IMG/VR virus record: IMGVR_UViG_3300022562_000354
Location: 1-64,000 of that record
Reading direction: 5' to 3' (one strand)
DNA from: a virus
DNA length: 64,000 nt
The translations under genes and the position numbers were made by a program. This document shows, in pieces, positions 1 through 64,000 of the stretch (its first letter is position 1; each line of letters begins with the position of its first letter). The notes beneath the pieces were generated by a model. It saw only the letters and a program-made list of their open reading frames with translations. It was not told where the DNA came from and ran no database searches.

Positions 1-235
1 TGGCCGCCTTGAGCCCGGCCCACTCCCAGTCGATCTGCCCCGTGTAGTCCCCCCAGACGCCGGAGCGGGGCTCCGGAACGAAGACCGCACCCAAGAAGCC
101 CAACTTCTCTAGGGCCTGGATCGCCTCCGGTCTCCAGCTCGCAACTTCCGGTGAGCGAGGCGTCGGACCTGCGAGGAAGATTGAGGATAGGTGCTTGTAT
201 TTCTCAAAGGGCTCTTGCGCGTACACGACGATCAT
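1..235 (-). CDS. Nucleoside 2-deoxyribosyltransferase-like protein (3' end off the window)
   Basis: The first 78 codons are visible. They start at the ATG at 233-235, which overlaps the TGA of the upstream glycosyltransferase gene (ATGA). The visible part has IFLAGPTPRSPEVASWR near residues 19-35 and DYTGQIDWEWAGL near residues 64-76. This pattern matches the deoxyribosyltransferase-like family (PF15891 type), in which a SIFLAGP strand is followed by a WR helix and a later WE motif. Relatives transfer or hydrolyse deoxyribosyl groups of nucleosides. In a phage this would fit nucleotide salvage, together with the ThyA, DHFR and MazG-like genes elsewhere in the window. The C-terminal half is missing, so catalytic residues cannot be fully checked. 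Confidence 0.65.
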   Translation of the reverse strand, partial: MIVVYAQEPFEKYKHLSSIFLAGPTPRSPEVASWRPEAIQALEKLGFLGAVFVPEPRSGVWGDYTGQIDWEWAGLKAA

Positions 236-1884
236 AGGTCCGTCCTTTCATCCATCATCGCAGCTTCCGCCTCCGCGATGTCCTCAGTCACCTTCCCCGA
301 CGCCGTGAGACGCGTCAGCAAGGTCCGGATGACCGCCTTCTTGTGCTCGTTGAGAGGCCCGGCCTTCGCTGGTCGTGGGAGCCGAAGGGCGAGGTAGAGC
401 GCATCCACGAGAGACAGGTTCATAGGCTCGATCGTTAGCAATTCCCTTGAAGCTGGTCCGATTCCGTAGAGGTCCGGCCCGTACTCAACCACGTTGAGGT
501 ACAGCTCAAGGATCTCCTCTTTGGTGAGGTGGCTCTCCAAGAGGATCGTGAGAAACGCCTCTTGGACCTTGCGACCGACGGTCTTCGAGCGGCGAAGCCA
601 GAGGTTCTTGGCGAGCTGCATCGAGATGGTGCTCCCGCCACGGATGGCCTTTCCTACCCGGAGGTTGTCCGCTAGCGAGTTTTCAATGGCCTGACGGATG
701 AAGCCCCGGTGCGAGAAGAAGCCGGGGTCCTCGGTCGTCAGGAGCGCCGTGACCATGTTCCGACTCACCCCTTCGATCGGAACCCAGTCGGTCGTACCCG
801 GCCCGGTCTTGCGGGTGAACTCCTGCCGATCCTTGGTGTAGGCCACGTAGGTAAACGGCTTGCGGAGCGCCGCGATGACGGCTGGCTCAGGCTTGGGGCT
901 CTTACAGGTGAGCTTCCAGTCGAGCTTGACCGGCTTGGCTCGCAGGTCGAACTGGAAGTCCCCAGTGAACTTGAGCCCTTCGAGCGGCCCTTTGCGAAGC
1001 TCCACAGGGACGGCCTCGTACCAGGCTTGGCACGTCTCCGACCCCCACAAGTGCTGCTCCTTGAGGTTGAACCCGAGCGAAATCCCGTTCGCTCGGATGG
1101 TGTGATCTCCCTCAAGGGGCTTCGTTGGATCGATAGGGCCAAACTCGATGTTGGTGAAGGTCAGAGGCTCGGTATGTAGGCGAGGGTGCTTGAATTGAAC
1201 CGTCCCTACCTTGGCGGACACGAGGGAGTCCAAGTAGGTGACCTCTACCTTCGATGCCGTGACTCCGTGACACTCAGCCGACTCCGTCGAGAACAACCCA
1301 TCCTTGGGCTTGACCGTCGTAGACCCGAGGGCGACCTCCCCGATCTCATGGTCGAACAGCTTGATGAGGGGCTTTACGGTACCCCCTGCAAAGGTCGCGA
1401 GGGTACCGTCGCGGGTTGCCTTGATCGAGGTGACCGTGGCCTCAGCCTTCGGATGCTTGACCGTAGCCTGATCCGACCTGATCTCGACCTCCGTGACCGC
1501 CACATCGGAGAGGTCTGCTTGGATCTCCCCCTTGGTCACATGCAACGTAAGGTGGCTGGCTGTGACCTTGTAGCCCCCAGAGTTGTCGGTACCTTTGGCT
1601 CTCTTGTCCGGGAGAACCGTCAGCTCCCCGCCTTGGATGTCGAGCGTGTCGTCAGCACACACATGGGCCTTGGTGATCTGCCCCTTGACCCACCCCTTGT
1701 CCACGTTGACCCCGTAGAGGTCCAAACACTTGGCCCGGTAGTGGACGTCCACCTTTTCGACCCGGATCCCAGGCTTCTTGTTGATCTTCCCCCGGATGTA
1801 GGAGGGGATGGCAAACCAGAGAGCGAATCCGACGACCATCGCAATGACCGCGACGGCGATGAGCTTCTTACGTCCTGTACTCAC
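232..1884 (-). CDS. Membrane-anchored GT51 peptidoglycan glycosyltransferase
   Basis: The 550-residue protein probably polymerises lipid II into glycan strands at the outer face of the inner membrane. Residues 6-30 form an N-terminal membrane anchor. Residues 40-335 are a beta-rich periplasmic-type region of unknown fold. Residues 345-550 are a GT51 (Transgly) domain with the signature TEDPGFFSHRGF (E385) and GGSTISMQLAKNLWL (416-430), then the LYLNVVEYG motif near 461-469. No transpeptidase domain follows, so it is monofunctional. The start is the GTG at 1882-1884, which overlaps the upstream stop and has GGAG about 8 bases before it. The frame stays open further upstream, but that stretch is a shadow of the neighbouring gene. 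Phages usually encode wall hydrolases, so a wall synthase is unusual and looks acquired from a bacterium. Confidence 0.88.
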   Translation of the reverse strand: MSTGRKKLIAVAVIAMVVGFALWFAIPSYIRGKINKKPGIRVEKVDVHYRAKCLDLYGVNVDKGWVKGQITKAHVCADDTLDIQGGELTVLPDKRAKGTDNSGGYKVTASHLTLHVTKGEIQADLSDVAVTEVEIRSDQATVKHPKAEATVTSIKATRDGTLATFAGGTVKPLIKLFDHEIGEVALGSTTVKPKDGLFSTESAECHGVTASKVEVTYLDSLVSAKVGTVQFKHPRLHTEPLTFTNIEFGPIDPTKPLEGDHTIRANGISLGFNLKEQHLWGSETCQAWYEAVPVELRKGPLEGLKFTGDFQFDLRAKPVKLDWKLTCKSPKPEPAVIAALRKPFTYVAYTKDRQEFTRKTGPGTTDWVPIEGVSRNMVTALLTTEDPGFFSHRGFIRQAIENSLADNLRVGKAIRGGSTISMQLAKNLWLRRSKTVGRKVQEAFLTILLESHLTKEEILELYLNVVEYGPDLYGIGPASRELLTIEPMNLSLVDALYLALRLPRPAKAGPLNEHKKAVIRTLLTRLTASGKVTEDIAEAEAAMMDERTDL

Positions 1885-2396
1885 CAGGTAGGCTCCGGAA
1901 ACCCAACCAAGACAGATATAAGGCCAAAGATGGCCTTTTGCTTGGCTTCTTTGATAGACGGGGCTTGGACCACCCCTAGCTCGATATCGCGGAACTTCAC
2001 CTTCACTCGGAAGGTGGGCGCGGTTACCGGCCCTATCCTCTTCGTGTCGTGGACCGGGGGCTCCCAGCGGTTTACCTTCACAGCCAAGTTGAAGACGGTC
2101 ACTACGTCTTCGAGCCTCCCCCTCAGATGCCCAAGACACGCCTCTTGAATCGGCGACCACCCGAGCGTCTTCTTCGCCTCGAAAAATACGGACGGGTAGC
2201 ACACAAGGGGGATGCGGTTGTCGCGGAGCCGGTTGAGGAATGCCGTTTCGATCTCGGGCGGGACGTGGTTCTCGGACCGCGCCCACACCTTGATCACCTT
2301 CTCGAAATCCTTGGCATTTAGCCCTTCGAGGCGACGGCTATCCAGCGTGGCTTGAATCCGGCCCTCCGACTTGGGTTCTTTGTCTCGTTGGGCCAT
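1881..2396 (-). CDS. Protein with C-terminal double-stranded-RNA-binding-like domain
   Basis: This 171-residue protein is not recognised as a whole. Its C-terminal 75 residues read like a dsRBM: a first helix with VVTVFNLAVKVNRWEPP, three strands around PTFRVKVKFRDIELGVV, then SIKEAKQKAIFGLISVL. That last stretch matches the SKKEAKxxAAxxAL helix of RNase III-type domains. No RNase III catalytic motif is present. The N-terminal part is charged and includes a DFEKVIKVW helix. It lies between the vWA gene and the GT51 gene, and its stop overlaps the GT51 GTG. A CGGTGTAA element lies 8 bases before the ATG and no clear Shine-Dalgarno is present. Domain assignment is by eye and needs a profile search. 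Confidence 0.55.
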   Translation of the reverse strand: MAQRDKEPKSEGRIQATLDSRRLEGLNAKDFEKVIKVWARSENHVPPEIETAFLNRLRDNRIPLVCYPSVFFEAKKTLGWSPIQEACLGHLRGRLEDVVTVFNLAVKVNRWEPPVHDTKRIGPVTAPTFRVKVKFRDIELGVVQAPSIKEAKQKAIFGLISVLVGFPEPTW

Positions 2397-2404
2397 GAGT
2401 TTAG

Positions 2405-2412
2405 TTACACCG
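2405..2412 (-). promoter_or_regulatory. CGGTGTAA element before dsRBM gene
   Basis: The minus strand reads CGGTGTAA, 8 bases before the ATG at 2396. It is one copy of the recurrent element described in the findings. No -35-like hexamer is evident. Confidence 0.55.
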
Positions 2413-2441
2413 GGACCGCCTGAAATTCAGCGATCCCGGTG
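2408..2441 (-). terminator. Hairpin between vWA gene and dsRBM gene
   Basis: CACCGGGA (2408-2415) pairs with TCCCGGTG (2434-2441), and inside the loop CTGAA and TTCAG (2420-2430) can pair again. It follows the vWA stop on the minus strand. No strong T-run follows. It overlaps the CGGTGTAA element of the next gene. Confidence 0.5.
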
Positions 2442-2455
2442 CCACCCTCCGTAGG

Positions 2456-4780
2456 CTAGAGCTTTTCCTCGATCTCTTTCATCTCGACCGTGCAGGCAAC
2501 CTTGGTGCCGTCCACGTCGATATCCAGCTTGTTCTCGTCGATTGACGAGAACTCCGAAAACCACGTCTGACCGACGACGAGGGAGAACGTCGTCTGAGCC
2601 ACGCGGTAGATGAGTCGGCGGCACTCCTCGGTGGCCGACTTCGCCTGACCCTTGAGCCAGGCTTCGAGGACTTGTTCCTTGGCCGCTGCCTTCGTGTAGG
2701 CGTCGGAAGCGAGGAACTTCTCCACCTCCTCGATGTACGGCTTCATGAGAGCCGTAGGCGGGTTGGGCTTGCCCGAAGCGATCTTGGCCTTGGCGTCCTT
2801 CAGGCTCGGGAGCGAAGAGTAGCCCTTGAGGCTCACCTTCAGTTGCTTCGCCATGTAGAAGTCCGTGGACTCGGCCACCGTCCCCTTCGGGTTGAATCCC
2901 GAGTAGTCCGTGAAGCCTTGGTCCTTGAGCCACGTGGCCGCCTCGTCCCCGTAGAGAGCCGCGAAGCCCTCCGACTTCTTCGCCGGGAGAAGCTCCTTGG
3001 CGAAGCCGTTGTAGACCTTCTGCGCTGCCTGAGCCTTCGTCAGCTCGAAGCTGAGCGTGAAGAACGTCTTGGCGCTCGTCTGCTTGACCATGTCCCGGTT
3101 GATGACCGGGAGGGCCTTCAGGTCGATCACGTAGTCGTAGTCCGCTCGGTAGTCTCCCGTGACGACACCCTCGGTCTTGAGGATCTTGAACGTCGCCTCG
3201 GAGAGTCGAACCGGGAGCTTCTCCACGTTCACGATGCCGTCCTTGATGACGGCGTAGTTGCGGAAGATGAACGTCTGGAGCTTCTCCGGGATCTTGCCCT
3301 TGTGTTCGGCCGGGAGCCGCGAGGAGAGGTCCACCGTTCCCGTCTTGCGGATCAAGATCGAGACGTTCGGACGGTCCTCGTTGAACGTCAGCGTGTTGAC
3401 CGGGTAACCCTCCGGCGACGGGTCCGCGATGAACTTGAGAGCCTCGCCCTTGTTGGCCGTGAGGGCGGACAGCTTCTCGTTCAGAGCCTTGATCTTCTTG
3501 ACGTCCTTCTCACCCGCCAGCTCGCTGGTGAGCTTCTCGAATTCCGCCTTCTCGTTGGCGTTCAGGTGCTCACTCGCATCGAGCTTGGCCCGACCGATGC
3601 GGTTGTACTTGAACTCCGAGTGGTCGAGGAGCACCTTGTTCCCCTCGTCTGCCTGGAGGAGATTCAAGAACTGGAGCACCGTGAAGGCGTCGTCACGCGG
3701 CACCTTCTTGGGGTCGTAGCCCTTGGTGAAGCGGGCCTTGGGATCGAACGCGGCCGTCTTGGCGGCGTCCATGAAAGCGCTGTACTTCTGCTTCCCGAAA
3801 CACCCGGAAAACTGCTCGATGAAGGTCACGTCCCCGAGCGCCTTGAGGAAAGGGAAGACGATCTCGGGCTTCATGCGAACCGAGAAGAGGCTCACCGCCG
3901 CGTAGGCTGCGTCGAAGTCATCCCCGGTCGTCCGAGAGCTGGCGGTTCCGTTGAGGTCACCCACCACGCTTCCGATGGGGGTCGGGGAGACGTAGTAGAG
4001 AACCGGGAGATCCTCCGGTACCGCTGCCGTACCCGCCGCTGCGAACGTGATGAGGTCGCCATCGTGGAGGGCGTAGGCGAAGCCTCCGACCGCATCCCCC
4101 TCGATCTTGACCTCGATCCGAGGGGCGCCGCTGATCTTCTTCTGCATGGCCGCCTCGAACTGAGGCGCGTACTTGTCGAACTGCTCGGCGAAGATGAAGT
4201 TACCGCCCGACTTCTCCGCCATCGCCGTGAGGAGCTGCCTGTCGGCGTAGTTGCCGTACTCGACGAACGTGGAGGAGGAGACGAACTTGGACGCCTTCTC
4301 GGCCGCCTTGAGCACGTCCGCCCGACTGGACTGGTTGTCCCAGCCGTCCGACATGAAGAACAAGGCGTTCGTGTTCTGGTTCTTCTTCGCGAGCTTCTTG
4401 GTGAGGTCTTCGATGCTCTCCAAGGGCTCCTTGAAGCCCGTGAGCCCCACGCACTTGAGCCAACGGTCGATCGCCGCATTGACATCGGAGAGGTCGGCCA
4501 GGGTCGCGACCGGCTCGCCTTCGAGGATGACGCCGTACTGACCCCGACCGGAGAACCACAAGAGGGAGAAGGTGTCCTTCTCTTTGAGGAGCTTCGGGAT
4601 TCGCTTCTTGAGCTGCTCCCGAATGTGGGGAAGCTCCGAGTACATCGACCCCGAACAGTCGATGACCGCGATGTGATTGGTGGGGACTTCTACGGGCTTC
4701 GCTGGCGCCGCTCCCTTAGCGACGGTCTGGCGAACGAGGTAGAGCTTGTCCGCGATCTTGTGCGACTGCGTTCCTGACAT
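2456..4780 (-). CDS. von Willebrand factor A domain protein
   Basis: The 774-residue protein begins with a vWA domain. The MIDAS motif DCSGSMYSE lies at about residues 41-49, and later conserved stretches include FMSDGWDNQ near residue 140. The long remainder is rich in Lys and Glu and is not recognised. vWA domains bind ligands or partner proteins through a metal ion, and in bacteria they often work with AAA+ ATPases or chaperone-like systems. The ATG at 4778-4780 is chosen because AAAGGA lies about 6 bases upstream; an in-frame GTG 36 bases earlier falls inside a CGGTGTAC element. The gene follows a membrane zinc-ribbon gene, and the two may work together. No signal peptide is seen, so it is likely cytoplasmic. 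Confidence 0.85.
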   Translation of the reverse strand: MSGTQSHKIADKLYLVRQTVAKGAAPAKPVEVPTNHIAVIDCSGSMYSELPHIREQLKKRIPKLLKEKDTFSLLWFSGRGQYGVILEGEPVATLADLSDVNAAIDRWLKCVGLTGFKEPLESIEDLTKKLAKKNQNTNALFFMSDGWDNQSSRADVLKAAEKASKFVSSSTFVEYGNYADRQLLTAMAEKSGGNFIFAEQFDKYAPQFEAAMQKKISGAPRIEVKIEGDAVGGFAYALHDGDLITFAAAGTAAVPEDLPVLYYVSPTPIGSVVGDLNGTASSRTTGDDFDAAYAAVSLFSVRMKPEIVFPFLKALGDVTFIEQFSGCFGKQKYSAFMDAAKTAAFDPKARFTKGYDPKKVPRDDAFTVLQFLNLLQADEGNKVLLDHSEFKYNRIGRAKLDASEHLNANEKAEFEKLTSELAGEKDVKKIKALNEKLSALTANKGEALKFIADPSPEGYPVNTLTFNEDRPNVSILIRKTGTVDLSSRLPAEHKGKIPEKLQTFIFRNYAVIKDGIVNVEKLPVRLSEATFKILKTEGVVTGDYRADYDYVIDLKALPVINRDMVKQTSAKTFFTLSFELTKAQAAQKVYNGFAKELLPAKKSEGFAALYGDEAATWLKDQGFTDYSGFNPKGTVAESTDFYMAKQLKVSLKGYSSLPSLKDAKAKIASGKPNPPTALMKPYIEEVEKFLASDAYTKAAAKEQVLEAWLKGQAKSATEECRRLIYRVAQTTFSLVVGQTWFSEFSSIDENKLDIDVDGTKVACTVEMKEIEEKL

Positions 4781-4810
4781 GGCCGGTCCTTTGTTGGGGT
4801 CCGGCCATGG

Positions 4811-4818
4811 GTACACCG
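4811..4818 (-). promoter_or_regulatory. CGGTGTAC element before vWA gene
   Basis: The minus strand reads CGGTGTAC, 30 bases before the vWA ATG. It begins a few bases after the TAA of the upstream gene. Here a normal Shine-Dalgarno (AAAGGA) fits in the leader. Confidence 0.5.
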
Positions 4819-4823
4819 ACGCT

Positions 4824-6194
4824 TTACCTGGGTAGAATCTCTACCCCGTGTGCAATTCCGACCTTGATTTTGTGGCGATCCCCGATCGTGAAATGTTGAA
4901 ACTCCGCATCTGACTTGGGTTCGTACTTGTAGGTATCCTTGTTGTAGGCAAGGGTCACCCGGTAATGTTCCGTACGGCCAGAGATGCGCTCTTGCTCACC
5001 TTGCCCTAATCCAACGCCCAAACGGATTTGTTCGTCGCTCGGCCAGTGGGTCTTCGTGCTCGTCCCGCTAGCCCGGACATCCCGGTTGTGGCCCCACTCC
5101 CAGACCTTCCAAGAGTACCAGTCTCGGTACCGGGGCTGGTCTTCGTAGTCGTCCACGGTGCGGTAGGCTGTCCGGTTGCAGTATTTGGGGGAACAGGACT
5201 TCGTGTCCGGGTTGCAGACTCGGTCCCCGCCCGTACAGGTCGCCGACCCGTTCTTGTTGCTCGTGCAACTTCGGGGCGTCGTGTAGCAGGAGCCTTTGAC
5301 GGTCGTACAGGTCTCCCCGCACTGGTACTGCTCCTGGTAGGACTCTTGGTGGCTCCCCACGCGAACATGGTCGTAGTGGTGAACCTTCCGGCCTTCGTCC
5401 ACTACGTCGAAGGCGCCAAGGTCCGGATCCCACCCCTCATGGCGGTAGACTTGGTAGCGCTCGACGGCCACACTCCGGTCCCAGGAGACCGCTGCGACTT
5501 GGGCGTCTATCACCTTCGTCCGGAAGATGAGATAGAGAGCTAGCCCTACCAGAATGGCCACCCCCGCTCCGATGAGAGTCCCACGGGAAGGGGTGTTGAA
5601 CCTCGGCACCCGAGGAGGCCGCATCATGTCCACCCTCCGGCTCACGTCGGCTGCGACGTCCGTGAACGAAGGGGGTGGAGTCACCTCTCGGTCGGGAGGA
5701 TCCCGGTACCCGCCCGTGTGCGGGACGAAAGGGGCCGGCTCCGGCCTCTGACGGGCTTGCTGCCGCTGCCTGAGCAACTCTTCGAGAGCTGGGTTGTGGG
5801 GGCGGTTCTTCCCCAACATCCTCTCGATGTCGTCTTTGGTCAGCTCCCCCCTGCACGCCTTGTCCTTGTCGGACATGTCCGTCTTGGGGTGAACGGCAGG
5901 CGTCTCGACCTTCTTGACCGAATCCCCCTGAGCCGACCCGCATTGAGCACAGTTGCCGTCCGCCCGGAACTGGGACGAGTCGCAGAAACGACACTTCCAG
6001 TCGGCCCCGGCCTTGAACTTGGCGAGCAACTCCGGGTCCTTGACCGCCGCCATCGGCGAGACGTCGTCCGGCATCCATTCGGGAGAGTCCTCCGAACGGG
6101 GTTTTCCGCAGTTCTGGCAGGTCTTGAAGCGACCCTTGTTGTCGGAGTTGCAGACAAGGCAACCCCAGAACATCTCGATGATGTCGGTCGGCAT
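4824..6194 (-). CDS. Membrane protein with two N-terminal zinc fingers
   Basis: This protein has 456 residues. Residues 10-32 (CLVCNSDNKGRFKTCQNCG) and about 67-87 (WKCRFCDSS...CAQCG) are two four-cysteine zinc fingers of RanBP2/zinc-ribbon style. A Pro/Arg/Gln-rich linker follows. One membrane segment lies near residues 205-225 (GAGVAILVGLALYLIF). The outer part is rich in Trp, Tyr and Cys (CGETCTTVKGSCYTTP and CSPKYCNRTAYRT), probably stabilised by disulfides. This build resembles uncharacterised bacterial membrane zinc-ribbon proteins whose outer domain starts with SWDRSVAVERY-like text. The function is unknown. It lies directly upstream of the vWA gene. Shine-Dalgarno is weak, and a CGGTGTAG element lies 14 bases upstream. 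Confidence 0.75.
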   Translation of the reverse strand: MPTDIIEMFWGCLVCNSDNKGRFKTCQNCGKPRSEDSPEWMPDDVSPMAAVKDPELLAKFKAGADWKCRFCDSSQFRADGNCAQCGSAQGDSVKKVETPAVHPKTDMSDKDKACRGELTKDDIERMLGKNRPHNPALEELLRQRQQARQRPEPAPFVPHTGGYRDPPDREVTPPPSFTDVAADVSRRVDMMRPPRVPRFNTPSRGTLIGAGVAILVGLALYLIFRTKVIDAQVAAVSWDRSVAVERYQVYRHEGWDPDLGAFDVVDEGRKVHHYDHVRVGSHQESYQEQYQCGETCTTVKGSCYTTPRSCTSNKNGSATCTGGDRVCNPDTKSCSPKYCNRTAYRTVDDYEDQPRYRDWYSWKVWEWGHNRDVRASGTSTKTHWPSDEQIRLGVGLGQGEQERISGRTEHYRVTLAYNKDTYKYEPKSDAEFQHFTIGDRHKIKVGIAHGVEILPR

Positions 6195-6208
6195 GTGTCT
6201 GAAAGAGA

Positions 6209-6216
6209 CTACACCG
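6209..6216 (-). promoter_or_regulatory. CGGTGTAG element; also holds the stop codon of the upstream metallopeptidase
   Basis: The minus strand reads CGGTGTAG, 14 bases before the zinc-finger membrane protein ATG. The final TAG of the element is the stop codon of the upstream gene (Ser-Val-stop). Confidence 0.55.
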
Positions 6217-7474
6217 AGAGGGTTTTGAAGCGCTCGGCCACTCTCTCAGTCAACGTAGCCACCTTCACAGCTCCCGGTAGAGCTGTTTCGAGCCACATGC
6301 GGACCTTTTCGTGAACAACTCGTGGCCCGTAGGCAACGAGCATCCCGATCGTCTCGCAGAACGCCTCTTCTTGGTTCTTGTTGGCGTACCCCGTGATCGG
6401 GTGCTTGGGGACTCGAATCTTCCGATCCCCCTGGTCGTAGAGCTTTTGAAACTCCTCTTTCTTCTGAAGCTCCCCGTAAGCGCGGTCGTAGCTGATCGCT
6501 TCGACCTGAAGGGCGAGGATGGGGTTCGTGTCCTTGAGCTTCGACGGAAACTCAAAGGCCCATGCGTCCCCAGGCCAGTTGTCGAGCAGCTCCTTGAGGT
6601 CGAGGTCGCCGTAGTCCCCTCGGATCGTCATCTGCCAAAAGTCCTGAGCCTCTTTACTCAAGTACGTTTTCCACAGGTGGTGCCCCATCTCGTGAGCGAG
6701 CGCGTGGACAACCCAATCGACGCCCTTGCTGCTCATCGAGGTCAGGTAGAAGTACACGACCCCGTTCTTGTACTCCCCACCCTGGTCTAGCTTCCCGTTG
6801 AAATGGGCAACGATGGGGCACTGCTTGCGGAGGAGAATGGGCGCAACGGCTGCCGCCCGTTGGCGGTATCGCTTCAGACCCTCTCGGAACATCGCGAGCC
6901 AGTCCGGGTGGTGATCGTCATCCGGCTCGTACCCTTGAACTTCAACCTTGAACCCCTCGATGACCGTGTTCTCGATGACCGGCATCTTCACGTCGAGGGT
7001 CTTTTTCTTCCACTCGGCAAACTCGACGATGACCTCTTTCATCTCCTTCCAGAAGACTTGAGCCTTCCGTTGGACGCGAGCCTTCCACTTGGGGGCTTCT
7101 TGCTCGAACTGCCTGAACTTTGCCTCTTCGCTGTAGTATTCGTCAGCGAAGCCGATGGGAGGTGACAGCTCGATCGAGAAGTCCCACGCCTTGGACCGGA
7201 GCCGCTTGTCGTAATACTTCGCGTCCCCCTCGGGGAGCCCCAACTCGTACTTCAAGTCGTGGTTGAGGAAGTGCTCGAAGAAGAGGTCGTTGAAGTTCTC
7301 GCGGTAGATGCGGAAGGCGTCCCTTAGCTCGTGGGCCGTCTTGTAGTCCTTCACCCTGGGGAGGTTCTTCCCAAGCGTGAGGAAGTCCTTTCGGAGCCCC
7401 TCAACCCACGCGAGGTCCAGCCGCCTCATGTTGGCGGCGTACCTGGCGACAACGGAAGGAACGAGCGGGTCCAT
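6209..7474 (-). CDS. VVAR-tagged zincin metallopeptidase (HEMGH)
   Basis: The 421-residue protein has the zinc-metallopeptidase motif HALAHEMGHH near residue 260 and a downstream Glu-rich segment (NQEEAFCETIG) that could supply the third ligand. It should be a peptidase, but its substrate is unknown. The N-terminus MDPLVPSVVARY is almost identical to that of the small protein at 22126-22392 (MDPLVNRVVARY), and similar tags occur in other proteins of this window. That match favours the ATG at 7474, although an in-frame GTG lies two codons earlier. The middle is rich in Lys, Glu and aromatic residues and looks helical. The tag suggests co-packaging with the other tagged proteins, possibly inside the virion (inference). 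Confidence 0.78.
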   Translation of the reverse strand: MDPLVPSVVARYAANMRRLDLAWVEGLRKDFLTLGKNLPRVKDYKTAHELRDAFRIYRENFNDLFFEHFLNHDLKYELGLPEGDAKYYDKRLRSKAWDFSIELSPPIGFADEYYSEEAKFRQFEQEAPKWKARVQRKAQVFWKEMKEVIVEFAEWKKKTLDVKMPVIENTVIEGFKVEVQGYEPDDDHHPDWLAMFREGLKRYRQRAAAVAPILLRKQCPIVAHFNGKLDQGGEYKNGVVYFYLTSMSSKGVDWVVHALAHEMGHHLWKTYLSKEAQDFWQMTIRGDYGDLDLKELLDNWPGDAWAFEFPSKLKDTNPILALQVEAISYDRAYGELQKKEEFQKLYDQGDRKIRVPKHPITGYANKNQEEAFCETIGMLVAYGPRVVHEKVRMWLETALPGAVKVATLTERVAERFKTLSV

Positions 7475-7476
7475 AC

Positions 7477-7734
7477 TCACCGGGTCGGGAGTTTACGGGC
7501 CATCATGCGGAGCTGGTACGTCTCTTTTTGCGCATCCTGAATGGCGCCGATCGCCTTCAAACACTGGTCGTAGTAAGGGAGGAAGTTCTTGGGGATCTCC
7601 TCCATCACATCAAACCCGTTCTTGAACGTGAGCAACGACAGGTACGCCTTCGTGGCTGCCTCATCGGCCTGAGCGGGGGCATGATACGGGAAACCTCTGG
7701 CGGTCTTGCCCCTACGGTCGTAGTCGTGGCTCAT
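7477..7734 (-). CDS. Hypothetical protein, 85 aa
   Basis: This small, mostly helical protein is not recognised. It begins with a charged segment (MSHDYDRRGKTARGF), then alternating hydrophobic and polar residues, and ends with a basic tail (MMARKLPTR). It overlaps or abuts the start of the metallopeptidase gene, so the two are probably translated together. A TTTCGATA stretch upstream (7747-7756) resembles sequences before two other genes (see findings). Confidence 0.6.
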   Translation of the reverse strand: MSHDYDRRGKTARGFPYHAPAQADEAATKAYLSLLTFKNGFDVMEEIPKNFLPYYDQCLKAIGAIQDAQKETYQLRMMARKLPTR

Positions 7735-7757
7735 ACCGAGCCGACCGTATCGAAAGA

Positions 7758-8066
7758 CTACGGCTCAATCCTCACGAGCTTACCGTAGATGCTCTTGGTG
7801 TTGATCCACCCGTTCTCGTGACCCCGGTTGTTCCCGATGAGGTACAGCCCGCCGTAGCGGATCGCTTTCACGAGGTGGAGGTATTGCTTGCCGTTCACCT
7901 TGCAGAGAACAATGTCACCCTCCCGCAAGGCGAGGTTTGGGTCCAGGGGCTCAACGGTGCAGAGCTGCCCGGACTTGATCTTGGGCATCATCGAGGACCC
8001 ACGGGGGCGGAACTGGACCGTCTCCCCCGCCTGGAGCTTCGCGATGTAGGGGGTTGCCCAGCTCAC
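7758..8066 (-). CDS. S24/S26-like peptidase-fold protein (LexA C-terminal-like)
   Basis: The protein has 102 residues with the GTG start at 8064-8066, overlapping the upstream TGA. FRPRGSSMMPKIKSGQLCTVEPL near residues 20-42 (key residues GSSMMP) matches the Ser-Met-x-Pro signature of S24 self-cleaving repressors and S26 signal peptidases. GDIVLCKVNGKQYLHLVK follows, where a Lys could act as the general base. There is no DNA-binding domain and no membrane anchor, so it is a bare catalytic-fold domain. It could be a UmuD-like or repressor-derived protein, or a small processing protease. The overlap with the next gene upstream shows it is part of an operon of small genes (7758-9449). Confidence 0.65.
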   Translation of the reverse strand: MSWATPYIAKLQAGETVQFRPRGSSMMPKIKSGQLCTVEPLDPNLALREGDIVLCKVNGKQYLHLVKAIRYGGLYLIGNNRGHENGWINTKSIYGKLVRIEP

Positions 8067-8248
8067 TTCGCCCTCTCGTCGATGACCCGGTTGATCAGCA
8101 CGTTGGTCTGCCAGAAGCTCAGGAAGCAACGGTCCTCTTGCTCCTTGGAGTGCTCGGCTTGGCTCTCGCCGCATGTCGGGCACCAGTCATCGGCAAGGGG
8201 CTTGGGCTCTTCAGGTTCGAGGTCTCGATCGTCATCCCAACGCGGCAT
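8063..8248 (-). CDS. Small acidic protein with CxxC, 61 aa
   Basis: The ATG at 8246-8248 sits in a TGATG overlap with the upstream stop, and GGGAAG lies just before it. The sequence has CPTCGESQAEH, a half zinc-ribbon, within a charged chain. No function is recognised. Confidence 0.6.
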   Translation of the reverse strand: MPRWDDDRDLEPEEPKPLADDWCPTCGESQAEHSKEQEDRCFLSFWQTNVLINRVIDERAK

Positions 8249-8586
8249 CAATACTTCCCAAAAATGGATTCAAGCTCATCATCGGTGATCTCTGGCTTCT
8301 TCAGAGGTGGTGGGGCATCAACGACCTCTAGTGCCACCTCCACCTCAGCCATCTCAACAGAGAGACCGTTTTCTTTCACTCTCCGTTGAATCTCTTGCTC
8401 ATGATCCTTGAAGAATTTACCCGCCCACTTCCTCCGAACCTTTATGCCGGACGTGACCATTGCCTCGATGAAGGCTTGGACCCGCTTCTCATGGCACCAA
8501 GTACAAATGCCTGAGATCCACACATGCCCCGGAGACCTTAATCTGCCGCAACGCTCACACCGCTCGTAGACCTTCATAGGCTTCAT
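8248..8586 (-). CDS. Zinc-ribbon protein, 112 aa
   Basis: The N-terminus has two Cys pairs, CERCGRL (about residues 10-16) and CTWCHEK (about 28-34), which would form a zinc ribbon. The rest is basic and then acidic, ending in ELESIFGKY. GAGGAT lies about 5 bases before the ATG at 8584-8586. It could bind nucleic acid or a protein partner. No family is recognised. Confidence 0.65.
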   Translation of the reverse strand: MKPMKVYERCERCGRLRSPGHVWISGICTWCHEKRVQAFIEAMVTSGIKVRRKWAGKFFKDHEQEIQRRVKENGLSVEMAEVEVALEVVDAPPPLKKPEITDDELESIFGKY

Positions 8587-8601
8587 AGAGGATCCTCTCG
8601 G

Positions 8602-8871
8602 TCAAAGCCCTTGGGGCGGCTTGGCGTCAGGGCTCGGATCGGAGATTCGCTGGACTCCAAACGGCCCCATGTCGTTGAAGCGGCTGCCGCAGTTAGGGTT
8701 GGCGCACTTGAAATTCTGCGACCCACCCCCGCAAGGCCCGGCGAGAAAGCCTTGCTGTTTGCAGTCAGGGCACATGACCTCACTGAGTCTCGTGCCCCGT
8801 CGCATCCCAGCCATCTCTTCTTCAGTCAGGTTCTCGCCGTTACGGCTGCTCATCGGCCCGAGGGAGACCAT
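8602..8871 (-). CDS. Zinc-finger protein, 89 aa
   Basis: The C-terminal part has MCPDCKQQGFLAGPCGGG and then KCANPNCGSRF, a four-Cys zinc-binding module. The ATG at 8869-8871 overlaps the stop of the SpoT-like gene (TGATG) and has GAGGGG before it, so the longer frame upstream is rejected. The function is unknown. It is one of three small zinc proteins in a row. Confidence 0.65.
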   Translation of the reverse strand: MVSLGPMSSRNGENLTEEEMAGMRRGTRLSEVMCPDCKQQGFLAGPCGGGSQNFKCANPNCGSRFNDMGPFGVQRISDPSPDAKPPQGL

Positions 8872-9449
8872 CAGAGCCCCTCGACAACCGGACGGGCTGC
8901 GATGGCCTCGGAAAGCCACTTTCGGAGCTGTTCTTGCTCATCGCGAATCTCGATCAATTCAAGCAACGGCACGATGTACTGGTTCGTCTCGTTGATGACC
9001 CGAGCCCACCGCTTGTCCTTGAAGACCGTCCTGCCTTCACGGAGGTTGCAGATTCGGTCAGCGAGCTTCACCTTCGCTTCCGCAAACCTCAAGGTCTGAC
9101 GCAGGCGAGCGAGGTAGGCGATCTTGGAGTCCGCCGCCTCGTCATGTGTGAGGCTCACGACACCGAAGACGATGTTGTAGTCTATACCCTCGGCCGTGAG
9201 ATCCGCCTCGATCACCCGAGACCCATCTTCTTTCCGGCCGTCCTCGATGAGATCGTGCATCCATGCCACGTCGATGCAGTGCTCATACGTGGCCTTCTCT
9301 CGCTCGCTAGGGGGTGGCGGGTGTGTCAAGCCCCAAAGCTCCGTCAAGAGACGCACGAGGTCTTGCGGGTGTTCCCACGCCGCTCTGTTTCCCGGCCCTT
9401 GCCGGGTACCCGGCATCCAGCGCCGGGCTAGTTCTTCACTTTTTCTCAT
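8871..9449 (-). CDS. HD-domain protein similar to SpoT/Mesh1 (p)ppGpp hydrolases
   Basis: The protein has 192 residues. It has the order expected for the RelA/SpoT hydrolase HD fold: an early HPQDLVRLL helix, HCIDVAWMHDLIEDG with the HD pair (about residues 66-80), FGVVSLTHDEAADSK, then KVKLADRICNLREG with the late Asp (about 130-143). There is no synthetase or TGS domain. This is the layout of small alarmone hydrolases such as Mesh1. It would remove (p)ppGpp or a related nucleotide and could keep the host out of the stringent response, or counter nucleotide-based defence (inference). The ATG at 9447-9449 is chosen because it follows a CGGTGTAG element. The frame upstream of it is intergenic. 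Confidence 0.75.
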   Translation of the reverse strand: MRKSEELARRWMPGTRQGPGNRAAWEHPQDLVRLLTELWGLTHPPPPSEREKATYEHCIDVAWMHDLIEDGRKEDGSRVIEADLTAEGIDYNIVFGVVSLTHDEAADSKIAYLARLRQTLRFAEAKVKLADRICNLREGRTVFKDKRWARVINETNQYIVPLLELIEIRDEQEQLRKWLSEAIAARPVVEGL

Positions 9450-9457
9450 GCTCGGTT

Positions 9458-9465
9458 CTACACCG
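9458..9465 (-). promoter_or_regulatory. CGGTGTAG element before SpoT-like gene
   Basis: The minus strand reads CGGTGTAG, 8 bases before the ATG at 9449. The short leader AACCGAGC has no convincing Shine-Dalgarno, so translation may be leaderless or nearly so. Confidence 0.55.
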
Positions 9466-9754
9466 AAACGTGGCGCCTTCAACCAGCTCCTACCTTTTCA
9501 CCCAATTCTGCGTAGAAAAATTTGTCGGCCGCTCGGGATCATGTATCTTGAGAGGCGACTCGGCACCCCCTTGTCTCCGACCTCGCAATTCCGCAGGCGG
9601 TGAATGCCGTTGGGTCTACATACAAGCGATCAAAAAGGAAACTGCATGCGCACACGCGATTCGCCGTAGTTCCGATTTGATGAAACCGCGACTCTGCTGT
9701 CCTTGTCGCACATGCGAATGTTGGCGGGGTTTACATCGTACAAGTAGCGGTTTT

Positions 9755-9787
9755 GAAACCCGAAGGATTCCAAGTCCTTCGGGTTTC
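9755..9787 (+). terminator. Strong hairpin in leader of plus operon
   Basis: GAAACCCGAAGGA (9755-9767) pairs perfectly with TCCTTCGGGTTTC (9775-9787) around a 7-base loop. The plus strand has only a short T-stretch afterwards (CATTTTGG). It could be an attenuator for the operon that begins at 9833, or a processing site. Confidence 0.5.
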
Positions 9788-9796
9788 GTGCATTTT

Positions 9797-9813
9797 GGGT
9801 CAAAACTTGACCC
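9797..9813 (+). promoter_or_regulatory. Inverted repeat GGGTCAA-AAC-TTGACCC
   Basis: Perfect 7-bp arms with a 3-base spacer lie 20 bases before the first plus-strand gene. The size and position fit an operator for a dimeric repressor. No matching regulator is identified in the window. Confidence 0.35.
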
Positions 9814-9832
9814 CTTCGATCGTCTACAGGGC

Positions 9833-10162
9833 ATGGAAACCACCTGTGGACGCTGCAACGGTAAGGGGGAGATCGCGGCTTTCCGCCATGTTCGTGGCGG
9901 CATCTGCTTCCGCTGCTGGGGTAGCGGGTTCGACACCCTCAAGGAGATCCGGGGCCTCGCAGAGTGGCTCGTTCGGGCTCGTCGGGAGTACCGGAACCGC
10001 AAGGCTGCCCTCCGTAGGGCCAAGACCCCGGCCGATCGGGCGAAGCTCCAGGCCGAGCTGGACAAGATTGAGAAGCTCGGAAAGAAGAACCGCCGACTCC
10101 ACGACGCCCTCGTGGCGGACCACAAGAACCTTGCCGACCGTGCGAAGGAGATGCACCCGTGA
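9833..10162 (+). CDS. DnaJ-type zinc-finger protein with helical tail
   Basis: The 109-residue protein starts METTCGRCNGKGEI and continues to CFRCWGSG. These are two CxxCxGxG repeats, half of a DnaJ zinc centre. The rest is a basic, strongly helical region (RRAKTPADRAKLQAELDKIE), probably a coiled coil. There is no J domain. It heads a tight plus-strand operon of five small genes, and its stop overlaps the next start (GTGA). Such stubs can bind unfolded protein or nucleic acid, but the role here is unknown. Confidence 0.7.
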   Translation: METTCGRCNGKGEIAAFRHVRGGICFRCWGSGFDTLKEIRGLAEWLVRARREYRNRKAALRRAKTPADRAKLQAELDKIEKLGKKNRRLHDALVADHKNLADRAKEMHP

Positions 10163-10389
10163 ACAACACCGAAGCAACTGGCTGGCTCCTCGACACTCTC
10201 ACGGGCGCTACGGGAGGGGCACCTCTCTCCGAGCGGGAGATCCGCTCGGTCCCGACCTTTGAGATCGTTTCCACCCAGTTCAAGCCGGAGGTGGAGGGCA
10301 ACCGGCTCATCGTCCGTCTCCCGGTCGAACAGGGCGGGGAAGTCACGGAGGTCGAGTACCTCATCACCGTGGAGCGCGTGTTCAAATGA
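10159..10389 (+). CDS. Hypothetical protein, 76 aa
   Basis: A GTG start overlaps the previous stop. The C-terminal half alternates hydrophobic and charged residues (RLIVRLPVEQGGEVTEVEYLITVERV), which suggests a small beta-sheet fold. Its stop overlaps the next ATG (ATGA). No family is recognised. Confidence 0.65.
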   Translation: MNNTEATGWLLDTLTGATGGAPLSEREIRSVPTFEIVSTQFKPEVEGNRLIVRLPVEQGGEVTEVEYLITVERVFK

Positions 10390-10559
10390 GCGTCGCAAAC
10401 AAGATCGCCAACGACAGCCACGAAAACGCCGGGCGCTACACGACCCGTACCTACTCCCGTCACGGACTCTCCAAGGGAGCCCGCTACTACAAGCGGTACT
10501 ACAACCGCCTCGGCAAGCGAGCTGAGGCCCGCCTCGCACGCAAGGACTCTGAAGCATGA
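10386..10559 (+). CDS. Small basic protein, 57 aa
   Basis: The ATG at 10386-10388 overlaps the upstream TGA, and the stop overlaps the next ATG, so the gene is framed on both sides by translational coupling. The product is Arg/Tyr/Lys-rich (GARYYKRYYNRLGKRAEARL) and probably binds nucleic acid. No family is recognised. Confidence 0.65.
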   Translation: MSVANKIANDSHENAGRYTTRTYSRHGLSKGARYYKRYYNRLGKRAEARLARKDSEA

Positions 10560-11002
10560 GCTTCCGTCGCATGGTCGCTGAGGTCATCAACCACACGTTC
10601 ACCAAGGCGTGCGGGAAGAACCAGCTCAGCAAGCCCGAGCATGAACGCCGGGCTCTCCACATCACCTTCTCCGCTCGTATCGACTACGAGAAGGAAGAGG
10701 GTTACCGCTACATCGAGCTGGTCATCTACGGGCCGGCAAACTACGTCCAGGTCTGGACCCGCGACCGCTGGACGGTCATCCCAGTCGAAGACCTCGAAGA
10801 CGAGGACGATGGCGGCCCCAAGCCCGGCAAGGGCTACATCGAGGGGTCCTCCGCATGGGAGATGGTCGGATTTCACGACTCGGGATGGCGTAGCTCCGTC
10901 GAGAACCTTCTCTCTAAGAGGGAAAGGGACATCGACGGCTTCACTGGCTCCGACTGGTACAAGCTCGTGGACCCCAAGACTCTGGGTTTGGAGGGCGAAT
11001 GA
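10556..11002 (+). CDS. Hypothetical protein, 148 aa
   Basis: The gene is coupled to both neighbours by ATGA overlaps. The sequence starts with a basic helix, followed by a strand-rich core (YRYIELVIYGPANYVQVWTR) and an acidic patch (DLEDEDDGG). It is not recognised. The real reading frame is clear from the overlaps and the balanced composition. Confidence 0.65.
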   Translation: MSFRRMVAEVINHTFTKACGKNQLSKPEHERRALHITFSARIDYEKEEGYRYIELVIYGPANYVQVWTRDRWTVIPVEDLEDEDDGGPKPGKGYIEGSSAWEMVGFHDSGWRSSVENLLSKRERDIDGFTGSDWYKLVDPKTLGLEGE

Positions 11003-11418
11003 ATCCCGGCATTCAAGAACGTATCCGCATGTGGGAGCACAACGCAACGGCCGCCATGATGGCGCTCCGTTCCGTCGAGCCTTCCGGTGACTGGTCGGAC
11101 CTCGTGGTCATCATCGCCGATCTCCGTGACCCGATCGCCCGGCAGCTCACCGAGGCGATGGCGGACGCCAAAGGAACCGACATCTCCAAGGAGGAGGCGA
11201 AGATCGAGCGCAAGGGGCAGATCGCCACGGCGACCCTCGTGTTTGACCTCGACACGACCCGGAAGCTCTTCCAGACGCTCGACCACCCTCTCGTGGCCAC
11301 CCACATCTCCAAGGTGCCGCCCCGTGGGCACGTCCGGGCGGTCGTGATCTCGTCCGGGGCCTGCTCCCTCATGCACCCGCCGATCATCGACCTGCCTGCG
11401 ACTTCGACCGGGAACTAG
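10999..11418 (+). CDS. Hypothetical protein, 139 aa
   Basis: This is the last gene of the 9833-11418 operon. It starts within the upstream stop (ATGA). It has a helical N-terminus, a DLVVIIADLRDPIARQL segment and a strand-rich C-terminal half (RGHVRAVVISSGACSL). No catalytic motif is recognised. A bidirectional hairpin lies 38 bases after its stop. Confidence 0.62.
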   Translation: MNPGIQERIRMWEHNATAAMMALRSVEPSGDWSDLVVIIADLRDPIARQLTEAMADAKGTDISKEEAKIERKGQIATATLVFDLDTTRKLFQTLDHPLVATHISKVPPRGHVRAVVISSGACSLMHPPIIDLPATSTGN

Positions 11419-11455
11419 AGAGTATTAAGCCTCCTTCAAGCTAGCCATTTCGAGG

Positions 11456-11482
11456 TAAACCGATCCCTCAGCGATCGGTTTA
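11456..11482. terminator. Bidirectional terminator hairpin between convergent genes
   Basis: TAAACCGATC (11456-11465) pairs with GATCGGTTTA (11473-11482) across a 7-base loop. It lies between a plus gene ending at 11418 and a minus gene whose TAA is in the stem. A/T ends on both arms fit use in both directions. Confidence 0.65.
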
Positions 11483-11881
11483 GGTCCCCTGAAGACAGTC
11501 GAGGACTTCCAGCTCTTCTTCGTACGTCATCGCATCGAAGTCGAGGTCGTCCTCCCCCAATTCCGGTCGCCGGTCTCCGTCATCGTAGACGATGAACTGA
11601 GGGTGCCAGCCGTCGTGGACCTCACGATGACACGTAGCGCATAACAGGACGCACTTGTCCAATTCCTTGCGGATCGCCGCGAAGGTCGTCATTCGCTTGG
11701 AGATGGTGAAGTCCTTGGTCCGTGGGTCGGTATGGTGGAAGTCAAACCCTGCGGCGCAGCGGTTGTAGCCACAAATTTGACACCGGCCGCCCTTGTAGTG
11801 GACCGCTTGGGCTCGGAGGTCTGAGCGGCGTTGTCGTTCGGCCTGTCGTCGTTCCCACCGGAGGTCTGCATCTGTTTTCAT
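11480..11881 (-). CDS. HNH endonuclease
   Basis: The 133-residue protein has a complete HNH module: CQICGYNRCAAGFDFHH (about residues 36-52), with the zinc Cys pair and the catalytic HH, then a linker with Lys, then LLCATCHREVHDG (about 80-92) with the second Cys pair and His. It is a stand-alone, phage-type HNH nuclease, possibly a homing enzyme or one that helps DNA packaging. The N-terminus is Arg-rich. It is a single-gene minus unit between two plus-strand operons, which is typical of an inserted mobile nuclease. The ATG at 11879-11881 is chosen because the longer upstream frame overlaps a plus-strand gene. Confidence 0.88.
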   Translation of the reverse strand: MKTDADLRWERRQAERQRRSDLRAQAVHYKGGRCQICGYNRCAAGFDFHHTDPRTKDFTISKRMTTFAAIRKELDKCVLLCATCHREVHDGWHPQFIVYDDGDRRPELGEDDLDFDAMTYEEELEVLDCLQGT

Positions 11882-11953
11882 CTGCCAAGGGGTTACCGAT
11901 GAAAGGATCCCCAAACTTGGCCCACCTGAAACGCACCCTGTACCGAGGGGAGC

Positions 11954-12190
11954 ATGACCATGCTCAAAGGTGCGTTTCGTGTTATCAGTGCTGGCCCGTG
12001 GGACGCCGAAACGTTCGGCGTCGTTGACGTGGAGGTGACACAGGCCGACAAGGGCCTGAAAGTTCGTTTCCAAGAGCGTACCGGAGGCGCTCCCATCGAG
12101 TTTACGGCCGATACTTACGAGCGAAGGGGGCTTCTCGTATTCCTCCGCACCAACGCTGTCACCAAGTGGGTACTTCAAGCCCTGACGTAG
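11954..12190 (+). CDS. Hypothetical protein, 78 aa
   Basis: AGGGGAGC lies just before two nearby ATGs (11954 and 11960), and either could be used. The sequence is strand-rich (FGVVDVEVTQADKGLKVRFQ) with a hydrophobic end (LLVFLRTNAVTKWVLQALT). No family is recognised. It is the first gene of the short operon that ends in the methylase. Confidence 0.6.
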   Translation: MTMLKGAFRVISAGPWDAETFGVVDVEVTQADKGLKVRFQERTGGAPIEFTADTYERRGLLVFLRTNAVTKWVLQALT

Positions 12191-12196
12191 AGAGGC

Positions 12197-12424
12197 ATGA
12201 TGAACGAGCACGACTTCGAGAACATCCTGAGCCAAGCCCTCGCGGATTACGCGAAGAACAACGACCTACCCCTCAAGGCCGCTTCGGTCATCGAGAAGGG
12301 CTACGGCAAAGAGGCTGGGCTGATCGTCGAGGTAGGAGCCGAGGAATTTCACCTGTCGATCACTCAGACGGTGTTTGAGGATGGGGAGGGTGGTCCCCCC
12401 CTCTCTAACGGAAAGCACGCATGA
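12197..12424 (+). CDS. Hypothetical acidic protein, 75 aa
   Basis: This small acidic protein has an N-terminal helix (DFENILSQALADYAKNND) followed by strands (AGLIVEVGAEEFHLSITQTV). Its stop overlaps the methylase start (ATGA), so expression is coupled. It is not recognised. Confidence 0.6.
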   Translation: MMNEHDFENILSQALADYAKNNDLPLKAASVIEKGYGKEAGLIVEVGAEEFHLSITQTVFEDGEGGPPLSNGKHA

Positions 12425-13257
12425 CCCAACCCTTCGTCAAGTGGGCCGGGGGCAAGAGGCAGCTCCTCCCCGCCATCCTCAGCCGGCTCCCCATGGAGAT
12501 CGGCACATTCTACGAACCGTTCGTAGGAGGTGGCGCCGTCTTCTTTGCCCTCGCCCGCGAGGGGGCGTTCGATCGAGCCATCATCAACGACCTCAACGAA
12601 GAGTTGATGCAAGCCTACCGAACGCTCGCCACCAACGAAGGGGTTGGAGCGGTCATCACCCTCCTGAAGACCTACCCCTTCGATCGGACCTTCTTCGAGA
12701 CCATCCGGGCTCAGAGCCCGAAGGACTTGAGCGACGTTGCCAAGACAGCTCGGTTCATCTACCTGAACCGAGCTGGGTTCAACGGGCTCTATCGGGTCAA
12801 CAAGAGCGGGCAGTTCAACGTCCCCTTCGGTAAGTACACGAACCCGACCATCTGCGACGAAGACAACCTCCTCGCGGTATCCAAGTGCCTTCGTCAGCCG
12901 ATCGAGTTTCGGTGCGAGGACTTTGAGAAGTGTGTCGAGTCAGCCGGCGCCGGAGACGTGGTCTACTTCGACCCCCCGTACCTTCCAGTCTCCGAGACGG
13001 CCGACTTCACCGAGTACACGCCTGGAGGGTTCGGAGCTTTCGAGCACAAGCGGCTCGCTGAGACCTTCAAACGCCTGGCGGGTAAGGGCGTTGTCGTCCT
13101 TCTATCCAACGCCGACGTGCCGTTGACCCATTCACTCTACGAAGGATTCAAAATCGACATCGTAGAAGCTCGTCGGAACATCAACTCGGACGGGGACAAA
13201 AGGGGCAACGTCAACGAGGTCTTGGTCGGAGCCAACTTGCCCACCCACGAGGAGTGA
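12421..13257 (+). CDS. dam: Dam-like D12-class DNA adenine N6-methyltransferase
   Basis: The 278-residue protein has the alpha-class arrangement. The SAM-binding motif is FVKWAGGKRQLLP (residues 5-17) with YEPFVGGGAVFF (31-42). The catalytic DPPY is at 184-187 (VVYFDPPYLPVS). A target-recognition region lies between them. The C-terminal motif LLSNADVPLTHSLY supports Dam/DpnII-type enzymes that methylate adenine in GATC. The start overlaps the upstream stop. No restriction partner is nearby, so it is an orphan. It may protect phage DNA from host nucleases or mark it for regulation. GATC is plentiful in this window, so the site is not avoided. The exact target is inferred from family. Confidence 0.9.
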   Translation: MTQPFVKWAGGKRQLLPAILSRLPMEIGTFYEPFVGGGAVFFALAREGAFDRAIINDLNEELMQAYRTLATNEGVGAVITLLKTYPFDRTFFETIRAQSPKDLSDVAKTARFIYLNRAGFNGLYRVNKSGQFNVPFGKYTNPTICDEDNLLAVSKCLRQPIEFRCEDFEKCVESAGAGDVVYFDPPYLPVSETADFTEYTPGGFGAFEHKRLAETFKRLAGKGVVVLLSNADVPLTHSLYEGFKIDIVEARRNINSDGDKRGNVNEVLVGANLPTHEE

Positions 13258-13301
13258 GCTAGGACGAAATCACTCCCCTCGTTCGTTTCGACGGCGAGGT
13301 C

Positions 13302-13330
13302 AGGGCCACCTAGCGGATGCAGGTGGCCCT
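13302..13330. terminator. Bidirectional terminator hairpin after methylase
   Basis: AGGGCCACCT (13302-13311) pairs perfectly with AGGTGGCCCT (13321-13330) across a 9-base loop, and TTGGTCTTT follows on the plus strand. It separates the convergent methylase and DHH genes. Confidence 0.7.
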
Positions 13331-13336
13331 TGGTCT

Positions 13337-14380
13337 TTAAGCGTGCGGATTGGGGAGCTTCCCCTCAGCCTCCAGGCTCCGCTCGTAACTCCCTAGAACC
13401 CTAGCGAACGCCGCGTAAGGATTCTCCATCGACCCGATCTCGAAGGGCTGGTTGAATCCGGCCGCCTTCGTGTGACCTCCGCCCCCGTGGGCCTTGCAGA
13501 ATGCTCCGCAGTCGAAGTTACCGCGTGACCGGGTCGAGAAGATGACCTTTGGGGTGCCGTTCTCGATCTCGAAGCTGAAACCGGCCACGAGGTCTGCCTC
13601 CGAGTCCAGGGCTTCGGCAGCGTCGCTGGTCGTGTGGAGGCTGTTGAGGATCACGACTCGGGTGCCGTACGGGGTCGTGTAGCGGTAGGACTTCTCGATC
13701 GACTTCTTGACCGACCGCTCGTGCTTCTCGACGAGAAGCTCCCCGAGCTTCATGCGCTCGGCCCACCACGAGTTGTTCTCGTAGCGGAACGGGTTGAAGA
13801 CGGAGAGCCAGTTGTCCGGGGGGTAGAACCGGAGCATCTCGGCTTGGATGCACGCCTTCCGCCAGTCCGGATGCTTGTTCTGCCAGGTGTCCCGGACCCC
13901 TGCGAGAGTGGCAAACGTGTCGGCCCTATGAACCAAGGCGTCGTACTCCCCCTTGATCCCGTTCTCATCGTCGATGCGATCGAAGCGGTTGAGGTCGTAC
14001 TGAGCCGACTTGAGCGGCTGCCACACGTGCCGGAAGGCGAGGACCGCCCCGCAGACCCCAGGCTGGGTCACCTCGTCGGCGAAGACCCCGTTACCCTCGA
14101 ACGCATCGACGATGGGCCTAGCGAACTTGTGGTGGTCGAGGACGAGGGCGCCCGCCGCTACGAAGTCCTTGACCCGACCCTCATGCGGAGAGAAGTCGGC
14201 GAAGAGCATCCCCGGCTCGGCCACCTGAGTCTTGTGGGCTTCCGTCTGGTACTGCATGAAGACGATCTTGGCGTCCGGCAACACGTCGTGGAGAAGGATC
14301 GCCGAGGCCATACCATCGGGGCAGTTCTCGTGCGTCACGACGGTCTTGATGGCCTTGAGCTGCGCGATGGTGAACGACAT
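13337..14380 (-). CDS. DHH/DHHA1 family phosphoesterase (NrnA-like)
   Basis: The 347-residue protein has an N-terminal DHH domain with THENCPDGMASAIL (about residues 17-30), MLFADFSPH and the DHHK motif near residue 82. It has a C-terminal DHHA1 domain with GGGGHTKAAGF near residues 312-322. These enzymes are manganese-dependent phosphodiesterases that cut short oligoribonucleotides or cyclic dinucleotides. In a phage it could recycle nanoRNA or degrade signalling cyclic oligonucleotides from CBASS-type defence; that second role is speculation. The ATG at 14378-14380 is 2 bases after the upstream stop, with GGAAGAG before it. A longer frame further upstream is rejected. Confidence 0.85.
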   Translation of the reverse strand: MSFTIAQLKAIKTVVTHENCPDGMASAILLHDVLPDAKIVFMQYQTEAHKTQVAEPGMLFADFSPHEGRVKDFVAAGALVLDHHKFARPIVDAFEGNGVFADEVTQPGVCGAVLAFRHVWQPLKSAQYDLNRFDRIDDENGIKGEYDALVHRADTFATLAGVRDTWQNKHPDWRKACIQAEMLRFYPPDNWLSVFNPFRYENNSWWAERMKLGELLVEKHERSVKKSIEKSYRYTTPYGTRVVILNSLHTTSDAAEALDSEADLVAGFSFEIENGTPKVIFSTRSRGNFDCGAFCKAHGGGGHTKAAGFNQPFEIGSMENPYAAFARVLGSYERSLEAEGKLPNPHA

Positions 14381-14382
14381 GA

Positions 14383-14880
14383 TCAGTTCTCTTCCTTGGG
14401 CTGGAGGGCGTTCCGCTTGGCCCGAATCTGGTCGAATAGACCGTTCCGAAGAGGCTGCGTCACGATCCGCTCTTGGAGCGGCTTGGTGTCGACGTACCAC
14501 TTCTGGAGGGTGTCCCAGTCGTTGATCGCCTGAAGCTCCATGAGGAGCTTCTTCTGGATGTCATACTCGTGAAACTCGTTGGGCTCTTGGGTGAAGGCTT
14601 TGGCCGCCTTGCCCCGATGCTCCGGAGGGATCTCCTCGAACTTCTGCCCGATCTCGGTCGCCTCCCGCATGGCCTTGATCGACTTCTCGAAGGCGTCCCG
14701 ACACTCGGTCTCCCGAGCCTCGTTCTGCGAAAAGATAGAGTCCGCCAGAAGGCGGAAGGCGTCGAACCCAGCCATGAACGCCGTGAACTGAACCTGCGTC
14801 TTGAGGCTCGGCATCTGTTGCTTCATCGCCTGCGCCATCATGCGCATAACGTCGGGGTTGTTCGGGGGAAGGTTGCTCAT
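14383..14880 (-). CDS. Hypothetical protein, 165 aa
   Basis: This is a helical protein, Met/Gln-rich at the N-terminus (PDVMRMMAQAMKQQMPSL) with a charged middle and C-terminus. It overlaps the upstream gene (ATGA) and is 2 bases from the DHH gene, so it is part of the 13337-16622 operon. No family is recognised. Confidence 0.62.
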   Translation of the reverse strand: MSNLPPNNPDVMRMMAQAMKQQMPSLKTQVQFTAFMAGFDAFRLLADSIFSQNEARETECRDAFEKSIKAMREATEIGQKFEEIPPEHRGKAAKAFTQEPNEFHEYDIQKKLLMELQAINDWDTLQKWYVDTKPLQERIVTQPLRNGLFDQIRAKRNALQPKEEN

Positions 14881-15164
14881 GGTTTTTTCGTCTTTTCGAG
14901 GAGTTGGTTCTTGAAGCCCTCAGCCAAAGCCTCCGCATTGGGGACGCCGAGGGCGGTGGCTTGGACCTGTACTACACCTTTCATCAGGTCCAAGGCCGTC
15001 GCTTGGTTCCGCATGATGCGAGTACACGGTCTGCAATAGACGATCCGTTCCTTCGGTTCGTCCCCCATCGCCACAAGGTACCGCTTCTCTTCCTCGGTCA
15101 GAACGAACACGGTGCAGTCCGCTTCAGGGCGCTCTCTACTGCAAATATCGCATTTCGCGTTCAA
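14877..15164 (-). CDS. Hypothetical zinc-binding protein, 95 aa
   Basis: The frame opens with a TTG (LNAKCDICSRE in the sequence, read as Met), preceded by AAGGGGTG five bases upstream. CDICSRE (residues 5-11) and YCRPCTR (about 43-49) could bind one zinc. The C-terminal half is helical. The function is unknown. Confidence 0.6.
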   Translation of the reverse strand: MNAKCDICSRERPEADCTVFVLTEEEKRYLVAMGDEPKERIVYCRPCTRIMRNQATALDLMKGVVQVQATALGVPNAEALAEGFKNQLLEKTKKP

Positions 15165-15167
15165 GGT

Positions 15168-15800
15168 TCACCCCTTATCCACGTACTCTTGGTACAGAAA
15201 GCGGTCGATGGCGCCGAGGTCGATGTCCTCGTTGCACAACTGCTCCGCCAAGAGCAGGGCGGTCCCGACTGGCATCGTCAAGAATTGGAGCTGGTGTCGG
15301 CGTAAGATTTTTTCTTGTTCCGCATGAAAAGTATTGGCCACGAGGGTTCGGTCCACGATCCTCGTAAGGGGTCCGAGTCGATGCGGGTGGCAGTAGTGGG
15401 GATCTCCCGCTGAGTAGTAGGTCCGACACGAGAACGGGCGAGCCTCGTAGACAGAACATTCCTTCTGGTCCGTCAGGAGAGGGCAGGGGATGAGCGCCAT
15501 CAACCAGACCTCGTAGCTGGTCCCGTATTGACGGTCGGCCGTGTCCTTGAGCTTCTCTCTGAGCTTAGTGGTCCACAAGTGACGGTCGACCAACCATCGG
15601 TAGAGCAGAACACCCTCGAAAATAGAGATGGTCACCGGGTGGTAACAGCATGAGGCGCAGCCCTTGGTGCAGGTGGTGCGCTTCAACTGCGTACGGACCT
15701 CCATCTCAAACTTGGATGCGATCTCGGTCCGAAGGGCCTGAACCGAACCGATCGAGTCCTCAATCAAGACAGGAAGCCGGCGCTTATTCTTCATCTTCAT
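15168..15800 (-). CDS. YkgJ-family cysteine-cluster protein
   Basis: The 210-residue protein has the Fe/Zn-chelating cluster of the YkgJ/CxxCxxCC family: CTKGCASCCYHPV (about residues 44-56), then CPLLTDQKECSVYEARPFSC (about 106-125), where the last cysteine follows Arg-Pro-Phe. These proteins are thought to bind a metal cluster, and their activity is unknown. The ATG at 15798-15800 overlaps the end of the upstream gene by about 17 bases. The rest is helical, with hydrophobic turns but no membrane span. A longer upstream frame overlaps coding sequence and is rejected. Confidence 0.78.
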   Translation of the reverse strand: MKMKNKRRLPVLIEDSIGSVQALRTEIASKFEMEVRTQLKRTTCTKGCASCCYHPVTISIFEGVLLYRWLVDRHLWTTKLREKLKDTADRQYGTSYEVWLMALIPCPLLTDQKECSVYEARPFSCRTYYSAGDPHYCHPHRLGPLTRIVDRTLVANTFHAEQEKILRRHQLQFLTMPVGTALLLAEQLCNEDIDLGAIDRFLYQEYVDKG

Positions 15801-16284
15801 CGAGAATGTGGTTGAATCTGTTCCGGGGTTCCGGAGGGCGAGCTGCCGCTGCCGCTTGAGCGGCCTGCTTCTGGGCAACGGTGCCGTACGTCCGTGGAAC
15901 CGTCACCCGGACGGAGACCCCACTCCGATGTGTGGCGATAAGGACAACCCCAGGTAGGAGACGAACCTCGGGGCGTATAAACAGGCTCCCACCATCTCGG
16001 AGGGGGTCGCTCTGCACCCAGTCCACCCACGGCTCCAAAACCGTCTCAGGGCGCCCCAGGATGCCAGGAACGACCAGTTTCACGAAGGGGCCTCCTCCGT
16101 TCCGGGTGGGTGCTGCGAGGGTCGGCCAGCTCTCCGGGAGATTGGCGATGACCTCGCAGGCGTCATCGGCCAGCTCTTTGCGGCTACCGCTGCCGTCCAC
16201 AACGAGCCCTACCTTCACCGTTCGGTCGAAGTTGATGACCAGCCAGCGGCGGCCATCTTGCTCCACCAAGTCTCCGACCCTCAT
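15784..16284 (-). CDS. Hypothetical protein, 166 aa
   Basis: The ATG at 16282-16284 lies in an ATGA overlap with the upstream gene. The N-terminus MRVGDLVEQDGRRWLVINFD looks like a small beta barrel. The middle is Pro/Gly-rich and strand-forming (LLPGVVLIATHRSGVSVRVTV). The end is Ala/Gln-rich and then acidic (HILDEDEE). No family is recognised. Confidence 0.62.
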   Translation of the reverse strand: MRVGDLVEQDGRRWLVINFDRTVKVGLVVDGSGSRKELADDACEVIANLPESWPTLAAPTRNGGGPFVKLVVPGILGRPETVLEPWVDWVQSDPLRDGGSLFIRPEVRLLPGVVLIATHRSGVSVRVTVPRTYGTVAQKQAAQAAAAARPPEPRNRFNHILDEDEE

Positions 16285-16622
16285 GGGTTGAGCACGGGAA
16301 AGAGGTTCAGGTCCCAAGGCTTCAGAATGGCCTCGACCTCTGGGATGGTCTCATTCAGGAGGCTCGCGATGTCGGACTTAGCCTCTGCGCACACGGACTC
16401 CAAGACTGGACGGGTATCCTCGTCCAAGAGACGCAACTCATCGCGAACACCAAGCCACTCCTTCTTGGCCCCCAAAAAGAAGCCTTCTTCCACGGTAAGC
16501 ATGGGGCTCCATTGGCCGGGGGTGGCCTTGTTCTTGGTCTCGTAGACGTACCTCCGCATCACCGACTTGACGATGCGGAGGGCAGCGTGTCTTACACGGG
16601 ATATGTCGGGTTCAGGGATCAC
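16281..16622 (-). CDS. Hypothetical protein, 113 aa (GTG start)
   Basis: The frame could open earlier at 16670, but that would run through a terminator hairpin and a CGGTGTAG element. The GTG at 16620-16622, 8 bases after the element, is the better start. The chain is helical, with VRHAALRIVKSVMRRYVYE and an acidic middle. There is no clear Shine-Dalgarno. No family is recognised. Confidence 0.6.
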   Translation of the reverse strand: MIPEPDISRVRHAALRIVKSVMRRYVYETKNKATPGQWSPMLTVEEGFFLGAKKEWLGVRDELRLLDEDTRPVLESVCAEAKSDIASLLNETIPEVEAILKPWDLNLFPVLNP

Positions 16623-16630
16623 GAGAAGGT

Positions 16631-16638
16631 CTACACCG
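16631..16638 (-). promoter_or_regulatory. CGGTGTAG element after terminator
   Basis: The minus strand reads CGGTGTAG, 8 bases before a GTG start and 10 bases after a strong hairpin. The terminator-then-element order supports a promoter role. Confidence 0.6.
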
Positions 16639-16648
16639 TAAAGCACGA

Positions 16649-16676
16649 AAGGCGTTGGGCTTGCACCCAACGCCTT
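16649..16676 (-). terminator. Perfect 11-bp hairpin
   Basis: AAGGCGTTGGG (16649-16659) pairs with CCCAACGCCTT (16666-16676) around a 6-base loop. It is 21 bases after the H1-like gene on the minus strand. There is no long T-run. Confidence 0.65.
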
Positions 16677-16697
16677 CGCGCCGACCTACGGATCCGA

Positions 16698-17405
16698 TCA
16701 CTGACCGGGCAGCGGGCTCGCTCCCATGTCGATGCCAGCATCCTTGAGGATGTCGTTCGCGACGGTTGCCGGGTCTTCGTCCTCCCCAGCAGGCTTCGAG
16801 ACAGCGGGAGCCGGGGCCGGGGCCGCCACGACCGGCTTGCTCTCAGCGGCCGGGGGCACAACAGCCGGAGCACTCTTGGGCGCTGGAGGCGCCTTCGCTG
16901 CGGCCTTGGCCTGCGGCTTCGCCTTGCCCTTGCCGAGATGGTAGTGCCCCCGCTGACCCTCGATGCGGAGGAAGATGTCCTTCTCCTTGCTGAGCGTGTA
17001 GCGGATGTACCCGAGCGGATCATCCGAGTTGGGAAGCCAGTGACGCTTTTTCAGCTCGGCGTGGACCTGGATGGCCGTCATCGTGCTCGTACCCATGACC
17101 GTCTGGATCGAGTCGATGAGACGCGGGGGCTTCTTGCTCGTCCCCGTCTTCGTCGCCGCCTTGGCCTTCACCTTCGGCTTGGGGCCGGGCTTGTTGGCCT
17201 TCTTCGGCGGAGACACCTTCTTCGACGCTGCAACGGCCTTCTTCTTCGGGGCGGCGGTCTTCTTCGCTGACGCCTTGGCCGCTGGCTTGGTCAAGGATCC
17301 GCTGTGAACGATCCTCTCGACGCGATTGAACCTGGAGATGAGGTCGTCGAACGCCTTGTCGCGTTCCGCACTCGTCATCGTTGAGACTGACTTCTGCCTC
17401 GGCAT
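16698..17405 (-). CDS. Histone H1-like Lys/Ala/Pro-rich protein with winged-helix-like core
   Basis: The protein has 235 residues. Residues about 40-95 are a Lys/Ala/Pro-rich tail (KKTAAPKKKAVAASKKVSPP). A folded core of about 65 residues follows (LIDSIQTVMGTSTMTAIQVH to GHYHL), with the pattern of a HARE-HTH-type winged helix. A second Ala/Pro/Lys-rich segment and an acidic C-terminus end the chain. It should bind DNA and could compact or organise phage DNA together with the HU-like protein at 32768-33064. M8 of the longer frame is taken as start because AAAGGGA precedes it; an ATG 21 bases earlier (17424-17426) is also possible. Confidence 0.75.
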   Translation of the reverse strand: MPRQKSVSTMTSAERDKAFDDLISRFNRVERIVHSGSLTKPAAKASAKKTAAPKKKAVAASKKVSPPKKANKPGPKPKVKAKAATKTGTSKKPPRLIDSIQTVMGTSTMTAIQVHAELKKRHWLPNSDDPLGYIRYTLSKEKDIFLRIEGQRGHYHLGKGKAKPQAKAAAKAPPAPKSAPAVVPPAAESKPVVAAPAPAPAVSKPAGEDEDPATVANDILKDAGIDMGASPLPGQ

Positions 17406-17449
17406 CTTATCCGTTCCCTTTCTCATCCAATTTGGAGGGCTTGATCGAC

Positions 17450-17457
17450 ATACACCC
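17450..17457 (-). promoter_or_regulatory. GGGTGTAT variant of the recurrent element
   Basis: The minus strand reads AAAAGGGTGTATG upstream of the H1-like gene. It is the same GGTGTA core with G instead of C at the first position. It is 23-44 bases from the two candidate ATGs. Confidence 0.4.
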
Positions 17458-17555
17458 TTTTCAGATCAGATTCAACTGAACTTTCAAAAGGCGCCCTTCT
17501 TGCTCAATATGACCTTCCTACAGCGTAAACGCAAGGGGAACAGGGTGAGCGAAGT

Positions 17556-17753
17556 TTACGGGGTTCGGGTGAGACTTTGAATGAGCTTGCGCTGCAACGG
17601 CGTCTCCCCGCCCTCTTTGATGTGCCCGTAATCGCAGCGCTTTACCTGGAAGCATGTAGCTGCGACGCCAGGCCCAGCTCGAAGACCCGAGCAACCCTCG
17701 CAAACTTGGCTGCCAAAATTGAGACGGAAGCGGAGCCGTGAGCCTTCAAGCAT
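17556..17753 (-). CDS. Small four-cysteine protein, start uncertain
   Basis: The ATG at 17751-17753 gives 65 residues with CEGCSGLRAGPGVAATC and KRCDYGHIKEGG, a zinc- or disulfide-binding module. The frame stays open upstream to about 17870 with coding-like content (DPTEALLQGFLDG and AAYRAALDLTEAYREAM), but no ATG, GTG or well-placed TTG serves it. The true N-terminus may come from an unusual start or from a -1 shift out of the preceding gene (see findings). No function is recognised. Confidence 0.55.
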   Translation of the reverse strand: MLEGSRLRFRLNFGSQVCEGCSGLRAGPGVAATCFQVKRCDYGHIKEGGETPLQRKLIQSLTRTP

Positions 17754-17848
17754 GGCCTCACGGTACGCTTCCGTCAGATCCAAAGCCGCTCGGTAAGCGG
17801 CCTCGGGGTCGCCGTCTAGGAACCCTTGTAGGAGAGCCTCGGTAGGGT

Positions 17849-18079
17849 CTACCGCCCGTTGACCGGGAATTCCCTGTCGATGTCCTTGTCGGAGAGGATG
17901 CCCATTTGCCGCAGGATCCTCTCCGACTTCCCCTCGGTCATGGCTCGCCGAAGACCCGCTAGCCTCGGGTCTCTCGTCAGCGTGGCCCGTTGGATCGTCT
18001 TGGACAGGAGTGTGTCCCACCCGTGCGGGCCTGCCGGGGTCTTCGTCTTGGTCGTTGGGGTGTGCTTTCGAGTTGCCAT
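17849..18079 (-). CDS. Hypothetical protein, 76 aa
   Basis: The frame starts at ATG 18077-18079. It is Thr/Lys-rich at the N-terminus (HTPTTKTKTP) and then helical and charged (RLAGLRRAMTEGKSERILRQMG). It is probably nucleic-acid-binding or structural. Its C-terminus abuts the open upstream part of the next small frame. No family is recognised. Confidence 0.6.
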   Translation of the reverse strand: MATRKHTPTTKTKTPAGPHGWDTLLSKTIQRATLTRDPRLAGLRRAMTEGKSERILRQMGILSDKDIDREFPVNGR

Positions 18080-18085
18080 GGGGCA

Positions 18086-18529
18086 TCATGCCTCTTTCGT
18101 AACGAGAAGGATGAGAGCTTGAATGGCGTCGTACTCCGCTCGGAAGGTCAACTCCAGTTCGAGAAGCTCTTGTGCTCGCTCATCCAACGTCTTCGTCGAT
18201 GACGTGTCGTAGACCCCCCACATGAGGAAGTGCTGGAGTCGAAGGCTGACGAACCGTTGCTTCGTCAGCTCGTACTCGAAGCCAGCGAACTCCTCTAGCG
18301 CCTTCGCTGCCACTTCTCTGGCGGCATCGATCTGACGGGAGAGAGCTTCCACCCCCTCGAATTGACGGGCCGCCTTCTTGATCTCCTCCGCTGCGTCCAT
18401 GAAGGTGCTCATCTGGGCCGAGACGGCACCGAGAGCGCCCCCCATGGACATCCCAGCTTGTCTACCGATGGGGACAACGGCCCCCTTCTTCTCCAGACGA
18501 CGTTCTCTTCGCGATGCGCTGCTCGACAC
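18086..18529 (-). CDS. Hypothetical helical protein, 147 aa (GTG start)
   Basis: AGAGG lies about 4 bases before the GTG at 18527-18529. The N-terminus is basic (SSASRRERRLEKKG), then Gly/Met-rich, and then long amphipathic helices (AAEEIKKAARQFEGVEAL; DERAQELLELELTFRAEY). It may be a coiled-coil structural protein. It is not recognised. Confidence 0.6.
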   Translation of the reverse strand: MSSSASRRERRLEKKGAVVPIGRQAGMSMGGALGAVSAQMSTFMDAAEEIKKAARQFEGVEALSRQIDAAREVAAKALEEFAGFEYELTKQRFVSLRLQHFLMWGVYDTSSTKTLDERAQELLELELTFRAEYDAIQALILLVTKEA

Positions 18530-18537
18530 GGGGACCT

Positions 18538-18870
18538 CTACCTGTTGTTCGTGTTGCCCTTGTAGATCGTATAGAACGGGAGACAGTCGTTCTGGTTGAA
18601 CCGCCTCTGTTGGACGTCATCCTCTTGCTGCGTCCCGAGGAGCGGAACGTCCTTTAGGAGCTGGAGAAGAGGCTCGCACGTCGTAACCCGCTTGAGGTCG
18701 TCTCGTGCTTTGGGGTTACGCTGGATCGTGTAGACGACCTGTGCTTTCGACATGGTGTCGAGCATGCAGACCCCTTCCTCGAACCAACAGTTGTTGGTGG
18801 TGTCCCCATCGCAGAGGGATGGGGGCGGGCAGTCTTCAGGGCACGTGTCGGCATCGTTGGGATCGCTCAT
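18538..18870 (-). CDS. Cysteine-rich hypothetical protein, 110 aa
   Basis: The N-terminus has CPEDCPPPSLC, and there are further Cys at CWFEEGVC and in the C-terminal half (CEPLLQLL, NDCLPFY). The spacing is irregular and matches no known zinc motif. The ATG overlaps the upstream stop (ATGA). Confidence 0.6.
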   Translation of the reverse strand: MSDPNDADTCPEDCPPPSLCDGDTTNNCWFEEGVCMLDTMSKAQVVYTIQRNPKARDDLKRVTTCEPLLQLLKDVPLLGTQQEDDVQQRRFNQNDCLPFYTIYKGNTNNR

Positions 18871-19136
18871 CGGGTGCTCCTTAGCCAGTCGGTACGAAAG
18901 ACTCGTTGCTGACCTTCCACCAAGATACGACAGTAAAGGATTCCGGCCTTGATACGCCGGTCGTAGTGGGGCTTACCTCCCACCTCCTTCACGAAGTCGC
19001 TCGCCTGCTTCACGAAGTCATCCATAGACGAGGTAGCCACGGCCGTCGAAACCTCGTCGTCCGTCAAGTCGGGCGAGTCCTCGTCGATGTTGATGCCGAG
19101 GTCTTCTGGGACGAGCGCCGGTTGGAGCTTCATCAT
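18867..19136 (-). CDS. Hypothetical protein, 89 aa
   Basis: The ATG at 19134-19136 overlaps the stop of the DUF1848-like gene (CCATGATG). The middle is acidic (INIDEDSPDLTDDEV). The C-terminal half is mixed (HYDRRIKAGILYCRILVEG). It is not recognised. A longer frame upstream is a shadow. Confidence 0.6.
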   Translation of the reverse strand: MMKLQPALVPEDLGINIDEDSPDLTDDEVSTAVATSSMDDFVKQASDFVKEVGGKPHYDRRIKAGILYCRILVEGQQRVFRTDWLRSTR

Positions 19137-19969
19137 GGCGCCACCACGGGGAGACGGCGGGTCGTGTTGCGCTTCTTGTCGGCCATCGTCTTGTCCGACG
19201 CATAGCAGTAGGTGCAGCCCATGGTACAGGACTCGTTGATCGTGAACGGGTCCACCATGAGCACGCACCCACACCCCTCCGAAGCCGGGAGGTTCCGCCC
19301 AGCGAGCGCGAAGTCCTCGGGGGGCGCACACACCCCGGACCCCAAGTTGGGATGGTACCCTGGGTACTTGGCGAGGAGCCGGTCCTCGTTGCAAAGGAGT
19401 ACACGCACCCCTCGGTTGGCTCCAAGCTCGGCCGCCTGAGCCATGATGTTGAGCCGGTCCTGCTCCGAACGGGTCTCAGGTACCAAATCGTTCTCTTGGA
19501 GGAACGAAAGGTAGACGCTCTTGAGCCCTGCGTAAGCGGCCATCGCCAGGATCGTGTCAAATCTCCCCACCACATCCGGTACCATCGGGACAGGGGAGAA
19601 ACGCCACGTCACGTTCTCAGGCCCAAAGACGTGAGCCGCCATGGCGAGCTTGTTGGCCCCCTCTCGCAAACTCGGAGCCCCCTTCTCAACCTCTTCCCAG
19701 CCTGTCACGGTCACGTGGACCTTCGTGGGGCGGTCCGCCAGCCGTTCCTTGTCGAAGATCAGGTTGGTCGGGTCTTTCGTCCAGAACACGAGCCCGAGCA
19801 CGTCATCCGGACGCAACGACCATTGGGTAGGGATCCCCGTCGTGGGATCGAACGCGACCATGTAGCCCTGTTTCAACTGAGACAGGAACCAAGGCCACTT
19901 GGCAGCCGGAAGATCCGTCCACCTGGACAGGCTGTAGGGGAATCCGGCTTCTTTACCGCTGCGGATCAT
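19133..19969 (-). CDS. DUF1848-like protein with C-terminal Fe-S cysteine cluster
   Basis: The protein has 278 residues. It has features of the DUF1848 family, related to radical-SAM/spore photoproduct lyase-type proteins: a middle GLVFWTKDPTNL, VTVTGWEEVEKGAPSLREG, WRFSPVPMVP and FDTILAMAAYAGLKSVYLSF. The C-terminal cluster CGCVLMVDPFTINESC...CTYCYAS lies near residues 236-262, and its last part CTMGCTYCY could hold a [4Fe-4S] cluster. The activity of the family is unknown. The ATG at 19967-19969 is taken because AAAGGTG precedes it. An in-frame GTG two codons earlier is also possible. Confidence 0.72.
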   Translation of the reverse strand: MIRSGKEAGFPYSLSRWTDLPAAKWPWFLSQLKQGYMVAFDPTTGIPTQWSLRPDDVLGLVFWTKDPTNLIFDKERLADRPTKVHVTVTGWEEVEKGAPSLREGANKLAMAAHVFGPENVTWRFSPVPMVPDVVGRFDTILAMAAYAGLKSVYLSFLQENDLVPETRSEQDRLNIMAQAAELGANRGVRVLLCNEDRLLAKYPGYHPNLGSGVCAPPEDFALAGRNLPASEGCGCVLMVDPFTINESCTMGCTYCYASDKTMADKKRNTTRRLPVVAP

Positions 19970-19983
19970 GCTCACCTTTCAAT

Positions 19984-19991
19984 TTACACCG
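19984..19991 (-). promoter_or_regulatory. CGGTGTAA element (minus) of a divergent pair
   Basis: The minus strand reads CGGTGTAA, 14 bases before the DUF1848-like gene ATG. It faces a plus-strand copy at 20018-20024. Confidence 0.6.
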
Positions 19992-20017
19992 AGACGGAGA
20001 GATTCAAGGGTTGGTGC

Positions 20018-20024
20018 CGGTGTA
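20018..20024 (+). promoter_or_regulatory. CGGTGTA element (plus) of a divergent pair
   Basis: The plus strand reads CCGGTGTATGCC, 9 bases before the ATG at 20034. The only plus-strand copy sits before a plus-strand gene, which supports a strand-specific role. Confidence 0.6.
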
Positions 20025-20033
20025 TGCCGGGAC

Positions 20034-20645
20034 ATGATCGACCTGAACAAACTCGCCGAAGTCTCGAACACAATCGCCTGTGAGAAGGGTTGGTGGGACG
20101 GGTCACCCCGTTCCGTCGCCGCTCTGACGCTCCTCATGCAGTCGGAGAACGCCGAAGCCCTGGAGGACTACCGAAACAACAAGGGGCTCAACGAAGTCTG
20201 GTACGAGGTCAAGTACGTGACGCCGAGTGAGGGTGCGGCCAAGAAGACGATGACCAAGGGGGACCTCGATGCTCTTCGGGCCGACCCCGTCATCACGGTG
20301 GCCGACGCGAAGCCTTGCGGAATCCCGATCGAGATCGCAGATACGCTCATCAGAGTAGCAGATTACGCGGCTCATCGGAGCCTGGACCTCAACGCTGAGC
20401 ACAAGAAGCTCCCGGTTGGACGCTCGGGCCAGGACTTCGAGGAAGCCTTGGCGGAGTCCAACTACTGGATTGCCCTCGCCTGGAAGCACCAGAAAGATGG
20501 GCCGATCGCGGAGTACATGACGAAGGCAGCCGACTGCCTGATCCTCATGTGCCAGAACAAGGGGATCGACATCGAAGGTGCGATCGAGGAGAAGACTGCT
20601 TTCAACCGCACTCGCCCCCGCCGTCACGGGGGGAAAAAAATCTGA
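20034..20645 (+). CDS. MazG-like nucleotide pyrophosphohydrolase
   Basis: The 203-residue protein has the all-alpha MazG signature around residues 100-115 (IPIEIADTLIRVADYAAHRSLD), with an ExxD pair. It ends with EKTAFNRTRPRRHGGKKI, the KxxFNxxRPxxHGGK tail of the MazG-like subfamily. Such enzymes hydrolyse (d)NTPs to monophosphates, cleaning or reshaping the nucleotide pool. The ATG at 20034-20036 is chosen because the CGGTGTA element precedes it and the frame further upstream is intergenic. It heads a three-gene plus operon with RNase HII. The HGGKK codons form a G6-A7 run (see findings). Confidence 0.82.
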   Translation: MIDLNKLAEVSNTIACEKGWWDGSPRSVAALTLLMQSENAEALEDYRNNKGLNEVWYEVKYVTPSEGAAKKTMTKGDLDALRADPVITVADAKPCGIPIEIADTLIRVADYAAHRSLDLNAEHKKLPVGRSGQDFEEALAESNYWIALAWKHQKDGPIAEYMTKAADCLILMCQNKGIDIEGAIEEKTAFNRTRPRRHGGKKI

Positions 20646-20647
20646 CC

Positions 20648-21310
20648 ATGGTTGAGGAGACGCCAGACTGGCGGGCGATAGCCAAGGACCGTACCCACGT
20701 CATCGGGGCTGACGAATGCGGATGGGGTTCGTGGGCGGGTCCGCTTGTTGTATGCGCCGCCGCCGTCCCTCACCCCTGGACCCCGCCTCGCGGGATGACC
20801 GACTCCAAGAAGCTCTCCAAAAAGGAGCATGAACGACTCTACTACCTGCTCGAAGGCGTGGTCCCATTCGAGATCGCCATGGCGAGCGCCAAAGAGATCG
20901 ACACGGACGGCCCTGGACCGTGCTTGAAGCGTTGCTTCCACAAGGCGGTGACGACCCTTCTCGTCAAGTTCCCTAGTGCGCTGGTCATCCTCGATGGGGA
21001 GGTCAACATCCGGCCGATGGGGGTCGACCATCTGAACTTCCCTCGTGCCGATGGGGAGGTGCCCGCCGTGTCCGTTGCCAGCGTCCTCGGCAAGTTCACC
21101 CACGACCGATTCATGTTGGGGCTCGCCAAGGAATACCCTGGTTATAATTTCGCCAAGAACGTAGGGTATCGGTCGGAGGAGCATGAGGCAGGTCTCAGGA
21201 AGAAGGGTTTGTGCCCAGAGCATCGACGTAGCTACGTGCCCTTGGACAAGCGCCGAACCGCAGAAGAGATCGCCCAAGCCGATGATGAAGGGATGGTAGT
21301 GGACGAATGA
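20648..21310 (+). CDS. rnhB: Ribonuclease HII
   Basis: The 220-residue protein has the RNase HII core: GADECGWGSWAGPLVV (residues 20-35, with D22 and E23), DSKKLS (52-57), VILDG (113-117, with D116), VASVLGK and later YPGYNFAKNVGY and CPEHRRSY. It should cut the RNA strand of RNA-DNA hybrids and could remove Okazaki primers during phage replication. The ATG follows the MazG-like stop by 2 bases. Its stop overlaps the next gene (ATGA). The frame stays open upstream into the MazG-like gene, past the A7 run. Confidence 0.92.
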   Translation: MVEETPDWRAIAKDRTHVIGADECGWGSWAGPLVVCAAAVPHPWTPPRGMTDSKKLSKKEHERLYYLLEGVVPFEIAMASAKEIDTDGPGPCLKRCFHKAVTTLLVKFPSALVILDGEVNIRPMGVDHLNFPRADGEVPAVSVASVLGKFTHDRFMLGLAKEYPGYNFAKNVGYRSEEHEAGLRKKGLCPEHRRSYVPLDKRRTAEEIAQADDEGMVVDE

Positions 21311-22125
21311 GCACGCTGACCCAATACCAAGCGTTCCTGGCAACGAACACGGCCGCTGCGACCGCCTACAAAGAGGTGATCGCGAAGCTGGAAGCGATGC
21401 GTGTTACCACGAGGGACAACCAAGGCGTCGCCACGACGTACATGCCCACATACGCCCTTCACGGCGGGGCCATCCGAGACATCACGGTGAGCGGAGCGGC
21501 GGCCGATCCGCGCAACTTCAACATCACGGTGGATGTGCGTTTGCTCCAGCTCCGAGAGGTTGTCCGAACCTTCCCCGACGCTGAGAGCCTACCCAACGGG
21601 TTGGTGTTCACCCACGGGGGCAAAGACTTCGTTGTCAACGCCCTCCGTCACGCCCCGGAATTCCGTAGGAACCTCAACCCCAAGACGTTCACGACCCTCA
21701 TGGACTCGGTCTTCTTGTCCCTGGAGGCGCTAGCCGTTACGGCACGAGCAGGGGGTCAAGGCGAAGACCCCATCGTCTACGAGGTCATCGACCAAGGGTA
21801 CTCTCAGTCGATCAGCTCCAACACAATCGAGATCAAGAACCCTAGATTGGGGGATCCGACGATTCAACTCGTACGGCTCGCTGAGTACGCAAAGAAGTAC
21901 CCATCCTTGAGCTTTGGAGAGAGTGTCGAGGACTTCGTGGCTGAATACGACTGGGAGGCCAGCAAGGACGAACGATTGTTGAAGGCCCAAGAGATTTACT
22001 ACAGAGGGTCATCCACAGCTTCGCCGGCTGAGGTACGAGCTACCTTGGACAACGCCATCATCGCCTCCCATGGGCGAAAGGCGCCGCCGCCCAGACACAA
22101 GCCGAACACCCCAGGCTCTCCCTGA
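21307..22125 (+). CDS. Hypothetical protein, 272 aa
   Basis: The N-terminal part is helical, with beta-rich segments at ITVSGAAADPRNFNITVDV and GLVFTHGGKDFVVNAL. The tail is Pro-rich (KAPPPRHKPNTPGSP). No domain is recognised. The start overlaps the RNase HII stop. Its stop abuts the convergent minus gene without any gap, so the two transcripts must run into each other's 3' ends. Confidence 0.62.
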   Translation: MSTLTQYQAFLATNTAAATAYKEVIAKLEAMRVTTRDNQGVATTYMPTYALHGGAIRDITVSGAAADPRNFNITVDVRLLQLREVVRTFPDAESLPNGLVFTHGGKDFVVNALRHAPEFRRNLNPKTFTTLMDSVFLSLEALAVTARAGGQGEDPIVYEVIDQGYSQSISSNTIEIKNPRLGDPTIQLVRLAEYAKKYPSLSFGESVEDFVAEYDWEASKDERLLKAQEIYYRGSSTASPAEVRATLDNAIIASHGRKAPPPRHKPNTPGSP

Positions 22126-22392
22126 TCACTCCTTCGTGATGTAGTCGAGGGCGTCGTCGGCGTTCTTCACGAACTCGGCGAAGTTGGAGTGCAGCTCCCC
22201 GAGCTGCTCAACGATCCACTCCATCGAGCGTTCCGTTTGGAGTCGTCGGGCGAACTGGACGGCCCGGTGCATGTTGGCTTCCGCCGCCTGCATCTCCTCC
22301 AGCATGGCCTTGGCATTCCTGGCGACGTTTGGCTCCACGGGTCCTCGGGCAATCTTGTAGCGGGCAACGACGCGGTTGACGAGGGGATCCAT
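22126..22392 (-). CDS. Tagged small protein, 88 aa (MDPLVNRVVARY)
   Basis: The ATG at 22390-22392 has GGTGA 5 bases upstream. The N-terminus MDPLVNRVVARY matches the start of the 6209-7474 metallopeptidase in 10 of 12 residues. The rest is a long helical chain (KAMLEEMQAAEANMHRAVQF...). No enzyme motif is visible. It is the last gene of the tagged cargo block and may be an internal virion or scaffold-like protein (inference). Confidence 0.68.
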   Translation of the reverse strand: MDPLVNRVVARYKIARGPVEPNVARNAKAMLEEMQAAEANMHRAVQFARRLQTERSMEWIVEQLGELHSNFAEFVKNADDALDYITKE

Positions 22393-22396
22393 AGGG

Positions 22397-22936
22397 TCAC
22401 CAATCCAGCTTCTTGTAGTCACTCAGCTCCCCACCACCTTCCATGGTTCGGCGAATGGCGATGAGCTTGTCTTCAGCGTCGTCCACGACGTCCCGACGCT
22501 TGATCTCCTTACGTAGATTCTCGACGATGGCCTTGGCCTTCTTCCCCGTGAGCTTGAGGTACTCGTCCTTGTCCGCGTAGGGGTTCCGCTTCAAGAGAAA
22601 GGCGTTCACCTTCTCAGGAACTTCGACCTCATCCCCAGACCCCCGGACGGCCTTCTCCAACTCGTCCGCCATCTTGGCGAGGGCTTTGCGGTCCCCGTAC
22701 GCAACCTCTTCCTGCTTGTGGGCGTGGAGGTAACCGATCGCGTGTTGGATGACCCCAAGGTCGTTCTTGGGTTTGAAAGCTGGCTTGCGGCCCCCCTTGA
22801 CCTGCATATCATCAAACACGGCTTTCACGTCATTCGGAACCGTGACGAGCTTCTTCGGCTTCTCCTTCGCCTCGACGAAACGAGCCACGACGTTACGGAC
22901 GATGAGAGTATCTTGGAAGTCTCGTAGTGGATCCAT
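22397..22936 (-). CDS. Tagged protein, 179 aa (FQDTLIVRNVVARF)
   Basis: The ATG at 22934-22936 lies in TGAGATG with GGAGG upstream. Residues 7-20 read FQDTLIVRNVVARF, the fullest form of the shared tag. The remainder is Lys/Glu/Asp-rich and helical (ADKDEYLKLTGKKAKAIVENLRKEIKRR). No enzyme motif is seen. The upstream gene has an almost identical segment at its internal tag. Confidence 0.68.
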   Translation of the reverse strand: MDPLRDFQDTLIVRNVVARFVEAKEKPKKLVTVPNDVKAVFDDMQVKGGRKPAFKPKNDLGVIQHAIGYLHAHKQEEVAYGDRKALAKMADELEKAVRGSGDEVEVPEKVNAFLLKRNPYADKDEYLKLTGKKAKAIVENLRKEIKRRDVVDDAEDKLIAIRRTMEGGGELSDYKKLDW

Positions 22937-22937
22937 C

Positions 22938-23594
22938 TCAGTGCCTCCAGCTCTCATCGAGCTTCGTACCAGGGTCCTTGAGAACCTTGTCGAAGTCCTT
23001 GATCACCGCATCAAGTTGCTGAGCGTAGGCGTACGTGTTGGGAAGCTGCCGCATCTTCACGTTAACAGGGACGTTGTCCCCATCCGTCTCACGATGAGAA
23101 ATCACGTTCCCGTTCCACTGACGGACGCACCTTGAAAGCCAGTCTGAGGCGTCCTCCCCACCGTACTCCCGCAAGAGCTTCTCCCCAGCCTTCGACGCCG
23201 CCATTCCATTCTCGAACAGCTTGCCGTAGGCCCGGTCGAACTTCTTGGCCGCTGACTCGTCCGCGTTCTCGACCTTGCGACGGAGAGTCTCCATCTCACC
23301 AAGGAGCTTCTTGTTCTCGGCGTACCGTTTCTCCGCCTTCTTGGCTTCCGCCTTCGCCGTGTACTCCTGCATGACGCGGGCGACGACGTTGCGGATGATG
23401 ATGGCGTCTTGGAACTCGCGAAGGGCGGCCGACTTGCCCTTGAGGTACTCCCCCGCAGGCTTGTGACAGTGCTCCGAGCCGGGGTTCTTGTGCTTACAAT
23501 AGATGCTCCAGGCAGTTGCCCACGCCTGTTCGTCCGTGTAAGACGGGTTCTTTTCCTTCACGGACTTGAAATACTTGTCGACGGGGCTCGGCAT
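22938..23594 (-). CDS. Tagged protein with Cys/Trp N-terminal module, 218 aa
   Basis: Residues 1-45 carry PVDKYFKSVKEKNPSYTDEQ and WATAWSIYCKHKNPGSEHC, a short module seen in phage structural proteins. The tag FQDAIIIRNVVARV follows (residues 61-74). The C-terminal part is a helical region with Cys and Trp (WLSRCVRQWNGN). Here the tag is internal, which suggests that the first module is a separate unit placed before it. No catalytic residues are recognised. Confidence 0.7.
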   Translation of the reverse strand: MPSPVDKYFKSVKEKNPSYTDEQAWATAWSIYCKHKNPGSEHCHKPAGEYLKGKSAALREFQDAIIIRNVVARVMQEYTAKAEAKKAEKRYAENKKLLGEMETLRRKVENADESAAKKFDRAYGKLFENGMAASKAGEKLLREYGGEDASDWLSRCVRQWNGNVISHRETDGDNVPVNVKMRQLPNTYAYAQQLDAVIKDFDKVLKDPGTKLDESWRH

Positions 23595-23598
23595 CGGC

Positions 23599-25650
23599 TC
23601 AACCCTTCATCTGCGCAGAGGCGGCAGCAAGAGCATCACGCGCCTTCGGGGGGAGCCCGGTGAACTTCTCGGACATCCACTGAAGGATCTTCTTCCCGTC
23701 CTTGGAACGGGTGAGGTTCTTGGACTTGCCGCCGTAGACGTACCGCCCAAAGACCTTCTCGTAGAGCCCACGCACCTTCATGAAGGTCGTGAAGTCCGCT
23801 TCGTTCAGGTCGAATTCCTTGGCGTTGATGATGAGCGTGAGCTGGTAGCGGGTGCTTTCCCAGTCGTGGGTCGGGTGCTTGAAGAAGCCGGGCTTCTCCC
23901 CTTCCGAGAAGCGGTCTTCCGTCGTCTTGATCTCGACGACCTGCTTGCGGGTGGCGACCGCCTCGTCGTCCTCATCCACCTCTTCGGCGTTGACGAGCCA
24001 GTGCTTGATCGACATCGCCGACCCGAACTGCACCGTGTCCTTACGCGTGGGGTGCCAGCCCTTCCCCTTGAGGTCGAAAACCTTGGAGTTGAACTTGGCG
24101 TCGCTCCCGCAAGCCTTGAGAGCCTTGACCACGTTGCCGTAGAGCCAAGCCGGGGTCTTGCCCTCGTCCCCAGAGATCGGGAACTCCCTCGACGCTACGA
24201 ACCACGTGTCGTCGTTTGCTCGACCACCGATGTAGTGCTCTTGGTAGACCTTGTGGCCCATGCCGAGGAAGACGTGCTTCGTCCCCGTACGGCCATACGC
24301 CACCTTGGCCGTGTTGGAGCGGGTGAACTCGTCCGAGTTGTACCCAGTCCCTCGCTGCATGTCCGTGATGAACAACCACTCGACGCCAGAGGGGACGCCA
24401 GCCGTCCCGTAGGCATCTTCAAAGGTGACAACCTTCGGCTTTGGGGGTTCGTAGCGAGTCCGAGGTGGCGAGTAGGACGAACCTCCGCCGCCGTAGGACG
24501 GAGCAGCGGGAGTCTTGCCGTCCAAGACATCCTTCGCCGCGTTCGCTTGGGCCATCTCCTCCGTTGTGTCACGGTCCCGGTTCAGGTCCGGGTGCAGCTC
24601 CATGACCTTCTTCTTGTGAGCAGCCTTGATCTCTTCCGGAGAGGCACCCGGCCGGACACCAAGGATCTTCTCAGCCTCCGGGATCGACATCCGAGCCCGC
24701 TTGAACCGGGCCACGACGTTACGGATGACACGGGCGTCCGCCGCCTTCTTGTTCTTACCCACTGGCTTCTCCTCGTCACCACCCATCTCAAGCGCTGCCT
24801 TGAGATCGTCGTCCTTGAGGTTCTTGATCTCTTTGGCCACCGCCGCTGCGATGAGATTGGCGAAGACCTTGTCCGGGTTGCCCTTGTCCTCGGCGGAGAG
24901 CTTCTCCATGACGTGAGCGATGCCGTGGCCGACGTGCCCCAGTTCCTCCAACACGTGCATGTGACCGAGAGCGTTCGAGACGGCTTTCATGGCCACGTGC
25001 TTGACCATGTTCTTGCCAAAGAGGCCGGCTGCGGCGAGAGGCCCCGTTGAGGTGAGGGCCGCCGCTGCGATGCCGATCGCCATGTGCGTGGCAACCGTCC
25101 TGACAGCCTTCTTCTGATGCTTGGTCATCTTTTTGCCGCTCAACACGGCCTTGATGCCCGCCCCAGCTTCCTTGTACTCGTGGACCTCTTCCTTGACCGT
25201 CTTGATGGCGTTCTTGACGATCTTCTCGGGAGCGTTCACCAACGAGTCGTGCGCCGACATGATCGTCTTGCGGCGGAAGGCGTCGTCGGAGACGAACTTC
25301 TTGACCTGCTTGGGAGCCGACTTCAGGAAGCCCGTGGCCTTGTCGCTCAGGCCCTTGAGGCGGTCCTTCCAGCTCTTCTTGGGCTTCTCCTCGTGATCAT
25401 CGTGACCCTCATCGTGGTCGTCCTCCCCTTTGTCCTTGGGAGGGGCCTTCTCAGGCTTCTCTTTCGGCTCAGGCTTCGGCTTGGGCTCCTTAGCCGGAGG
25501 CGCCTTCTGCTCCGTCTTCTTGACGGTGTGCTTGGACTTGTCCGCGTCTGGGTGCTTGCGGAGGTAGTCCTGAAGGGCCTCGGGGGTGTTGAACTCCCGA
25601 GCCTGCACCTGAAACCGAGCAACGACCTGGCGGATGAGGATGTCTTCCAT
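23599..25650 (-). CDS. Large tagged protein with J domain and Ala-rich hydrophobic region, 683 aa
   Basis: The N-terminus MEDILIRQVVARF (tag, residues 9-13) is followed by FNTPEALQDYLRKHPDADKS and VKK, a module also in the next tagged gene. A long Lys/Pro/Glu linker comes next. Residues about 165-245 are Ala/Gly-rich and hydrophobic (VATHMAIGIAAAALTSTGPL), perhaps membrane-active. A second tag RNVVARF is at residues 310-316, directly before a J domain with HPD at about 353-355. The C-terminal 300 residues are unknown. J domains recruit Hsp70 (DnaK). If injected, it could redirect the host chaperone (inference). Confidence 0.75.
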   Translation of the reverse strand: MEDILIRQVVARFQVQAREFNTPEALQDYLRKHPDADKSKHTVKKTEQKAPPAKEPKPKPEPKEKPEKAPPKDKGEDDHDEGHDDHEEKPKKSWKDRLKGLSDKATGFLKSAPKQVKKFVSDDAFRRKTIMSAHDSLVNAPEKIVKNAIKTVKEEVHEYKEAGAGIKAVLSGKKMTKHQKKAVRTVATHMAIGIAAAALTSTGPLAAAGLFGKNMVKHVAMKAVSNALGHMHVLEELGHVGHGIAHVMEKLSAEDKGNPDKVFANLIAAAVAKEIKNLKDDDLKAALEMGGDEEKPVGKNKKAADARVIRNVVARFKRARMSIPEAEKILGVRPGASPEEIKAAHKKKVMELHPDLNRDRDTTEEMAQANAAKDVLDGKTPAAPSYGGGGSSYSPPRTRYEPPKPKVVTFEDAYGTAGVPSGVEWLFITDMQRGTGYNSDEFTRSNTAKVAYGRTGTKHVFLGMGHKVYQEHYIGGRANDDTWFVASREFPISGDEGKTPAWLYGNVVKALKACGSDAKFNSKVFDLKGKGWHPTRKDTVQFGSAMSIKHWLVNAEEVDEDDEAVATRKQVVEIKTTEDRFSEGEKPGFFKHPTHDWESTRYQLTLIINAKEFDLNEADFTTFMKVRGLYEKVFGRYVYGGKSKNLTRSKDGKKILQWMSEKFTGLPPKARDALAAASAQMKG

Positions 25651-25652
25651 GA

Positions 25653-25895
25653 TCAGTCCTCGGAGCGGTCGTAGTCGTAGCCGGCCTTCTTGTCCTTCTT
25701 CTCTGTCTTCTTGTCCTTTGGAGCTGACCAGCCCTTCATGTAGTCCTCCCAGGGCTTGATCATCTGGTCCTTCTTGCGGCGGATCTCGTCGAGCTTGTCC
25801 GGGTCCTTCGAGGCGGCATTCAACCCCTCCTCAAAGAGCTTGCGGATTCGGTCCAGCTCTTTCTTGTCCTTCGGCGGCATCTTGTTGTCGGCCAT
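25653..25895 (-). CDS. Small Lys/Asp-rich protein, 80 aa
   Basis: This highly charged, probably helical protein (KMPPKDKKELDRIRKLFEEG; KKDQMIKPWEDYMKGW) ends in YDYDRSED. It lies between the two largest tagged genes but has no tag. Stops and starts are 2 bases apart on both sides. The function is unknown. Confidence 0.6.
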   Translation of the reverse strand: MADNKMPPKDKKELDRIRKLFEEGLNAASKDPDKLDEIRRKKDQMIKPWEDYMKGWSAPKDKKTEKKDKKAGYDYDRSED

Positions 25896-25897
25896 GA

Positions 25898-27232
25898 TTA
25901 GTTGCTCTCCGATTCGCCGCTCTTCCAGGCCCGGCGTCCGATGGTAGCTCCCTTGTAGATGTAGTCGGGAAGTTCGTCCTTCTTCTCGTCGATGTACTTG
26001 GAGGCGTGCTGGTAGATGTCGTCCGCGTCGAGCTTCAACGCATCGTCAGGCATCTTGTCACCGATCTTGGCCGGCTTGCCTCGCCCCTGGAACTCCCCGA
26101 AGACGAAGTTGGCGTCGTCCTTGTGCTTCTCGTAGAAGTCGTTGAAGTTCTTGGCTCCTTGAGCATAGGAGTCCGCGAACAACTGGGCGTCGACCATACG
26201 ACCGATGCCCTTTGCTCGCTCAACAACCCCCGGCCACGACTGCTTTGGGTCGGCGTGAACAAAGAGGAACGTGGGGCGGATACCGCGCTTTTTGCATTCC
26301 TCCAAGAGCCACTCGTTCTCCGTGGCGTTCTGCTCCCCAGCGGCGTCCCACGTGGCTGCGGCACTCTTCGCAAGGTCTGGCTGAGCTGCGAGCGCGGAGC
26401 CCTTGCCGGCTGCCACACCACCAGAGGTCACGAGGATCTTCCGCTTGTCCTCGGGCATCTTCGCGATCTCATCCAGGCGGCTTACGAAGGCTCGCTTGGC
26501 GATGGCGTTGGCCGCTTGGTGAAGCACGGCGTTGTACTTGCCCCGGAACTCAGCTCGCTCCGGGTTGATGGGCTCCCCCTTGGCTTCCTTCGGAAGATCC
26601 GGCCGGGACCACTCGGGGAGAAGGTTTTTGGCAGCGTCGGTCTCAAAGACCCAGTCGTTCTTCTCCGCTGCCTCGGAGAACGCCTTGGCGGCCCCATCAG
26701 GGTTTTTCTCGAAGCTCTCGTTCATACGAGCTTCGTACTTCCGCTCGTCCTCGCTCAAGTTCTGGAGCTTGGGGAGCTTCTTAGGGGGCGGGGGGACCTC
26801 CTTACCGGAGACGCCCACGCGAGCCGCTTCCTTCGGCTTCGCCATAGGCTTCGAGGTCGGGACGTGCTTCGGACCCTTGGACTTGGAGCCGCCCTCGTCC
26901 TCCTTGCTACCCTTCTCTTCGTCCTTCTTCTTGACCGTGTGGTTACCAGGATCCGCCTGGGGGTGGTCATGAAGGTACTTCTTGCGAGCCTCGGGGGTCG
27001 CGTGCTCCATCGCTTGACGGAAGCTGGCGACGATGTTGTGGACGAGAATGGCGTCTTGAAATTCGCGAAGGGCGGCGGTCTTTGTGCCCTGCTTCTTCTT
27101 GACGTGGTGGTTCTTGGGGTCGGCATCCGGGAGGCCATGAAGGTATGTCTTCCTGGCCTCCGGGGTCGCGTGCTCCATCGCCCTTCGGTGGACAGCGGCG
27201 ACGACGTTGCGGACGAGGCGAAGGTCTTCCAT
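25898..27232 (-). CDS. Tagged zeta-toxin-like kinase with duplicated N-terminal module, 444 aa
   Basis: The N-terminus has two tag-plus-linker modules: RNVVAAV (residues 8-14) with AMEHATPEARKTYLHGLPDAD, and HNIVASF (65-71) with AMEHATPEARKKYLHDHPQAD. Each module ends in VKKK. The catalytic part begins ILVTSGGVAAGKGSAL, a P-loop. NEWLLEECKKRG, PTFLFVHADPKQSW and GVVERAKGIGR follow, the order of zeta-toxin/PezT-like kinases, which phosphorylate UDP-sugars or related targets. Zeta kinases can halt cell-wall synthesis. Whether this copy is a toxin is unknown. A hairpin lies directly upstream of the ATG (27234-27261). Confidence 0.75.
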   Translation of the reverse strand: MEDLRLVRNVVAAVHRRAMEHATPEARKTYLHGLPDADPKNHHVKKKQGTKTAALREFQDAILVHNIVASFRQAMEHATPEARKKYLHDHPQADPGNHTVKKKDEEKGSKEDEGGSKSKGPKHVPTSKPMAKPKEAARVGVSGKEVPPPPKKLPKLQNLSEDERKYEARMNESFEKNPDGAAKAFSEAAEKNDWVFETDAAKNLLPEWSRPDLPKEAKGEPINPERAEFRGKYNAVLHQAANAIAKRAFVSRLDEIAKMPEDKRKILVTSGGVAAGKGSALAAQPDLAKSAAATWDAAGEQNATENEWLLEECKKRGIRPTFLFVHADPKQSWPGVVERAKGIGRMVDAQLFADSYAQGAKNFNDFYEKHKDDANFVFGEFQGRGKPAKIGDKMPDDALKLDADDIYQHASKYIDEKKDELPDYIYKGATIGRRAWKSGESESN

Positions 27233-27233
27233 T

Positions 27234-27261
27234 AGGCAGCTCTCTCTGCGTAGAGCCGCCT
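27234..27261 (-). promoter_or_regulatory. Hairpin masking ribosome-binding region of zeta-like kinase gene
   Basis: On the minus-strand RNA, AGGCGGCUCU pairs with AGAGCUGCCU (one U-G pair, about 10 bp), ending 2 bases before the ATG at 27232. This would hide the purine-rich AGAGAGAGC. It could tune translation of the putative toxic kinase or act as a terminator for ClpX-side transcripts. Confidence 0.5.
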
Positions 27262-27281
27262 ATCAAAGATTCACCGCCCCA

Positions 27282-28559
27282 TCAGGCTTGCTTGGCCTCG
27301 TTTTCCGGGTTGCCTTCTCGGAGTGTCAGAACAGCCTTCCCGGACAGCTCCGTGATGAGGGCTCGCTCGATGTTTGAGCCCGGAATGTCGTAGGAGAGCT
27401 GACGGAGGGTGTCCTCCATGATGGAACGGAGGGCTCGGGCTCCGGTAGGGCGCTTCTTCGCCTCCAAGGCAATCGCCCGGATGACCTCTTCCTCGAAGTC
27501 CAGGTGGACCCCATCCATCTGGAAGAGAGCCTTGAACTGCTTCATGATGGCATGACGCGGTTCCGTGAGGACTCGGATCATCTCGCTCTCGGTCAGCTCC
27601 AGTGTCGTCGTGAGCACCGGGAGGCGCCCCATGAACTCGGGAATCAACCCAAATTCGAGGAGGTCTTCCTCACTCGTCACCGTGTAGCTCTTGGACTTGT
27701 CGATGGTCTCACGGTGCTTCGCCCCGAAGCCCAACGAGGCACCCTTGTTGATGCGGGACGAGACGATCTCCTCGATGCCAGCGAATGAACCAGCGCAGAT
27801 GAACAGGATGTTCCGCGTGTCGATGGTGTCGTAGGCCGCCGCCATGCCGTTCTTACCCGAACGGGGCACACTCACCTTGGATCCTTCGAGGAGCTTCAAG
27901 AGCGCCTGTTGGACCCCTTCCCCGGTCACGTCCCGGTACCCTGCTCGCTCGCGGCCACCTTTACGGGCGATCTTGTCGATCTCGTCGATGACCACGATGC
28001 CCCACTCGGCTCGCTGGATGTCCCCCTGAGCGTCCTGAATGAGCCCTTGGAGCAGGGTCTCTACGTCATCCCCCACGTAGCCCGCTTGCGTCAGCTTGGT
28101 CGCGTCCCCCACGTAGAAGGGGACGTTGAGCATCCGGGCGATCGACCGCGAGATGTGCGTCTTCCCGGTACCCGAAGGGCCGAGGAGCAGGATGTTGGAC
28201 TTGTCGATCTCGACCTCTTCTTTGAGGCCCCCGCTCACCGTGATCTCGACCTTGCCGTCTTTGAGCACCTTGCGGCGTTTGAAGTGGTTGTAGACCGCGA
28301 GGGCGATGTCGGTCTTCGCCTTCTCTTGGCCGATCACGTACTCATCGAGGTACGACTTGATCTCCTTCGGTGTCTTGAGCGGTTCCTCTTTCGGCTGAGC
28401 GGCGAAGTTCCCCTTGCGAGCACCGGCCTCGATCTCCTTGGAGGCCGTCTCCACGCAGCGATTGCAGATGAATGGCCCCTCGTCGGGGTGGGCGGCGACG
28501 AGGTTTTTGACTTCGTTACGGGGCCGCTTGCAAAAGCTGCAACAGACGGGAGCGCTCAT
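27282..28559 (-). CDS. clpX: ClpX-type AAA+ unfoldase
   Basis: The 425-residue protein has full-length ClpX architecture. The N-terminal zinc-binding domain has C7/C10 and C32/C35. The AAA+ core has Walker A GPSGTGKT (127-134), the pore loop GYVGD (160-164), Walker B IVVIDEID (188-195) and the ring-loop text DVTGEGVQQALLKLLEG. The ClpP-docking loop is kept as LGFGA (276-280; IGF in E. coli). No ClpP gene is in the window, so it probably drives host ClpP, or acts alone as an unfoldase. It could redirect host proteolysis or remodel virion cargo. A CGGTGTAG element lies 9 bases upstream with no clear Shine-Dalgarno. Confidence 0.95.
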   Translation of the reverse strand: MSAPVCCSFCKRPRNEVKNLVAAHPDEGPFICNRCVETASKEIEAGARKGNFAAQPKEEPLKTPKEIKSYLDEYVIGQEKAKTDIALAVYNHFKRRKVLKDGKVEITVSGGLKEEVEIDKSNILLLGPSGTGKTHISRSIARMLNVPFYVGDATKLTQAGYVGDDVETLLQGLIQDAQGDIQRAEWGIVVIDEIDKIARKGGRERAGYRDVTGEGVQQALLKLLEGSKVSVPRSGKNGMAAAYDTIDTRNILFICAGSFAGIEEIVSSRINKGASLGFGAKHRETIDKSKSYTVTSEEDLLEFGLIPEFMGRLPVLTTTLELTESEMIRVLTEPRHAIMKQFKALFQMDGVHLDFEEEVIRAIALEAKKRPTGARALRSIMEDTLRQLSYDIPGSNIERALITELSGKAVLTLREGNPENEAKQA

Positions 28560-28568
28560 GCTCTAACA

Positions 28569-28576
28569 CTACACCG
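28569..28576 (-). promoter_or_regulatory. CGGTGTAG element before clpX; also holds upstream stop codon
   Basis: The minus strand reads CGGTGTAG, 9 bases before the clpX ATG. Its TAG is the stop of the upstream metallopeptidase gene (Ala-Ser-Val-stop), as at 6209. Confidence 0.6.
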
Positions 28577-29741
28577 AGGCCAACGCCTCCCGTACGAGTT
28601 TTTGCAGGTGTTCAGGCAATTCGGGGCGTGTTGGCTCGTCACGTCCCACCATGAGGTTCTCGAAGCGCTCTTGCACCGCTCCGTCCCAAGAGCCCTTGAT
28701 TTTGAAGTGCCCGAGAGCAAACAACTCCGCGAAAGCCTCGCCTTCCTTGCGACTGTAAGGTGAGGTCCACCAGCGGGACTTGTCGAAGTCGTCGGGAAGA
28801 TTGTGCTTTCTCTCGTAACGGTGACCTAGCTCATGCACAAGGATGTAGTCGAGGGCGCCGTAGGACCCGTGGGTGCGCTTCAAGACTTTGGGGGTCGCCC
28901 GCACCATGAGCACGTCACCCGAGGACTTGTACTTGCCCCCTGCGGTACCTTGGAAGTCTCGTGGGCTCGCCAGGGCTACCTTGAGACCCCCCGATAGGGC
29001 CTTCCGGCGCCACCCTTTCAGGTCGTCCCAGATGGACTCCAGCGTGGTGACGTAGTGCCCGAGCTTTTTCTGGTCGAAGCCTACGAGGTTGAGGTAGGTG
29101 TTCCCGCCGACCGTCACCTCTTTGGGGACGATCTTCCCACCCTCGTTGGAGAAGTACCGGATCAGGTCGCCCGCCATAGGCTTGATGTCCTGCTCCCAGG
29201 CGCGTTTGGCCGCCCCCTCGCTGGCGGGGTTGCGGAAGGATTCCCCCTGGTAGTTCTTCTTGGTCCCCGCATCTTGCAGGAACCACCAAAGGGAATGCGC
29301 CTTGTTTTTCAGGTCCTTCTGGCCTTGAGGTGTCTTCGGGGAGTCGAAGCGGAAGGTATCCTTGAACCACTCGGCGATCTCGGCAGCCTCATCCGGGTCG
29401 AAGTGGGCGAACAGGCCGTCTATCTTCCGCATAAGCTCGTCGAGCAAGCTCGCTGAGAACATGAACCGAGCCGCCACCCGGCGAGCCATCCGGTCCTGGT
29501 AGAAAAAGGCGACCCGTTCTTCTATCGAGGCCCCGGACTTCTCGATCTTCTCCAACTTGTCGTAGTAATTGGGGTCTTCAGTCAGATGGTCGTACGCTAT
29601 CTCCCGAGCGATCTGAGGATCGTCGGTATGCTCCATCTCGACGCGAACCCCCTTCGCGACCTGAGCGGGGTCTACCCCTTCGGGTGGTCCCTTGTCCGCC
29701 AATCCGCCTGGGATTTTGTCTTCGAGTGAGGTGGGGAACAT
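28569..29741 (-). CDS. VAAR-tagged zincin metallopeptidase with DUF5661-like N-terminus
   Basis: The protein has 390 residues. Residues about 13-65 match the DUF5661 type (GVDPAQVAKGVRVEMEHT and IAREIAYDHLTEDPNYY). A tag-like stretch MARRVAARF follows near residues 85-93. The zinc motif is VHELGHRYERKH near residue 300, with EGEAFAELFALG downstream as the probable third-ligand helix. It is predicted to be a peptidase. It is the second of three tagged zincins in the window. The ATG at 29739-29741 is preferred over the TTG one codon earlier. The substrate is unknown. Confidence 0.78.
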   Translation of the reverse strand: MFPTSLEDKIPGGLADKGPPEGVDPAQVAKGVRVEMEHTDDPQIAREIAYDHLTEDPNYYDKLEKIEKSGASIEERVAFFYQDRMARRVAARFMFSASLLDELMRKIDGLFAHFDPDEAAEIAEWFKDTFRFDSPKTPQGQKDLKNKAHSLWWFLQDAGTKKNYQGESFRNPASEGAAKRAWEQDIKPMAGDLIRYFSNEGGKIVPKEVTVGGNTYLNLVGFDQKKLGHYVTTLESIWDDLKGWRRKALSGGLKVALASPRDFQGTAGGKYKSSGDVLMVRATPKVLKRTHGSYGALDYILVHELGHRYERKHNLPDDFDKSRWWTSPYSRKEGEAFAELFALGHFKIKGSWDGAVQERFENLMVGRDEPTRPELPEHLQKLVREALASV

Positions 29742-29744
29742 CAA

Positions 29745-30512
29745 TCACACATCCGCGTAAACAATGCAGTCCTCGCTCCACACGAGACCCTCGCAGTGGA
29801 CCTTGCCGCTCGGTTCGATGACGCAGATGCCGCCTTCACCGAAGTTGTTGTTTGCCTCCCGGCCGTAGCGGTTGGAGACGATCAAGGTAGTCTTGTTCTC
29901 CTCGACGAAGTCCATCCACGAGGTCGCCGGGAATGCTCCGTCCCCGAAGTTGGCTGACAAGCAAACGATGTCCGCATCACCCGGCTGGTACAGGTCCGTC
30001 CATGTCTTGGAGACCTTGTCCCTGATGTCCCGGCATACGAGTAGACCAACCCGCCGCTCGACCCCGTCAAAGTTGGCCTTCACAACGGGAGGGTTGGACC
30101 TCCCCGCTTCGGCCCAGAGGAAGTCGTTGGCCCAGCGGTTGATCTTCCGCATCGACTCCAAGTAGCCGAAGGGGTCCACGTAGACCTGACTGTTGAACAG
30201 CTTGTTGGTCTTGTCGTCCAGCTCCACCATCCCCCACACGAGGTGGACGTGGAGCTTGGCAGCGAGTTGCCCCATGAGCTTCACGGTGGGGATTTCGTCG
30301 ATGGCTCGAAGAGCCGGACCGAGGGTGATGACCTCAGCATCCACGAGAGCCTCACCCGGCCCCATGTACGAGTAGCCCGTCGTTGCCAGCTCAGGCATCA
30401 CGATGAGCTTCGCCCCACCGGCCGCTGCCTGCTCAACGAGCTTCACCAAGCGGCGTTGGTTCTCCCGCTTCTGACGGAAGGCCGGGGCAAACTGGATCGT
30501 GGCTACCTTCAT
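29745..30512 (-). CDS. Nitrilase-superfamily amidase
   Basis: The 255-residue protein has the Glu-Lys-Cys triad context of the carbon-nitrogen hydrolase fold: MPELATTGY (E41), MRKINRW with the catalytic Lys near residue 122, and LLVCRDIRDK with the Cys near 161. It should hydrolyse an amide, with glutamine or a small amide as likely substrate. It could be the glutaminase domain type linked to NAD synthesis, but no NadE is in the window. It sits between two tagged metallopeptidase genes and carries no tag itself. The stop of this gene abuts the next start. Confidence 0.82.
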   Translation of the reverse strand: MKVATIQFAPAFRQKRENQRRLVKLVEQAAAGGAKLIVMPELATTGYSYMGPGEALVDAEVITLGPALRAIDEIPTVKLMGQLAAKLHVHLVWGMVELDDKTNKLFNSQVYVDPFGYLESMRKINRWANDFLWAEAGRSNPPVVKANFDGVERRVGLLVCRDIRDKVSKTWTDLYQPGDADIVCLSANFGDGAFPATSWMDFVEENKTTLIVSNRYGREANNNFGEGGICVIEPSGKVHCEGLVWSEDCIVYADV

Positions 30513-30549
30513 GGGTCACCCATGGGTAGCTTACAAGAAGAACCGGGAA

Positions 30550-31353
30550 TCAAAACAGCAACCCAAGCCGATCGAGGTTGTAGTAGACCGCCTTGAGGAT
30601 CTTCGCCTTGTTCGTTGGAGTCAGAACCCCTTCGACTTCCTTCCACGTAGTCGAGAGCCGAAGGGCTAGATTCACCAGCTCTTGATTGGAATTTCGAGCG
30701 TGGTTGCGGATGGCTTCCATCTTCGCGTAACGCGGAGTTTCATCCACGACTTGCTGCATCCACGCTCGAACCTCAGACGGGTGGTTGATGTACGCCCGGT
30801 ATTCGCTGTCCGAGAGGTCCCCTTGGGACGGGATTTCACTCTTGTTGGGGTTCTTTGCCGAGGGGTTCTTCTCTTTGAAGACCGAGTCGGCCGCATGCGT
30901 GGCTTCGTGGATGAGGATCGAAAACAGCGAGTACGGGAGACAGGTCTCGTGCGAACACGACCAGATTGGCTGGGTCATGCGCTCCGACTGGAAGTCCTCC
31001 GGAGTGAAGGCCCCGTTCAGTTCGAGAACGATGACCGGACCACCGTGCCACGTTCCGAAGCCCCCACCTAACAGCGCCGTCCCCTTGTTCCTCGATGAAC
31101 GGCTACGGACTAGGACTAGAACGTCAACGGTACCCTTCCCGTCAGCGGCATCGACACTCAGCCTTCGGCTGAGGATCTGATTGACGGACCCAAGAGGCTC
31201 ATCTTGAGGTTGGCGTCGTTTCATCCACGTGATGACATCGGGTGCCAACTCGTGTGTGACGAAGCGCTCGATCTCTTTCTTGTCGATCCCTACCGGACGA
31301 GCGGCAAGCCTAACGGCATACCTTCGAGCCACGCGGATCGCCATCGGGTCCAT
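30550..31353 (-). CDS. VARRY-tagged zincin metallopeptidase (HEATH)
   Basis: The 267-residue protein starts MDPMAIRVARRY, a divergent form of the shared tag. The zinc motif LIHEATHAAD lies near residue 147, and PSEVRAWMQQVVDE downstream could supply the third ligand. This is the third zincin with a tag-like N-terminus in the window. The N-terminal third is charged and helical, and the middle has Gly-rich strands (LLGGGFGTWHGGPVIVLELN). Substrate and specificity are unknown. It begins the tagged cargo block that runs down to 22126. Confidence 0.72.
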   Translation of the reverse strand: MDPMAIRVARRYAVRLAARPVGIDKKEIERFVTHELAPDVITWMKRRQPQDEPLGSVNQILSRRLSVDAADGKGTVDVLVLVRSRSSRNKGTALLGGGFGTWHGGPVIVLELNGAFTPEDFQSERMTQPIWSCSHETCLPYSLFSILIHEATHAADSVFKEKNPSAKNPNKSEIPSQGDLSDSEYRAYINHPSEVRAWMQQVVDETPRYAKMEAIRNHARNSNQELVNLALRLSTTWKEVEGVLTPTNKAKILKAVYYNLDRLGLLF

Positions 31354-31376
31354 GCTACCGATGGCGTAGAAGAGGA

Positions 31377-31736
31377 TTACCCGAACTGTCGATCCCAGTA
31401 GGGGTCCGAGGTGCCACGGAACGTCGTGGGGGGCTTGGAGGACACCTGCATCGTTGTCGAGGGAACCTCGCCCTTTCGGCTCCCGATCCGAATCAGGAGC
31501 TTCCCATCGGGTCCGGCCGATACAACCCCCCGACCAGCGGCAAACAGGGCCTCGATGACCGGGGACATGTCCACGGAACCAGCGTCAACGCGGTAGAACC
31601 TGGACGTTCCGATCCCGATGGGCTCCAGAAGGTCGAGCTTCGGGAACATGATCTTGAGCTGGTTGGCCTTACGAAGAACCGCCTCGGCGACCTGAAGCTC
31701 TGTCTCCCCAGCGAGGGCTTGTACTCCAAATCTCAT
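31377..31736 (-). CDS. Hypothetical protein, 119 aa
   Basis: The first two-thirds mix helices and strands (ETELQVAEAVLRKANQLKI; FYRVDAGSVDMSPVIEALFA; KLLIRIGSRKG). The end is Thr/Ser/Pro-rich. The start overlaps the DHFR stop (ATGA), so it is coupled to DHFR. It is not recognised. Confidence 0.62.
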   Translation of the reverse strand: MRFGVQALAGETELQVAEAVLRKANQLKIMFPKLDLLEPIGIGTSRFYRVDAGSVDMSPVIEALFAAGRGVVSAGPDGKLLIRIGSRKGEVPSTTMQVSSKPPTTFRGTSDPYWDRQFG

Positions 31737-32242
31737 CGTACGTAGGTCCGGTGAATGAGGGTCGGGTCCTCCTCGTTTTGCTCTTCCTTGGCGACCTTGA
31801 AGCCCTCGACTTGTCCTCCCTTGAACCAGTCGATAACTGTAATCTTGAAAACGCCGTGCGGGTGAGGATGCTGGTACTCCTCGTTCACAATCGTCACGTC
31901 CAGCTCATCGCAAAGGGGGAGCGCCGCCTCGTAGACCTTGGCACCCCCTGCGATCCAGACCTGACCTTCCCCCGCTGCAATAGCAGCTTCGAGTGACTGG
32001 AAGACCCCAACCTTGTCATTCCACTCGGTAGACAGGTCAATAGCTCGCGTGGTGAGGATGTGCGTCTTACGGCCTGGGAGGGGGCGTCCAATCGAGTCCC
32101 ACGTAGCTCGCCCCATGACGAGCGTTCCCCCCATCGTCGTAGCCTTGAACCTCTTGAGGTCCGCCTTCTTCCGCCAAGGAAGGTTGCCGTCCACGCCGAT
32201 GAGTCCGTGTGGGCCAGAGGCCACGATGATCTTAGGTTTCAT
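31733..32242 (-). CDS. folA: Dihydrofolate reductase
   Basis: The 169-residue protein has the DHFR pattern: IIVASGPHGLIGVDGNLPW (residues 5-23) with the LPWRKKADLKRFKATT substrate helix, LVMGRATWDSIGRPLPGRK, then VWIAGGAKVYEAALPLCDEL and NEEY. It reduces dihydrofolate to tetrahydrofolate with NADPH, which supports the phage thymidylate synthase. The ATG at 32240-32242 overlaps the upstream gene end by about 11 bases. A longer frame upstream is rejected. It is separated from thyA by an HU-like gene, a gene of unknown function and an HNH remnant. Confidence 0.93.
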   Translation of the reverse strand: MKPKIIVASGPHGLIGVDGNLPWRKKADLKRFKATTMGGTLVMGRATWDSIGRPLPGRKTHILTTRAIDLSTEWNDKVGVFQSLEAAIAAGEGQVWIAGGAKVYEAALPLCDELDVTIVNEEYQHPHPHGVFKITVIDWFKGGQVEGFKVAKEEQNEEDPTLIHRTYVR

Positions 32243-32771
32243 CGTCTGTGATCCTTTCAAAGCGTGTTCTGGGCGGTCCCTCGGGTCGGTACGGAAGACC
32301 CCCGCGCTCCCATAGGTCCGTATCCGGGATGTGCTTGAAAATCTCGCCTCGGATACCCCGTAGGGCATACTCGGAGGTCAAGCATCGGAACCGAATGAGC
32401 CCGCCTCGCTTGATCTGAATGTCCCGGATCGTCTCGTGCTCCACGAGAACGTTGGGTATGGCCGAACGAGTCCGGTGCCTCAGCGTTTCAGCGTGTACGT
32501 TGGTTTGAGCGGTGACGTAGACCTGCTCCCCTCCAACCGCCTTGGTGATGGCCTCGTGGATCATCTGAGCCTCGGATAGCAGGCCCTTGGTTCGGAAGAT
32601 CAAGGCACCACCATCCTTGAAGATGATGTGCCCCTCTCGCTCTTTGACGATTACATCCGAGATAAAGGGCAGGCAGCGAGCCTGAGCGACAACAGGGTGG
32701 TCGCATTCAACGACCACTTGTTCGCCCGCCTCGGCTCGGCGTACCAGCTCTTTTGCCTCGGCGTTGTTCAC
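32232..32771 (-). CDS. Hypothetical protein, 179 aa
   Basis: It lies between the HU-like and DHFR genes. The N-terminal half is mixed alpha/beta (EAGEQVVVECDHPVVAQARC; EGHIIFKDGGALIFRTKG), and the C-terminal half is Arg-rich, ending in RFERITDDET. No family is recognised. It is coupled to the HU-like gene by ATGA. Confidence 0.6.
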   Translation of the reverse strand: MNNAEAKELVRRAEAGEQVVVECDHPVVAQARCLPFISDVIVKEREGHIIFKDGGALIFRTKGLLSEAQMIHEAITKAVGGEQVYVTAQTNVHAETLRHRTRSAIPNVLVEHETIRDIQIKRGGLIRFRCLTSEYALRGIRGEIFKHIPDTDLWERGGLPYRPEGPPRTRFERITDDET

Positions 32772-33064
32772 GAGGGGATGACGGCCTTCTTCAAGTGGGC
32801 GATGGGTCGGACCTTGACCTTCTTGGAGGCCGGCTTCGCGGCAACCTTCACCATCTGCTTGGTAAAGGGGTTCATTCGCTCACCCTCGGGCTGAGCCGGC
32901 GTGTCCTTGAGTGTGATCTTCACGAGCCCTGGGAGCGTAACCTCCCCTTCTGCTCGAAGCGCCTCCACGACCGCCGCTGCATAGTGGTCGACGTACTTGG
33001 AGGCGTCCGCCTTGGTGACCCCAAGGCGGGTGGCGATGGCTTCGATGAACTTGGACTTCGACAT
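32768..33064 (-). CDS. HU/IHF-family DNA-binding protein
   Basis: The protein has 98 residues. The first 45 follow the HU dimerisation helices (SKFIEAIATRLGVTKADASKY; YAAAVVEAL; GEVTLPGLVKITLKD). The beta-arm region includes GERMNPFTKQMVKV, which corresponds to the arm of HU. The C-terminus is Lys-rich. It should bend and compact DNA. It is preceded by CGGTGTAG (9 bases upstream) without a visible Shine-Dalgarno. Confidence 0.9.
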   Translation of the reverse strand: MSKSKFIEAIATRLGVTKADASKYVDHYAAAVVEALRAEGEVTLPGLVKITLKDTPAQPEGERMNPFTKQMVKVAAKPASKKVKVRPIAHLKKAVIPS

Positions 33065-33073
33065 GGGGTTTCT

Positions 33074-33081
33074 CTACACCG
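33074..33081 (-). promoter_or_regulatory. CGGTGTAG element before HU-like gene
   Basis: The minus strand reads CGGTGTAG, 9 bases before the ATG. The TAG ends the HNH remnant frame. The leader AGAAACCCC has no purine-rich Shine-Dalgarno. Confidence 0.6.
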
Positions 33082-33256
33082 TTCTGTAGTTTTTCTGGAA
33101 GTTTCCTGCGTAGGATGGCGTCAGCTTGTGACACGGGACGCATAGAGTCCGCCCGTTTGCGATGTCCCACAGCGCTTCACAACGATAGGCGTCTTCGAGG
33201 GTTTGGATGTTGTGCTCCTTGAGCAGTAGGGCAAACGGCCTGAGATGGTCGGCTAG
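33074..33256 (-). pseudogene. HNH endonuclease C-terminal remnant next to thyA
   Basis: The minus strand encodes [20 protein letters not shown], then LWDIANGRTLCVPCHKLTPS, the C-terminal half of a typical HNH homing endonuclease (DHIxP and LCxxCHKxT motifs). The frame is closed by a TGA just inside the thyA end. It has no ATG, GTG or TTG, and the N-terminal Cys pair is missing. It overlaps the end of thyA by a few bases and ends in the CGGTGTAG element. It looks like a decayed homing nuclease or intron remnant. Confidence 0.72.
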
Positions 33257-34086
33257 ACAGCTACCTCACCCCGAAGGGCTGGGTGACACTGGTACCCTTC
33301 GAGTTTGATTCCTTCGATGGTGAAGTCTTCGAGCTTTTCAGCCGAAGGGAGAACCAGTTTTGGTAGGGGGTAGGGGGCTCGGCTGATCTGCTCTCTGCAC
33401 TGAGGGATGTGATTCTCGTAGACGTGCAGGTCACCAAAGCTATGAACGAAGTGCCCAACACCCAAACCCGTGACTTGGGCGATCATGTGAGTGAGTAAGG
33501 CGTAGCTCGCGATGTTGAAAGGCACGCCAAGGAAGGCGTCAGCCGACCTCTGGTAGAGCAAGCACGAGAGCCTACCGTCCGTGACCGAGAACTGAAAGAG
33601 GGCGTGGCACGGAGGGAGGCCCATCTTCGGGATGTCCACAGGGTTCCAAGCGCTCACGATAAGCCGGCGACCCACGGACGCTGTAGGATCGGCCACCACC
33701 GCCCGAATGCCGTTCACCACCTGCTCGATTTGGTCGATAACTTGACCGTCTGGGGCGGACCAAGACCTCCACTGCTTTCCGTAGATCGGCCCGACATCCC
33801 CAGATTCAGGGTGAGCCCACTGGTCCCAAATGGTGACCCCTTGTGCTTGGAGACTCTTGGCGTTTGTATCCCCAGCCAAGAACCAAAGCAGCTCAGCCAC
33901 GATAGACTTCCAGGCGAGCTTCTTCGTCGTGACAGCGGGGAAGCCTTCATTCAGGTCGAACCGGGTCTGGTAACCAAAGACGCTGATAGCGTCGATGTTC
34001 TTGCCTGTTGACGCAAGTTTGGCCCGAGTCGGCTTGCGGGTGCCGGTCTCCAAGACGTGTCGAACGAGATCGCTGTACTGTTTCAA
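33253..34086 (-). CDS. thyA: Thymidylate synthase
   Basis: The 277-residue ThyA has the folate/dUMP pocket motifs [20 protein letters not shown] (residues 54-73) and the catalytic Cys in [12 protein letters not shown] (C160). [18 protein letters not shown] and GDLHVYENH follow. It makes dTMP from dUMP using methylene-tetrahydrofolate, with DHFR recycling the cofactor. The start is TTG at 34084-34086, preceded by GAGAGGTG. A variant GGGTGTATG element lies 20 bases upstream. The 3' end borders an HNH remnant. Confidence 0.96.
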
Positions 34087-34106
34087 AGGTCACCTCTCCG
34101 GCATCC

Positions 34107-34114
34107 ATACACCC
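34107..34114 (-). promoter_or_regulatory. GGGTGTAT variant element before thyA
   Basis: The minus strand reads CTGGGTGTATGG, 20 bases before the TTG start. It matches the variant at 17450-17457 (GGGTGTATG). It shares the GGTGTA core of the recurrent element. Confidence 0.42.
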
Positions 34115-34149
34115 AGGTAGCCACGCATACCCGCTGAATAATATGCAGT

Positions 34150-34869
34150 CTAGATCACGTCGTCCCGGTCGAACCGGCTGGGGATCCTGTTCCGATCGAT
34201 AGGCTCACTGGACACTCGGATGTCCTCGAACAACCCCTTGCCAGTGAACCGGATGATGCAGCTCGGGGGCTCAGCATGAACGATATCGCGTACGTCCTTG
34301 GTGACCTTGACCGAGATACCGTCCTCTTCGAGCCTTTCAAGCAAGAGGGACACTGAAGCCCCATGGCCGAGCGCCAGAGGTTCGCCGAAGTTGGCCGACT
34401 TCTTCGTGACGGCTCTCCGAAGCTGCCAGCCAATGAGGATCATCGTGTCTGGCCGGTCCTCCAAAGCTCTTAGAGCCTTGGGCATCCAGTTGGTGAGCAT
34501 CCCCGAAACGGAGGCTACCGACCCTCGGGAAGACCCTAGAATGTTGGGGGAGTCGAGAACGATGAGGTTGGCATCTGTTGTAGACACGCCGGAAAGGGCG
34601 GTTTTCAAGCAATCTTCCACGCTGGTCGGGTTGAGCAGATGGAACAGGTCTTGACCCAAACCCAGGTTGAAAGTGGTGTCACGGGTGATACCACCCTCGC
34701 AGTCAAGGTAGAGGATCTTCCGTCTTTGCCGGGCTGCCACAATGGAAGCGGACAGAGCTAGGGTCGTCCGTCCCGTCCCGACTTCACCCATGATCGTGGT
34801 GATAGCCCCACCGGGGTAACCCCCTTGGATGAGCCGGTCGAGGTTCTTGCTTCCGGTCTTGAAGTTCAC
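34150..34869 (-). CDS. RecA/RadA-like ATPase with arginine in Walker A
   Basis: The 239-residue protein has a RecA-fold core. NFKTGSKNLDRLIQGGYPGG leads to IMGEVGTGRTTLALS (residues 27-40), followed by KILYLDCEGG and Walker B NLIVLDSPNI (101-110). In Walker A the usual Lys before Thr is Arg (R34), which usually weakens or changes ATP hydrolysis. It lacks the N-terminal RecA domain and the C-terminal tail. It could be a UvsX-like recombinase or a RadA-like helper. The GTG at 34867-34869 overlaps the upstream stop. Confidence 0.75.
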   Translation of the reverse strand: MNFKTGSKNLDRLIQGGYPGGAITTIMGEVGTGRTTLALSASIVAARQRRKILYLDCEGGITRDTTFNLGLGQDLFHLLNPTSVEDCLKTALSGVSTTDANLIVLDSPNILGSSRGSVASVSGMLTNWMPKALRALEDRPDTMILIGWQLRRAVTKKSANFGEPLALGHGASVSLLLERLEEDGISVKVTKDVRDIVHAEPPSCIIRFTGKGLFEDIRVSSEPIDRNRIPSRFDRDDVI

Positions 34870-35426
34870 GGGCGTCGAGCCTTCATCTTCTCGATGACCT
34901 CGGCCCATGAACGGACACGCAAGTCATCATGACCAAGGTTCCGGGTGTTCGGAATGTGCCATAGCATAGCCGTGCCCTTGGGGTGGTGATCCGCCCAAGC
35001 GCTGACGTGGTCAGGCTTGTCGTCGAGAAACCCGTCCCCTGTAACCCGGTACTTCGTGGACGTGTAGTGGATGTCTTTCTTGTCGAAGCCGAAGTGCTCT
35101 TTGAGCCACTCCGTCCGTTCGTAGGTCCAGTTGCGGGAGTGCTGGGGGGTTGTCACCGCAACCACGTGGACGAAGCCCCGAAGCTCCGCGATGGCGTCGA
35201 TCGCTTGCGGGTAGGGCTTGATGCCCATGCAGAAGCCGGGTCGCTCGAACATGGCGAAACACACCTTCTTCTGCTCGTCGTTGAGGATGGAGAAGATGTC
35301 CCAGACGTCGAAGTCCTCGGGCTGGTACCGTCTACCGAGGATGACAGCCATGATGTCCAAAGCCGGCGTCTGGAAGTCGCCTAGAACTTCGTCCACGTCT
35401 ACGAGGAGGACTTCACTTTTGAGCAT
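34866..35426 (-). CDS. HAD-family 5'(3')-deoxyribonucleotidase-like phosphatase
   Basis: The 186-residue protein has the HAD nucleophile motif VLLVDVDEVLGDF (residues 6-18). Later it has ERPGFCMGIKPYPQAIDA, a VTTPQHSRNWTYERTEWLKEH stretch (key residues TTP and WL) and GDGFLDDKPDH with the C-terminal Asp pair. This is the 5'(3')-nucleotidase pattern. It would remove phosphate from dNMPs and could balance pools for the phage. A CGGTGTAG element lies 7 bases before the ATG, within the end of the overlapping upstream gene. Confidence 0.83.
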   Translation of the reverse strand: MLKSEVLLVDVDEVLGDFQTPALDIMAVILGRRYQPEDFDVWDIFSILNDEQKKVCFAMFERPGFCMGIKPYPQAIDAIAELRGFVHVVAVTTPQHSRNWTYERTEWLKEHFGFDKKDIHYTSTKYRVTGDGFLDDKPDHVSAWADHHPKGTAMLWHIPNTRNLGHDDLRVRSWAEVIEKMKARRP

Positions 35427-35713
35427 CCCAGGTCTACACCGTACTTGGCGATGACCTCTTTCAGCGAGGGCGGGTCGTCATCCTCGTCATCGTCATCGGC
35501 GTTCTGGAGTACCCGAGACATACGGTCGGTTCCCGTCTTCCACCCGTCGATGGCCGTGTGGACCGCCGCCGTGACCTGATCTTGCTCGGCTTCCGTACGA
35601 GCACGAGCGTACATGAGGCGAAAGGTCTCGACTTGCTCCGAGGTCAGCTCTTTAGCTAGTCCTCGTGCCCGTAGCGCCATGGTGAGTGAGTTTTTGCGCT
35701 GACGAAGACCCAT
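35399..35713 (-). CDS. Hypothetical protein with acidic tail, 104 aa
   Basis: The N-terminal half is basic and helical (LRQRKNSLTMALRARGLAKE; EQVETFRLMYARARTEAEQD), and an acidic run (NADDDDEDDD) comes later. It overlaps the nucleotidase start by 28 bases. It is preceded by CGGTGTAA (9 bases). It is not recognised. Confidence 0.6.
   Translation of the reverse strand: MGLRQRKNSLTMALRARGLAKELTSEQVETFRLMYARARTEAEQDQVTAAVHTAIDGWKTGTDRMSRVLQNADDDDEDDDPPSLKEVIAKYGVDLGCSKVKSSS
35434..35441 (-). promoter_or_regulatory. CGGTGTAG element before nucleotidase gene
   Basis: The minus strand reads CGGTGTAG, 7 bases before the ATG (leader ACCTGGG). It lies inside the coding end of the upstream gene (YGVDLG). 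Confidence 0.5.
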
Positions 35714-35722
35714 ACCTTCGTC

Positions 35723-35730
35723 TTACACCG
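35723..35730 (-). promoter_or_regulatory. CGGTGTAA element before acidic-tail protein gene
   Basis: The minus strand reads CGGTGTAA, 9 bases before the ATG at 35713. The leader GACGAAGGT has an AAGG close to the ATG. Confidence 0.55.
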
Positions 35731-35750
35731 GAAAATGCAGCGAAACCAGC

Positions 35751-35966
35751 TTACGCTTTCACGTAGGCGTGACGCACGCCCATGCCCCGTGCTTCCTCCG
35801 GGGTCATCAAGCGGATCAACCCCTCGGATTCTAGTTCGATGAGGTACCTCTCCGCATCATCGAGCGAGCACCTGCACATCGTAGCAACCCGGCCGATCAA
35901 GACGTACGGACGGTCCTCGAAGTACCGTAGAATCTCCTCTCGAAACTCGCTGGGTTTGCGGTACAT
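35751..35966 (-). CDS. Small winged-helix-like protein, 71 aa
   Basis: The sequence FREEILRYFEDRPYVLIGRV, then CSLDDAERYLIELESEGLIR, has the helix-turn-helix plus wing spacing of small winged-helix regulators. It is probably DNA-binding and could act on the nearby promoter elements. No target is visible. Confidence 0.55.
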   Translation of the reverse strand: MYRKPSEFREEILRYFEDRPYVLIGRVATMCRCSLDDAERYLIELESEGLIRLMTPEEARGMGVRHAYVKA

Positions 35967-35969
35967 CGA

Positions 35970-36203
35970 TCACTTGAGTAGGGGTAGATCATCACCGGGG
36001 AGGTACTTGGGGGCCGGGATCGGCTCAAGCCCGTCGAGCTGGTGAACTTCAAGGACGGTCACCCCTTCGGCCTTCAAGCGGGCCATGAAGGCATCGAGGT
36101 CCGGTACCGTTGCGTTGAACGTGTCGAGACCCTCCCCGATCACGAGCAAGTGCTCTTTGATCGGCACATCTCGTTCGGAACGAACCACGAACGAGTAGTA
36201 CAT
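35970..36203 (-). CDS. Hypothetical protein, 77 aa
   Basis: This short alpha/beta-like protein (YYSFVVRSERDVPIKEHLLV; DLDAFMARLKAEGVTVLEVH) is followed by a Pro-rich end. It starts right after the upstream stop. It is not recognised. Confidence 0.58.
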   Translation of the reverse strand: MYYSFVVRSERDVPIKEHLLVIGEGLDTFNATVPDLDAFMARLKAEGVTVLEVHQLDGLEPIPAPKYLPGDDLPLLK

Positions 36204-36362
36204 TCAGCGGGTCCGGTCGTAGGAGTAGGACTTTTTCAAAGAGAGCGTCTTGGCCGCCTGTTGAGCGATCTTAGCCGGGTCCTGATCGTGCTTGTCTCGA
36301 AGCTCCTTCAATGCCTCGACGAGCTTACGGTAAGCACTGTCGAACGAACTATGGCGGTCCAT
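36204..36362 (-). CDS. Small helical protein, 52 aa
   Basis: A short frame, ATG at 36360-36362, ends in TGA directly before the next ATG. The product is helical and charged (SAYRKLVEALKELRDKHDQD), with a basic tail (SLKKSYSYDRTR). It fills an otherwise empty 180-base gap and is coupled to its neighbour, so it is likely real. No family is recognised. Confidence 0.55.
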   Translation of the reverse strand: MDRHSSFDSAYRKLVEALKELRDKHDQDPAKIAQQAAKTLSLKKSYSYDRTR

Positions 36363-36385
36363 GCTTTAGGTGAAGCATCGAAGCA

Positions 36386-37564
36386 TTAGACGACCTCCAC
36401 GCTCACCCCTGTCATCGGGATGTCCGTCAGCTCTACAGCGTACAGCTTGGACCAGTCGACCCAAAGGTTCGCCGCAACCTCGGTCTCGACCGTCCACTTG
36501 TCGTGGGCTTCCTTCGTTCGGCACCAGTAGCCGTTCGGGTCCACCTCAAGGTACCCAGCGGGCTCGGTCAAGTAGATGGCGACTTCAACCGCCATGCCGG
36601 TTGCGGGCAACACGAGCACCCTGGCTTGACCCTGGATACGCCTCGCTGCATTCGGCGTAGCAAGCCAAAGACCACTCGTGCGACCCATCAGGGCCTCCAT
36701 CACCAGGGACGACTTGGTGCGCCGCTGCTTCACGGCCTCTTCCACGAGGTACCAGGCGAACCCCCGGACCCAGCTTGTAGCCGTCGAGGAAAGGATGCTC
36801 TGCCGGGTGTCGAACCGGACGTTACGGGCTAGCGGGTCTTGGAGAAGGTGTCGGGTGTTCCCAAACGTCTTCAAGTCCTTGATGCAGTCAAAGCCTCCCT
36901 CGCCAGGCTTCCCCAACGGGAAGAAGTCCAGAAACCCCCTGGCAAGCCCCGTAGAGGACTCTAGGAGCGTTGGGAGAGCGTTTTGGACTTGGGTTGCCAT
37001 GAGGCGCCGACCCGCCCTTGAGGCCATGAGAAGCCTCCCATCGCCTTCCGCACGGAGCAGTTCCGTCTGAGGTGGAAGGCGGTCGAGGAGCTTCTCTACA
37101 ACATCCCGCTCACGCCCTTGGTCGAAGGACCACTGGACGATGAAGCCCTCGATCTCCGGCCGAAGACGCTTGGCTGGCATCGCCATGTTCCCGCTCTCGC
37201 GGGGTACCGGAGCCGGCTGGTAGAGATCGTCTTCCGTGATACGGGCAAGGGCTCGCCCCGTCTCAGCCGAAACCAAGAGAATGGAGTCCCCGATCTGGCT
37301 GTACTCGTCGGCGAGGTAAGTAGCCTCTTGCTCGACACTCTCCTCGGGGAAGCACTTTTGAAGCTCCGGTACGAGCTTCTCTTTGAGCCACTCGGCGGGT
37401 CGACCCTCGGCCCGAGCCTGCTTGAAGAGGTCGCCGATCTCAGGGACCGTCTGGACAGCTACCCGAGCGAGGCGAAGAAGACCAGGGGCCGGGTTCGACT
37501 GCGAGAGGACTTTGACGTCCACCCGAGCGATCTCGGCTGCGGCTCCTTTCGTAAGGTCGCTCAT
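36386..37564 (-). CDS. Hypothetical protein, 392 aa
   Basis: The N-terminal half is helical and charged. The middle has HLLQDPLARNVRFDTRQSIL and a WVRGFAWYLVEEAVKQRRTK stretch. The C-terminal 100 residues are beta-rich (GMAVEVAIYLTEPAGYLEVD; YAVELTDIPMTGVSVEVV). No known domain or catalytic motif is recognised. It is long enough to have a defined role. It is coupled to the next upstream gene (ATGA). Confidence 0.62.
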   Translation of the reverse strand: MSDLTKGAAAEIARVDVKVLSQSNPAPGLLRLARVAVQTVPEIGDLFKQARAEGRPAEWLKEKLVPELQKCFPEESVEQEATYLADEYSQIGDSILLVSAETGRALARITEDDLYQPAPVPRESGNMAMPAKRLRPEIEGFIVQWSFDQGRERDVVEKLLDRLPPQTELLRAEGDGRLLMASRAGRRLMATQVQNALPTLLESSTGLARGFLDFFPLGKPGEGGFDCIKDLKTFGNTRHLLQDPLARNVRFDTRQSILSSTATSWVRGFAWYLVEEAVKQRRTKSSLVMEALMGRTSGLWLATPNAARRIQGQARVLVLPATGMAVEVAIYLTEPAGYLEVDPNGYWCRTKEAHDKWTVETEVAANLWVDWSKLYAVELTDIPMTGVSVEVV

Positions 37565-37815
37565 GGCTTGGGGTAATGACGGAGAAACCGACTACAAGCC
37601 ATGCAGAACATGACCTGATCGCCCTTCTTGACCAGGCCACGGTTGACGGTCTGCGTGTCAACGTGGACCGTCTGGATGCTGGCGTGATCCTTCGGGTGAG
37701 GGCACTTCTGCTGGGACTCCTCAACCATGTTCAAGAGCCGGGCGTGCTCATCCGCACGCCCGGCCTTGCGGGCACGTTCACAGTCCCGGATGAGTTGCCA
37801 GTTACGCGTCCCCAA
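37561..37815 (-). CDS. Small zinc-ribbon-like protein, 84 aa
   Basis: The sequence has a helical, Arg-rich N-terminus. KCPHPKDHASIQTVHV and VMFCMACSRF give one Cys-Pro-His group and one CxxC, so a single zinc is possible. The function is unknown. It lies between the Ycf46-like ATPase and a hypothetical gene. Confidence 0.58.
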   Translation of the reverse strand: MGTRNWQLIRDCERARKAGRADEHARLLNMVEESQQKCPHPKDHASIQTVHVDTQTVNRGLVKKGDQVMFCMACSRFLRHYPKP

Positions 37816-37821
37816 GGTGGC

Positions 37822-39393
37822 TCACTTACCACCAGAGATCATAAGGAAATGCTCGGAACGGTGGTTCGAGGCCAGACGGGCGCGGATCCCGTCGTCCGCC
37901 TCAGCGTCGTAGCCCACCCAATCGAGGATTTCCTTGATCTCGTCATTCATCGTCTTGATGATACGGGGGCGGCGGGCAAGCTCGTTTCCGAGGATCGCCT
38001 CATCGAGAGCAGGTTTTTTGGCGGCGAAGGAGTCGATCATAGCCGCCTTGATGGCCTGCTCGATCTCGCGTCCGACCAGGTTCTTGGCTCGGTCGGCGAG
38101 GTCGGCGAGGTTGAAGGACGACATGTCCTGGCTGGACTTCTTGGCATGGATCTTCAAGATGTCGATGCGGTCCTCTTCCGTGGGGAGGTCGAAGAAGAAT
38201 CGCTCGGGCATACGGTTGACCATCTCCACCGGAAGAGTCTTCAGGGAGTTGGCCGTCATGGCGATGCAGACTTGGGCCTTGGTTTCCTGAGACCACGTGG
38301 ACAGGATACCGAGGAGGCGGGACGTGGTACCTGCATCCGACTGCGCCGATGACTGGGTGCCTGCGAGGGACTTCTCAGCTTCATCGATCCACATGACGCA
38401 AGGCGAGATCCCCTCGATGATCTTGAGGGCTCGGTACATGTTGTTTTCCGAGTCGCCGACGCCGGAGGAGCGGAGCCGCCCCAACTCGAATTGTACCAGG
38501 GGGAGACCCCACTCTCGGGTCATCGCCTTGGCGCAGACGGACTTGCCGCACCCGTAGACGCCAACCAAGAGAACGCCTCGGGGCGGGGTAAGCCCGAAGG
38601 CTTGACCCTCTTTGGTCCAGCAAGCCTTGGACTTCCGTGCCCACTCTTTGAAGCGCTGGGCGCCGCCGATCGTGGCGAACGACTCATCGTCCGTGTTGGC
38701 GAACGAAACGAGGTCAGACTTACGGAGCTGGTTCCGCTTGTACTCGACGACGTGAGTAGGGTCGACACGGCGGGCATTGGTAGCCTCTTTCCGCGTACGG
38801 ACAACCGACTGCGTGATAGACGCCTCGATCTCGTACGAGGTCATCCCCTTGAAAAGATTGGTGACGTCCGGGGGCGGGGTGGCGCGGAGCTGCGTACAGA
38901 ACTGCTGGACGCATTGATTGATCTCCTCGCCCGTGAGCCCGGTGTCGTGGACGACCTCCATGTAGCGAGCGAGCTTTTCAGGTACCGACTTGCGGTGCCC
39001 CACGAAGATGAGGCACTTGACGATGCGGAGATCCTGATGGAGCTGGTGGATGATGTTGAGCGTACGCCGTACGACGTGCTCATCCTTGAACCAGCGCTCG
39101 GGGTCCGTGATGATGTAGAAGTTCTCGGTGTCCTTCGGATCATCTTGGTAAATCTTGATCATCGCATCGTTGATGCTCGCGGCATCCGAGGCGACGGAAT
39201 GGGCTCGGCTTGACCAGTCACGGACCATGTCCGCGATCGGCTTGAGCCCCATGGCGGCGTTGTACACCCACGTACGGGCCTCGTGCTTCTTCATGTGCTC
39301 GTGGAAGCGGACGATGAAGCGGTCCTCCTCATCCGTCACGAAGAAGATGGCTCGGGTCAGGGCGCGTAGTTGATGTACCAGTTCAGGCGTCAT
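37822..39393 (-). CDS. Ycf46-like AAA+ ATPase
   Basis: The 523-residue protein matches the Ycf46/FtsH-like AAA group. An N-terminal domain (residues 1-180, starting LVHQLRALTRAIFFVTDEED) is followed by the AAA core with Walker A GVYGCGKS (278-285), Walker B CVMWIDEAEKSLAG (332-345) and a helical C-terminal part. Ycf46 proteins of cyanobacteria and plastids are linked to carbon or photosynthesis regulation and are poorly defined. In this window it is adjacent to DUF1257- and DUF2997-like genes, the set usually found with this ATPase in bacteria. It has a CGGTGTAG element 22 bases upstream. Confidence 0.86.
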   Translation of the reverse strand: MTPELVHQLRALTRAIFFVTDEEDRFIVRFHEHMKKHEARTWVYNAAMGLKPIADMVRDWSSRAHSVASDAASINDAMIKIYQDDPKDTENFYIITDPERWFKDEHVVRRTLNIIHQLHQDLRIVKCLIFVGHRKSVPEKLARYMEVVHDTGLTGEEINQCVQQFCTQLRATPPPDVTNLFKGMTSYEIEASITQSVVRTRKEATNARRVDPTHVVEYKRNQLRKSDLVSFANTDDESFATIGGAQRFKEWARKSKACWTKEGQAFGLTPPRGVLLVGVYGCGKSVCAKAMTREWGLPLVQFELGRLRSSGVGDSENNMYRALKIIEGISPCVMWIDEAEKSLAGTQSSAQSDAGTTSRLLGILSTWSQETKAQVCIAMTANSLKTLPVEMVNRMPERFFFDLPTEEDRIDILKIHAKKSSQDMSSFNLADLADRAKNLVGREIEQAIKAAMIDSFAAKKPALDEAILGNELARRPRIIKTMNDEIKEILDWVGYDAEADDGIRARLASNHRSEHFLMISGGK

Positions 39394-39415
39394 TTGCTTG
39401 GGCTCCGAGATTAAT

Positions 39416-39423
39416 CTACACCG
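39416..39423 (-). promoter_or_regulatory. CGGTGTAG element before Ycf46-like gene
   Basis: The minus strand reads CGGTGTAG, 22 bases before the ATG, directly after a strong hairpin. The leader has no clear Shine-Dalgarno, though AAGCAA lies near the ATG. Confidence 0.6.
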
Positions 39424-39435
39424 CTAGAAAGGCAA

Positions 39436-39468
39436 GAGGCCCACCCTTTTCAAAAAAGGGCGGGCCTC
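39436..39468 (-). terminator. Long hairpin after DUF1257-like gene
   Basis: GAGGCCC-A-CCCTTTT (39436-39450) pairs with AAAAGGG-C-GGGCCTC (39454-39468), 14 pairs and one mismatch, with only a 3-base loop. It ends transcripts of 39487-40037 before the next element. Confidence 0.75.
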
Positions 39469-39486
39469 AAGCTGCCCCTTCGGCGG

Positions 39487-39822
39487 TCACGCTCGCTGGA
39501 CGATCACGTAGGTATCGCCGTTCTTCTCCGTGCCGCTCTCGGTGATGATGTGACCTTCCTTGAAGGCCACAGCGCGGAACTCGGCTTCCGAGTACGCTTG
39601 GCGGAGAAGGCCGAGCTTGCTCGCGTCGGTGTTCCTGAAGTGGTCGACATCTCCACTCTGGATGCGCCCCGTGGCGAGGTTGATCGAAGCACCGTTGTAG
39701 GCGCCGGAGAGAAGATCGATAACGGTACCGTGCTCGCGGTACTCGATCTTCTGCTGCTTGAGAGCCGTGATGAGGTGCTCACGGTTCGTCATCTCCGACT
39801 CAATCGTAACTCGGTGAGACAT
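39487..39822 (-). CDS. DUF1257/Ycf35-like protein, 111 aa
   Basis: The sequence MSHRVTIESEMTNREHLITA with the later EGHIITESGTEKNG matches the DUF1257/Ycf35 family, which starts MSHFT and has a helix for ligand or partner contact. It is unannotated in function. The ATG at 39820-39822 is chosen; a longer upstream frame overlaps the small gene at 39858-40037. It lies beside its usual partners, a DUF2997-like gene and the Ycf46-like ATPase. Confidence 0.75.
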   Translation of the reverse strand: MSHRVTIESEMTNREHLITALKQQKIEYREHGTVIDLLSGAYNGASINLATGRIQSGDVDHFRNTDASKLGLLRQAYSEAEFRAVAFKEGHIITESGTEKNGDTYVIVQRA

Positions 39823-39857
39823 AGTTCGTTCCTTTCGAGATGGCCGGGAGGTTGTTC

Positions 39858-40037
39858 TCAGCCGCCGCTGTTGACTTCGTGGACCGTGGGGCAATCCCCA
39901 TCGGGGATGTGCTCATCCGAGATGGTTCGCCCCAACTGCTGGGTGACCCTCGTGATTTCGTTGCAGTCGTGCTCCTGACGGTTGAGCACTTCCACAACCT
40001 TCTTCCCGTCCGTCTTGAATGAGACCTTGTAAAGCAT
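39858..40037 (-). CDS. DUF2997-like small protein, 59 aa
   Basis: The frame runs from ATG 40035-40037 to TGA 39858-39860. The protein starts MLYKVSFKTDGKKVVEVLNR, then has EHDCNEITRVTQQLG and DEHIPDGDCP. This matches the DUF2997 pattern: a beta hairpin, a Cys-Thr helix and a short end. It is below the size limit of many gene finders. Its position next to DUF1257 and Ycf46 homologs supports the assignment. A CGGTGTAG element lies 32 bases upstream. Confidence 0.72.
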   Translation of the reverse strand: MLYKVSFKTDGKKVVEVLNRQEHDCNEITRVTQQLGRTISDEHIPDGDCPTVHEVNSGG

Positions 40038-40064
40038 CGTCGCGCCTTTCCTTGAGGGGCCTAC

Positions 40065-40733
40065 TCACTCTACACCGTTTCCACCTAGACGAACAGTAGC
40101 GCCACGTTTTACTACGACAACGCCTTGTTCTGTTTTTCGAGGCGGCTCGGGAGCGGCCCATGGGTCTTTGGGTGCCGTAGCGGGTTTTCCCGGCAACATT
40201 CGCCCACTTTGCTTGGGGGTGTTCATCTGAAGCAAGTCTGGGGACAACTTCGTCGTCGTAGCTTTCACCATAGGTTTGGTTGAAGCGGCGACGGGTTGTG
40301 GAGCCGGCTCGGGTGATTCTGGTACCTTGAGGGGCTCCTCGGGGATGGGAACAGGGGCGGGTTCCGTCTCCGGGATGGGCTCTTCCTCCTCTACGGCGGG
40401 GGGAGGCTCGCTATCTTGCGGCACCGGGTCCGGTTCTGCAAGGTCTCTTGGGTCCAACCATGCCGAGGGCGTCCCGATCGCCTGGACTGGAGGGTTGAAC
40501 ATCTTGAACTGTTTGGCTTGAATCTCACGGATCCTCGGGTCCGTAGGGTCCATTCTAGGTACCTTCGAGAAGAGGCGCTCCTCCCAGGTGGCGACCCGTT
40601 GGTCGAACTTGGTGGTACCATGCGCAGATCGGGTGCATTCCGGTTGAACGCAGCGAACGCAGAACGCCAACCGGAAGTCCTCAACCGGGACCTGTTGGTC
40701 GTTACATTCGCGGAGATAGTCCAGCCGTCGCAT
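40065..40733 (-). CDS. Pro/Glu-rich protein with N-terminal cysteine group, 222 aa
   Basis: The N-terminus has FCVRCVQPECTRSAHG near residues 24-39, then TTKFDQRVATWEERLF. The C-terminal 130 residues are low-complexity Pro/Glu/Ala (VPQDSEPPPAVEEEEPIPET), with a basic end. It lies directly downstream of the DNA polymerase gene on the minus strand. The Cys group may bind zinc, and the tail may be a flexible protein-binding arm. No function is recognised. Confidence 0.65.
   Translation of the reverse strand: MRRLDYLRECNDQQVPVEDFRLAFCVRCVQPECTRSAHGTTKFDQRVATWEERLFSKVPRMDPTDPRIREIQAKQFKMFNPPVQAIGTPSAWLDPRDLAEPDPVPQDSEPPPAVEEEEPIPETEPAPVPIPEEPLKVPESPEPAPQPVAASTKPMVKATTTKLSPDLLQMNTPKQSGRMLPGKPATAPKDPWAAPEPPRKTEQGVVVVKRGATVRLGGNGVE
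40070..40077 (-). promoter_or_regulatory. CGGTGTAG element before DUF2997-like gene
   Basis: The minus strand reads CGGTGTAG, 32 bases before the ATG. It overlaps the C-terminal codons of the upstream Pro-rich protein (Gly-Val-Glu-stop). Confidence 0.55.
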
Positions 40734-40758
40734 CTATCTTCTCGATCCCATAAGGACA

Positions 40759-43700
40759 CTAGAGGTTGTGGTCACGCATCCGACGCGCAAACTCATCCGG
40801 GTTGACCAAGAACCCTTCGCTTGGATCGATGAGGGTTTCATTGGAGATAGCGCAGATCAAATGTAGGGCTTTGCAGTCCCCATTGTCCATCGTGTTGACC
40901 AGAACACTCAGGACTTGGCGGGCGGATTGCTCTGAGAGCACGGGGAGTTGGTAGGTGAAGACTTCCCCCTTGACCACTACGTGCCCATTGGAGCCGTTTG
41001 GCTTGGCCACCGGGGGTGGCGGTGGAGTCGAAGGTACCGGAGTGGCTTGTGTCGGAGTGGCTTGTGCCGGAGTGGGGGCCGGGGATGGAGTCGCTACCGG
41101 CGCTTGAGGTTGAGCTGTGGGGGGCTTCGGAGCCTGAGTCGGAGCTGCTGTCTTGGAACCCCCAGTCGGGAACGGCTGCGCCAACCACTCGGCGAGACCA
41201 TCGGGCTGCGGCAGGTAGTCCGGGAAGATGACCCCTTCGAGCCACTGAGGTACCTTCGTGTAGACGCGGTCGCCGACCCGGATCTGGCTGTCCTTGAGCG
41301 GCTTGTCGCCTTCCTTCGGGGGCTTGTGCTCCCCCCGCATGACCTTGTGGTAGTCGATCTTGCAGTCCCAAGTCGTGTCGATGAGAGGCTCCACCTCAAG
41401 CGGTACCTCCCACTTCACGAGCCGACCAGGGAGCGTCATCAAAGCCTCGATGACGTGCATCGCCTTCTGGAAGAAGCCGGCCTCCACGCCCTCATGGCGG
41501 ATCTCGAAGACGATTTCGTCGTGAACCGTCATAAGCATCCGGATGAGATCCGCCTGGATCCACCCGAGCTTGTAGAACTCCTTGTGAAGTAGAACGAGCG
41601 CCATCTTCATGATGTCGGCGCCCGCCCCTTGGATCGGGTAGTTGATGGACCAACGCTCCGCCGCCGCGATGAGGGGCTTGTTCGGCGACCCGTCCGGGAG
41701 CTGCGAGTCGATCTCGGGGATGTAGATCCAACGGCCGAAAGGGGTCTTGATACCCTTCTTGGCCTTGACGAACGCCTTTTGCCCCTTCACCCACTGGGCG
41801 AAGACCGGCATCGCCTTGTCGAAGTTGGACTTCCTCCGAGCGCCTTCCTGCTGGCTGCACCCGGTCGCTCGCATGATGGCTTGAGCCCCGCCACCGTAAA
41901 CGAGCGAAAAGTTGGCGATTTTGCCTTGTTGTCGCTCTTGCTTCGTGATCTCCTGCTTGTTGAAGAACGCACGAGCCGTGATGCTGTGTAGGTCGCCTGT
42001 CCCCTCTTTGAACTCCTTGATCCACACGGGCTCTTTGGAGAGGTTGGTGACGATGCGAAGCTCCTCACCCGCGAAGTCGACCTTCGCCATCGTGTAGCCA
42101 GGTCGAGCCTTGAACGCTTGGCGGAGAGCTGTGGCGACCTTCGGCTTCTTCTCGTCGTAAGTACCGGGGATCCCGTGAGGTGGGAACCCGCAGAAGCCGT
42201 GCTCAGGCTTCCCAGCGGGAGCACTGATACGACCCGTAGCTGCTCCGTGCTGTTTGAACTGGATGCGAGCCTCATCGTTGGCATCGCAGTTCTTGGTCAT
42301 GCTTTCGAGGTAGGTCCCGATGACCTTCTCGACTTGCCGGTACTTGACGATGGTGAGGAGAACCGGGTTGACGTTGCTACCCTCGACGAGCCCCTCCAAG
42401 GTGTCCGCGTCCGTCTTGTGCCACCCAGACTTCTCGTTCACCTCGGGCTTCGGGGTGATGTTGAGACCGTTGGGGCTTGAGAAGAGAAACTCCGACAACT
42501 GCTGGGGAGACTGGGGGTCGAAGTTGTTGAAGCCGTGTTGCTCCGCCAACGTCACGATTTGGTAGCGGTACCCCTCGGCCTCCTTCTTGGCCGTCTCAAA
42601 CAACCCCTTCACATAAGGCAAGTCGAGAAACACCCGGTGCCGTTCCATGCCCCGAAGCGCCTGCGCCGCCTGCTTTTCAAGGCGGTACGTGTTGGCGTAC
42701 ATGGGGTCACGCACCATGGCCGCCATGACCGGGTTGTCACAGTGCATGAAGGTGCAGATGGCATCCGAGCACCCGTAACGTAGACCCTCCTCGGGGTGCA
42801 GTTCCGCAAACCGAATCTCACGTCGTTTACCGCTGGACGAGACGAACAGCTCTTTCAGCTCGATCATCTCGTAGGGGATCTCCATCCCCTTCTCGTCTTT
42901 GACGCGGTTCCCGTCGACCGTGACGAACAACTGTTTCGCCGACTTGGACTTGAGGTCGAGGTTCTTGTCGTTCGTGTACCGGCAGTAGTAGAGGAGCATC
43001 GCGTCCTCGAACGACTCCGGGTGCCACCAATCGATCCCCGTGACCGGGTATAGCATCTCTTGATCGTACTTCGCGTTCCAGAAGTACAACTTGACCTTGC
43101 CGGGCTCCTTGATCAGCGGACTGCTGAGAGGGTCTTGAACCAGACCCTCATCCGTGAGGACCGGCTGCGCTGCGAGGCAAAGCCGTTGAATAGCCTTGCC
43201 GGCTGCCACTACATCGAGGTTCGGTGAGTCCTCGGCCGTGTGGCGGACAGGAACGTAGTAGCCCGTCTGCCCGTCTGGGCTGAGGCAGTAGCCGACGATC
43301 TTGTGGACCGTCTGAGGGATGCGCTCGGGTGTCGGACCGTCCCAATACTCCTCGAATGCCCCTTTGATTTCCTCGGGCTTCTTCCAGTAGATGCGCGTAT
43401 CGAGCCCGTGTGTCTCCAGGTCGAGGGCGCACTTTCCGGTGATTAGGGCCTTTTCGATGACTTCGTAGAGCTGCTCGATGGTCTTGACGAGGACGAAGTC
43501 GTGGTACCGCATCCACGGCTTGGTGATATCGGGCACCTCTCGCTGTTGCTTGAGCCCCATGTCCGCCATGAAGCTGAGAGGATCGTCGTCCCCGTCTATG
43601 GCGCTAACCGCTGGGGCGGTCGGTGCATCGGGTAGGTCGATTTCGAGGTCACCTCCGGGATCAGGCGCCTCCTCAACCTTGGCCAGACCTACAAGCATAT

Positions 43701-43848
43701 CGAGGGGATCGTCGTCCTCCTCCTCCTCAACAACGGGGGGAGGAGGCAGGATTTCCTCGATAGGCACGGGGAAAATGCCGTCCTCCCGGATCCACTCGTG
43801 GAGCCGGAACAGTTCCCCCAAGGACACGAAATCGCTATTGTTCGGCAT
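40759..43848 (-). CDS. polA: Family A DNA polymerase with C-terminal extension
   Basis: The protein has 1029 residues. An acidic/Pro N-terminus is followed by a 3'-5' exonuclease domain (ALDLETHGLD, residues 141-150, with D143 and E145). The polymerase core has motif A as VDFAGEELRIVTN (near 588-600), motif B with GKIANFSLVYGGG (near 641) and motif C VHDEIVFE (near 773). After the core comes a Pro/Ala/Thr-rich linker (about 896-950) and a 75-residue end (FTYQLPVLSEQSARQVLSVL) with no known match. It is the replicative polymerase. The ATG at 43848 overlaps the upstream gene by 14 bases. A longer frame upstream is rejected. Confidence 0.95.
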   Translation of the reverse strand: MPNNSDFVSLGELFRLHEWIREDGIFPVPIEEILPPPPVVEEEEDDDPLDMLVGLAKVEEAPDPGGDLEIDLPDAPTAPAVSAIDGDDDPLSFMADMGLKQQREVPDITKPWMRYHDFVLVKTIEQLYEVIEKALITGKCALDLETHGLDTRIYWKKPEEIKGAFEEYWDGPTPERIPQTVHKIVGYCLSPDGQTGYYVPVRHTAEDSPNLDVVAAGKAIQRLCLAAQPVLTDEGLVQDPLSSPLIKEPGKVKLYFWNAKYDQEMLYPVTGIDWWHPESFEDAMLLYYCRYTNDKNLDLKSKSAKQLFVTVDGNRVKDEKGMEIPYEMIELKELFVSSSGKRREIRFAELHPEEGLRYGCSDAICTFMHCDNPVMAAMVRDPMYANTYRLEKQAAQALRGMERHRVFLDLPYVKGLFETAKKEAEGYRYQIVTLAEQHGFNNFDPQSPQQLSEFLFSSPNGLNITPKPEVNEKSGWHKTDADTLEGLVEGSNVNPVLLTIVKYRQVEKVIGTYLESMTKNCDANDEARIQFKQHGAATGRISAPAGKPEHGFCGFPPHGIPGTYDEKKPKVATALRQAFKARPGYTMAKVDFAGEELRIVTNLSKEPVWIKEFKEGTGDLHSITARAFFNKQEITKQERQQGKIANFSLVYGGGAQAIMRATGCSQQEGARRKSNFDKAMPVFAQWVKGQKAFVKAKKGIKTPFGRWIYIPEIDSQLPDGSPNKPLIAAAERWSINYPIQGAGADIMKMALVLLHKEFYKLGWIQADLIRMLMTVHDEIVFEIRHEGVEAGFFQKAMHVIEALMTLPGRLVKWEVPLEVEPLIDTTWDCKIDYHKVMRGEHKPPKEGDKPLKDSQIRVGDRVYTKVPQWLEGVIFPDYLPQPDGLAEWLAQPFPTGGSKTAAPTQAPKPPTAQPQAPVATPSPAPTPAQATPTQATPVPSTPPPPPVAKPNGSNGHVVVKGEVFTYQLPVLSEQSARQVLSVLVNTMDNGDCKALHLICAISNETLIDPSEGFLVNPDEFARRMRDHNL

Positions 43849-44269
43849 CGACCACCACGACTGTATACACCCCCTCACGCCAGAACTTGACCAGCTCCGC
43901 GATGAGCCGACGAGCATTGGGGTCTTCAATCCCAGATGGCTCGAAGCACCAAGGCATCTTGGAGTGCAGAGGTACGCACTCTTTCGGCCGATAGAAAGGA
44001 CATGGATCCCGCCGCTCGCACACCCGGTTGCCCACAGGGAGCTTCCGGAGGGCTCCCTCGGGTGGGATGCCGAGCGCCTTCACCAAGGGGGAGGACCAGC
44101 CGGCGAGAGCGTGGTCCATCACCGCCTTGTCTACGACCGTAAGCAGGTTGGTTGCCTCCAACCCCTGAGCCGGTACCCACGTCTCTTCCCAACGTTGGCC
44201 GTACTGATAGATGAGGTACAGCTCAAGGTCCCCCATCTCCGCCGTCTTGACCTTGAGTCGTCTAGGCAC
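43835..44269 (-). CDS. Cysteine-rich hypothetical protein, 144 aa
   Basis: It sits between the polymerase and primase-zinc-finger genes. The C-terminal half has VCERRDPCPFYRPKECVPLH and MPWCFEP, a set of four Cys that could bind zinc or an Fe-S cluster. The N-terminus has a strand-rich start (MGDLELYLIYQYGQRWEETW). No family is recognised. It overlaps the polymerase start. Confidence 0.62.
   Translation of the reverse strand: MPRRLKVKTAEMGDLELYLIYQYGQRWEETWVPAQGLEATNLLTVVDKAVMDHALAGWSSPLVKALGIPPEGALRKLPVGNRVCERRDPCPFYRPKECVPLHSKMPWCFEPSGIEDPNARRLIAELVKFWREGVYTVVVVDAEQ
43865..43872 (-). promoter_or_regulatory. GGGTGTAT variant before polymerase gene
   Basis: The minus strand reads GGGGTGTATACAG, 16 bases before the polymerase ATG, inside the coding end of the upstream gene (REGVYTVVV). 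It could be chance because it is coding. Confidence 0.3.
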
Positions 44270-44912
44270 CCCGGATCTTCTCCCCGATCTTGTCGAGGAT
44301 GAGCCGAGCCCTCTTGTCCGCCTCCTCGGGGTCGATCGTCCGGTTCGTGACGTTGAAGTGGAGCCCGTCGAGCAACTTCCCCACCGTCAAAAAACCCCGC
44401 ATATCGAAGTCAGACTTGGCTTGCCGCAAGCGGCTTTCACACACACGGAGGAGAGAAATTACGGCCTCTTCCTCCTCCGTAGGACCCGCTCGTCTCCGTG
44501 AAGACCAATCGACCTGCGGCCCCTCTGGGGTGATGATGCCAAACGCCTTCTCCAAACCGAGCAAGACAGCCGTAAATCGGGCATCCGTCTCGTTGTTGAA
44601 CTTCTTCCAAAGGGCGAAGATGTCCCACCGCTCTTGGCACACGAAGCACCAAACGTGAGACGCCGAGCGGGCACTCTCCGGATAGACGCGGGCAGAGGGG
44701 TCCGTGTCTCGTCCATGGAAGGGACACGAGATTTGCTCCTCCGCCTCCGAACCCCCATAACGAAGGTCTACCCCGAAGCGTCGAAGCACGTCATGAGCGG
44801 AAACGTTGGACTTCAGAGTGTCCGTGCGTTGACGCACCCACTCACGGTACTGCTCGTTACGCTCTGCATCACGTAGGGCGTCCTTGTAGTTCTCGCCGAA
44901 GTCGCGGGCCAT
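44262..44912 (-). CDS. CHC2-type primase zinc-finger protein
   Basis: The 216-residue protein has the DnaG-like zinc module CPFHGRDTDPSARVY, then HVWCFVCQERWDIFALWKK (about residues 64-101). This is the CHC2 arrangement that binds single-stranded template DNA. A Toprim catalytic domain is not visible. It may be the template-binding subunit of a split primase, paired with an unidentified catalytic part, or a regulator of the DnaB-like helicase. The ATG at 44910-44912 is in a TGATG overlap. Confidence 0.82.
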   Translation of the reverse strand: MARDFGENYKDALRDAERNEQYREWVRQRTDTLKSNVSAHDVLRRFGVDLRYGGSEAEEQISCPFHGRDTDPSARVYPESARSASHVWCFVCQERWDIFALWKKFNNETDARFTAVLLGLEKAFGIITPEGPQVDWSSRRRAGPTEEEEAVISLLRVCESRLRQAKSDFDMRGFLTVGKLLDGLHFNVTNRTIDPEEADKRARLILDKIGEKIRGA

Positions 44913-45112
44913 CAAAGCTCCTCCGACTCCTCAACCACGGGGCTCCGGATGATCCGGCACTCACACGTCTCGTAAAGCGTAGAACCCCAGAAGACCCGAG
45001 TGTGATTGTCGTGAGGGTAGCCGGGAACGAGGTCCCCTTGCTGATGGACGACCCTCATCCCCGTACCCCCGCAAACGAAGCACTGGGTAGAGAACGTACA
45101 AGGGAGGTTCAC
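44912..45112 (-). CDS. Small four-cysteine zinc protein, 66 aa
   Basis: The GTG at 45110-45112 overlaps the stop of the helicase gene. CFVCGGTGMRVVHQ and YETCECRIIRS give two CxxC or CxC groups for one zinc ribbon. It lies between the helicase and primase zinc-finger genes, so it may help load or contact the replisome (inference). Confidence 0.62.
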   Translation of the reverse strand: MNLPCTFSTQCFVCGGTGMRVVHQQGDLVPGYPHDNHTRVFWGSTLYETCECRIIRSPVVEESEEL

Positions 45113-46590
45113 CCGAACATCCCTTGTACGGCCTTGTCGATCGAAAAGACAGAGGTGCGGTGGTCGTCGAGGCTCATACCCTTGTCCGACGTGGCCCCCG
45201 TGAGCTGGTCGTGGTTGAAGATGCGTCTCGTCTTCCAATCAACACCGGCCACGAAGTGAGGGAAAAACGGGCCGTCACGACGCTTCAGGCAGTCGAACAG
45301 CGTGGTACCCGCCGTCCGGTGCTCATCATTGAGGTACGTGGTCGTAACCACGTCGGCAGAACGCTCGGCTTCGTTGGCGTAGCTGAGCGCTCGGAGCTTG
45401 TAGCGACCTTCGTTCTTGTCCGCGTAGTCCTTGCCGTCACGGTTGATCTGGAAGAGCAACAAGACGGGGACCTTCTCGCCGTGATTGAAGTGAAGGGCCA
45501 GCTTTTTGGAGTCTCGGAGGACCGAGTTCAATTCGATCGTGTAGTCCTTACCGCGCTTCTTCTTGCGGGGCTCGACGAGTCCGCCGTGGTCGATGACGAG
45601 GAGGTGAACCTCGTTCTTCTGGTGCGACAGCTCGGCCGCCATCTTGATGTCGTCGGTCGTGACATCGTCGTCCGGGCTCCACACGTCGAACGAGCCGTAC
45701 TCCGGGTTGTTCACGAAGTCGTCGATGACGAGCTGGTAGAACTTCTCCTCTTCGGGGGTGAGCGTACCGGCGCAAATCCGGTCGTATTCGAGCGACTCGT
45801 AACCGAGGAGCTTGAACCTCGGGTTAGACGAGTGCATGGCGTAGATCATTGCCCGCACTTGCTCGTACGGCATCTCCAAGGTCACGTAGAAGACGTTGGA
45901 GCGGTACCGGGTCACGAGGTTGTAGGCCCAGTTGAGAGCGAAGCTGGTCTTCAACTCTCCGGTGAAGGCAGCGTGAAGCCAAAGCTCACCACGCTTGATG
46001 CCCCGGAGAACCTTGTCGATGTTGTTGAGGCCGCAGAACTTTCCCCAAGCGAGGCCCTTGTTGGCCTTGGCCTCTTGGTAGTTGTCCCAGACCTCTTGCC
46101 CATCCTCACGGATGTTGCCTTGGATCCGAGCGTTGTGCTGGTAGACGAGGAGCTTGTGGGCGTTCTGCGAGAAGTGAAGAACGCCATCCCGAAGACCTTG
46201 CTTCTTCTCTTGGCCGATGACCAGTCCCTTGGAGATGATCTCCTGCGACTCTTTGAGGATGGTGATCGCCTTGACCCGGTTCTGCTCCTCGACCGTGGTA
46301 GAGATCAGGTGGGCGTAGTTCGTACGGATGTACGGCTTTTGCCCCTCGTAGTCCTTGATACGCTCGACGACCTCTTGATCCCGCTTGGCCTCGAAGAAGT
46401 CTGCGAGGGTCTGCCTAGCTGGGATCTCCAGGCGTTGATGGAAGTAGTTGAGGACGAAGTCGTAGACCCGCTGGTCAGCCGGCTGCGTCCACTCAACATG
46501 GGAAGCGACGAGCTTCTGGAAGTTGGCGACGAGGTTCTCCTGAGAGACCCCACCATCCATGTCGATGACGGACCGTAGGAGGCCCTTCAT
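45109..46590 (-). CDS. DnaB-like replicative helicase
   Basis: The 493-residue protein has a helical N-terminal domain and a RecA-type helicase core. Walker A is HAAFTGELKTSFALN (about residues 204-218; the Gly usually before Lys is Leu). VFYVTLEMPYEQVRAMIY, Walker B LLVIDHGGLV and VPVLLLFQINRDG follow, the order of DnaB-like hexameric helicases. It should unwind the fork 5'-3'. The gene is next to the probable loader (46587-47471) and overlaps it (ATGA). Confidence 0.87.
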   Translation of the reverse strand: MKGLLRSVIDMDGGVSQENLVANFQKLVASHVEWTQPADQRVYDFVLNYFHQRLEIPARQTLADFFEAKRDQEVVERIKDYEGQKPYIRTNYAHLISTTVEEQNRVKAITILKESQEIISKGLVIGQEKKQGLRDGVLHFSQNAHKLLVYQHNARIQGNIREDGQEVWDNYQEAKANKGLAWGKFCGLNNIDKVLRGIKRGELWLHAAFTGELKTSFALNWAYNLVTRYRSNVFYVTLEMPYEQVRAMIYAMHSSNPRFKLLGYESLEYDRICAGTLTPEEEKFYQLVIDDFVNNPEYGSFDVWSPDDDVTTDDIKMAAELSHQKNEVHLLVIDHGGLVEPRKKKRGKDYTIELNSVLRDSKKLALHFNHGEKVPVLLLFQINRDGKDYADKNEGRYKLRALSYANEAERSADVVTTTYLNDEHRTAGTTLFDCLKRRDGPFFPHFVAGVDWKTRRIFNHDQLTGATSDKGMSLDDHRTSVFSIDKAVQGMFG

Positions 46591-47471
46591 ACTGGTCCGC
46601 CCCCCGACCGTCGCTTCTTGGGGTTGAACTTGGACCGCCCCCCGCCAAGCACGGGATCGAGAATTGGGTCCAGATCAACCTCCGGTTCAGGCTCCGGAGC
46701 CGCCCTCTTTGGGCGTTGCTTGGGTTCGGCTACAGCCACGGCCTTGGTGGTCTCGTCATCGACGGACAGCCCGACGTCATCGTCGGTAAGCCCTGGGCCG
46801 CCGCCTTCGATGGGGAAGACCTCAAAACGGTCACGGATGTAGTCGGCCACGTCCCGGCTCCACGTGTAGTGACCTTCCTCAAAGGGAGAATCGGGCTCCT
46901 CCACGAGCCACGTGGGTAGCCTCAACGCTTGCCGTACCATGAGGGCCTCTTTCAAGATGCCGCCCATGGCTTGGTTCTTCCACCCGAGGAACCCCAGCCG
47001 AATGATGGCGAGGGTGTGCATCGGGCCAATGAGGTCTTCGATCGTGTTGTAGGTGGCGATCTCATCCGCCCGTTGCTTCTTGCTGCGGGCTTGGTTCGAC
47101 TCCTTGCCGAACCAGACGTTGCGGAGCTTCTCGTCCGTCACGACCGTAAACGAGAAGCCCTCCAGACCCACCGTGTTGAACTTGCAGATGAACGTCCACT
47201 TGAAGTGGGAGAGTATGGCAGACCACCACCCCTTCAAGATGAGGTTGTTCTTCGTCCTGTCGATGACCGGGGGCTCCCCGTGCTCCACGGCCGGCTGGTA
47301 GAGCGGGCTCTCCTGTCCGAGCTTTGCCATGGCAATCTCAGGCCCCAGCCGAAGCACCACCCGCTTGTTGTAGACGCACACGCAGGACTGCATCCGGTCC
47401 GCCTCGACCTCGATGCGATGACCTAGCCCGTGGCAATGCGGGCAGTCGGGATCCGGTGTTACTGAAGCCAT
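46587..47471 (-). CDS. Zinc-finger protein, possible DnaC-like helicase loader
   Basis: The 294-residue protein begins with CPHCHGLGHRIEVEADRMQS and C-V-C, a zinc group. Its middle has FTVVTDEKLRNVWFG and ATYNTIEDLIGPMHTLAIIR, then VRQALRLPTWLVEE and RDVADYIRDRFEVFPI. That resembles the C-terminal half of DnaC/DnaI loaders without a recognisable P-loop. The C-terminus is basic and Pro-rich. Position directly before the DnaB-like helicase supports a loader or adaptor role. A CGGTGTAA element lies 10 bases upstream. Confidence 0.58.
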   Translation of the reverse strand: MASVTPDPDCPHCHGLGHRIEVEADRMQSCVCVYNKRVVLRLGPEIAMAKLGQESPLYQPAVEHGEPPVIDRTKNNLILKGWWSAILSHFKWTFICKFNTVGLEGFSFTVVTDEKLRNVWFGKESNQARSKKQRADEIATYNTIEDLIGPMHTLAIIRLGFLGWKNQAMGGILKEALMVRQALRLPTWLVEEPDSPFEEGHYTWSRDVADYIRDRFEVFPIEGGGPGLTDDDVGLSVDDETTKAVAVAEPKQRPKRAAPEPEPEVDLDPILDPVLGGGRSKFNPKKRRSGGGPV

Positions 47472-47481
47472 CCGGGAATGC

Positions 47482-47489
47482 TTACACCG
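47482..47489 (-). promoter_or_regulatory. CGGTGTAA element before loader-like gene
   Basis: The minus strand reads CGGTGTAA, 10 bases before the ATG at 47471. The leader GCATTCCCGG has no clear Shine-Dalgarno. Confidence 0.58.
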
Positions 47490-47500
47490 ACACCAATTCC

Positions 47501-49207
47501 CTACTTTTCACGGAGCGCGAGAACAAGGTCCCGTAGCTCGCCTTCCCCACGGTCAAACTTGAGCGCCCCTACGGCCGCCTCTCCGATGACCTGGTCGATA
47601 AGCCCCTTCTTTTTCCTCAGTTTTTTCACGACCTTATGGTCGATAGTCTCGCGATCCTTACCCTTCTTACCGGGACGCTCTGCGATGAGGTGGATGGCGA
47701 GCACCTTCTGGTGAGGGCTGCCGATGCGGATCATGCGTCCGAGGAGCTGGACGTAGTTCCCCCAGGACCACGGGGAGTCGAAGAAGATCATCCCAACGGC
47801 CGCCTGGAGGTTGATGGCCTCGCTGCCGGCGTCGGTGATGAAGATGACCTTCACGTCGCTGTTGAGGTCTTGGAACTTGTCCTGAGCCTTCTTGCGGTCG
47901 GAGTCCTTGTTGATCTTCCCCGTGATGGCGACGCTCTTGATGCGCTCCGCCGTGAGGAGCTTCTGGAGCCTCCCTACGAGCTTCTCGAAGCGGGTGTAGA
48001 TGATGACCTTCTCGCCCTCAAACTCCTCTTTCAGAAGGTCGATGAGAGCCTGCTCCTTAGCGCTCTTGCCCTCGAAGTGCCCAACCCCGATGTCCCCCTC
48101 CTCGAACTTGAGGAGCCCGATCGAGTCGACGACCTCTTGCGTGTAGATGAGGCTCGTTAGCTCCTTCGTTTCCTTGTAGTCCCTCACGTCCCCGTCCCCA
48201 AATTCGAGGATGCCAGTGAGGGCCTCTTGGTACTTCTTGTCCTCCGCTGGGCTCAGCTCGCAAAGGACTTCGCGGGTCGTGAGGGAGGGTAGCTCGTCGC
48301 TAACCAAGTGCTTGGGTCTTCCGTAGAAGTAGGGGTCGATGGTCTCTCGAAAGTGGTTCAGGTTCTTGTACCCAACCACGATGGGGATCTTGGCGCCGCC
48401 CTTCACCCGCTGCATCTCGGTGACGCAGTAGACGTTGATGAAAGCGGTCTTGGACGAGAACGTACCCGGTCGGATGACTTGGTAGATTCCGAAGCCTTCC
48501 ATGAGGTTGTTCTTCAGGAGGGTCGCCGTCAGACCCCAACATCGGAACGAACGCTCCGAAAGAAACCTGCACGTCTGGTGCGTCTTCGTGCTCGGATTCT
48601 TGAAGGCGGTCGCCTCGTCGAAGATGGTGACGACCTTGGGGATCCGGTGAGTCAGAGCGTCCAGGTAGCCTCGGCCGGTCACCGCTTGCGTACCCGGCTT
48701 GGAGCCCGGCGCTGGGGGTGTCTTGGTGATGCCCTCGTCCCAGTCCTTGACCATCGAGTGGTAGTTCGTGATGAGGACCGAAGGACCCTCGCTCTTGAAC
48801 CATGCTTGGTAGGACTCTTTGCGTTGTTTTGGGGTGCCGGTCCCGATGTACGTCGTGATCCCGGTCGTGAACTTCTCGATCTCGCTGGCCCACTGGCGAA
48901 TGGCCGACTTGGGACAGACGACGATGACCTTGATCGAGGAGTCACGCTCCCAGAGATAGCAAAGGGCTCCGATGGCCTGGACGGTCTTGCCGAGTCCGGT
49001 GCCATCACCAAGGACCATCCGGTTGACCATGAGCAGGTGGAAAATCCCCTGGCACTGGTAGTACCGGAGCTTGAAAGGCTGCGGTGTCCCGTCGAGACCT
49101 ATGAACTCCTGACGAAACATCTTCGTCGGGTTCAAAGCCATGGTCTTGGAAGCTCGGACTTGCTTGAGCTGCTCGTAGACAGGGTTCGTTGTAACAGAGG
49201 CCGTCAT
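47501..49207 (-). CDS. SNF2-family SF2 helicase/translocase
   Basis: The 568-residue protein has SF2 motifs: FKLRYYQCQGIFHLL (Q-like), LGDGTGLGKTVQAIG (about residues 67-81), VIVVCPKSAIRQW, motif II with FDEATAF (about 190), GLTATLLKNN, and in the second half FITDAGSEAINLQAA and QLLGRMIRIG. This is the SNF2/SWI2-like ATPase order. It should translocate on double-stranded DNA, possibly to clear proteins, or act in replication or recombination like T4 UvsW. The ATG at 49207 is chosen because AGGGA lies 7 bases upstream, one codon after a TTG. Confidence 0.9.
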   Translation of the reverse strand: MTASVTTNPVYEQLKQVRASKTMALNPTKMFRQEFIGLDGTPQPFKLRYYQCQGIFHLLMVNRMVLGDGTGLGKTVQAIGALCYLWERDSSIKVIVVCPKSAIRQWASEIEKFTTGITTYIGTGTPKQRKESYQAWFKSEGPSVLITNYHSMVKDWDEGITKTPPAPGSKPGTQAVTGRGYLDALTHRIPKVVTIFDEATAFKNPSTKTHQTCRFLSERSFRCWGLTATLLKNNLMEGFGIYQVIRPGTFSSKTAFINVYCVTEMQRVKGGAKIPIVVGYKNLNHFRETIDPYFYGRPKHLVSDELPSLTTREVLCELSPAEDKKYQEALTGILEFGDGDVRDYKETKELTSLIYTQEVVDSIGLLKFEEGDIGVGHFEGKSAKEQALIDLLKEEFEGEKVIIYTRFEKLVGRLQKLLTAERIKSVAITGKINKDSDRKKAQDKFQDLNSDVKVIFITDAGSEAINLQAAVGMIFFDSPWSWGNYVQLLGRMIRIGSPHQKVLAIHLIAERPGKKGKDRETIDHKVVKKLRKKKGLIDQVIGEAAVGALKFDRGEGELRDLVLALREK

Positions 49208-49209
49208 GG

Positions 49210-49746
49210 TCAATCCCTGGTCCGCCAGAGGTCCGCCGAGATAGGTGGAAGCCGCTCGCCAGCCGCAATGGCTTCAAGCCGCTCAGCCTCCATTCTAGCC
49301 TCTATCTCCTGCATTCGCCTCAAGTCCTCTTCCGTGGGCTCAGGCTCCGCGAAGCGTCGGTCCTCATCGGCGAGTACCCGCTTCACGTGGTCGATGAAGG
49401 CTTGAGGGGGCTTGACGTTGTGGGCCTCGATGTAGTGAACGAACCCTTGCGGCCAAATGAAAGCCGCATCCCCTTGGCACGTAGAACCGTTGTGGGTGCC
49501 GCAAATACGGCAAGATGACCAACCACGCCATTGAATGAGGTCCGGCTGGTTCTTGACGTAGGACAGCACGATGGCCTTTTCTTCGGGATCCCAAGACGGG
49601 TCCACGAAGTCCCTTGGATCTGGAAGAAAGTCGTACCTCTTGTCATGGTACGACCCTTCTGCGGATCTCCAGTAGCCGAGCGCTTGACGACCCTGAGCTT
49701 CGCGGGGAGTGTTGGGGTGAGCGACGAACATGGAGGGAAGAGACAT
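49210..49746 (-). CDS. Hypothetical protein with cysteine/histidine WPxG module, 178 aa
   Basis: The middle SSCRICGTHNGSTCQG, then FIWPQGFVHYIEAHNVKPPQ resembles a widespread bacterial module of unknown function (CRxCG, then WPxGxxHY). It may bind zinc through Cys and His. The C-terminal 50 residues are Glu/Arg-rich helices. The start is preceded by CGGTGTAG and GAGGG. Confidence 0.65.
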   Translation of the reverse strand: MSLPSMFVAHPNTPREAQGRQALGYWRSAEGSYHDKRYDFLPDPRDFVDPSWDPEEKAIVLSYVKNQPDLIQWRGWSSCRICGTHNGSTCQGDAAFIWPQGFVHYIEAHNVKPPQAFIDHVKRVLADEDRRFAEPEPTEEDLRRMQEIEARMEAERLEAIAAGERLPPISADLWRTRD

Positions 49747-49756
49747 CCCTCGCTTA

Positions 49757-49764
49757 CTACACCG
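49757..49764 (-). promoter_or_regulatory. CGGTGTAG element before 49210-49746 gene
   Basis: The minus strand reads CGGTGTAG, 10 bases before the ATG. Unlike many copies, the leader has a good Shine-Dalgarno (GAGGG). It lies just after the stop of the upstream gene. Confidence 0.6.
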
Positions 49765-50373
49765 TCACCAGAAGGCGAAGTACAACCCAGCTTGGGGGTT
49801 GTGGAGGAGCGTCCACCACGAGAATGCGTAGCCACCGTACGCCCCGAAGTTCTTGGTGAGGTCTACCCCAACGCCAGCTCCGACCGAACGGAAGCCAGTC
49901 GCCACGTTCAGGTTGAACTGGCGGTAGTGAACGAAGTCCCAGAGGATGCCAACGTCCACGGCTTCTCCAGCCGTGTCCTGCTTGAAAGCATCGACGAAGA
50001 GGAAGCTCCCCGCGAACTTGGGTCGGAATCGGAAGCCCCAAACGGGAGGCTCTCGCTTGGCTACAGCTACATCGAGCTTCCCTTGAGCTTCGACTTCGTA
50101 GTTGCACCACGACATCTTCACGGTGTACGGACGTGGCTGCGCTCCCGAATAGTAGACGCGACCCTCTACGTCCGTGACGATGACAACCGGATCAAGCTGA
50201 AACTTCGGCTTTTCCGTCTGGAGGCACTTCTTCTCGCGGAGGACTTGGAGGAGGACTTCCATGTCCTCCTTGGGCACGCAGGTAGCTCCGTCAGGACAGG
50301 TCTCTTGGGCTTGCGCGTCCACGGGCAGCGTGAAGGGGGCGATCATCGACACGAGAAGAGCCCTCCAGCGCAT
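49765..50373 (-). CDS. Secreted beta-barrel-like protein, 202 aa
   Basis: The N-terminus has a signal-peptide pattern (MRWRALLVSMIAPFTLPVDAQAQ). Strands alternate through the chain, with Gly/aromatic residues (FRFRPKFAGSFLFVDAF; GAYGGYAFSWWTLL). It ends in YFAFW, a C-terminal aromatic typical of outer-membrane beta barrels. The phage may use it to alter the host surface, for lysis or for superinfection exclusion. It suggests a Gram-negative host. It is coupled to the upstream membrane gene (TGATG). Confidence 0.65.
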   Translation of the reverse strand: MRWRALLVSMIAPFTLPVDAQAQETCPDGATCVPKEDMEVLLQVLREKKCLQTEKPKFQLDPVVIVTDVEGRVYYSGAQPRPYTVKMSWCNYEVEAQGKLDVAVAKREPPVWGFRFRPKFAGSFLFVDAFKQDTAGEAVDVGILWDFVHYRQFNLNVATGFRSVGAGVGVDLTKNFGAYGGYAFSWWTLLHNPQAGLYFAFW

Positions 50374-50933
50374 CACCCACCGTACTTTGCAAGTAGGTCA
50401 TCAACCTTGGCGGCGGGGATGCCCGACTTGTCCTTGACCGTCACGATGTGGACATCCGGCTTGACCACGACGACTTGGTCCACGTCCTTGTTGGTGACCC
50501 CGTCAGGCAAGACGATCTCGGTAGGCTTGTCTTTGCCAGGCTCCGTGAAGACCACCTTCTTGGGGTCGGAGAAGAGCCCCGGCTCCGTGATGGGCACCAC
50601 GACCGCCTGAGTCATCCCCTTCGAGTCCGGGGTGCCTGGCTGGATGAGCTTTCCGTCTGGGCCAACACGGTCTGGATCGACCGTGTTGGCAACGTCTACG
50701 ACGGACCCTTCACCCTCCGGGTCCTTCTTCCCGAGGAGCTTCCCGATGAGCCCACCGATCTGAAGCTCCTTGAAGCCCATCGAAACGAGCACGATCGCCA
50801 CGATGACGAGCACCACCACGAGGATGGGACCGATCGCCTTCGAGGTGACCCACGAGAAGGACGACTTGATCGACTCCCAAGCACGGGAGCCCCAAGAGGG
50901 CTTCTCAGGGGCGGGAGCGGGGGACGGAGCCAT
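50373..50933 (-). CDS. Single-span membrane protein with periplasmic-type C-terminal domain, 186 aa
   Basis: The N-terminus is Pro/Ala-rich (APSPAPAPEKPSWGSRAWES). One hydrophobic segment runs through GPILVVVLVIVAIVLVSMG (about residues 35-53). The remainder is Asp/Pro/Val-rich with no recognised fold, ending in VDDLLAKYGG. A GAGGA lies 7 bases before the ATG at 50931-50933. It is coupled to the multi-span gene upstream. It could be a spanin-like or anchor protein in a lysis or surface cassette. Confidence 0.62.
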   Translation of the reverse strand: MAPSPAPAPEKPSWGSRAWESIKSSFSWVTSKAIGPILVVVLVIVAIVLVSMGFKELQIGGLIGKLLGKKDPEGEGSVVDVANTVDPDRVGPDGKLIQPGTPDSKGMTQAVVVPITEPGLFSDPKKVVFTEPGKDKPTEIVLPDGVTNKDVDQVVVVKPDVHIVTVKDKSGIPAAKVDDLLAKYGG

Positions 50934-50935
50934 GC

Positions 50936-51418
50936 TCAGTCCTCGTTGCCAACCCCGCCGACCTTGGGCTCGTCCTTGGCCTCTTCCGCCTTGGGCTCTT
51001 CCTCTGCCACCGGGCCGGGGGGATCCGAGGTCATCGGAGGAATCGAGGGCGTCTCGACCTTCACTCCCTTCACGCCAACCTTCACCCCCTTCATGGGACC
51101 GCTCTGAACCCACGACCGAACACGGGCGTAGATCAAGGCGGAGAAAGCCCCGCAGATGGCTCCGTAGGCGATCCGACCCGAGAGCGAGCCATGAACCACG
51201 GCAGGCCACACAAAGGTCTTCATGACGACCCCGAGAATGGCGCCGTTGGCGATGGGGCCGATGGGGAGCCACACCTCTCGCCAGATCCGGTTCTGCTTGG
51301 CGTCCTTCCAGAAGCCCTCGACAACCTTACGGATTACGTAGGTCATCAAGTAGATGGCGAGGCAGAGAATGAGAGTCTGTGAATTGACGAAAGACTCTAC
51401 GATGTTGTCAAGGTCCAT
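50936..51418 (-). CDS. Multi-span membrane protein, possible holin, 160 aa
   Basis: Three hydrophobic segments are visible: LILCLAIYLMTYVIRK (about residues 16-31), IANGAILGVVMKTFVW (about 56-71) and GAICGAFSALIYARV (about 86-100). A charged C-terminus follows with a short repeat (KGVKVGVKGVKV) and an acidic tail. The size and three spans suit a class I holin. There is no lysin nearby to confirm this. It begins the 49765-51418 membrane operon. GAGGA precedes the ATG. Confidence 0.55.
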   Translation of the reverse strand: MDLDNIVESFVNSQTLILCLAIYLMTYVIRKVVEGFWKDAKQNRIWREVWLPIGPIANGAILGVVMKTFVWPAVVHGSLSGRIAYGAICGAFSALIYARVRSWVQSGPMKGVKVGVKGVKVETPSIPPMTSDPPGPVAEEEPKAEEAKDEPKVGGVGNED

Positions 51419-51442
51419 AAGACCCTCCTCAAGTGCCGAGCG

Positions 51443-51474
51443 TATAAAAACAAACCGGCGAAACTACCCGGCCT
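51443..51474 (-). terminator. Terminator-like hairpin with T-run between structural and membrane operons
   Basis: On the minus strand GGCCGG pairs with CCGGTT (four strong pairs plus wobble) and is followed by TTTGTTTTTAT. It lies at the 3' end of the structural operon, with the stop codon of 51464-51769 in the loop. Confidence 0.5.
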
Positions 51475-51769
51475 TCACGTCTACCGAGAGGGTCTCTGCT
51501 AGCTCGACAGAGTGGTTTTGGGGCGTTCGAGCCGGTTGTGCAGGCGGAGCTGGCGGGGGAGGCGGGGCCTCGGGCTTCGGGCAGATGTCATCCACCTTCC
51601 CGGACTCCCACCGAGAGACCCAAGCCAGTCTCTCGTGGAGGTCTTTCCTCTGGGGCTCCGTAAGGTGCGGATTAGAGAGGAGGATGTGGAGTTGCTGCCT
51701 GGCTTGGGCCGCCCCCTTCGCTCGAATGTCCGCAGGGACCTCGTGAATGGTGATCCTACCCCTCGCCAT
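51464..51769 (-). CDS. Hypothetical protein with Pro-rich tail, 101 aa
   Basis: The N-terminal 70 residues are helical and charged (AKGAAQARQQLHILLSNPHL; QRKDLHERLAWVSRWESG). A Pro-rich stretch (PEAPPPPPAPPAQPARTP) and a short end follow. The ATG overlaps the stop of the 1521-residue structural gene (TGATG). It may be a tail-associated or chaperone-like protein. It is not recognised. Confidence 0.6.
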   Translation of the reverse strand: MARGRITIHEVPADIRAKGAAQARQQLHILLSNPHLTEPQRKDLHERLAWVSRWESGKVDDICPKPEAPPPPPAPPAQPARTPQNHSVELAETLSVDVKAG

Positions 51770-54700
51770 CACAAGCTCCCAGGCGGCAACTTGTTGGACA
51801 GCGTGATCGTGGCCGGGTCAACCTCGTACTTCACGTGGTTCATGACGAGAGGGTGGCCTTCGATGCGGTAAAGCTCGGCGGCTGAAACACCCTCGCCGGT
51901 CCCGTTCGTCCCGATGTACAGCGAGGACGAACGAGGAACGTTGGGTTCCAACGTGTGTGTCGTGGTCACGATCGCCATCATCAACTCATCACCAGCCGAA
52001 GCCTCGTTCCCACCCACGTTGGTAACCGAGTTGCGGACCAAGAAGGCGCGACCGACGATGACCCTGGACGAAGGGTTGATAACGTCGAGGTTGTCGTAGA
52101 CCGTGAAGACCTCACCGCCCGGCCGGTCCCCGCTAGCCGTGAAGGCCGACCCTCCTCGGAAGGTCCGGAAGTTGGTGAGGAGCGTGTAGTTGCCCGACTC
52201 CCCGTCCACTTGGACCATCACCTCACCCGCCTGACCCGACGAGAGCGAGGCAGGGAGGAGGTTGATCTCCTCTTGCTCCAAGAGCTTCGTCTTCGCCAAG
52301 CTCGTCGTACCGAAGCCCGCCCCTACCTTGTCGAGATAGGTGAGCGAAGCCTTGCTGACGTTGGTGAAGAAGCCTCCCCGGAAGTCCTTGTCCTTCCAGA
52401 AGCCACCGATGGGGAGTCGCTCCGAGCAACCGAGGTACTCAGGGTTGACCTCCGAAGCTGTCGCCCCGGTGAGAGCCCCCATGAGGATCCTTGGACGCGG
52501 ATCGATGCCGGTAACCGGGGGGTAAGCCCCTTGGTCCTCAAAGCCTACGTTTCGGATGTCGTAGGCGTTCGCAGGAACCACGTCCCCAGAGAGTCGGCCG
52601 GTCCCCAACGTCGTGATGAAGCCGACCGAGGCTAGGATCTCCAGAGCCTTTTGGTTCGGCCTGGTGAGGCTGGCTTCGTCGAGCTGTGCCGAGGCGAGTT
52701 GGTAGGCCGTCGTCGTTTGGAACGGACCGGGGCTGTACCCAAGGTCAAGGTACGTAGACTGGCTGCCCCACGGGTCGCCCATGTACGGCGTACGAGAGTA
52801 GTTGATGAGAGCCGTATCCGAGGCGCTCATCGGCCCCGGCAAGATCGACACGGGACCAAAGATGGCGACGTTCGTGTTCGTCGCCCGGACGCCCGTGTTG
52901 GCCTGCGTACGGTCTCGGGAGAGAATCAACCGGAAGGGTTTGTTGAGGTCGAACGACCCTCGGTCAAACCCGAACAGCGACGCCTCGATGACGTAGTGCT
53001 TCGACGAGAAGGTCGGGATCGGAACGGGAGACTTGCTGAGATCCAGAGCGTCCGCGTTGATGATGAACGTCGAGTCACCGTCGTCGTCGATCTCGATCCA
53101 GAAGGTCGGCCCCTTGAAGTTCTGCCGGAGCAAGTTGACCGCCCCGACACCCAGCGACTCACGGGTCGAGGCGTTGACCCCCGATCCGTTGGCCTTGTAG
53201 TCGCTGGCCTCGTACACGGCAAAGAGCCGGGCGATGCCGTAGAACGGCGGAAGCTCCAACCCTTGTCGACCAAGACCGCGAGAGTCCGTGAAGAACCGGG
53301 CGCCCGCGTGGGTGATACCGCCGAACGAGAACGTCGAGTTGTACGTCGCAGGAACGATGGTCAAACCGGAGAAGTTGCCGGTGGACATCGAGGCGTACGA
53401 GAGGGGGACGTTCGACGTGTAGTTGATGTACTGCTTGCAGTGGTCGGAGTCCGTGACCGACGTGTTCAAGCCTTCACGCGACTGAAGCATGAAGTTGAGT
53501 CCACGGTGGAACACCGTCCCGTTTTCAGGGAGAATGGGAGCGTGAACCGCACCCCAGCCGGGCACCAAGTGCCTTGGGAGGGTCACGTAGAAGTTCTTGC
53601 GCTCCGCATCGGAGTCCCCGGACCCGGAGAAGAGTCCAAGGGGGTCGACCGTTCCCCACTTGGCCGTCGTTCCGTCCAGCTTCTTCAAGGGCATGAGCCC
53701 TTGCGTGTGGTAGACGGAGTAGGTGATGTTCGTGTCGGTCGGGATGGGTCGATCGACGTCGATGGTTGTACCCGTGAAGCTCACGACTCGGTAGTGACCC
53801 TGAGCCACCCCACTTGGGATGTAGAGCAGGTCGTCTTCTACGATGCCCGCAGCGATGAAGCTGGCCGCACCGTCCGTGAACGTCGTGGACCCAACCGAAG
53901 ACCCCGTCGTACCCGTCGCGAACGAGGACGTGTAACGGTTCGTGTTGGACCCATCCTGAGTCCTGATGCCGGTTGGCGTCGCCGGGTAGGCGATACGACG
54001 GAACGGGGTGACGATGACCGTCTTGCTCCCCAAGTCCGCGTACGCCTCAGCCGTGACCGGGAGAAGACCCTTGAAAGTCTCGTTCCGGAACTTGCTCCAG
54101 AGAAGTGCCCACCCCGTACGCATCGGGAAGTTCGTAGAGGGCACCGCGCTCGGTTGAATCAGGAGGTCCGAGTTGGGGTTGAACAGGGTGATGTTGTGGA
54201 TCGAGTCCGGCCGCCTCGATAGACCACGCCCCGGCCCGTACTGGAGATGGGCCGTGATGTAGAGGGTCTGGGCGAAGGGGAAGGGTACACCCGCCCCCTT
54301 GAACTCGATCACGACGTCATCGACCGCATCCGGGTTGGACGGGGTGATGGAGTACCGATGGGGCGGGAGAGGCTCCTCGTACCCGTCGATCCGAATTTCA
54401 ATGGCCCCACGGCCCTTTCGGATGACGTACGTGCTCGTAGTGGCCGGAACGACTCGGTCTACAACGAGAGCATTTGCGTCAGTAACACTCTCGACGCGGT
54501 AGTCTCCCTTGGCGGCACCCGTGAAGATGACCAGCGTGTCACCCGGCTCTACCCCAGGAACGAGGAAGTCCACGGTGGAATCCGTGAACGTCGTAGACCC
54601 ATCAGAGATGCCGTTGGCACTCTCAGCGGGCACCTCGTTCAAGAAGCGGACTTGGTCGGCATCGGCGCCAGGGACCGTGTTCTTGAACTGAGAGACGGTG

Positions 54701-56334
54701 ACCTTGATGCGGTCACCAAGTCCATCCCCATCCGCCAGCTCAGTGTCCCACTGATTTGCGGCTCGCTGCCGCGTTGTGAGGGCGTTGATGCTGAGCGACC
54801 ACGAGGTACCGACCGGCTGTTGCGCCGGAATGACGACCGGGGCCGTGAACGGGGTGCAGAGGATCTCCACCTTCTGCTGGACCGCTGCATCGGAGAAGAC
54901 CATGCGGACGTTGTCGGGGGTATCGAGCCCCGTAACACCCAACCCGGCCGCCGAACTGCTGATCTTGTCCTCGTAGAAGACGATCGGACCTTGGGGGCCG
55001 ACACCTGAACGCTTCCAGTTGGACCTGAGCTGCCCCTTGAGGAGCTTGTCCAGGTTCGCCGACAGGAGCGTCTGGTAGTCGAAACCAGCCGGGTTGACGA
55101 TGTGCCGCAGGTCGAGAACGTCCGTGGCAGCGATCTGATCCGAGAAGAGCCCATCCGGACGGCCGGAGAGGATCTTGATGGTCGAGCCAGCCGCGTGAGC
55201 CTCGGCGATCGAGCCGTTTACCCCTCGTACGAGGCCCTGAACGGCGGTCCCGCTGATCGACGAGTACGTCATGTACTCGTCGTTGATCTGAATCAGGACC
55301 GGCGAGGCAGGAGCCAAGGGGAGGGCGATGTTGTCCGCTGAGATGAGAGCGAGGGCGGTCGAGCTTTCCGTGATGGAATTTAGAAGGGTCGGGACCGTAC
55401 TGAAGGTCTTGATCCCCGTCCTATCCGTCGCCGTTGGGTTACGGTTGAACGACCCGTTGAGATTCTGGCTGGGGTCACCGGCCCAAACGACCGAGTTGCG
55501 ACGGAACACGACGCAAAGGGGGATGGCGTACGAGTAACCATCCACGGTCCCAAGGTCGTTCGCCGTACCGTCACCAGCTCGCCAGAGACCGGGATCCCCC
55601 AATTCCTGACGCATGTTCGTGAACGTGTACGAGGTCGTAGCCGTAGCCGCCCCTTGAGCCTTCACGATCGTCGGGTCGAACCCGCTCGGGTACGTGGCAA
55701 GACCGATGAGGCCCTTCACGACTCGGATGCGATACTGGATCTGAACGCGCTGCGTCGTTTCGACCCCGATGGCCGGGTCTTGGATGTCGTCCGCGAGGAA
55801 GCTGAAACCACCCTCGACGTTGCCGTAGCGGTAGATGCCAGATGAGCTGGGCTTGTTGAGGCTGGAAGGCCCCGGTGGGATCCTCGCCTGCCAGACTTCG
55901 AGGAACACGAAGTCCGCTCGGAAGTCACCGCTGTTCGACGGGGGTGGGTCGAGTGCGATCTTGTTCCACGTGTCCGCGTTGTTTGGAGAGCCCGGAGGGG
56001 TGCCGGTCTTGGTGCCGGACACGGGGATGAGCCACCCGTTGACGTTGGCCCACATGATCGAACGGGTCTCACCCGTTCGTTGACGACCGAACTGGAACCA
56101 GTTTGACCAGATCGGGTTCGTGAGGAAGTCCTTGGACGGGTTGGTCTCGTTGCCGAGAAAGCCAGAAGGGCTCCCTCGGAGCACGAGCTGCTGGCGCCAG
56201 TCCTGCGAGAGCTGCTGTAGAAGGTTCAGCTCGCTGTCGAGCGGGGGCTTTCCTTGTTGCCACAAAACAAGCGAAAAGTTCGCTTGCTTCGGGTCCAAGA
56301 CCCGCGAAACCCCCGTGCCGAAGTTATCACCCAT
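51769..56334 (-). CDS. Large tail or baseplate structural protein, 1521 aa
   Basis: The N-terminal 65 residues carry FSLVLWQQGKPPLDSELNLL, the QQG-x-PLDSDxN-like opening of a tail or baseplate family in phages and contractile-tail systems. The remainder is Gly/Thr/Ser-rich beta repeats (ISDGSTTFTDSTVDFLVPG; VGSTTFTDGAASFIAAGI), typical of long virion proteins. It is probably baseplate, tail wedge or fibre. Start by ATG at 56332-56334; GGAG lies about 10 bases upstream. It is followed by the gene at 51464-51769. Confidence 0.75.
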   Translation of the reverse strand: MGDNFGTGVSRVLDPKQANFSLVLWQQGKPPLDSELNLLQQLSQDWRQQLVLRGSPSGFLGNETNPSKDFLTNPIWSNWFQFGRQRTGETRSIMWANVNGWLIPVSGTKTGTPPGSPNNADTWNKIALDPPPSNSGDFRADFVFLEVWQARIPPGPSSLNKPSSSGIYRYGNVEGGFSFLADDIQDPAIGVETTQRVQIQYRIRVVKGLIGLATYPSGFDPTIVKAQGAATATTSYTFTNMRQELGDPGLWRAGDGTANDLGTVDGYSYAIPLCVVFRRNSVVWAGDPSQNLNGSFNRNPTATDRTGIKTFSTVPTLLNSITESSTALALISADNIALPLAPASPVLIQINDEYMTYSSISGTAVQGLVRGVNGSIAEAHAAGSTIKILSGRPDGLFSDQIAATDVLDLRHIVNPAGFDYQTLLSANLDKLLKGQLRSNWKRSGVGPQGPIVFYEDKISSSAAGLGVTGLDTPDNVRMVFSDAAVQQKVEILCTPFTAPVVIPAQQPVGTSWSLSINALTTRQRAANQWDTELADGDGLGDRIKVTVSQFKNTVPGADADQVRFLNEVPAESANGISDGSTTFTDSTVDFLVPGVEPGDTLVIFTGAAKGDYRVESVTDANALVVDRVVPATTSTYVIRKGRGAIEIRIDGYEEPLPPHRYSITPSNPDAVDDVVIEFKGAGVPFPFAQTLYITAHLQYGPGRGLSRRPDSIHNITLFNPNSDLLIQPSAVPSTNFPMRTGWALLWSKFRNETFKGLLPVTAEAYADLGSKTVIVTPFRRIAYPATPTGIRTQDGSNTNRYTSSFATGTTGSSVGSTTFTDGAASFIAAGIVEDDLLYIPSGVAQGHYRVVSFTGTTIDVDRPIPTDTNITYSVYHTQGLMPLKKLDGTTAKWGTVDPLGLFSGSGDSDAERKNFYVTLPRHLVPGWGAVHAPILPENGTVFHRGLNFMLQSREGLNTSVTDSDHCKQYINYTSNVPLSYASMSTGNFSGLTIVPATYNSTFSFGGITHAGARFFTDSRGLGRQGLELPPFYGIARLFAVYEASDYKANGSGVNASTRESLGVGAVNLLRQNFKGPTFWIEIDDDGDSTFIINADALDLSKSPVPIPTFSSKHYVIEASLFGFDRGSFDLNKPFRLILSRDRTQANTGVRATNTNVAIFGPVSILPGPMSASDTALINYSRTPYMGDPWGSQSTYLDLGYSPGPFQTTTAYQLASAQLDEASLTRPNQKALEILASVGFITTLGTGRLSGDVVPANAYDIRNVGFEDQGAYPPVTGIDPRPRILMGALTGATASEVNPEYLGCSERLPIGGFWKDKDFRGGFFTNVSKASLTYLDKVGAGFGTTSLAKTKLLEQEEINLLPASLSSGQAGEVMVQVDGESGNYTLLTNFRTFRGGSAFTASGDRPGGEVFTVYDNLDVINPSSRVIVGRAFLVRNSVTNVGGNEASAGDELMMAIVTTTHTLEPNVPRSSSLYIGTNGTGEGVSAAELYRIEGHPLVMNHVKYEVDPATITLSNKLPPGSL

Positions 56335-56388
56335 TGGCGCTCATCTCCATCTCGTCTAGCCCTTGGGGTCTATCAAAAGAACCGGGGT

Positions 56389-57072
56389 TCAGAAGAGGAC
56401 CGCCCACGAGCCGATTAGGACCCGGTCAGGTACACCGCCTCCGTGAGCGGTCAGCCGTGTGAACCTCAAAACAACGCTGGTTCCACGACTGGGGATGGGA
56501 ACCGAGATGAGAGCCTTGTCGGTGGTGGCGACGAAAGAGCTACCTCCGTTGAAACTGACCTCGACGGAAACATCAACGTCGGGGGTCAGCTCCTTGTAGG
56601 AACGAACGTAGGCGGAGTCCTTGTCATCCGTATCGACGTACGTGAAAAGCTCGTACGTCAGGAGAGCCTGCGCAGGCCCCGGAGGGGCTCCGCCCCAGAT
56701 GATCGCCTCGGGCGTCGTGGTGAGCATGGGGGTATGAGGGGTTGGGTTCGAGAGGCTCGTGTGATAGAGCCCGATGGTCCCCTTGTCCCCAAGCGTGACG
56801 CCCGTGGTGAGAAGCTCGCTTGTATTGTCGACCCCGGTGGCGTCCAACATCGTATCGTAGACGACCTGCGTGAACGACCCGTACGTCCCAAGTATGCCTT
56901 GGTACTTCTTGGTGAGAAGGTTCGCGAGGCTCGTCGGGTTCTTGACGGACACGTCGTCGGGGATCCGAACAACGTAGTTGCCGGTGATGTCCGTCTGAGG
57001 GTTGACTCCCGTGGCGGCAACAACGCCGTTGATCTGGTCGTCGAAGTGACTGATGAGGTAGTGGGTCGACAT
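56389..57072 (-). CDS. Tail-associated structural protein, 227 aa
   Basis: It lies between the two giant structural genes and is coupled by short gaps (AGAGGAAGTGAGCT before its ATG). It is beta-rich with Asn/Thr/Gly runs (GLYHTSLSNPTPHTPMLTTT; VSVEVSFNGGSSFVATTD). It may be a small baseplate or fibre-connector protein. Its end is aromatic (GSWAVLF). No family is recognised. Confidence 0.6.
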   Translation of the reverse strand: MSTHYLISHFDDQINGVVAATGVNPQTDITGNYVVRIPDDVSVKNPTSLANLLTKKYQGILGTYGSFTQVVYDTMLDATGVDNTSELLTTGVTLGDKGTIGLYHTSLSNPTPHTPMLTTTPEAIIWGGAPPGPAQALLTYELFTYVDTDDKDSAYVRSYKELTPDVDVSVEVSFNGGSSFVATTDKALISVPIPSRGTSVVLRFTRLTAHGGGVPDRVLIGSWAVLF

Positions 57073-57075
57073 AGC

Positions 57076-60000
57076 TCACTTCCTCTGGTTGGAGCTAGGT
57101 AGGATGTTTCGTTCTTGAGAGCCGTTTGGATTGAGCTTCCAACCGTACTTACCAAGTGCGGTCGAACGAACGTTCGTGAGCGTCAAGGTGTCTACCTTCC
57201 CAGCGGGGGTCGAGAGTTGGACCCCGACCTTCGGACGACGGATGTACCGGATGGCGGTTGCCGAGTCAGCCGTCACCTCCCCGATCTCAACACCCCCGCT
57301 CTTGTGAACCTGGCGTGCGAGGTTGATGTAGCACTCGGAGATGTCAGCAACACCGGAGAACCAGACGTTGTCGATCGACACCCCATCGGCGTCCAGAACC
57401 TCTACGGCAGGGAGTCCTGAAGAGAACGTGAGCAAGAAGGTGTCCTCGCGAGGAAGGATCCACTTCTTGAAGTCTGCTTGGTTCGAGATGAAGCCAGCAA
57501 CATCGCTGACCTCCGTAGAGTCAACATCCGTGAACGACTGATTGCCGCTCCGCGACAAGACGTTCCACCAGTAATACGTTTGCGGTCTGACAATCGTGTA
57601 GCTCTCGAACGTGACCGCCGTACCCGGTGGATCGTAGTAGGGGAGGTTGATCGAAAGGTGCGTGGCATCGCGCACCTTCTCAACGATCCGGTACATATCC
57701 CCCCAAGGACCGCTGAACCAGATGGAGTCCCCCACGGCGACGCTATCGGCGATGAAGTCGTCACCGGCAGCAAACATGGACATGTAGTTCGGGTTGGAAA
57801 AATCTGCCGTACCAGAGGTGATAGGTTCCTCCCAGGTGGCGACGTACCGAAGGCCAGCTATGTAGTCATTGGGAGACCCCGCTCCGTGGGTCATGGTTCG
57901 ACCAGACCACGCGGTCACGTCGTAGTTCCAGTAGGTGTACGGCGTGCCGGCGGTGCCGTATTCGTAGTTCTTCACCCAATCGAAGTAACCGCCGACCCAA
58001 CTGACCGATACCGACCACTTGTTGAGCTTGTCGTTCCAAACGACGTGAACACCGAAGCAGTCGGCCCAAATACCTGAACCATACTGCGGACCCGGCCACG
58101 TGCCGTTCGTGTTCCCGAGGAAGTGTGGGTTACCGTCGAACCAGATGTCTTCCCCGAAGTTATCGTTAGACAAGACCTGGAAGTCTCTCGTAACGTGATA
58201 AAAGGTGATGAAATTGTAGTTTGCCGTAACAACGAGGAAGGTGTCCCCGTTGAAGGCCATCGCGTGGCTGGCTCCCGTCCCTGAGAAGAACAGGGCCACG
58301 GGCTCCCGGCACCTCCCCTCGGGCAACGTGAAGGAGGTGATGTAGAGGTCGTCGAAGTAGCCATCGTGGTAGAGGATGATGTACTCGCCGGTCTTCCAGT
58401 CGTACTCCATCGCCACGATGCGGCTGACGTCGAGCGGTTGAGGGGCTCCGCTGATCCAACCCTTCCAGACGATAGGCTGAGCCATCGTCGCCAGCGCTGT
58501 AGCCGGAACGTCAACACCCGCAGGCAGAGGTAGCGACGTCTTGATGGAGGGGTTCAGAACTCCCCCAGAGGGACCTCCGATGGCTTGGTGACCAGCCGGC
58601 AACCCTCCGCTTTGGATGTGTCCGTACGCATCGATCGGACCCCCTTGGAGGTCCGTGGACAGGTATACCGTTCGGGTTCTCGGATTGAAGCTAACGATAC
58701 CGTAGGTACCAACGTTGAGGTTGGTACCCGTATCCTTCGTGATAACGAGAAGGTCCCCTGGTAGGGGGAGGGCGATGTTAACGTTGTCGAGAACGAGGGA
58801 GCTGTTGTTAATAACCCCCAAGCGCAGCTCGGAGCTGTCACCCATGTTCTTGATGACGTTATCCGCTCCGATCGCCTTGATTTGTTGCTTGTGACCAAAA
58901 CCCTCCTCGGGTACACACACGCACTTCGGGATGTTCCGACGCGTGGCCGTGGAGAGCCCCCCGTCCTCCAAGTTGTCCATATGGGCGAAGGTGATCACAA
59001 ATTGGTGACCATCCCAAACTACCTTCGGTGAGCTAAACACCGACTGGTCAGCGTAGGACGCATTGATCGCGTCAACGTCGATGGTGTGCGCTGGCACACC
59101 CATCCCCTTCACGGGATACAGGTCAGATGCGAACGTGGTGTCTGACGGAGGATTGGCTGCAACTGGGAAGAGGCTGTAGCCGATCATGGACCCACCAGCC
59201 GCTACCTGATAGTTGGTATGGTTGGTGTTCATCAGACCCATCGTCCAAACAACACAGAAGACCTTACCGCTGAAGGCCACGTCAATCAGGATCATCTGAC
59301 GAGCCTCTCCATCCCCAGACATGCTGTGGAGGATGGACGAGGCGACAACGCGAGGAGCGTTCGGCCTTGAAACCATAACGGCGGGAGTGGTGTTACCCTC
59401 AACCACGTTGATTCCAGTCAGCTCGTTCGGGATCCAATCCGTGCCTTCGCTTCCGGGGAAGCGAACCATGGAGACGACCCCACGGACCTTCGGTTGAACC
59501 TCAACGTTGTTTGCACCGATCCACGGAGTAGCGCCCGCGTGATCAGGGTCATGGGCGCATTGGATCACGTGGTGAGCGTAGAATGCGACGAAGTCCTTAC
59601 CATCCCAAATGACCCGTGGTGCATGCGCTTGGGCCGGGATGATGTAGTTTCGGTCTATGTTGTAACCCCATTGGTTCTGCGCGGGTTCTGTAGAAGGCGG
59701 GCCGGGGATGATCGGACCACGGATCCGAAGGGCGTCCGAACCAAGAGCGTTCGTGTAGACACCGTTTACCCCACCTCGGTACGAGGACTCCTCGTATGGG
59801 TTCGCCCTGGCGTAGCCAACGACCCCGGCTGTGTCATTGAACCCATCGAAGTTGATGTGAGCGAAGAAGTTGCGGAACCCGTCCGTAGCGAAGAAGGGGT
59901 TGCCTCCAGTGAGCCAACCGTGCCTCGTAAAGATGTGGTTTCGAGCTTCCAGCCGGAACTTCTGCTGTTGGGCGCCTCGGATCGCCATGTCCTTGAGGCC

Positions 60001-63000
60001 GCTACCCCAAGGACCAAAACTCTGACGGTAGAAGCACGTGAGGTTGTTGAGCGTGTTGAAGGGGGCGTTCACGCTTCCCGTCAGAACACGATCCACGAAG
60101 CCGTAGAAGTTGTCGCCCCACGAGATCGCCAGCATGGGGAACTCGTCCGGTCGAACTTCAGAGCACCCCTTGGGGGATCCGACAGCTACGCCTCGGTAGT
60201 GTAGATCGAGGTCAATTCGACTCCCAGGGATGAGGTCGTTCCAATTAATTTTGGAGCCGGGTGTGGTGCGATCATCCCCAAAGAGGAGGGTACCGCCCCC
60301 GCTCTTGTCGTCGTCACCCCACATACCCGCTCGATAGATGACTTCCGAGCTTCGATAGAATGCGGGGTACGTGTCTGGGGCGATGACGGCAACGTCTCGG
60401 GGCTCCTCCGCAAACGTCCAGAAGTTGGTGGAAACGGTGACTTCACCGTCTGGGTTGACACGGTAACCGGGGTTCTTGATCCCGCCCTTCGTCACGTTGT
60501 AGGACTGCTCCGGGGTGCCGGAACCGCCCATGACCAACCGCCACGTATAGACGTTCCCGATGGTAAGACCGGGAACCGCACCCGAGAGCTGGATGACGTG
60601 CTCCGAGTGCGTATTGGACGCATTGGTGACGATCGACGCGTATTGGTCGACCGCTGGGAAGTAGGCGTACCCTCCGGCAACGGTACCAGGGAGCGGAGTC
60701 CCGTCGATCCCATTGTCTTGGAAGGTGGTCCCACCCCAGATCATCGTGGGGTCCGAGAGATAGTAGTTACCGCCCGTGAAGATGTACTGCCCCGTGTCCG
60801 ATTCAATTCGGTTGACGGAGGGGCTCACCACCGTCCAGTCCTGACCGGACCACGTGACATCCGGGATGAACGAGCACGGGCGGGTTTCGGACCAAGGGAT
60901 CGAGTAGAACCTAGCTCCGATCGACATCTCCCAGTTTTCGGCCGTGGAGACCGTGATGCCGTTGTTGTTGGGGAGCGCCATGACCCGACCACCCAAAGCT
61001 CGCTGGGAGGTCGTGGAATCGGACGCAGCACGCGTGTAGAAGTGGTTGGGGGTTGTTACGAAGTTGGTAGACAGACCCGAGTACCCGGTGTTCTGCCAGC
61101 CACCAAGATTGGTGGCTCCCGGACCCTTGATGTAACCCTGCGCTCCGATCAATACGAAGCAGGTACTCAAGTGCAACCGATGAGCCGACTGGCTGAGGGC
61201 AACCCCGCCCGTCTGGTCGATGAGGTTCGTATTGAAACCCCCGTCCCAGTTCTTGATCGTGTTCTTGGACAAGAACGTGTTTGTGTCGAACGACTGGTAC
61301 ACGAGGATCCAGCCGTCATCCCCCTTCGAGAGCCTCGGGAAGTCCGGCTCTCGGATATCGTTGAGGTAGACGTTGGCCAAGGTGGTAGCAGGGACCGTCT
61401 TGGGAGTTCCTCGTCCTCCAACCGCCGCACGAGGAACTTGGGCAGTCGCTCCATTGTGCCAGATCGTATAGATCGTTGAACGTGGGATGATGTAGTAGTC
61501 GAACGTACCTACCACATTGGAGAGGGTTTCGTTGTTGTCCCATCGAACGTTCAAGGTGCCTACAGAGACCGCCTGAACGACACCTCGGTACCCACGATCC
61601 GCTGCCGTTGGTCCAACGACCAAGACCCGAGATCCAACGGCCACACCCACTGCGGCGAAATCCGGGTAGGCTGGGTCCGTCAACGTGCAGTTCGGGGAGC
61701 CGTGAATGTACACTCCGGTCGTACCGTGAATCACGGCATGGCGGCGAGCGGACCAGCAGAAGAGGAACCCGGATTCCCCATCTTCGGAAACATCCGAGCC
61801 TGAAATGACATGCCCACCGCTAAGTCCGAGGTCCCCGCTGTAAGTCTCGGTACCTGTTGTGGCGTCGAAGATGCGCCACCGGCCGGACATGTTCGTCCCG
61901 CCTGGCGTGAACGAATTTGAGGAGGAGATTCCGATCGTGTACACACCCCCCGAAACTTGAGGACTTGACGCAATCGAAGGTTGCGTCGTGAGACCCCCTG
62001 GGGCCACGTCGATCGAGTTGGGGAACCGCGTGGCGAACGAGACGGCTCCTTGGGCGAAGGTGGGGACAACGACATTCCAATGGACCGCAGGGCCGTCCGG
62101 AGCAGATCGCTCCTCTACCCATACGACGGCGTACTCGTCCGTGAAGGGTTGGTGCGAGATACGAGGGTAGTGAGCCGGAGTGTACTCCGCCACATTGGTC
62201 AAGGCGCCCGTAGCGTACGTGAACAGATTGGCAGATCCGTCCTTGACGTTGAGCATGTTAGGGCCGAGGACCGAAGTACCGTCCGGGTTGATCTCGTCGA
62301 ACCAAATTGAATTGGTATCGAGATCCGCGTAAACAACACCCCACACTCGACGAGTCGGGTTCCAGACGCAATCGAGCCCTTCCAGGTTTCCGGTTGAGCC
62401 CCAGTCGCGGTAAGGAGCCGTACACTGCGGCGTGGACCCCTGAACGAACGGGGTCTCCACAGCGGCCGGGCTTGCCCCAACTTCGTCCGTGTCGAAGTCG
62501 TAGACACCCCAGGACGTGTTCGGCCCGAACTTGAAAACGGTAGGCCAGTAGAAGTGGTAACCGCTGATGAACTTGGATTCGAGCTGGGTGGCCCGTCCTT
62601 CACCTTCCACCATGACGCCGGGGGGCACGTTCACGGTCTTGGCGATGAAATACTTACCCTTGCGGAGATGGACCGTACCGTAGCCTTCGATGGCCGACGC
62701 GATGAAGGCCGCCCGAAGTGTCTGGGCTTGCTCCGTGGTATCCCCAACGAAGCCGATGTACTTGGCGGTCGGGTTGTAGTCACCGCCAGGGCTCTGCGCG
62801 GGGGTCTCACCGCCGCCGACCGTGATTGCCGTCTTGTCGGCAATCACAAGCTCCCTTGCACTGGTTGGGTGGCCTCCACCCAACCCACGACCCTGACGGA
62901 TCATGGTGGGGGTGACTTGAGGCTCCCCGCTAGAGGTCCCGTCCTCTTTCAGACGGAAGCCTCGGAAGGGGTTGGAGCTGCCGAAGTAGTCGTGCTTGAA

Positions 63001-64000
63001 GCCGAACCCGAGCTTGGTTCCGGGATCCCATGACGGCCAGTTGGAGCTGTCACCGAGGGCTTCGAGAGCCATCGAATAGGTCTTGTCCGCGTCGAGCGTA
63101 CCAACCTGACCCATTCGCCAGACATCGTAGACGGGGTCGTAGAGGATCGCTGCGCCGAGCTTTGTCGCCTCTCCCGTGGTTCGCTGGTCATAGAGCGCTC
63201 GAACCGCACCGGCCGGGGTGAGGTCCCCAGCCAAGATGTCTACGATCTGAAAGAAGACCGCGTAGAGCTGGAGGCGGCCCGTAGACGGGTTGACCCCTTC
63301 GATACCCCCGGTGGGTTTGAAGTCGTCACCGGCTCGGGGGGCGACCGAAAGGCGGAGAATCCCGGCCTTGTAGTCGATCGTCATTCGTTGGTCGCCGATA
63401 TCGATCGTTGAGTCGATGATCGGGTTCAACGTGGCGATCGGAGACAACAGGTCCGGGTCGGTTCCCGCAGCGTTGCTCCGGTAGAAAATGGGGCGGTACC
63501 CGAGTTGTTCGAGGTTGCCCGCAGGACCCGCTCCTCGAAAGACCGCATCCGCACGGTCTGCGACCGAGGTAAAGCTGTCGACCTTGTTGATTCGAGGGTG
63601 GGCTACGTTTTTGACATGCCCGTAGTAGACATCGTTCGCATTGGGAACCGTCGCATCGTGCGTGGTGACCCCAGCGAACCAATCGTCGAAGAACAGGAAG
63701 CTCTGCTCCTGCCCGAGCGGTCCCGAACCGGGGATCGCGAAAAGTTGGACAGGCCGTGGCCGAACAACCGTGAACCTGTAGTAGTAGCTATCGACGGTGA
63801 GTTGGGTGGTAGGAGACCCGTACGGAGCGTTGATAGACGACAGAGTCAACGTCGTGGCGGTCGCCGAATCGACAACCGCCGTTGTCCAACGGTTGGAGGC
63901 GAACCCAACCGAGGACGCGACGATGAGGAGGATGTCGCCAGGTAGGACGCTACCGAACCCGGAATTTGCGTCCTCAAAGGTCGTCGCAGTCGCAGCGTAA
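57076..64000 (-). CDS. Giant tail fibre or spike protein (5' end off the window)
   Basis: The frame is open through the right edge, so at least 2307 codons are visible and the N-terminus is missing; a TTG at 63847-63849 is only an internal codon. A beta-helix-like region near 62570-62700 has VHLRKGKYFIAKTVNVPPGV and VMVEGEGRATQLES, as in pectate-lyase-like spikes. Repeats of the form VWDGxxFVxxF occur at about 59580-59625 and 58985-59035. Related text (DDGWILVYQSF near 61290-61335; DEYAVVWVEER near 62100-62165) is spread through the chain, suggesting a propeller-like region. It is likely a receptor-binding or depolymerising fibre. Confidence 0.8.
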   Translation of the reverse strand, partial: YAATATTFEDANSGFGSVLPGDILLIVASSVGFASNRWTTAVVDSATATTLTLSSINAPYGSPTTQLTVDSYYYRFTVVRPRPVQLFAIPGSGPLGQEQSFLFFDDWFAGVTTHDATVPNANDVYYGHVKNVAHPRINKVDSFTSVADRADAVFRGAGPAGNLEQLGYRPIFYRSNAAGTDPDLLSPIATLNPIIDSTIDIGDQRMTIDYKAGILRLSVAPRAGDDFKPTGGIEGVNPSTGRLQLYAVFFQIVDILAGDLTPAGAVRALYDQRTTGEATKLGAAILYDPVYDVWRMGQVGTLDADKTYSMALEALGDSSNWPSWDPGTKLGFGFKHDYFGSSNPFRGFRLKEDGTSSGEPQVTPTMIRQGRGLGGGHPTSARELVIADKTAITVGGGETPAQSPGGDYNPTAKYIGFVGDTTEQAQTLRAAFIASAIEGYGTVHLRKGKYFIAKTVNVPPGVMVEGEGRATQLESKFISGYHFYWPTVFKFGPNTSWGVYDFDTDEVGASPAAVETPFVQGSTPQCTAPYRDWGSTGNLEGLDCVWNPTRRVWGVVYADLDTNSIWFDEINPDGTSVLGPNMLNVKDGSANLFTYATGALTNVAEYTPAHYPRISHQPFTDEYAVVWVEERSAPDGPAVHWNVVVPTFAQGAVSFATRFPNSIDVAPGGLTTQPSIASSPQVSGGVYTIGISSSNSFTPGGTNMSGRWRIFDATTGTETYSGDLGLSGGHVISGSDVSEDGESGFLFCWSARRHAVIHGTTGVYIHGSPNCTLTDPAYPDFAAVGVAVGSRVLVVGPTAADRGYRGVVQAVSVGTLNVRWDNNETLSNVVGTFDYYIIPRSTIYTIWHNGATAQVPRAAVGGRGTPKTVPATTLANVYLNDIREPDFPRLSKGDDGWILVYQSFDTNTFLSKNTIKNWDGGFNTNLIDQTGGVALSQSAHRLHLSTCFVLIGAQGYIKGPGATNLGGWQNTGYSGLSTNFVTTPNHFYTRAASDSTTSQRALGGRVMALPNNNGITVSTAENWEMSIGARFYSIPWSETRPCSFIPDVTWSGQDWTVVSPSVNRIESDTGQYIFTGGNYYLSDPTMIWGGTTFQDNGIDGTPLPGTVAGGYAYFPAVDQYASIVTNASNTHSEHVIQLSGAVPGLTIGNVYTWRLVMGGSGTPEQSYNVTKGGIKNPGYRVNPDGEVTVSTNFWTFAEEPRDVAVIAPDTYPAFYRSSEVIYRAGMWGDDDKSGGGTLLFGDDRTTPGSKINWNDLIPGSRIDLDLHYRGVAVGSPKGCSEVRPDEFPMLAISWGDNFYGFVDRVLTGSVNAPFNTLNNLTCFYRQSFGPWGSGLKDMAIRGAQQQKFRLEARNHIFTRHGWLTGGNPFFATDGFRNFFAHINFDGFNDTAGVVGYARANPYEESSYRGGVNGVYTNALGSDALRIRGPIIPGPPSTEPAQNQWGYNIDRNYIIPAQAHAPRVIWDGKDFVAFYAHHVIQCAHDPDHAGATPWIGANNVEVQPKVRGVVSMVRFPGSEGTDWIPNELTGINVVEGNTTPAVMVSRPNAPRVVASSILHSMSGDGEARQMILIDVAFSGKVFCVVWTMGLMNTNHTNYQVAAGGSMIGYSLFPVAANPPSDTTFASDLYPVKGMGVPAHTIDVDAINASYADQSVFSSPKVVWDGHQFVITFAHMDNLEDGGLSTATRRNIPKCVCVPEEGFGHKQQIKAIGADNVIKNMGDSSELRLGVINNSSLVLDNVNIALPLPGDLLVITKDTGTNLNVGTYGIVSFNPRTRTVYLSTDLQGGPIDAYGHIQSGGLPAGHQAIGGPSGGVLNPSIKTSLPLPAGVDVPATALATMAQPIVWKGWISGAPQPLDVSRIVAMEYDWKTGEYIILYHDGYFDDLYITSFTLPEGRCREPVALFFSGTGASHAMAFNGDTFLVVTANYNFITFYHVTRDFQVLSNDNFGEDIWFDGNPHFLGNTNGTWPGPQYGSGIWADCFGVHVVWNDKLNKWSVSVSWVGGYFDWVKNYEYGTAGTPYTYWNYDVTAWSGRTMTHGAGSPNDYIAGLRYVATWEEPITSGTADFSNPNYMSMFAAGDDFIADSVAVGDSIWFSGPWGDMYRIVEKVRDATHLSINLPYYDPPGTAVTFESYTIVRPQTYYWWNVLSRSGNQSFTDVDSTEVSDVAGFISNQADFKKWILPREDTFLLTFSSGLPAVEVLDADGVSIDNVWFSGVADISECYINLARQVHKSGGVEIGEVTADSATAIRYIRRPKVGVQLSTPAGKVDTLTLTNVRSTALGKYGWKLNPNGSQERNILPSSNQRK

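Follow-up and report, generated by a model that had tools for sequence, protein, structure and literature searches.

Packaged and injected proteins of giant phages are known for very few cultured phages. The closest described system is the capsid-targeting sequence (CTS) of phage T4, a short N-terminal peptide on diverse accessory proteins (IPI, IPII, IPIII and Alt), 10 residues of which are enough for packaging (PMC9026906); its cargo includes an ADP-ribosyltransferase and anti-restriction proteins. In phage P1, 30 N-terminal residues of DarB are enough to direct this injected effector to the head (PMC9024508), and no sequence shared among the P1 Dar proteins is detectable. The giant phages phiKZ and SPN3US package many accessory proteins, including inner-body and ejection proteins, and N-terminal propeptides with a length of 111-254 residues in most cases (20 and 24 in two others) are cut from them at A-x-E (PMC10052503). 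Packaged cargo, whether known or predicted, includes zincins and ADP-ribosyltransferases (PMC5512222, PMC9503650), both of which occur in polyvalent proteins; these proteins, from phages and conjugative elements, join many domains in one giant chain and are predicted to be injected (PMC5512222).

The 64,000 nucleotides analysed here (the window; positions 1-64,000 of viral record IMGVR_UViG_3300022562_000354) encode proteins with a common peptide tag, and the best reading is an address tag analogous to the T4 CTS that differs from it in sequence, head lineage and placement. As with the CTS, a short and mainly N-terminal peptide is common to unrelated proteins (82 in the set defined below), the carriers include an ADP-ribosyltransferase and a likely anti-restriction enzyme, and the phages are large, tailed and equipped with a head protease. 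When the tag logo (LxxRVVARFxxA) was compared directly with translated T4 ipI-ipIII (the IPIII N-terminus is MKTYQEFIAE), there was no sequence resemblance. T4 has a Gp23 capsid, whereas the tagged phages have a phage-G-type head protein; unlike the CTS, the tag also occurs at C-termini and between domains, is followed by no cleavage motif that could be found, and is borne by as many as about 27 proteins of a single phage. It would resemble the DarB signal in sending effectors to the head by N-terminal residues, but it is common to dozens of proteins; it is also short, in contrast to the mostly long, cleaved propeptides of phiKZ and SPN3US. The carriers share zincin and ADP-ribosyltransferase cargo with polyvalent proteins, but most have a length of 70-500 aa, one or two domains and a common small tag, rather than being large many-domain chains.

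A sequence-only reading of the window had proposed a shared peptide on at least seven proteins, and its extent proved larger. Among the 105 called proteins of the parent contig (109,944 b), scanned with a 13-column matrix built from 53 tags of four other phages, the best 11 matches were the ten copies quoted in that reading, each in its named gene and two of them (RNVVAAV and HNIVASF) as weaker variants, plus one new C-terminal copy. Six contig proteins have an N-terminal match of at least 10 bits, against none in 176, one in 22 and two in 2 of 200 within-protein shuffles. A further candidate carrier at contig positions 69260-69931 was dropped, as its peptide is not kept in its orthologs.

All carrier genes in the window lie on the minus strand. 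The gene at 6209-7474 encodes a zincin (HEMGH) with an N-terminal tag (MDPLVPSVVARY; core 7433-7468, match from residue 3) and a second, C-terminal tag (TLTERVAERFKT; core 6221-6256), the latter being the copy overlooked earlier (residues 407-419, TLTERVAERFKTL). The gene at 22126-22392 encodes a small helical protein with an N-terminal tag (MDPLVNRVVARY; core 22351-22386, match from residue 3), homologous to the C-terminal half of 4880-5317 in the related phage contig G001, and that at 22397-22936 a function-unknown protein with the tag in its long form (MDPLRDFQDTLIVRNVVARFVEA; core 22871-22906, match from residue 11). At 22938-23594, a 'KNPGSEHC' domain, a long-form tag (LREFQDAIIIRNVVARV; core 23367-23402, match from residue 65) and a helical domain are fused, and the two halves are separate genes in G001 (4880-5317 and 111665-112219). 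Another fusion, at 23599-25650, has an N-terminal tag (core 25606-25641, match from residue 4) and a 'YLRKHPDADKSKHTVKK' domain, then a second tag (core 24697-24732, match from residue 307) immediately before a J domain. The zeta-like kinase at 25898-27232 begins with a tandem of two units, each a tag followed by 'YLHxHPxADPxNHTVKK' (cores 27185-27220 and 27014-27049, matches from residues 5 and 62). At 28569-29741 a DUF5661 domain (1.6e-10), a tag (RMARRVAARF; core 29457-29492, match from residue 84) and a zincin (HELGH) follow in that order, and 30550-31353 is a zincin (HEATH) with an N-terminal tag (MDPMAIRVARRY; core 31312-31347, match from residue 3), whose homolog in the related contig G030 (88026-88754) is likewise tagged. 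Profile searches bore out the J domain named in the sequence-only reading (DnaJ, 4.7e-10) and gave the zeta-like kinase only a weak match (Zeta_toxin, 0.003); its three zincins all have an HExxH motif, but Pfam placed the first below cut-off (Peptidase_Mx1, 0.01) and returned nothing of note for the other two. An untagged gene at 27282-28559, also on the minus strand, encodes a ClpX-like AAA+ protein, assigned by sequence reading rather than profile search, and relatives have a similar neighbourhood around their clpX-like gene. Head genes are absent from the window's 109,944-b contig.

The consensus core of the tag, [LI][VIA]xRV[AV]AR[FY]xxA, has 13 residues, the whole helical peptide spans 13-22 residues, mostly at the protein N-terminus, and a frequent upstream extension is LR[ED]FQDA or M-x-[DE]. 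Conservation ends abruptly with the core, with information content of about zero immediately after xxA in a logo of 74 N-terminal tags. The tag is predicted to be a short, basic, amphipathic helix (charge +2.6 versus -0.1 and hydrophobic moment 0.43 versus 0.26 for these 74 tags). An AlphaFold model of a zincin (pLDDT 54) placed both tags in separate terminal helices at low confidence; this model and that of a SAM lyase (pLDDT 43) were too poor for use. The same tag residues are commonly encoded by different codons across copies, which disfavours recent DNA duplication as their source. The number of unrelated families, the sharp limits of the peptide, its independent codons and its position at termini and domain junctions strongly support the shared sorting signal postulated in the sequence-only reading. 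The cleavage it had envisaged, as in the T4 propeptide, fared less well: proteolytic removal of the tag is not supported by the sequences, because no motif or protease site is conserved C-terminal to the tag in the 74-tag logo (no residue past +3 from the aromatic) and because C-terminal and internal copies exist.

Four related phage contigs (G001, G021, G023 and G030; 184-513 kb) were scanned with a matrix trained on contigs G000 and G001, so that G001 was in training and the other three were held out. Within their first 30 residues, 67 proteins from about 45-50 unrelated families have the tag, compared with about 4 proteins in shuffles (12 of 356 proteins in G001, 27 of 737 in G021, 10 of 179 in G023 and 18 of 419 in G030; 0.6-1.3 in shuffles of each). 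The held-out contigs account for 55 of these (27, 10 and 18), where about 3-4 are expected, and elsewhere in their proteins there is no comparable excess. The matrix scan gave one match in phage G and two in Tunturi_5, the nearest cultured relatives by capsid, and none in the T4-type phage G031. These controls rule out the alternative, raised in the sequence-only reading, of a generic helix found at random, and across the genomes scanned, matches to the tag show it to be restricted to one lineage of giant tailed phages. DNA searches found no relatives of the window's proteins in annotated phages, protein searches found none for 25898-27232 or for G001 195430-195765, and a literature search, in which most subscription journals were outside coverage, found no description of the peptide.

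Carriers with the tag within about the first 45 residues at 9 bits or more number 82, a few of them chance matches, and fall into about 52 families. An HExxH motif is present in 14 of the 82 versus 26 of 1714 untagged proteins (odds ratio 13, p 5e-10; at least one tagged match is no zincin). Other cargo includes a DRAT ADP-ribosyltransferase (1e-10), a SAM lyase (2.6e-12) that is likely an anti-restriction enzyme, zeta-like kinases and J-domain proteins, a spectrum that fits host takeover. Several carriers hold two tag copies, and domains have been shuffled among carriers, with evident gene fusions and fissions.

Among 427 proteins with homologs in all four related phages, eight are tagged, representing topoisomerase IB, a 126-135-aa protein, a zincin fusion and one weak match; besides zincins, only topoisomerase IB and the 126-135-aa protein are clearly tagged families kept in all four, and both of their genes adjoin the terminase gene. 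G001 encodes a head maturation protease, a portal and a phage-G-type major head protein; the head protein is of this type, not T4-type, in all four, with capsid relatives in phage G, Tunturi_5 and mycobacteriophages, and the Gp23 family was detected in G031 only. A candidate scaffold of G001 (132503-133951) was chosen from gene position alone, and a 1308-aa head-cassette protein of G001 with a tag pair near its N-terminus was not taken as proof of a tagged head protein, its shorter G021 and G023 orthologs being untagged.

The T4-type phage G031 offers a parallel, bearing MKxVKLFE[EDQ]F[LIV]xE on a zeta-like kinase, a GNAT, a DUF5824 protein and, by a weak assignment, a possible zincin, with a variant on a DUF5661 protein. 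In G031, cargo of the kinds found with the tag elsewhere bears a T4 CTS-like peptide instead.

We consider it probable that the tag loads accessory proteins into the phage head for delivery to the host. Giant tailed phages of this lineage would fuse the peptide to accessory proteins; the tag would bind a head component (scaffold or core, or inner shell), and the cargo would be taken into the prohead during assembly, be packaged together with DNA, and so lie inside the virion until it is ejected at the onset of infection. Virion packaging, as the sequence-only reading had suggested, is favoured rather than demonstrated, because of the kind of cargo, the tagged genes beside terminase and the CTS-like peptide of a T4-type phage on like cargo. 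Against head loading stand the C-terminal and internal copies and the absent cleavage motif, unlike T4, and the lack of the tag in phage G and Tunturi_5. Many carriers also adjoin the clpX-like gene, so another role for this cluster is possible.

That the tag instead directs proteins to another site in infection (a membrane, a phage-made compartment, the nucleoid or a host protein) is unlikely: basic, amphipathic helices do bind membranes or nucleic acids, and some giant phages build compartments (PMC13282480), but the cargo resembles packaged cargo, the families kept in all relatives include the two terminase-side ones, the capsid belongs to the phage G lineage, and a T4-type phage has a CTS-like peptide on like cargo. 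A helix docking carriers to each other or to a common partner in a cytoplasmic complex would suit the paired copies and the domain shuffling; it leaves the terminase-side carriers and the T4-like peptide exchange unexplained and seems improbable on its own, although docking is compatible with head loading.

The adjoining clpX-like gene, in the window and at related loci, raises the prospect of a recognition signal for the phage unfoldase, for remodelling or degradation. We regard this as very improbable, since many tagged loci are far from that gene (in G021 they spread over 3, 22, 59, 136, 169, 203, 393, 414 and 460-505 kb), a degradation tag is of no benefit to enzymes meant to act, and C-terminal and interdomain copies are unlike N-terminal degrons. 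Slightly less credible still is descent only, with a terminal module spread by recombination and no sorting function; fusions and fissions such as the zincin fusion at G021 279499-281715 speak for it, but the 13-residue limit, synonymous divergence, confinement to accessory and terminase-side genes, and occurrence in about 50 unrelated families require selection on the peptide.

If the tag is a loading label, sequence would reveal which proteins an entire uncultured giant-phage lineage injects; many of these are function-unknown and probably have host defence as their target. The CTS of T4 would then have an independent counterpart that solves the same problem a second time, and the tag might serve as a tool to pack chosen proteins into phage heads. 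More tentatively, at slightly less than even chances, this lineage may have a modular, position-independent cargo-address system whose sequence is unrelated to that of the T4 signal: the 13-residue core would sit at N-termini, C-termini and domain junctions of about 50 cargo families, and some cargo would bear at least one other, exchangeable address (YDRR). Head-loading tags would in that case have independent origins in different phage lineages. When recurrent N-terminal peptides were sought by a crude unsupervised method, with a threshold that proved too low in several proteomes, the clusters of G023 and the T4-type G031 were recovered but no clear one emerged in Tunturi_5 or phage G.

The sequence-only reading had proposed that a short peptide with an RVVARF-like core is shared by many otherwise unrelated proteins of this phage, and all the copies that it quoted are present in genes of the window. 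When the 105 proteins called on the phage's contig (109,944 bases in the virus record, of which the window is bases 1-64000) were scored with a matrix built from 53 tags of four other phages, with none from the contig itself, the eleven best positions were the ten noted copies plus a new one, at the C-terminus of 6209-7474. Six N-terminal carriers reached 10 bits, versus a maximum of two in 200 within-protein shuffles. All the cited carrier genes lie on the minus strand. In the window copies, the same residues are frequently encoded by differing codons, which argues against recent DNA duplication.

The tag is also present in related giant phages, of which the 286-kb G001 was reached via the window's DNA polymerase (70% identity), and G021 (513 kb), G023 (184 kb) and G030 (363 kb) via two small cargo domains. 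With a matrix trained on the window's contig and G001 only, and with our own gene calls, so that counts may move slightly, the held-out contigs G021, G023 and G030 had the tag within the first 30 residues of 27, 10 and 18 proteins, versus 2.2, 0.4 and 1.8 in shuffles (a second set gave 1.3, 0.6 and 1.2). Matches elsewhere in proteins were near shuffles in G021 (14 vs 10) and G023 (3 vs 4) and modestly above them in G030 (11 vs 6); copies at domain junctions explain some of these. Outside the lineage, matches were found in 2 of 353 Tunturi_5 proteins, 1 of 493 from the first 381 kb of phage G, and none of 204 from G031, a T4-type phage contig. A profile search of 27 records gave matches in 16, and nine of the eleven without a match were unrelated DUF5661-bearing giant phages. 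The tagged lineage has a phage-G-type head protein, but phage G and Tunturi_5 lack the tag, so it is either specific to a sub-lineage or has diverged past recognition.

The core conserved in 74 N-terminal tags reads [LI][VIA]xRV[AV]AR[FY]xxA; its last A lies outside the selection matrix, and so do upstream residues D, F and R of the long form, LR[ED]FQDA. The peptide is amphipathic and basic (charge +2.6 vs -0.1 for other N-termini). Internal copies in window proteins sit at domain junctions (all minus strand). In 23599-25650 the tag precedes the J domain; in 22938-23594 and 28569-29741 it follows the KNPGSEHC and DUF5661 domains, respectively; and in 25898-27232 it separates repeated units. 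The flanking domains are found as separate tagged proteins in relatives, and a single G021 chain fuses counterparts of the window zincins 6209-7474 and 28569-29741. C-terminal copies occur in 6209-7474 (minus strand), G021 274706-276049, G023 1482-2786 and the G030 topoisomerase (70657-71388); across all proteins such matches number 8 vs 3 in shuffles, so they are trusted only where high-scoring and in a family tagged elsewhere. The proposed likeness to the T4 propeptide holds for a signal shared, above shuffles, by many unrelated carriers, but not for its removal: cleavage is unsupported, because information in the 74 N-terminal tags falls to about zero directly past the last A, with no conserved residue there, and C-terminal copies are not removable as N-terminal propeptides. 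G001 encodes a head maturation protease.

The 82 proteins with a tag of at least 9 bits close to the N-terminus represent about 52 families, 32 of them singletons and a few of them chance matches. Zincins are among the carriers: HExxH is present in 14 of 82 tagged proteins and in 26 of the 1714 untagged ones (odds ratio 13), a comparison that counts at least one chance HExxH and uses a tagged set defined slightly differently from that of the family count. Other carriers include topoisomerase IB and proteins of the J-domain and zeta-like kinds. One G021 protein (460734-461924, or L144:4734-5924; minus strand) has a DRAT-type ADP-ribosyltransferase domain (1.1e-10), which parallels T4 Alt, and a G030 protein (313489-314184, or L173:9489-10184; plus strand) belongs to the S-adenosylmethionine (SAM) lyase family (PF23780, 2.6e-12) and is likely an anti-restriction enzyme, as phage SAM-degrading enzymes counter restriction (PMC7877911). 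Only 8 of the 427 proteins represented by homologs in each of the four phages are tagged, comprising topoisomerase IB, a 126-135-residue protein, one zincin fusion and one weak match; the first two both adjoin the terminase gene. No tag was scored on polymerase, helicase, terminase, portal, major head or head protease proteins.

The tag is probably a head-loading label for accessory proteins that are delivered into the host; we infer the virion location of its carriers, a receptor for it, and ejection. This reading is favored because the cargo belongs to classes for which packaging and injection are known or predicted, namely ADP-ribosyltransferases, zincins and anti-restriction proteins (PMC5512222, PMC9503650, PMC3012670), because conserved carriers sit in the packaging cassette, and because of tag exchange with G031, whose capsid is a T4-type Gp23. 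In G031 the peptide MKxVKLFE[EDQ]F[LIV]xE is found on a GNAT, a DUF5824 protein, a zeta-like kinase and a zincin-like protein of weak support, and a DUF5661 protein has a variant of it; in another contig MKSFNQFINE immediately precedes DUF5661. T4 IPII and IPIII start with MKTYQEFIAE, and these ten residues suffice for packaging (PMC9026906). In the tagged lineage it is RVVARF that DUF5661, zeta-like and zincin proteins carry (window; contig G008, 46764-47483), so the same kinds of cargo bear another peptide in another capsid lineage, as a capsid-specific loading label predicts. A ClpX-related role would account for the many carriers close to a clpX-like gene, but many others lie far from it, and we consider this role very improbable. 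On this evidence, the tag resembles the T4 capsid-targeting sequence in its working but falls outside that class by sequence and by head type, the lineage's head protein being of phage-G rather than Gp23 type. At somewhat short of even chances, the tag belongs to an address system that works independently of position and has at least one other exchangeable peptide, YDRR.

YDRR is a second recurring terminal peptide, found in the window, G030 and G001: MSHDYDRRGKTA starts window 7477-7734 (minus strand), the variant GYDYDRSED ends 25653-25895 (minus strand), and MSHDYDRRTAA is in G001 250432-250749. In G030 it is on about nine termini, and 13 terminal matches to a loose pattern compare with 2.3 in shuffles. 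G030 109887-111146, placed in the J-domain cluster by blastp although its own Pfam scan gave no J domain, has YDYDRRGSA where relatives have the RVVARF tag. A terminal peptide resembling KLIKLGHTNPELRDHLRPVL is common to three consecutive proteins of another stretch (L117 4174-5130, 5159-5650 and 5662-6726) and may be a further tag.

The major head proteins of G001, G021, G023 and G030 share 94-98% identity, though the contigs span 184-513 kb. G001 and G030 encode a head-cassette protein (G001 136474-140400, or L100:3474-7400; minus strand) of about 1310-1340 aa, whereas its G021 and G023 versions have about 360 aa; the extra length consists of large insertions that start beside a tag-like helix. 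Finally, a gene read from its sequence as nitrilase-like (window 29745-30512, minus strand) adjoins the clpX-like gene, and this neighborhood recurs in several relatives.
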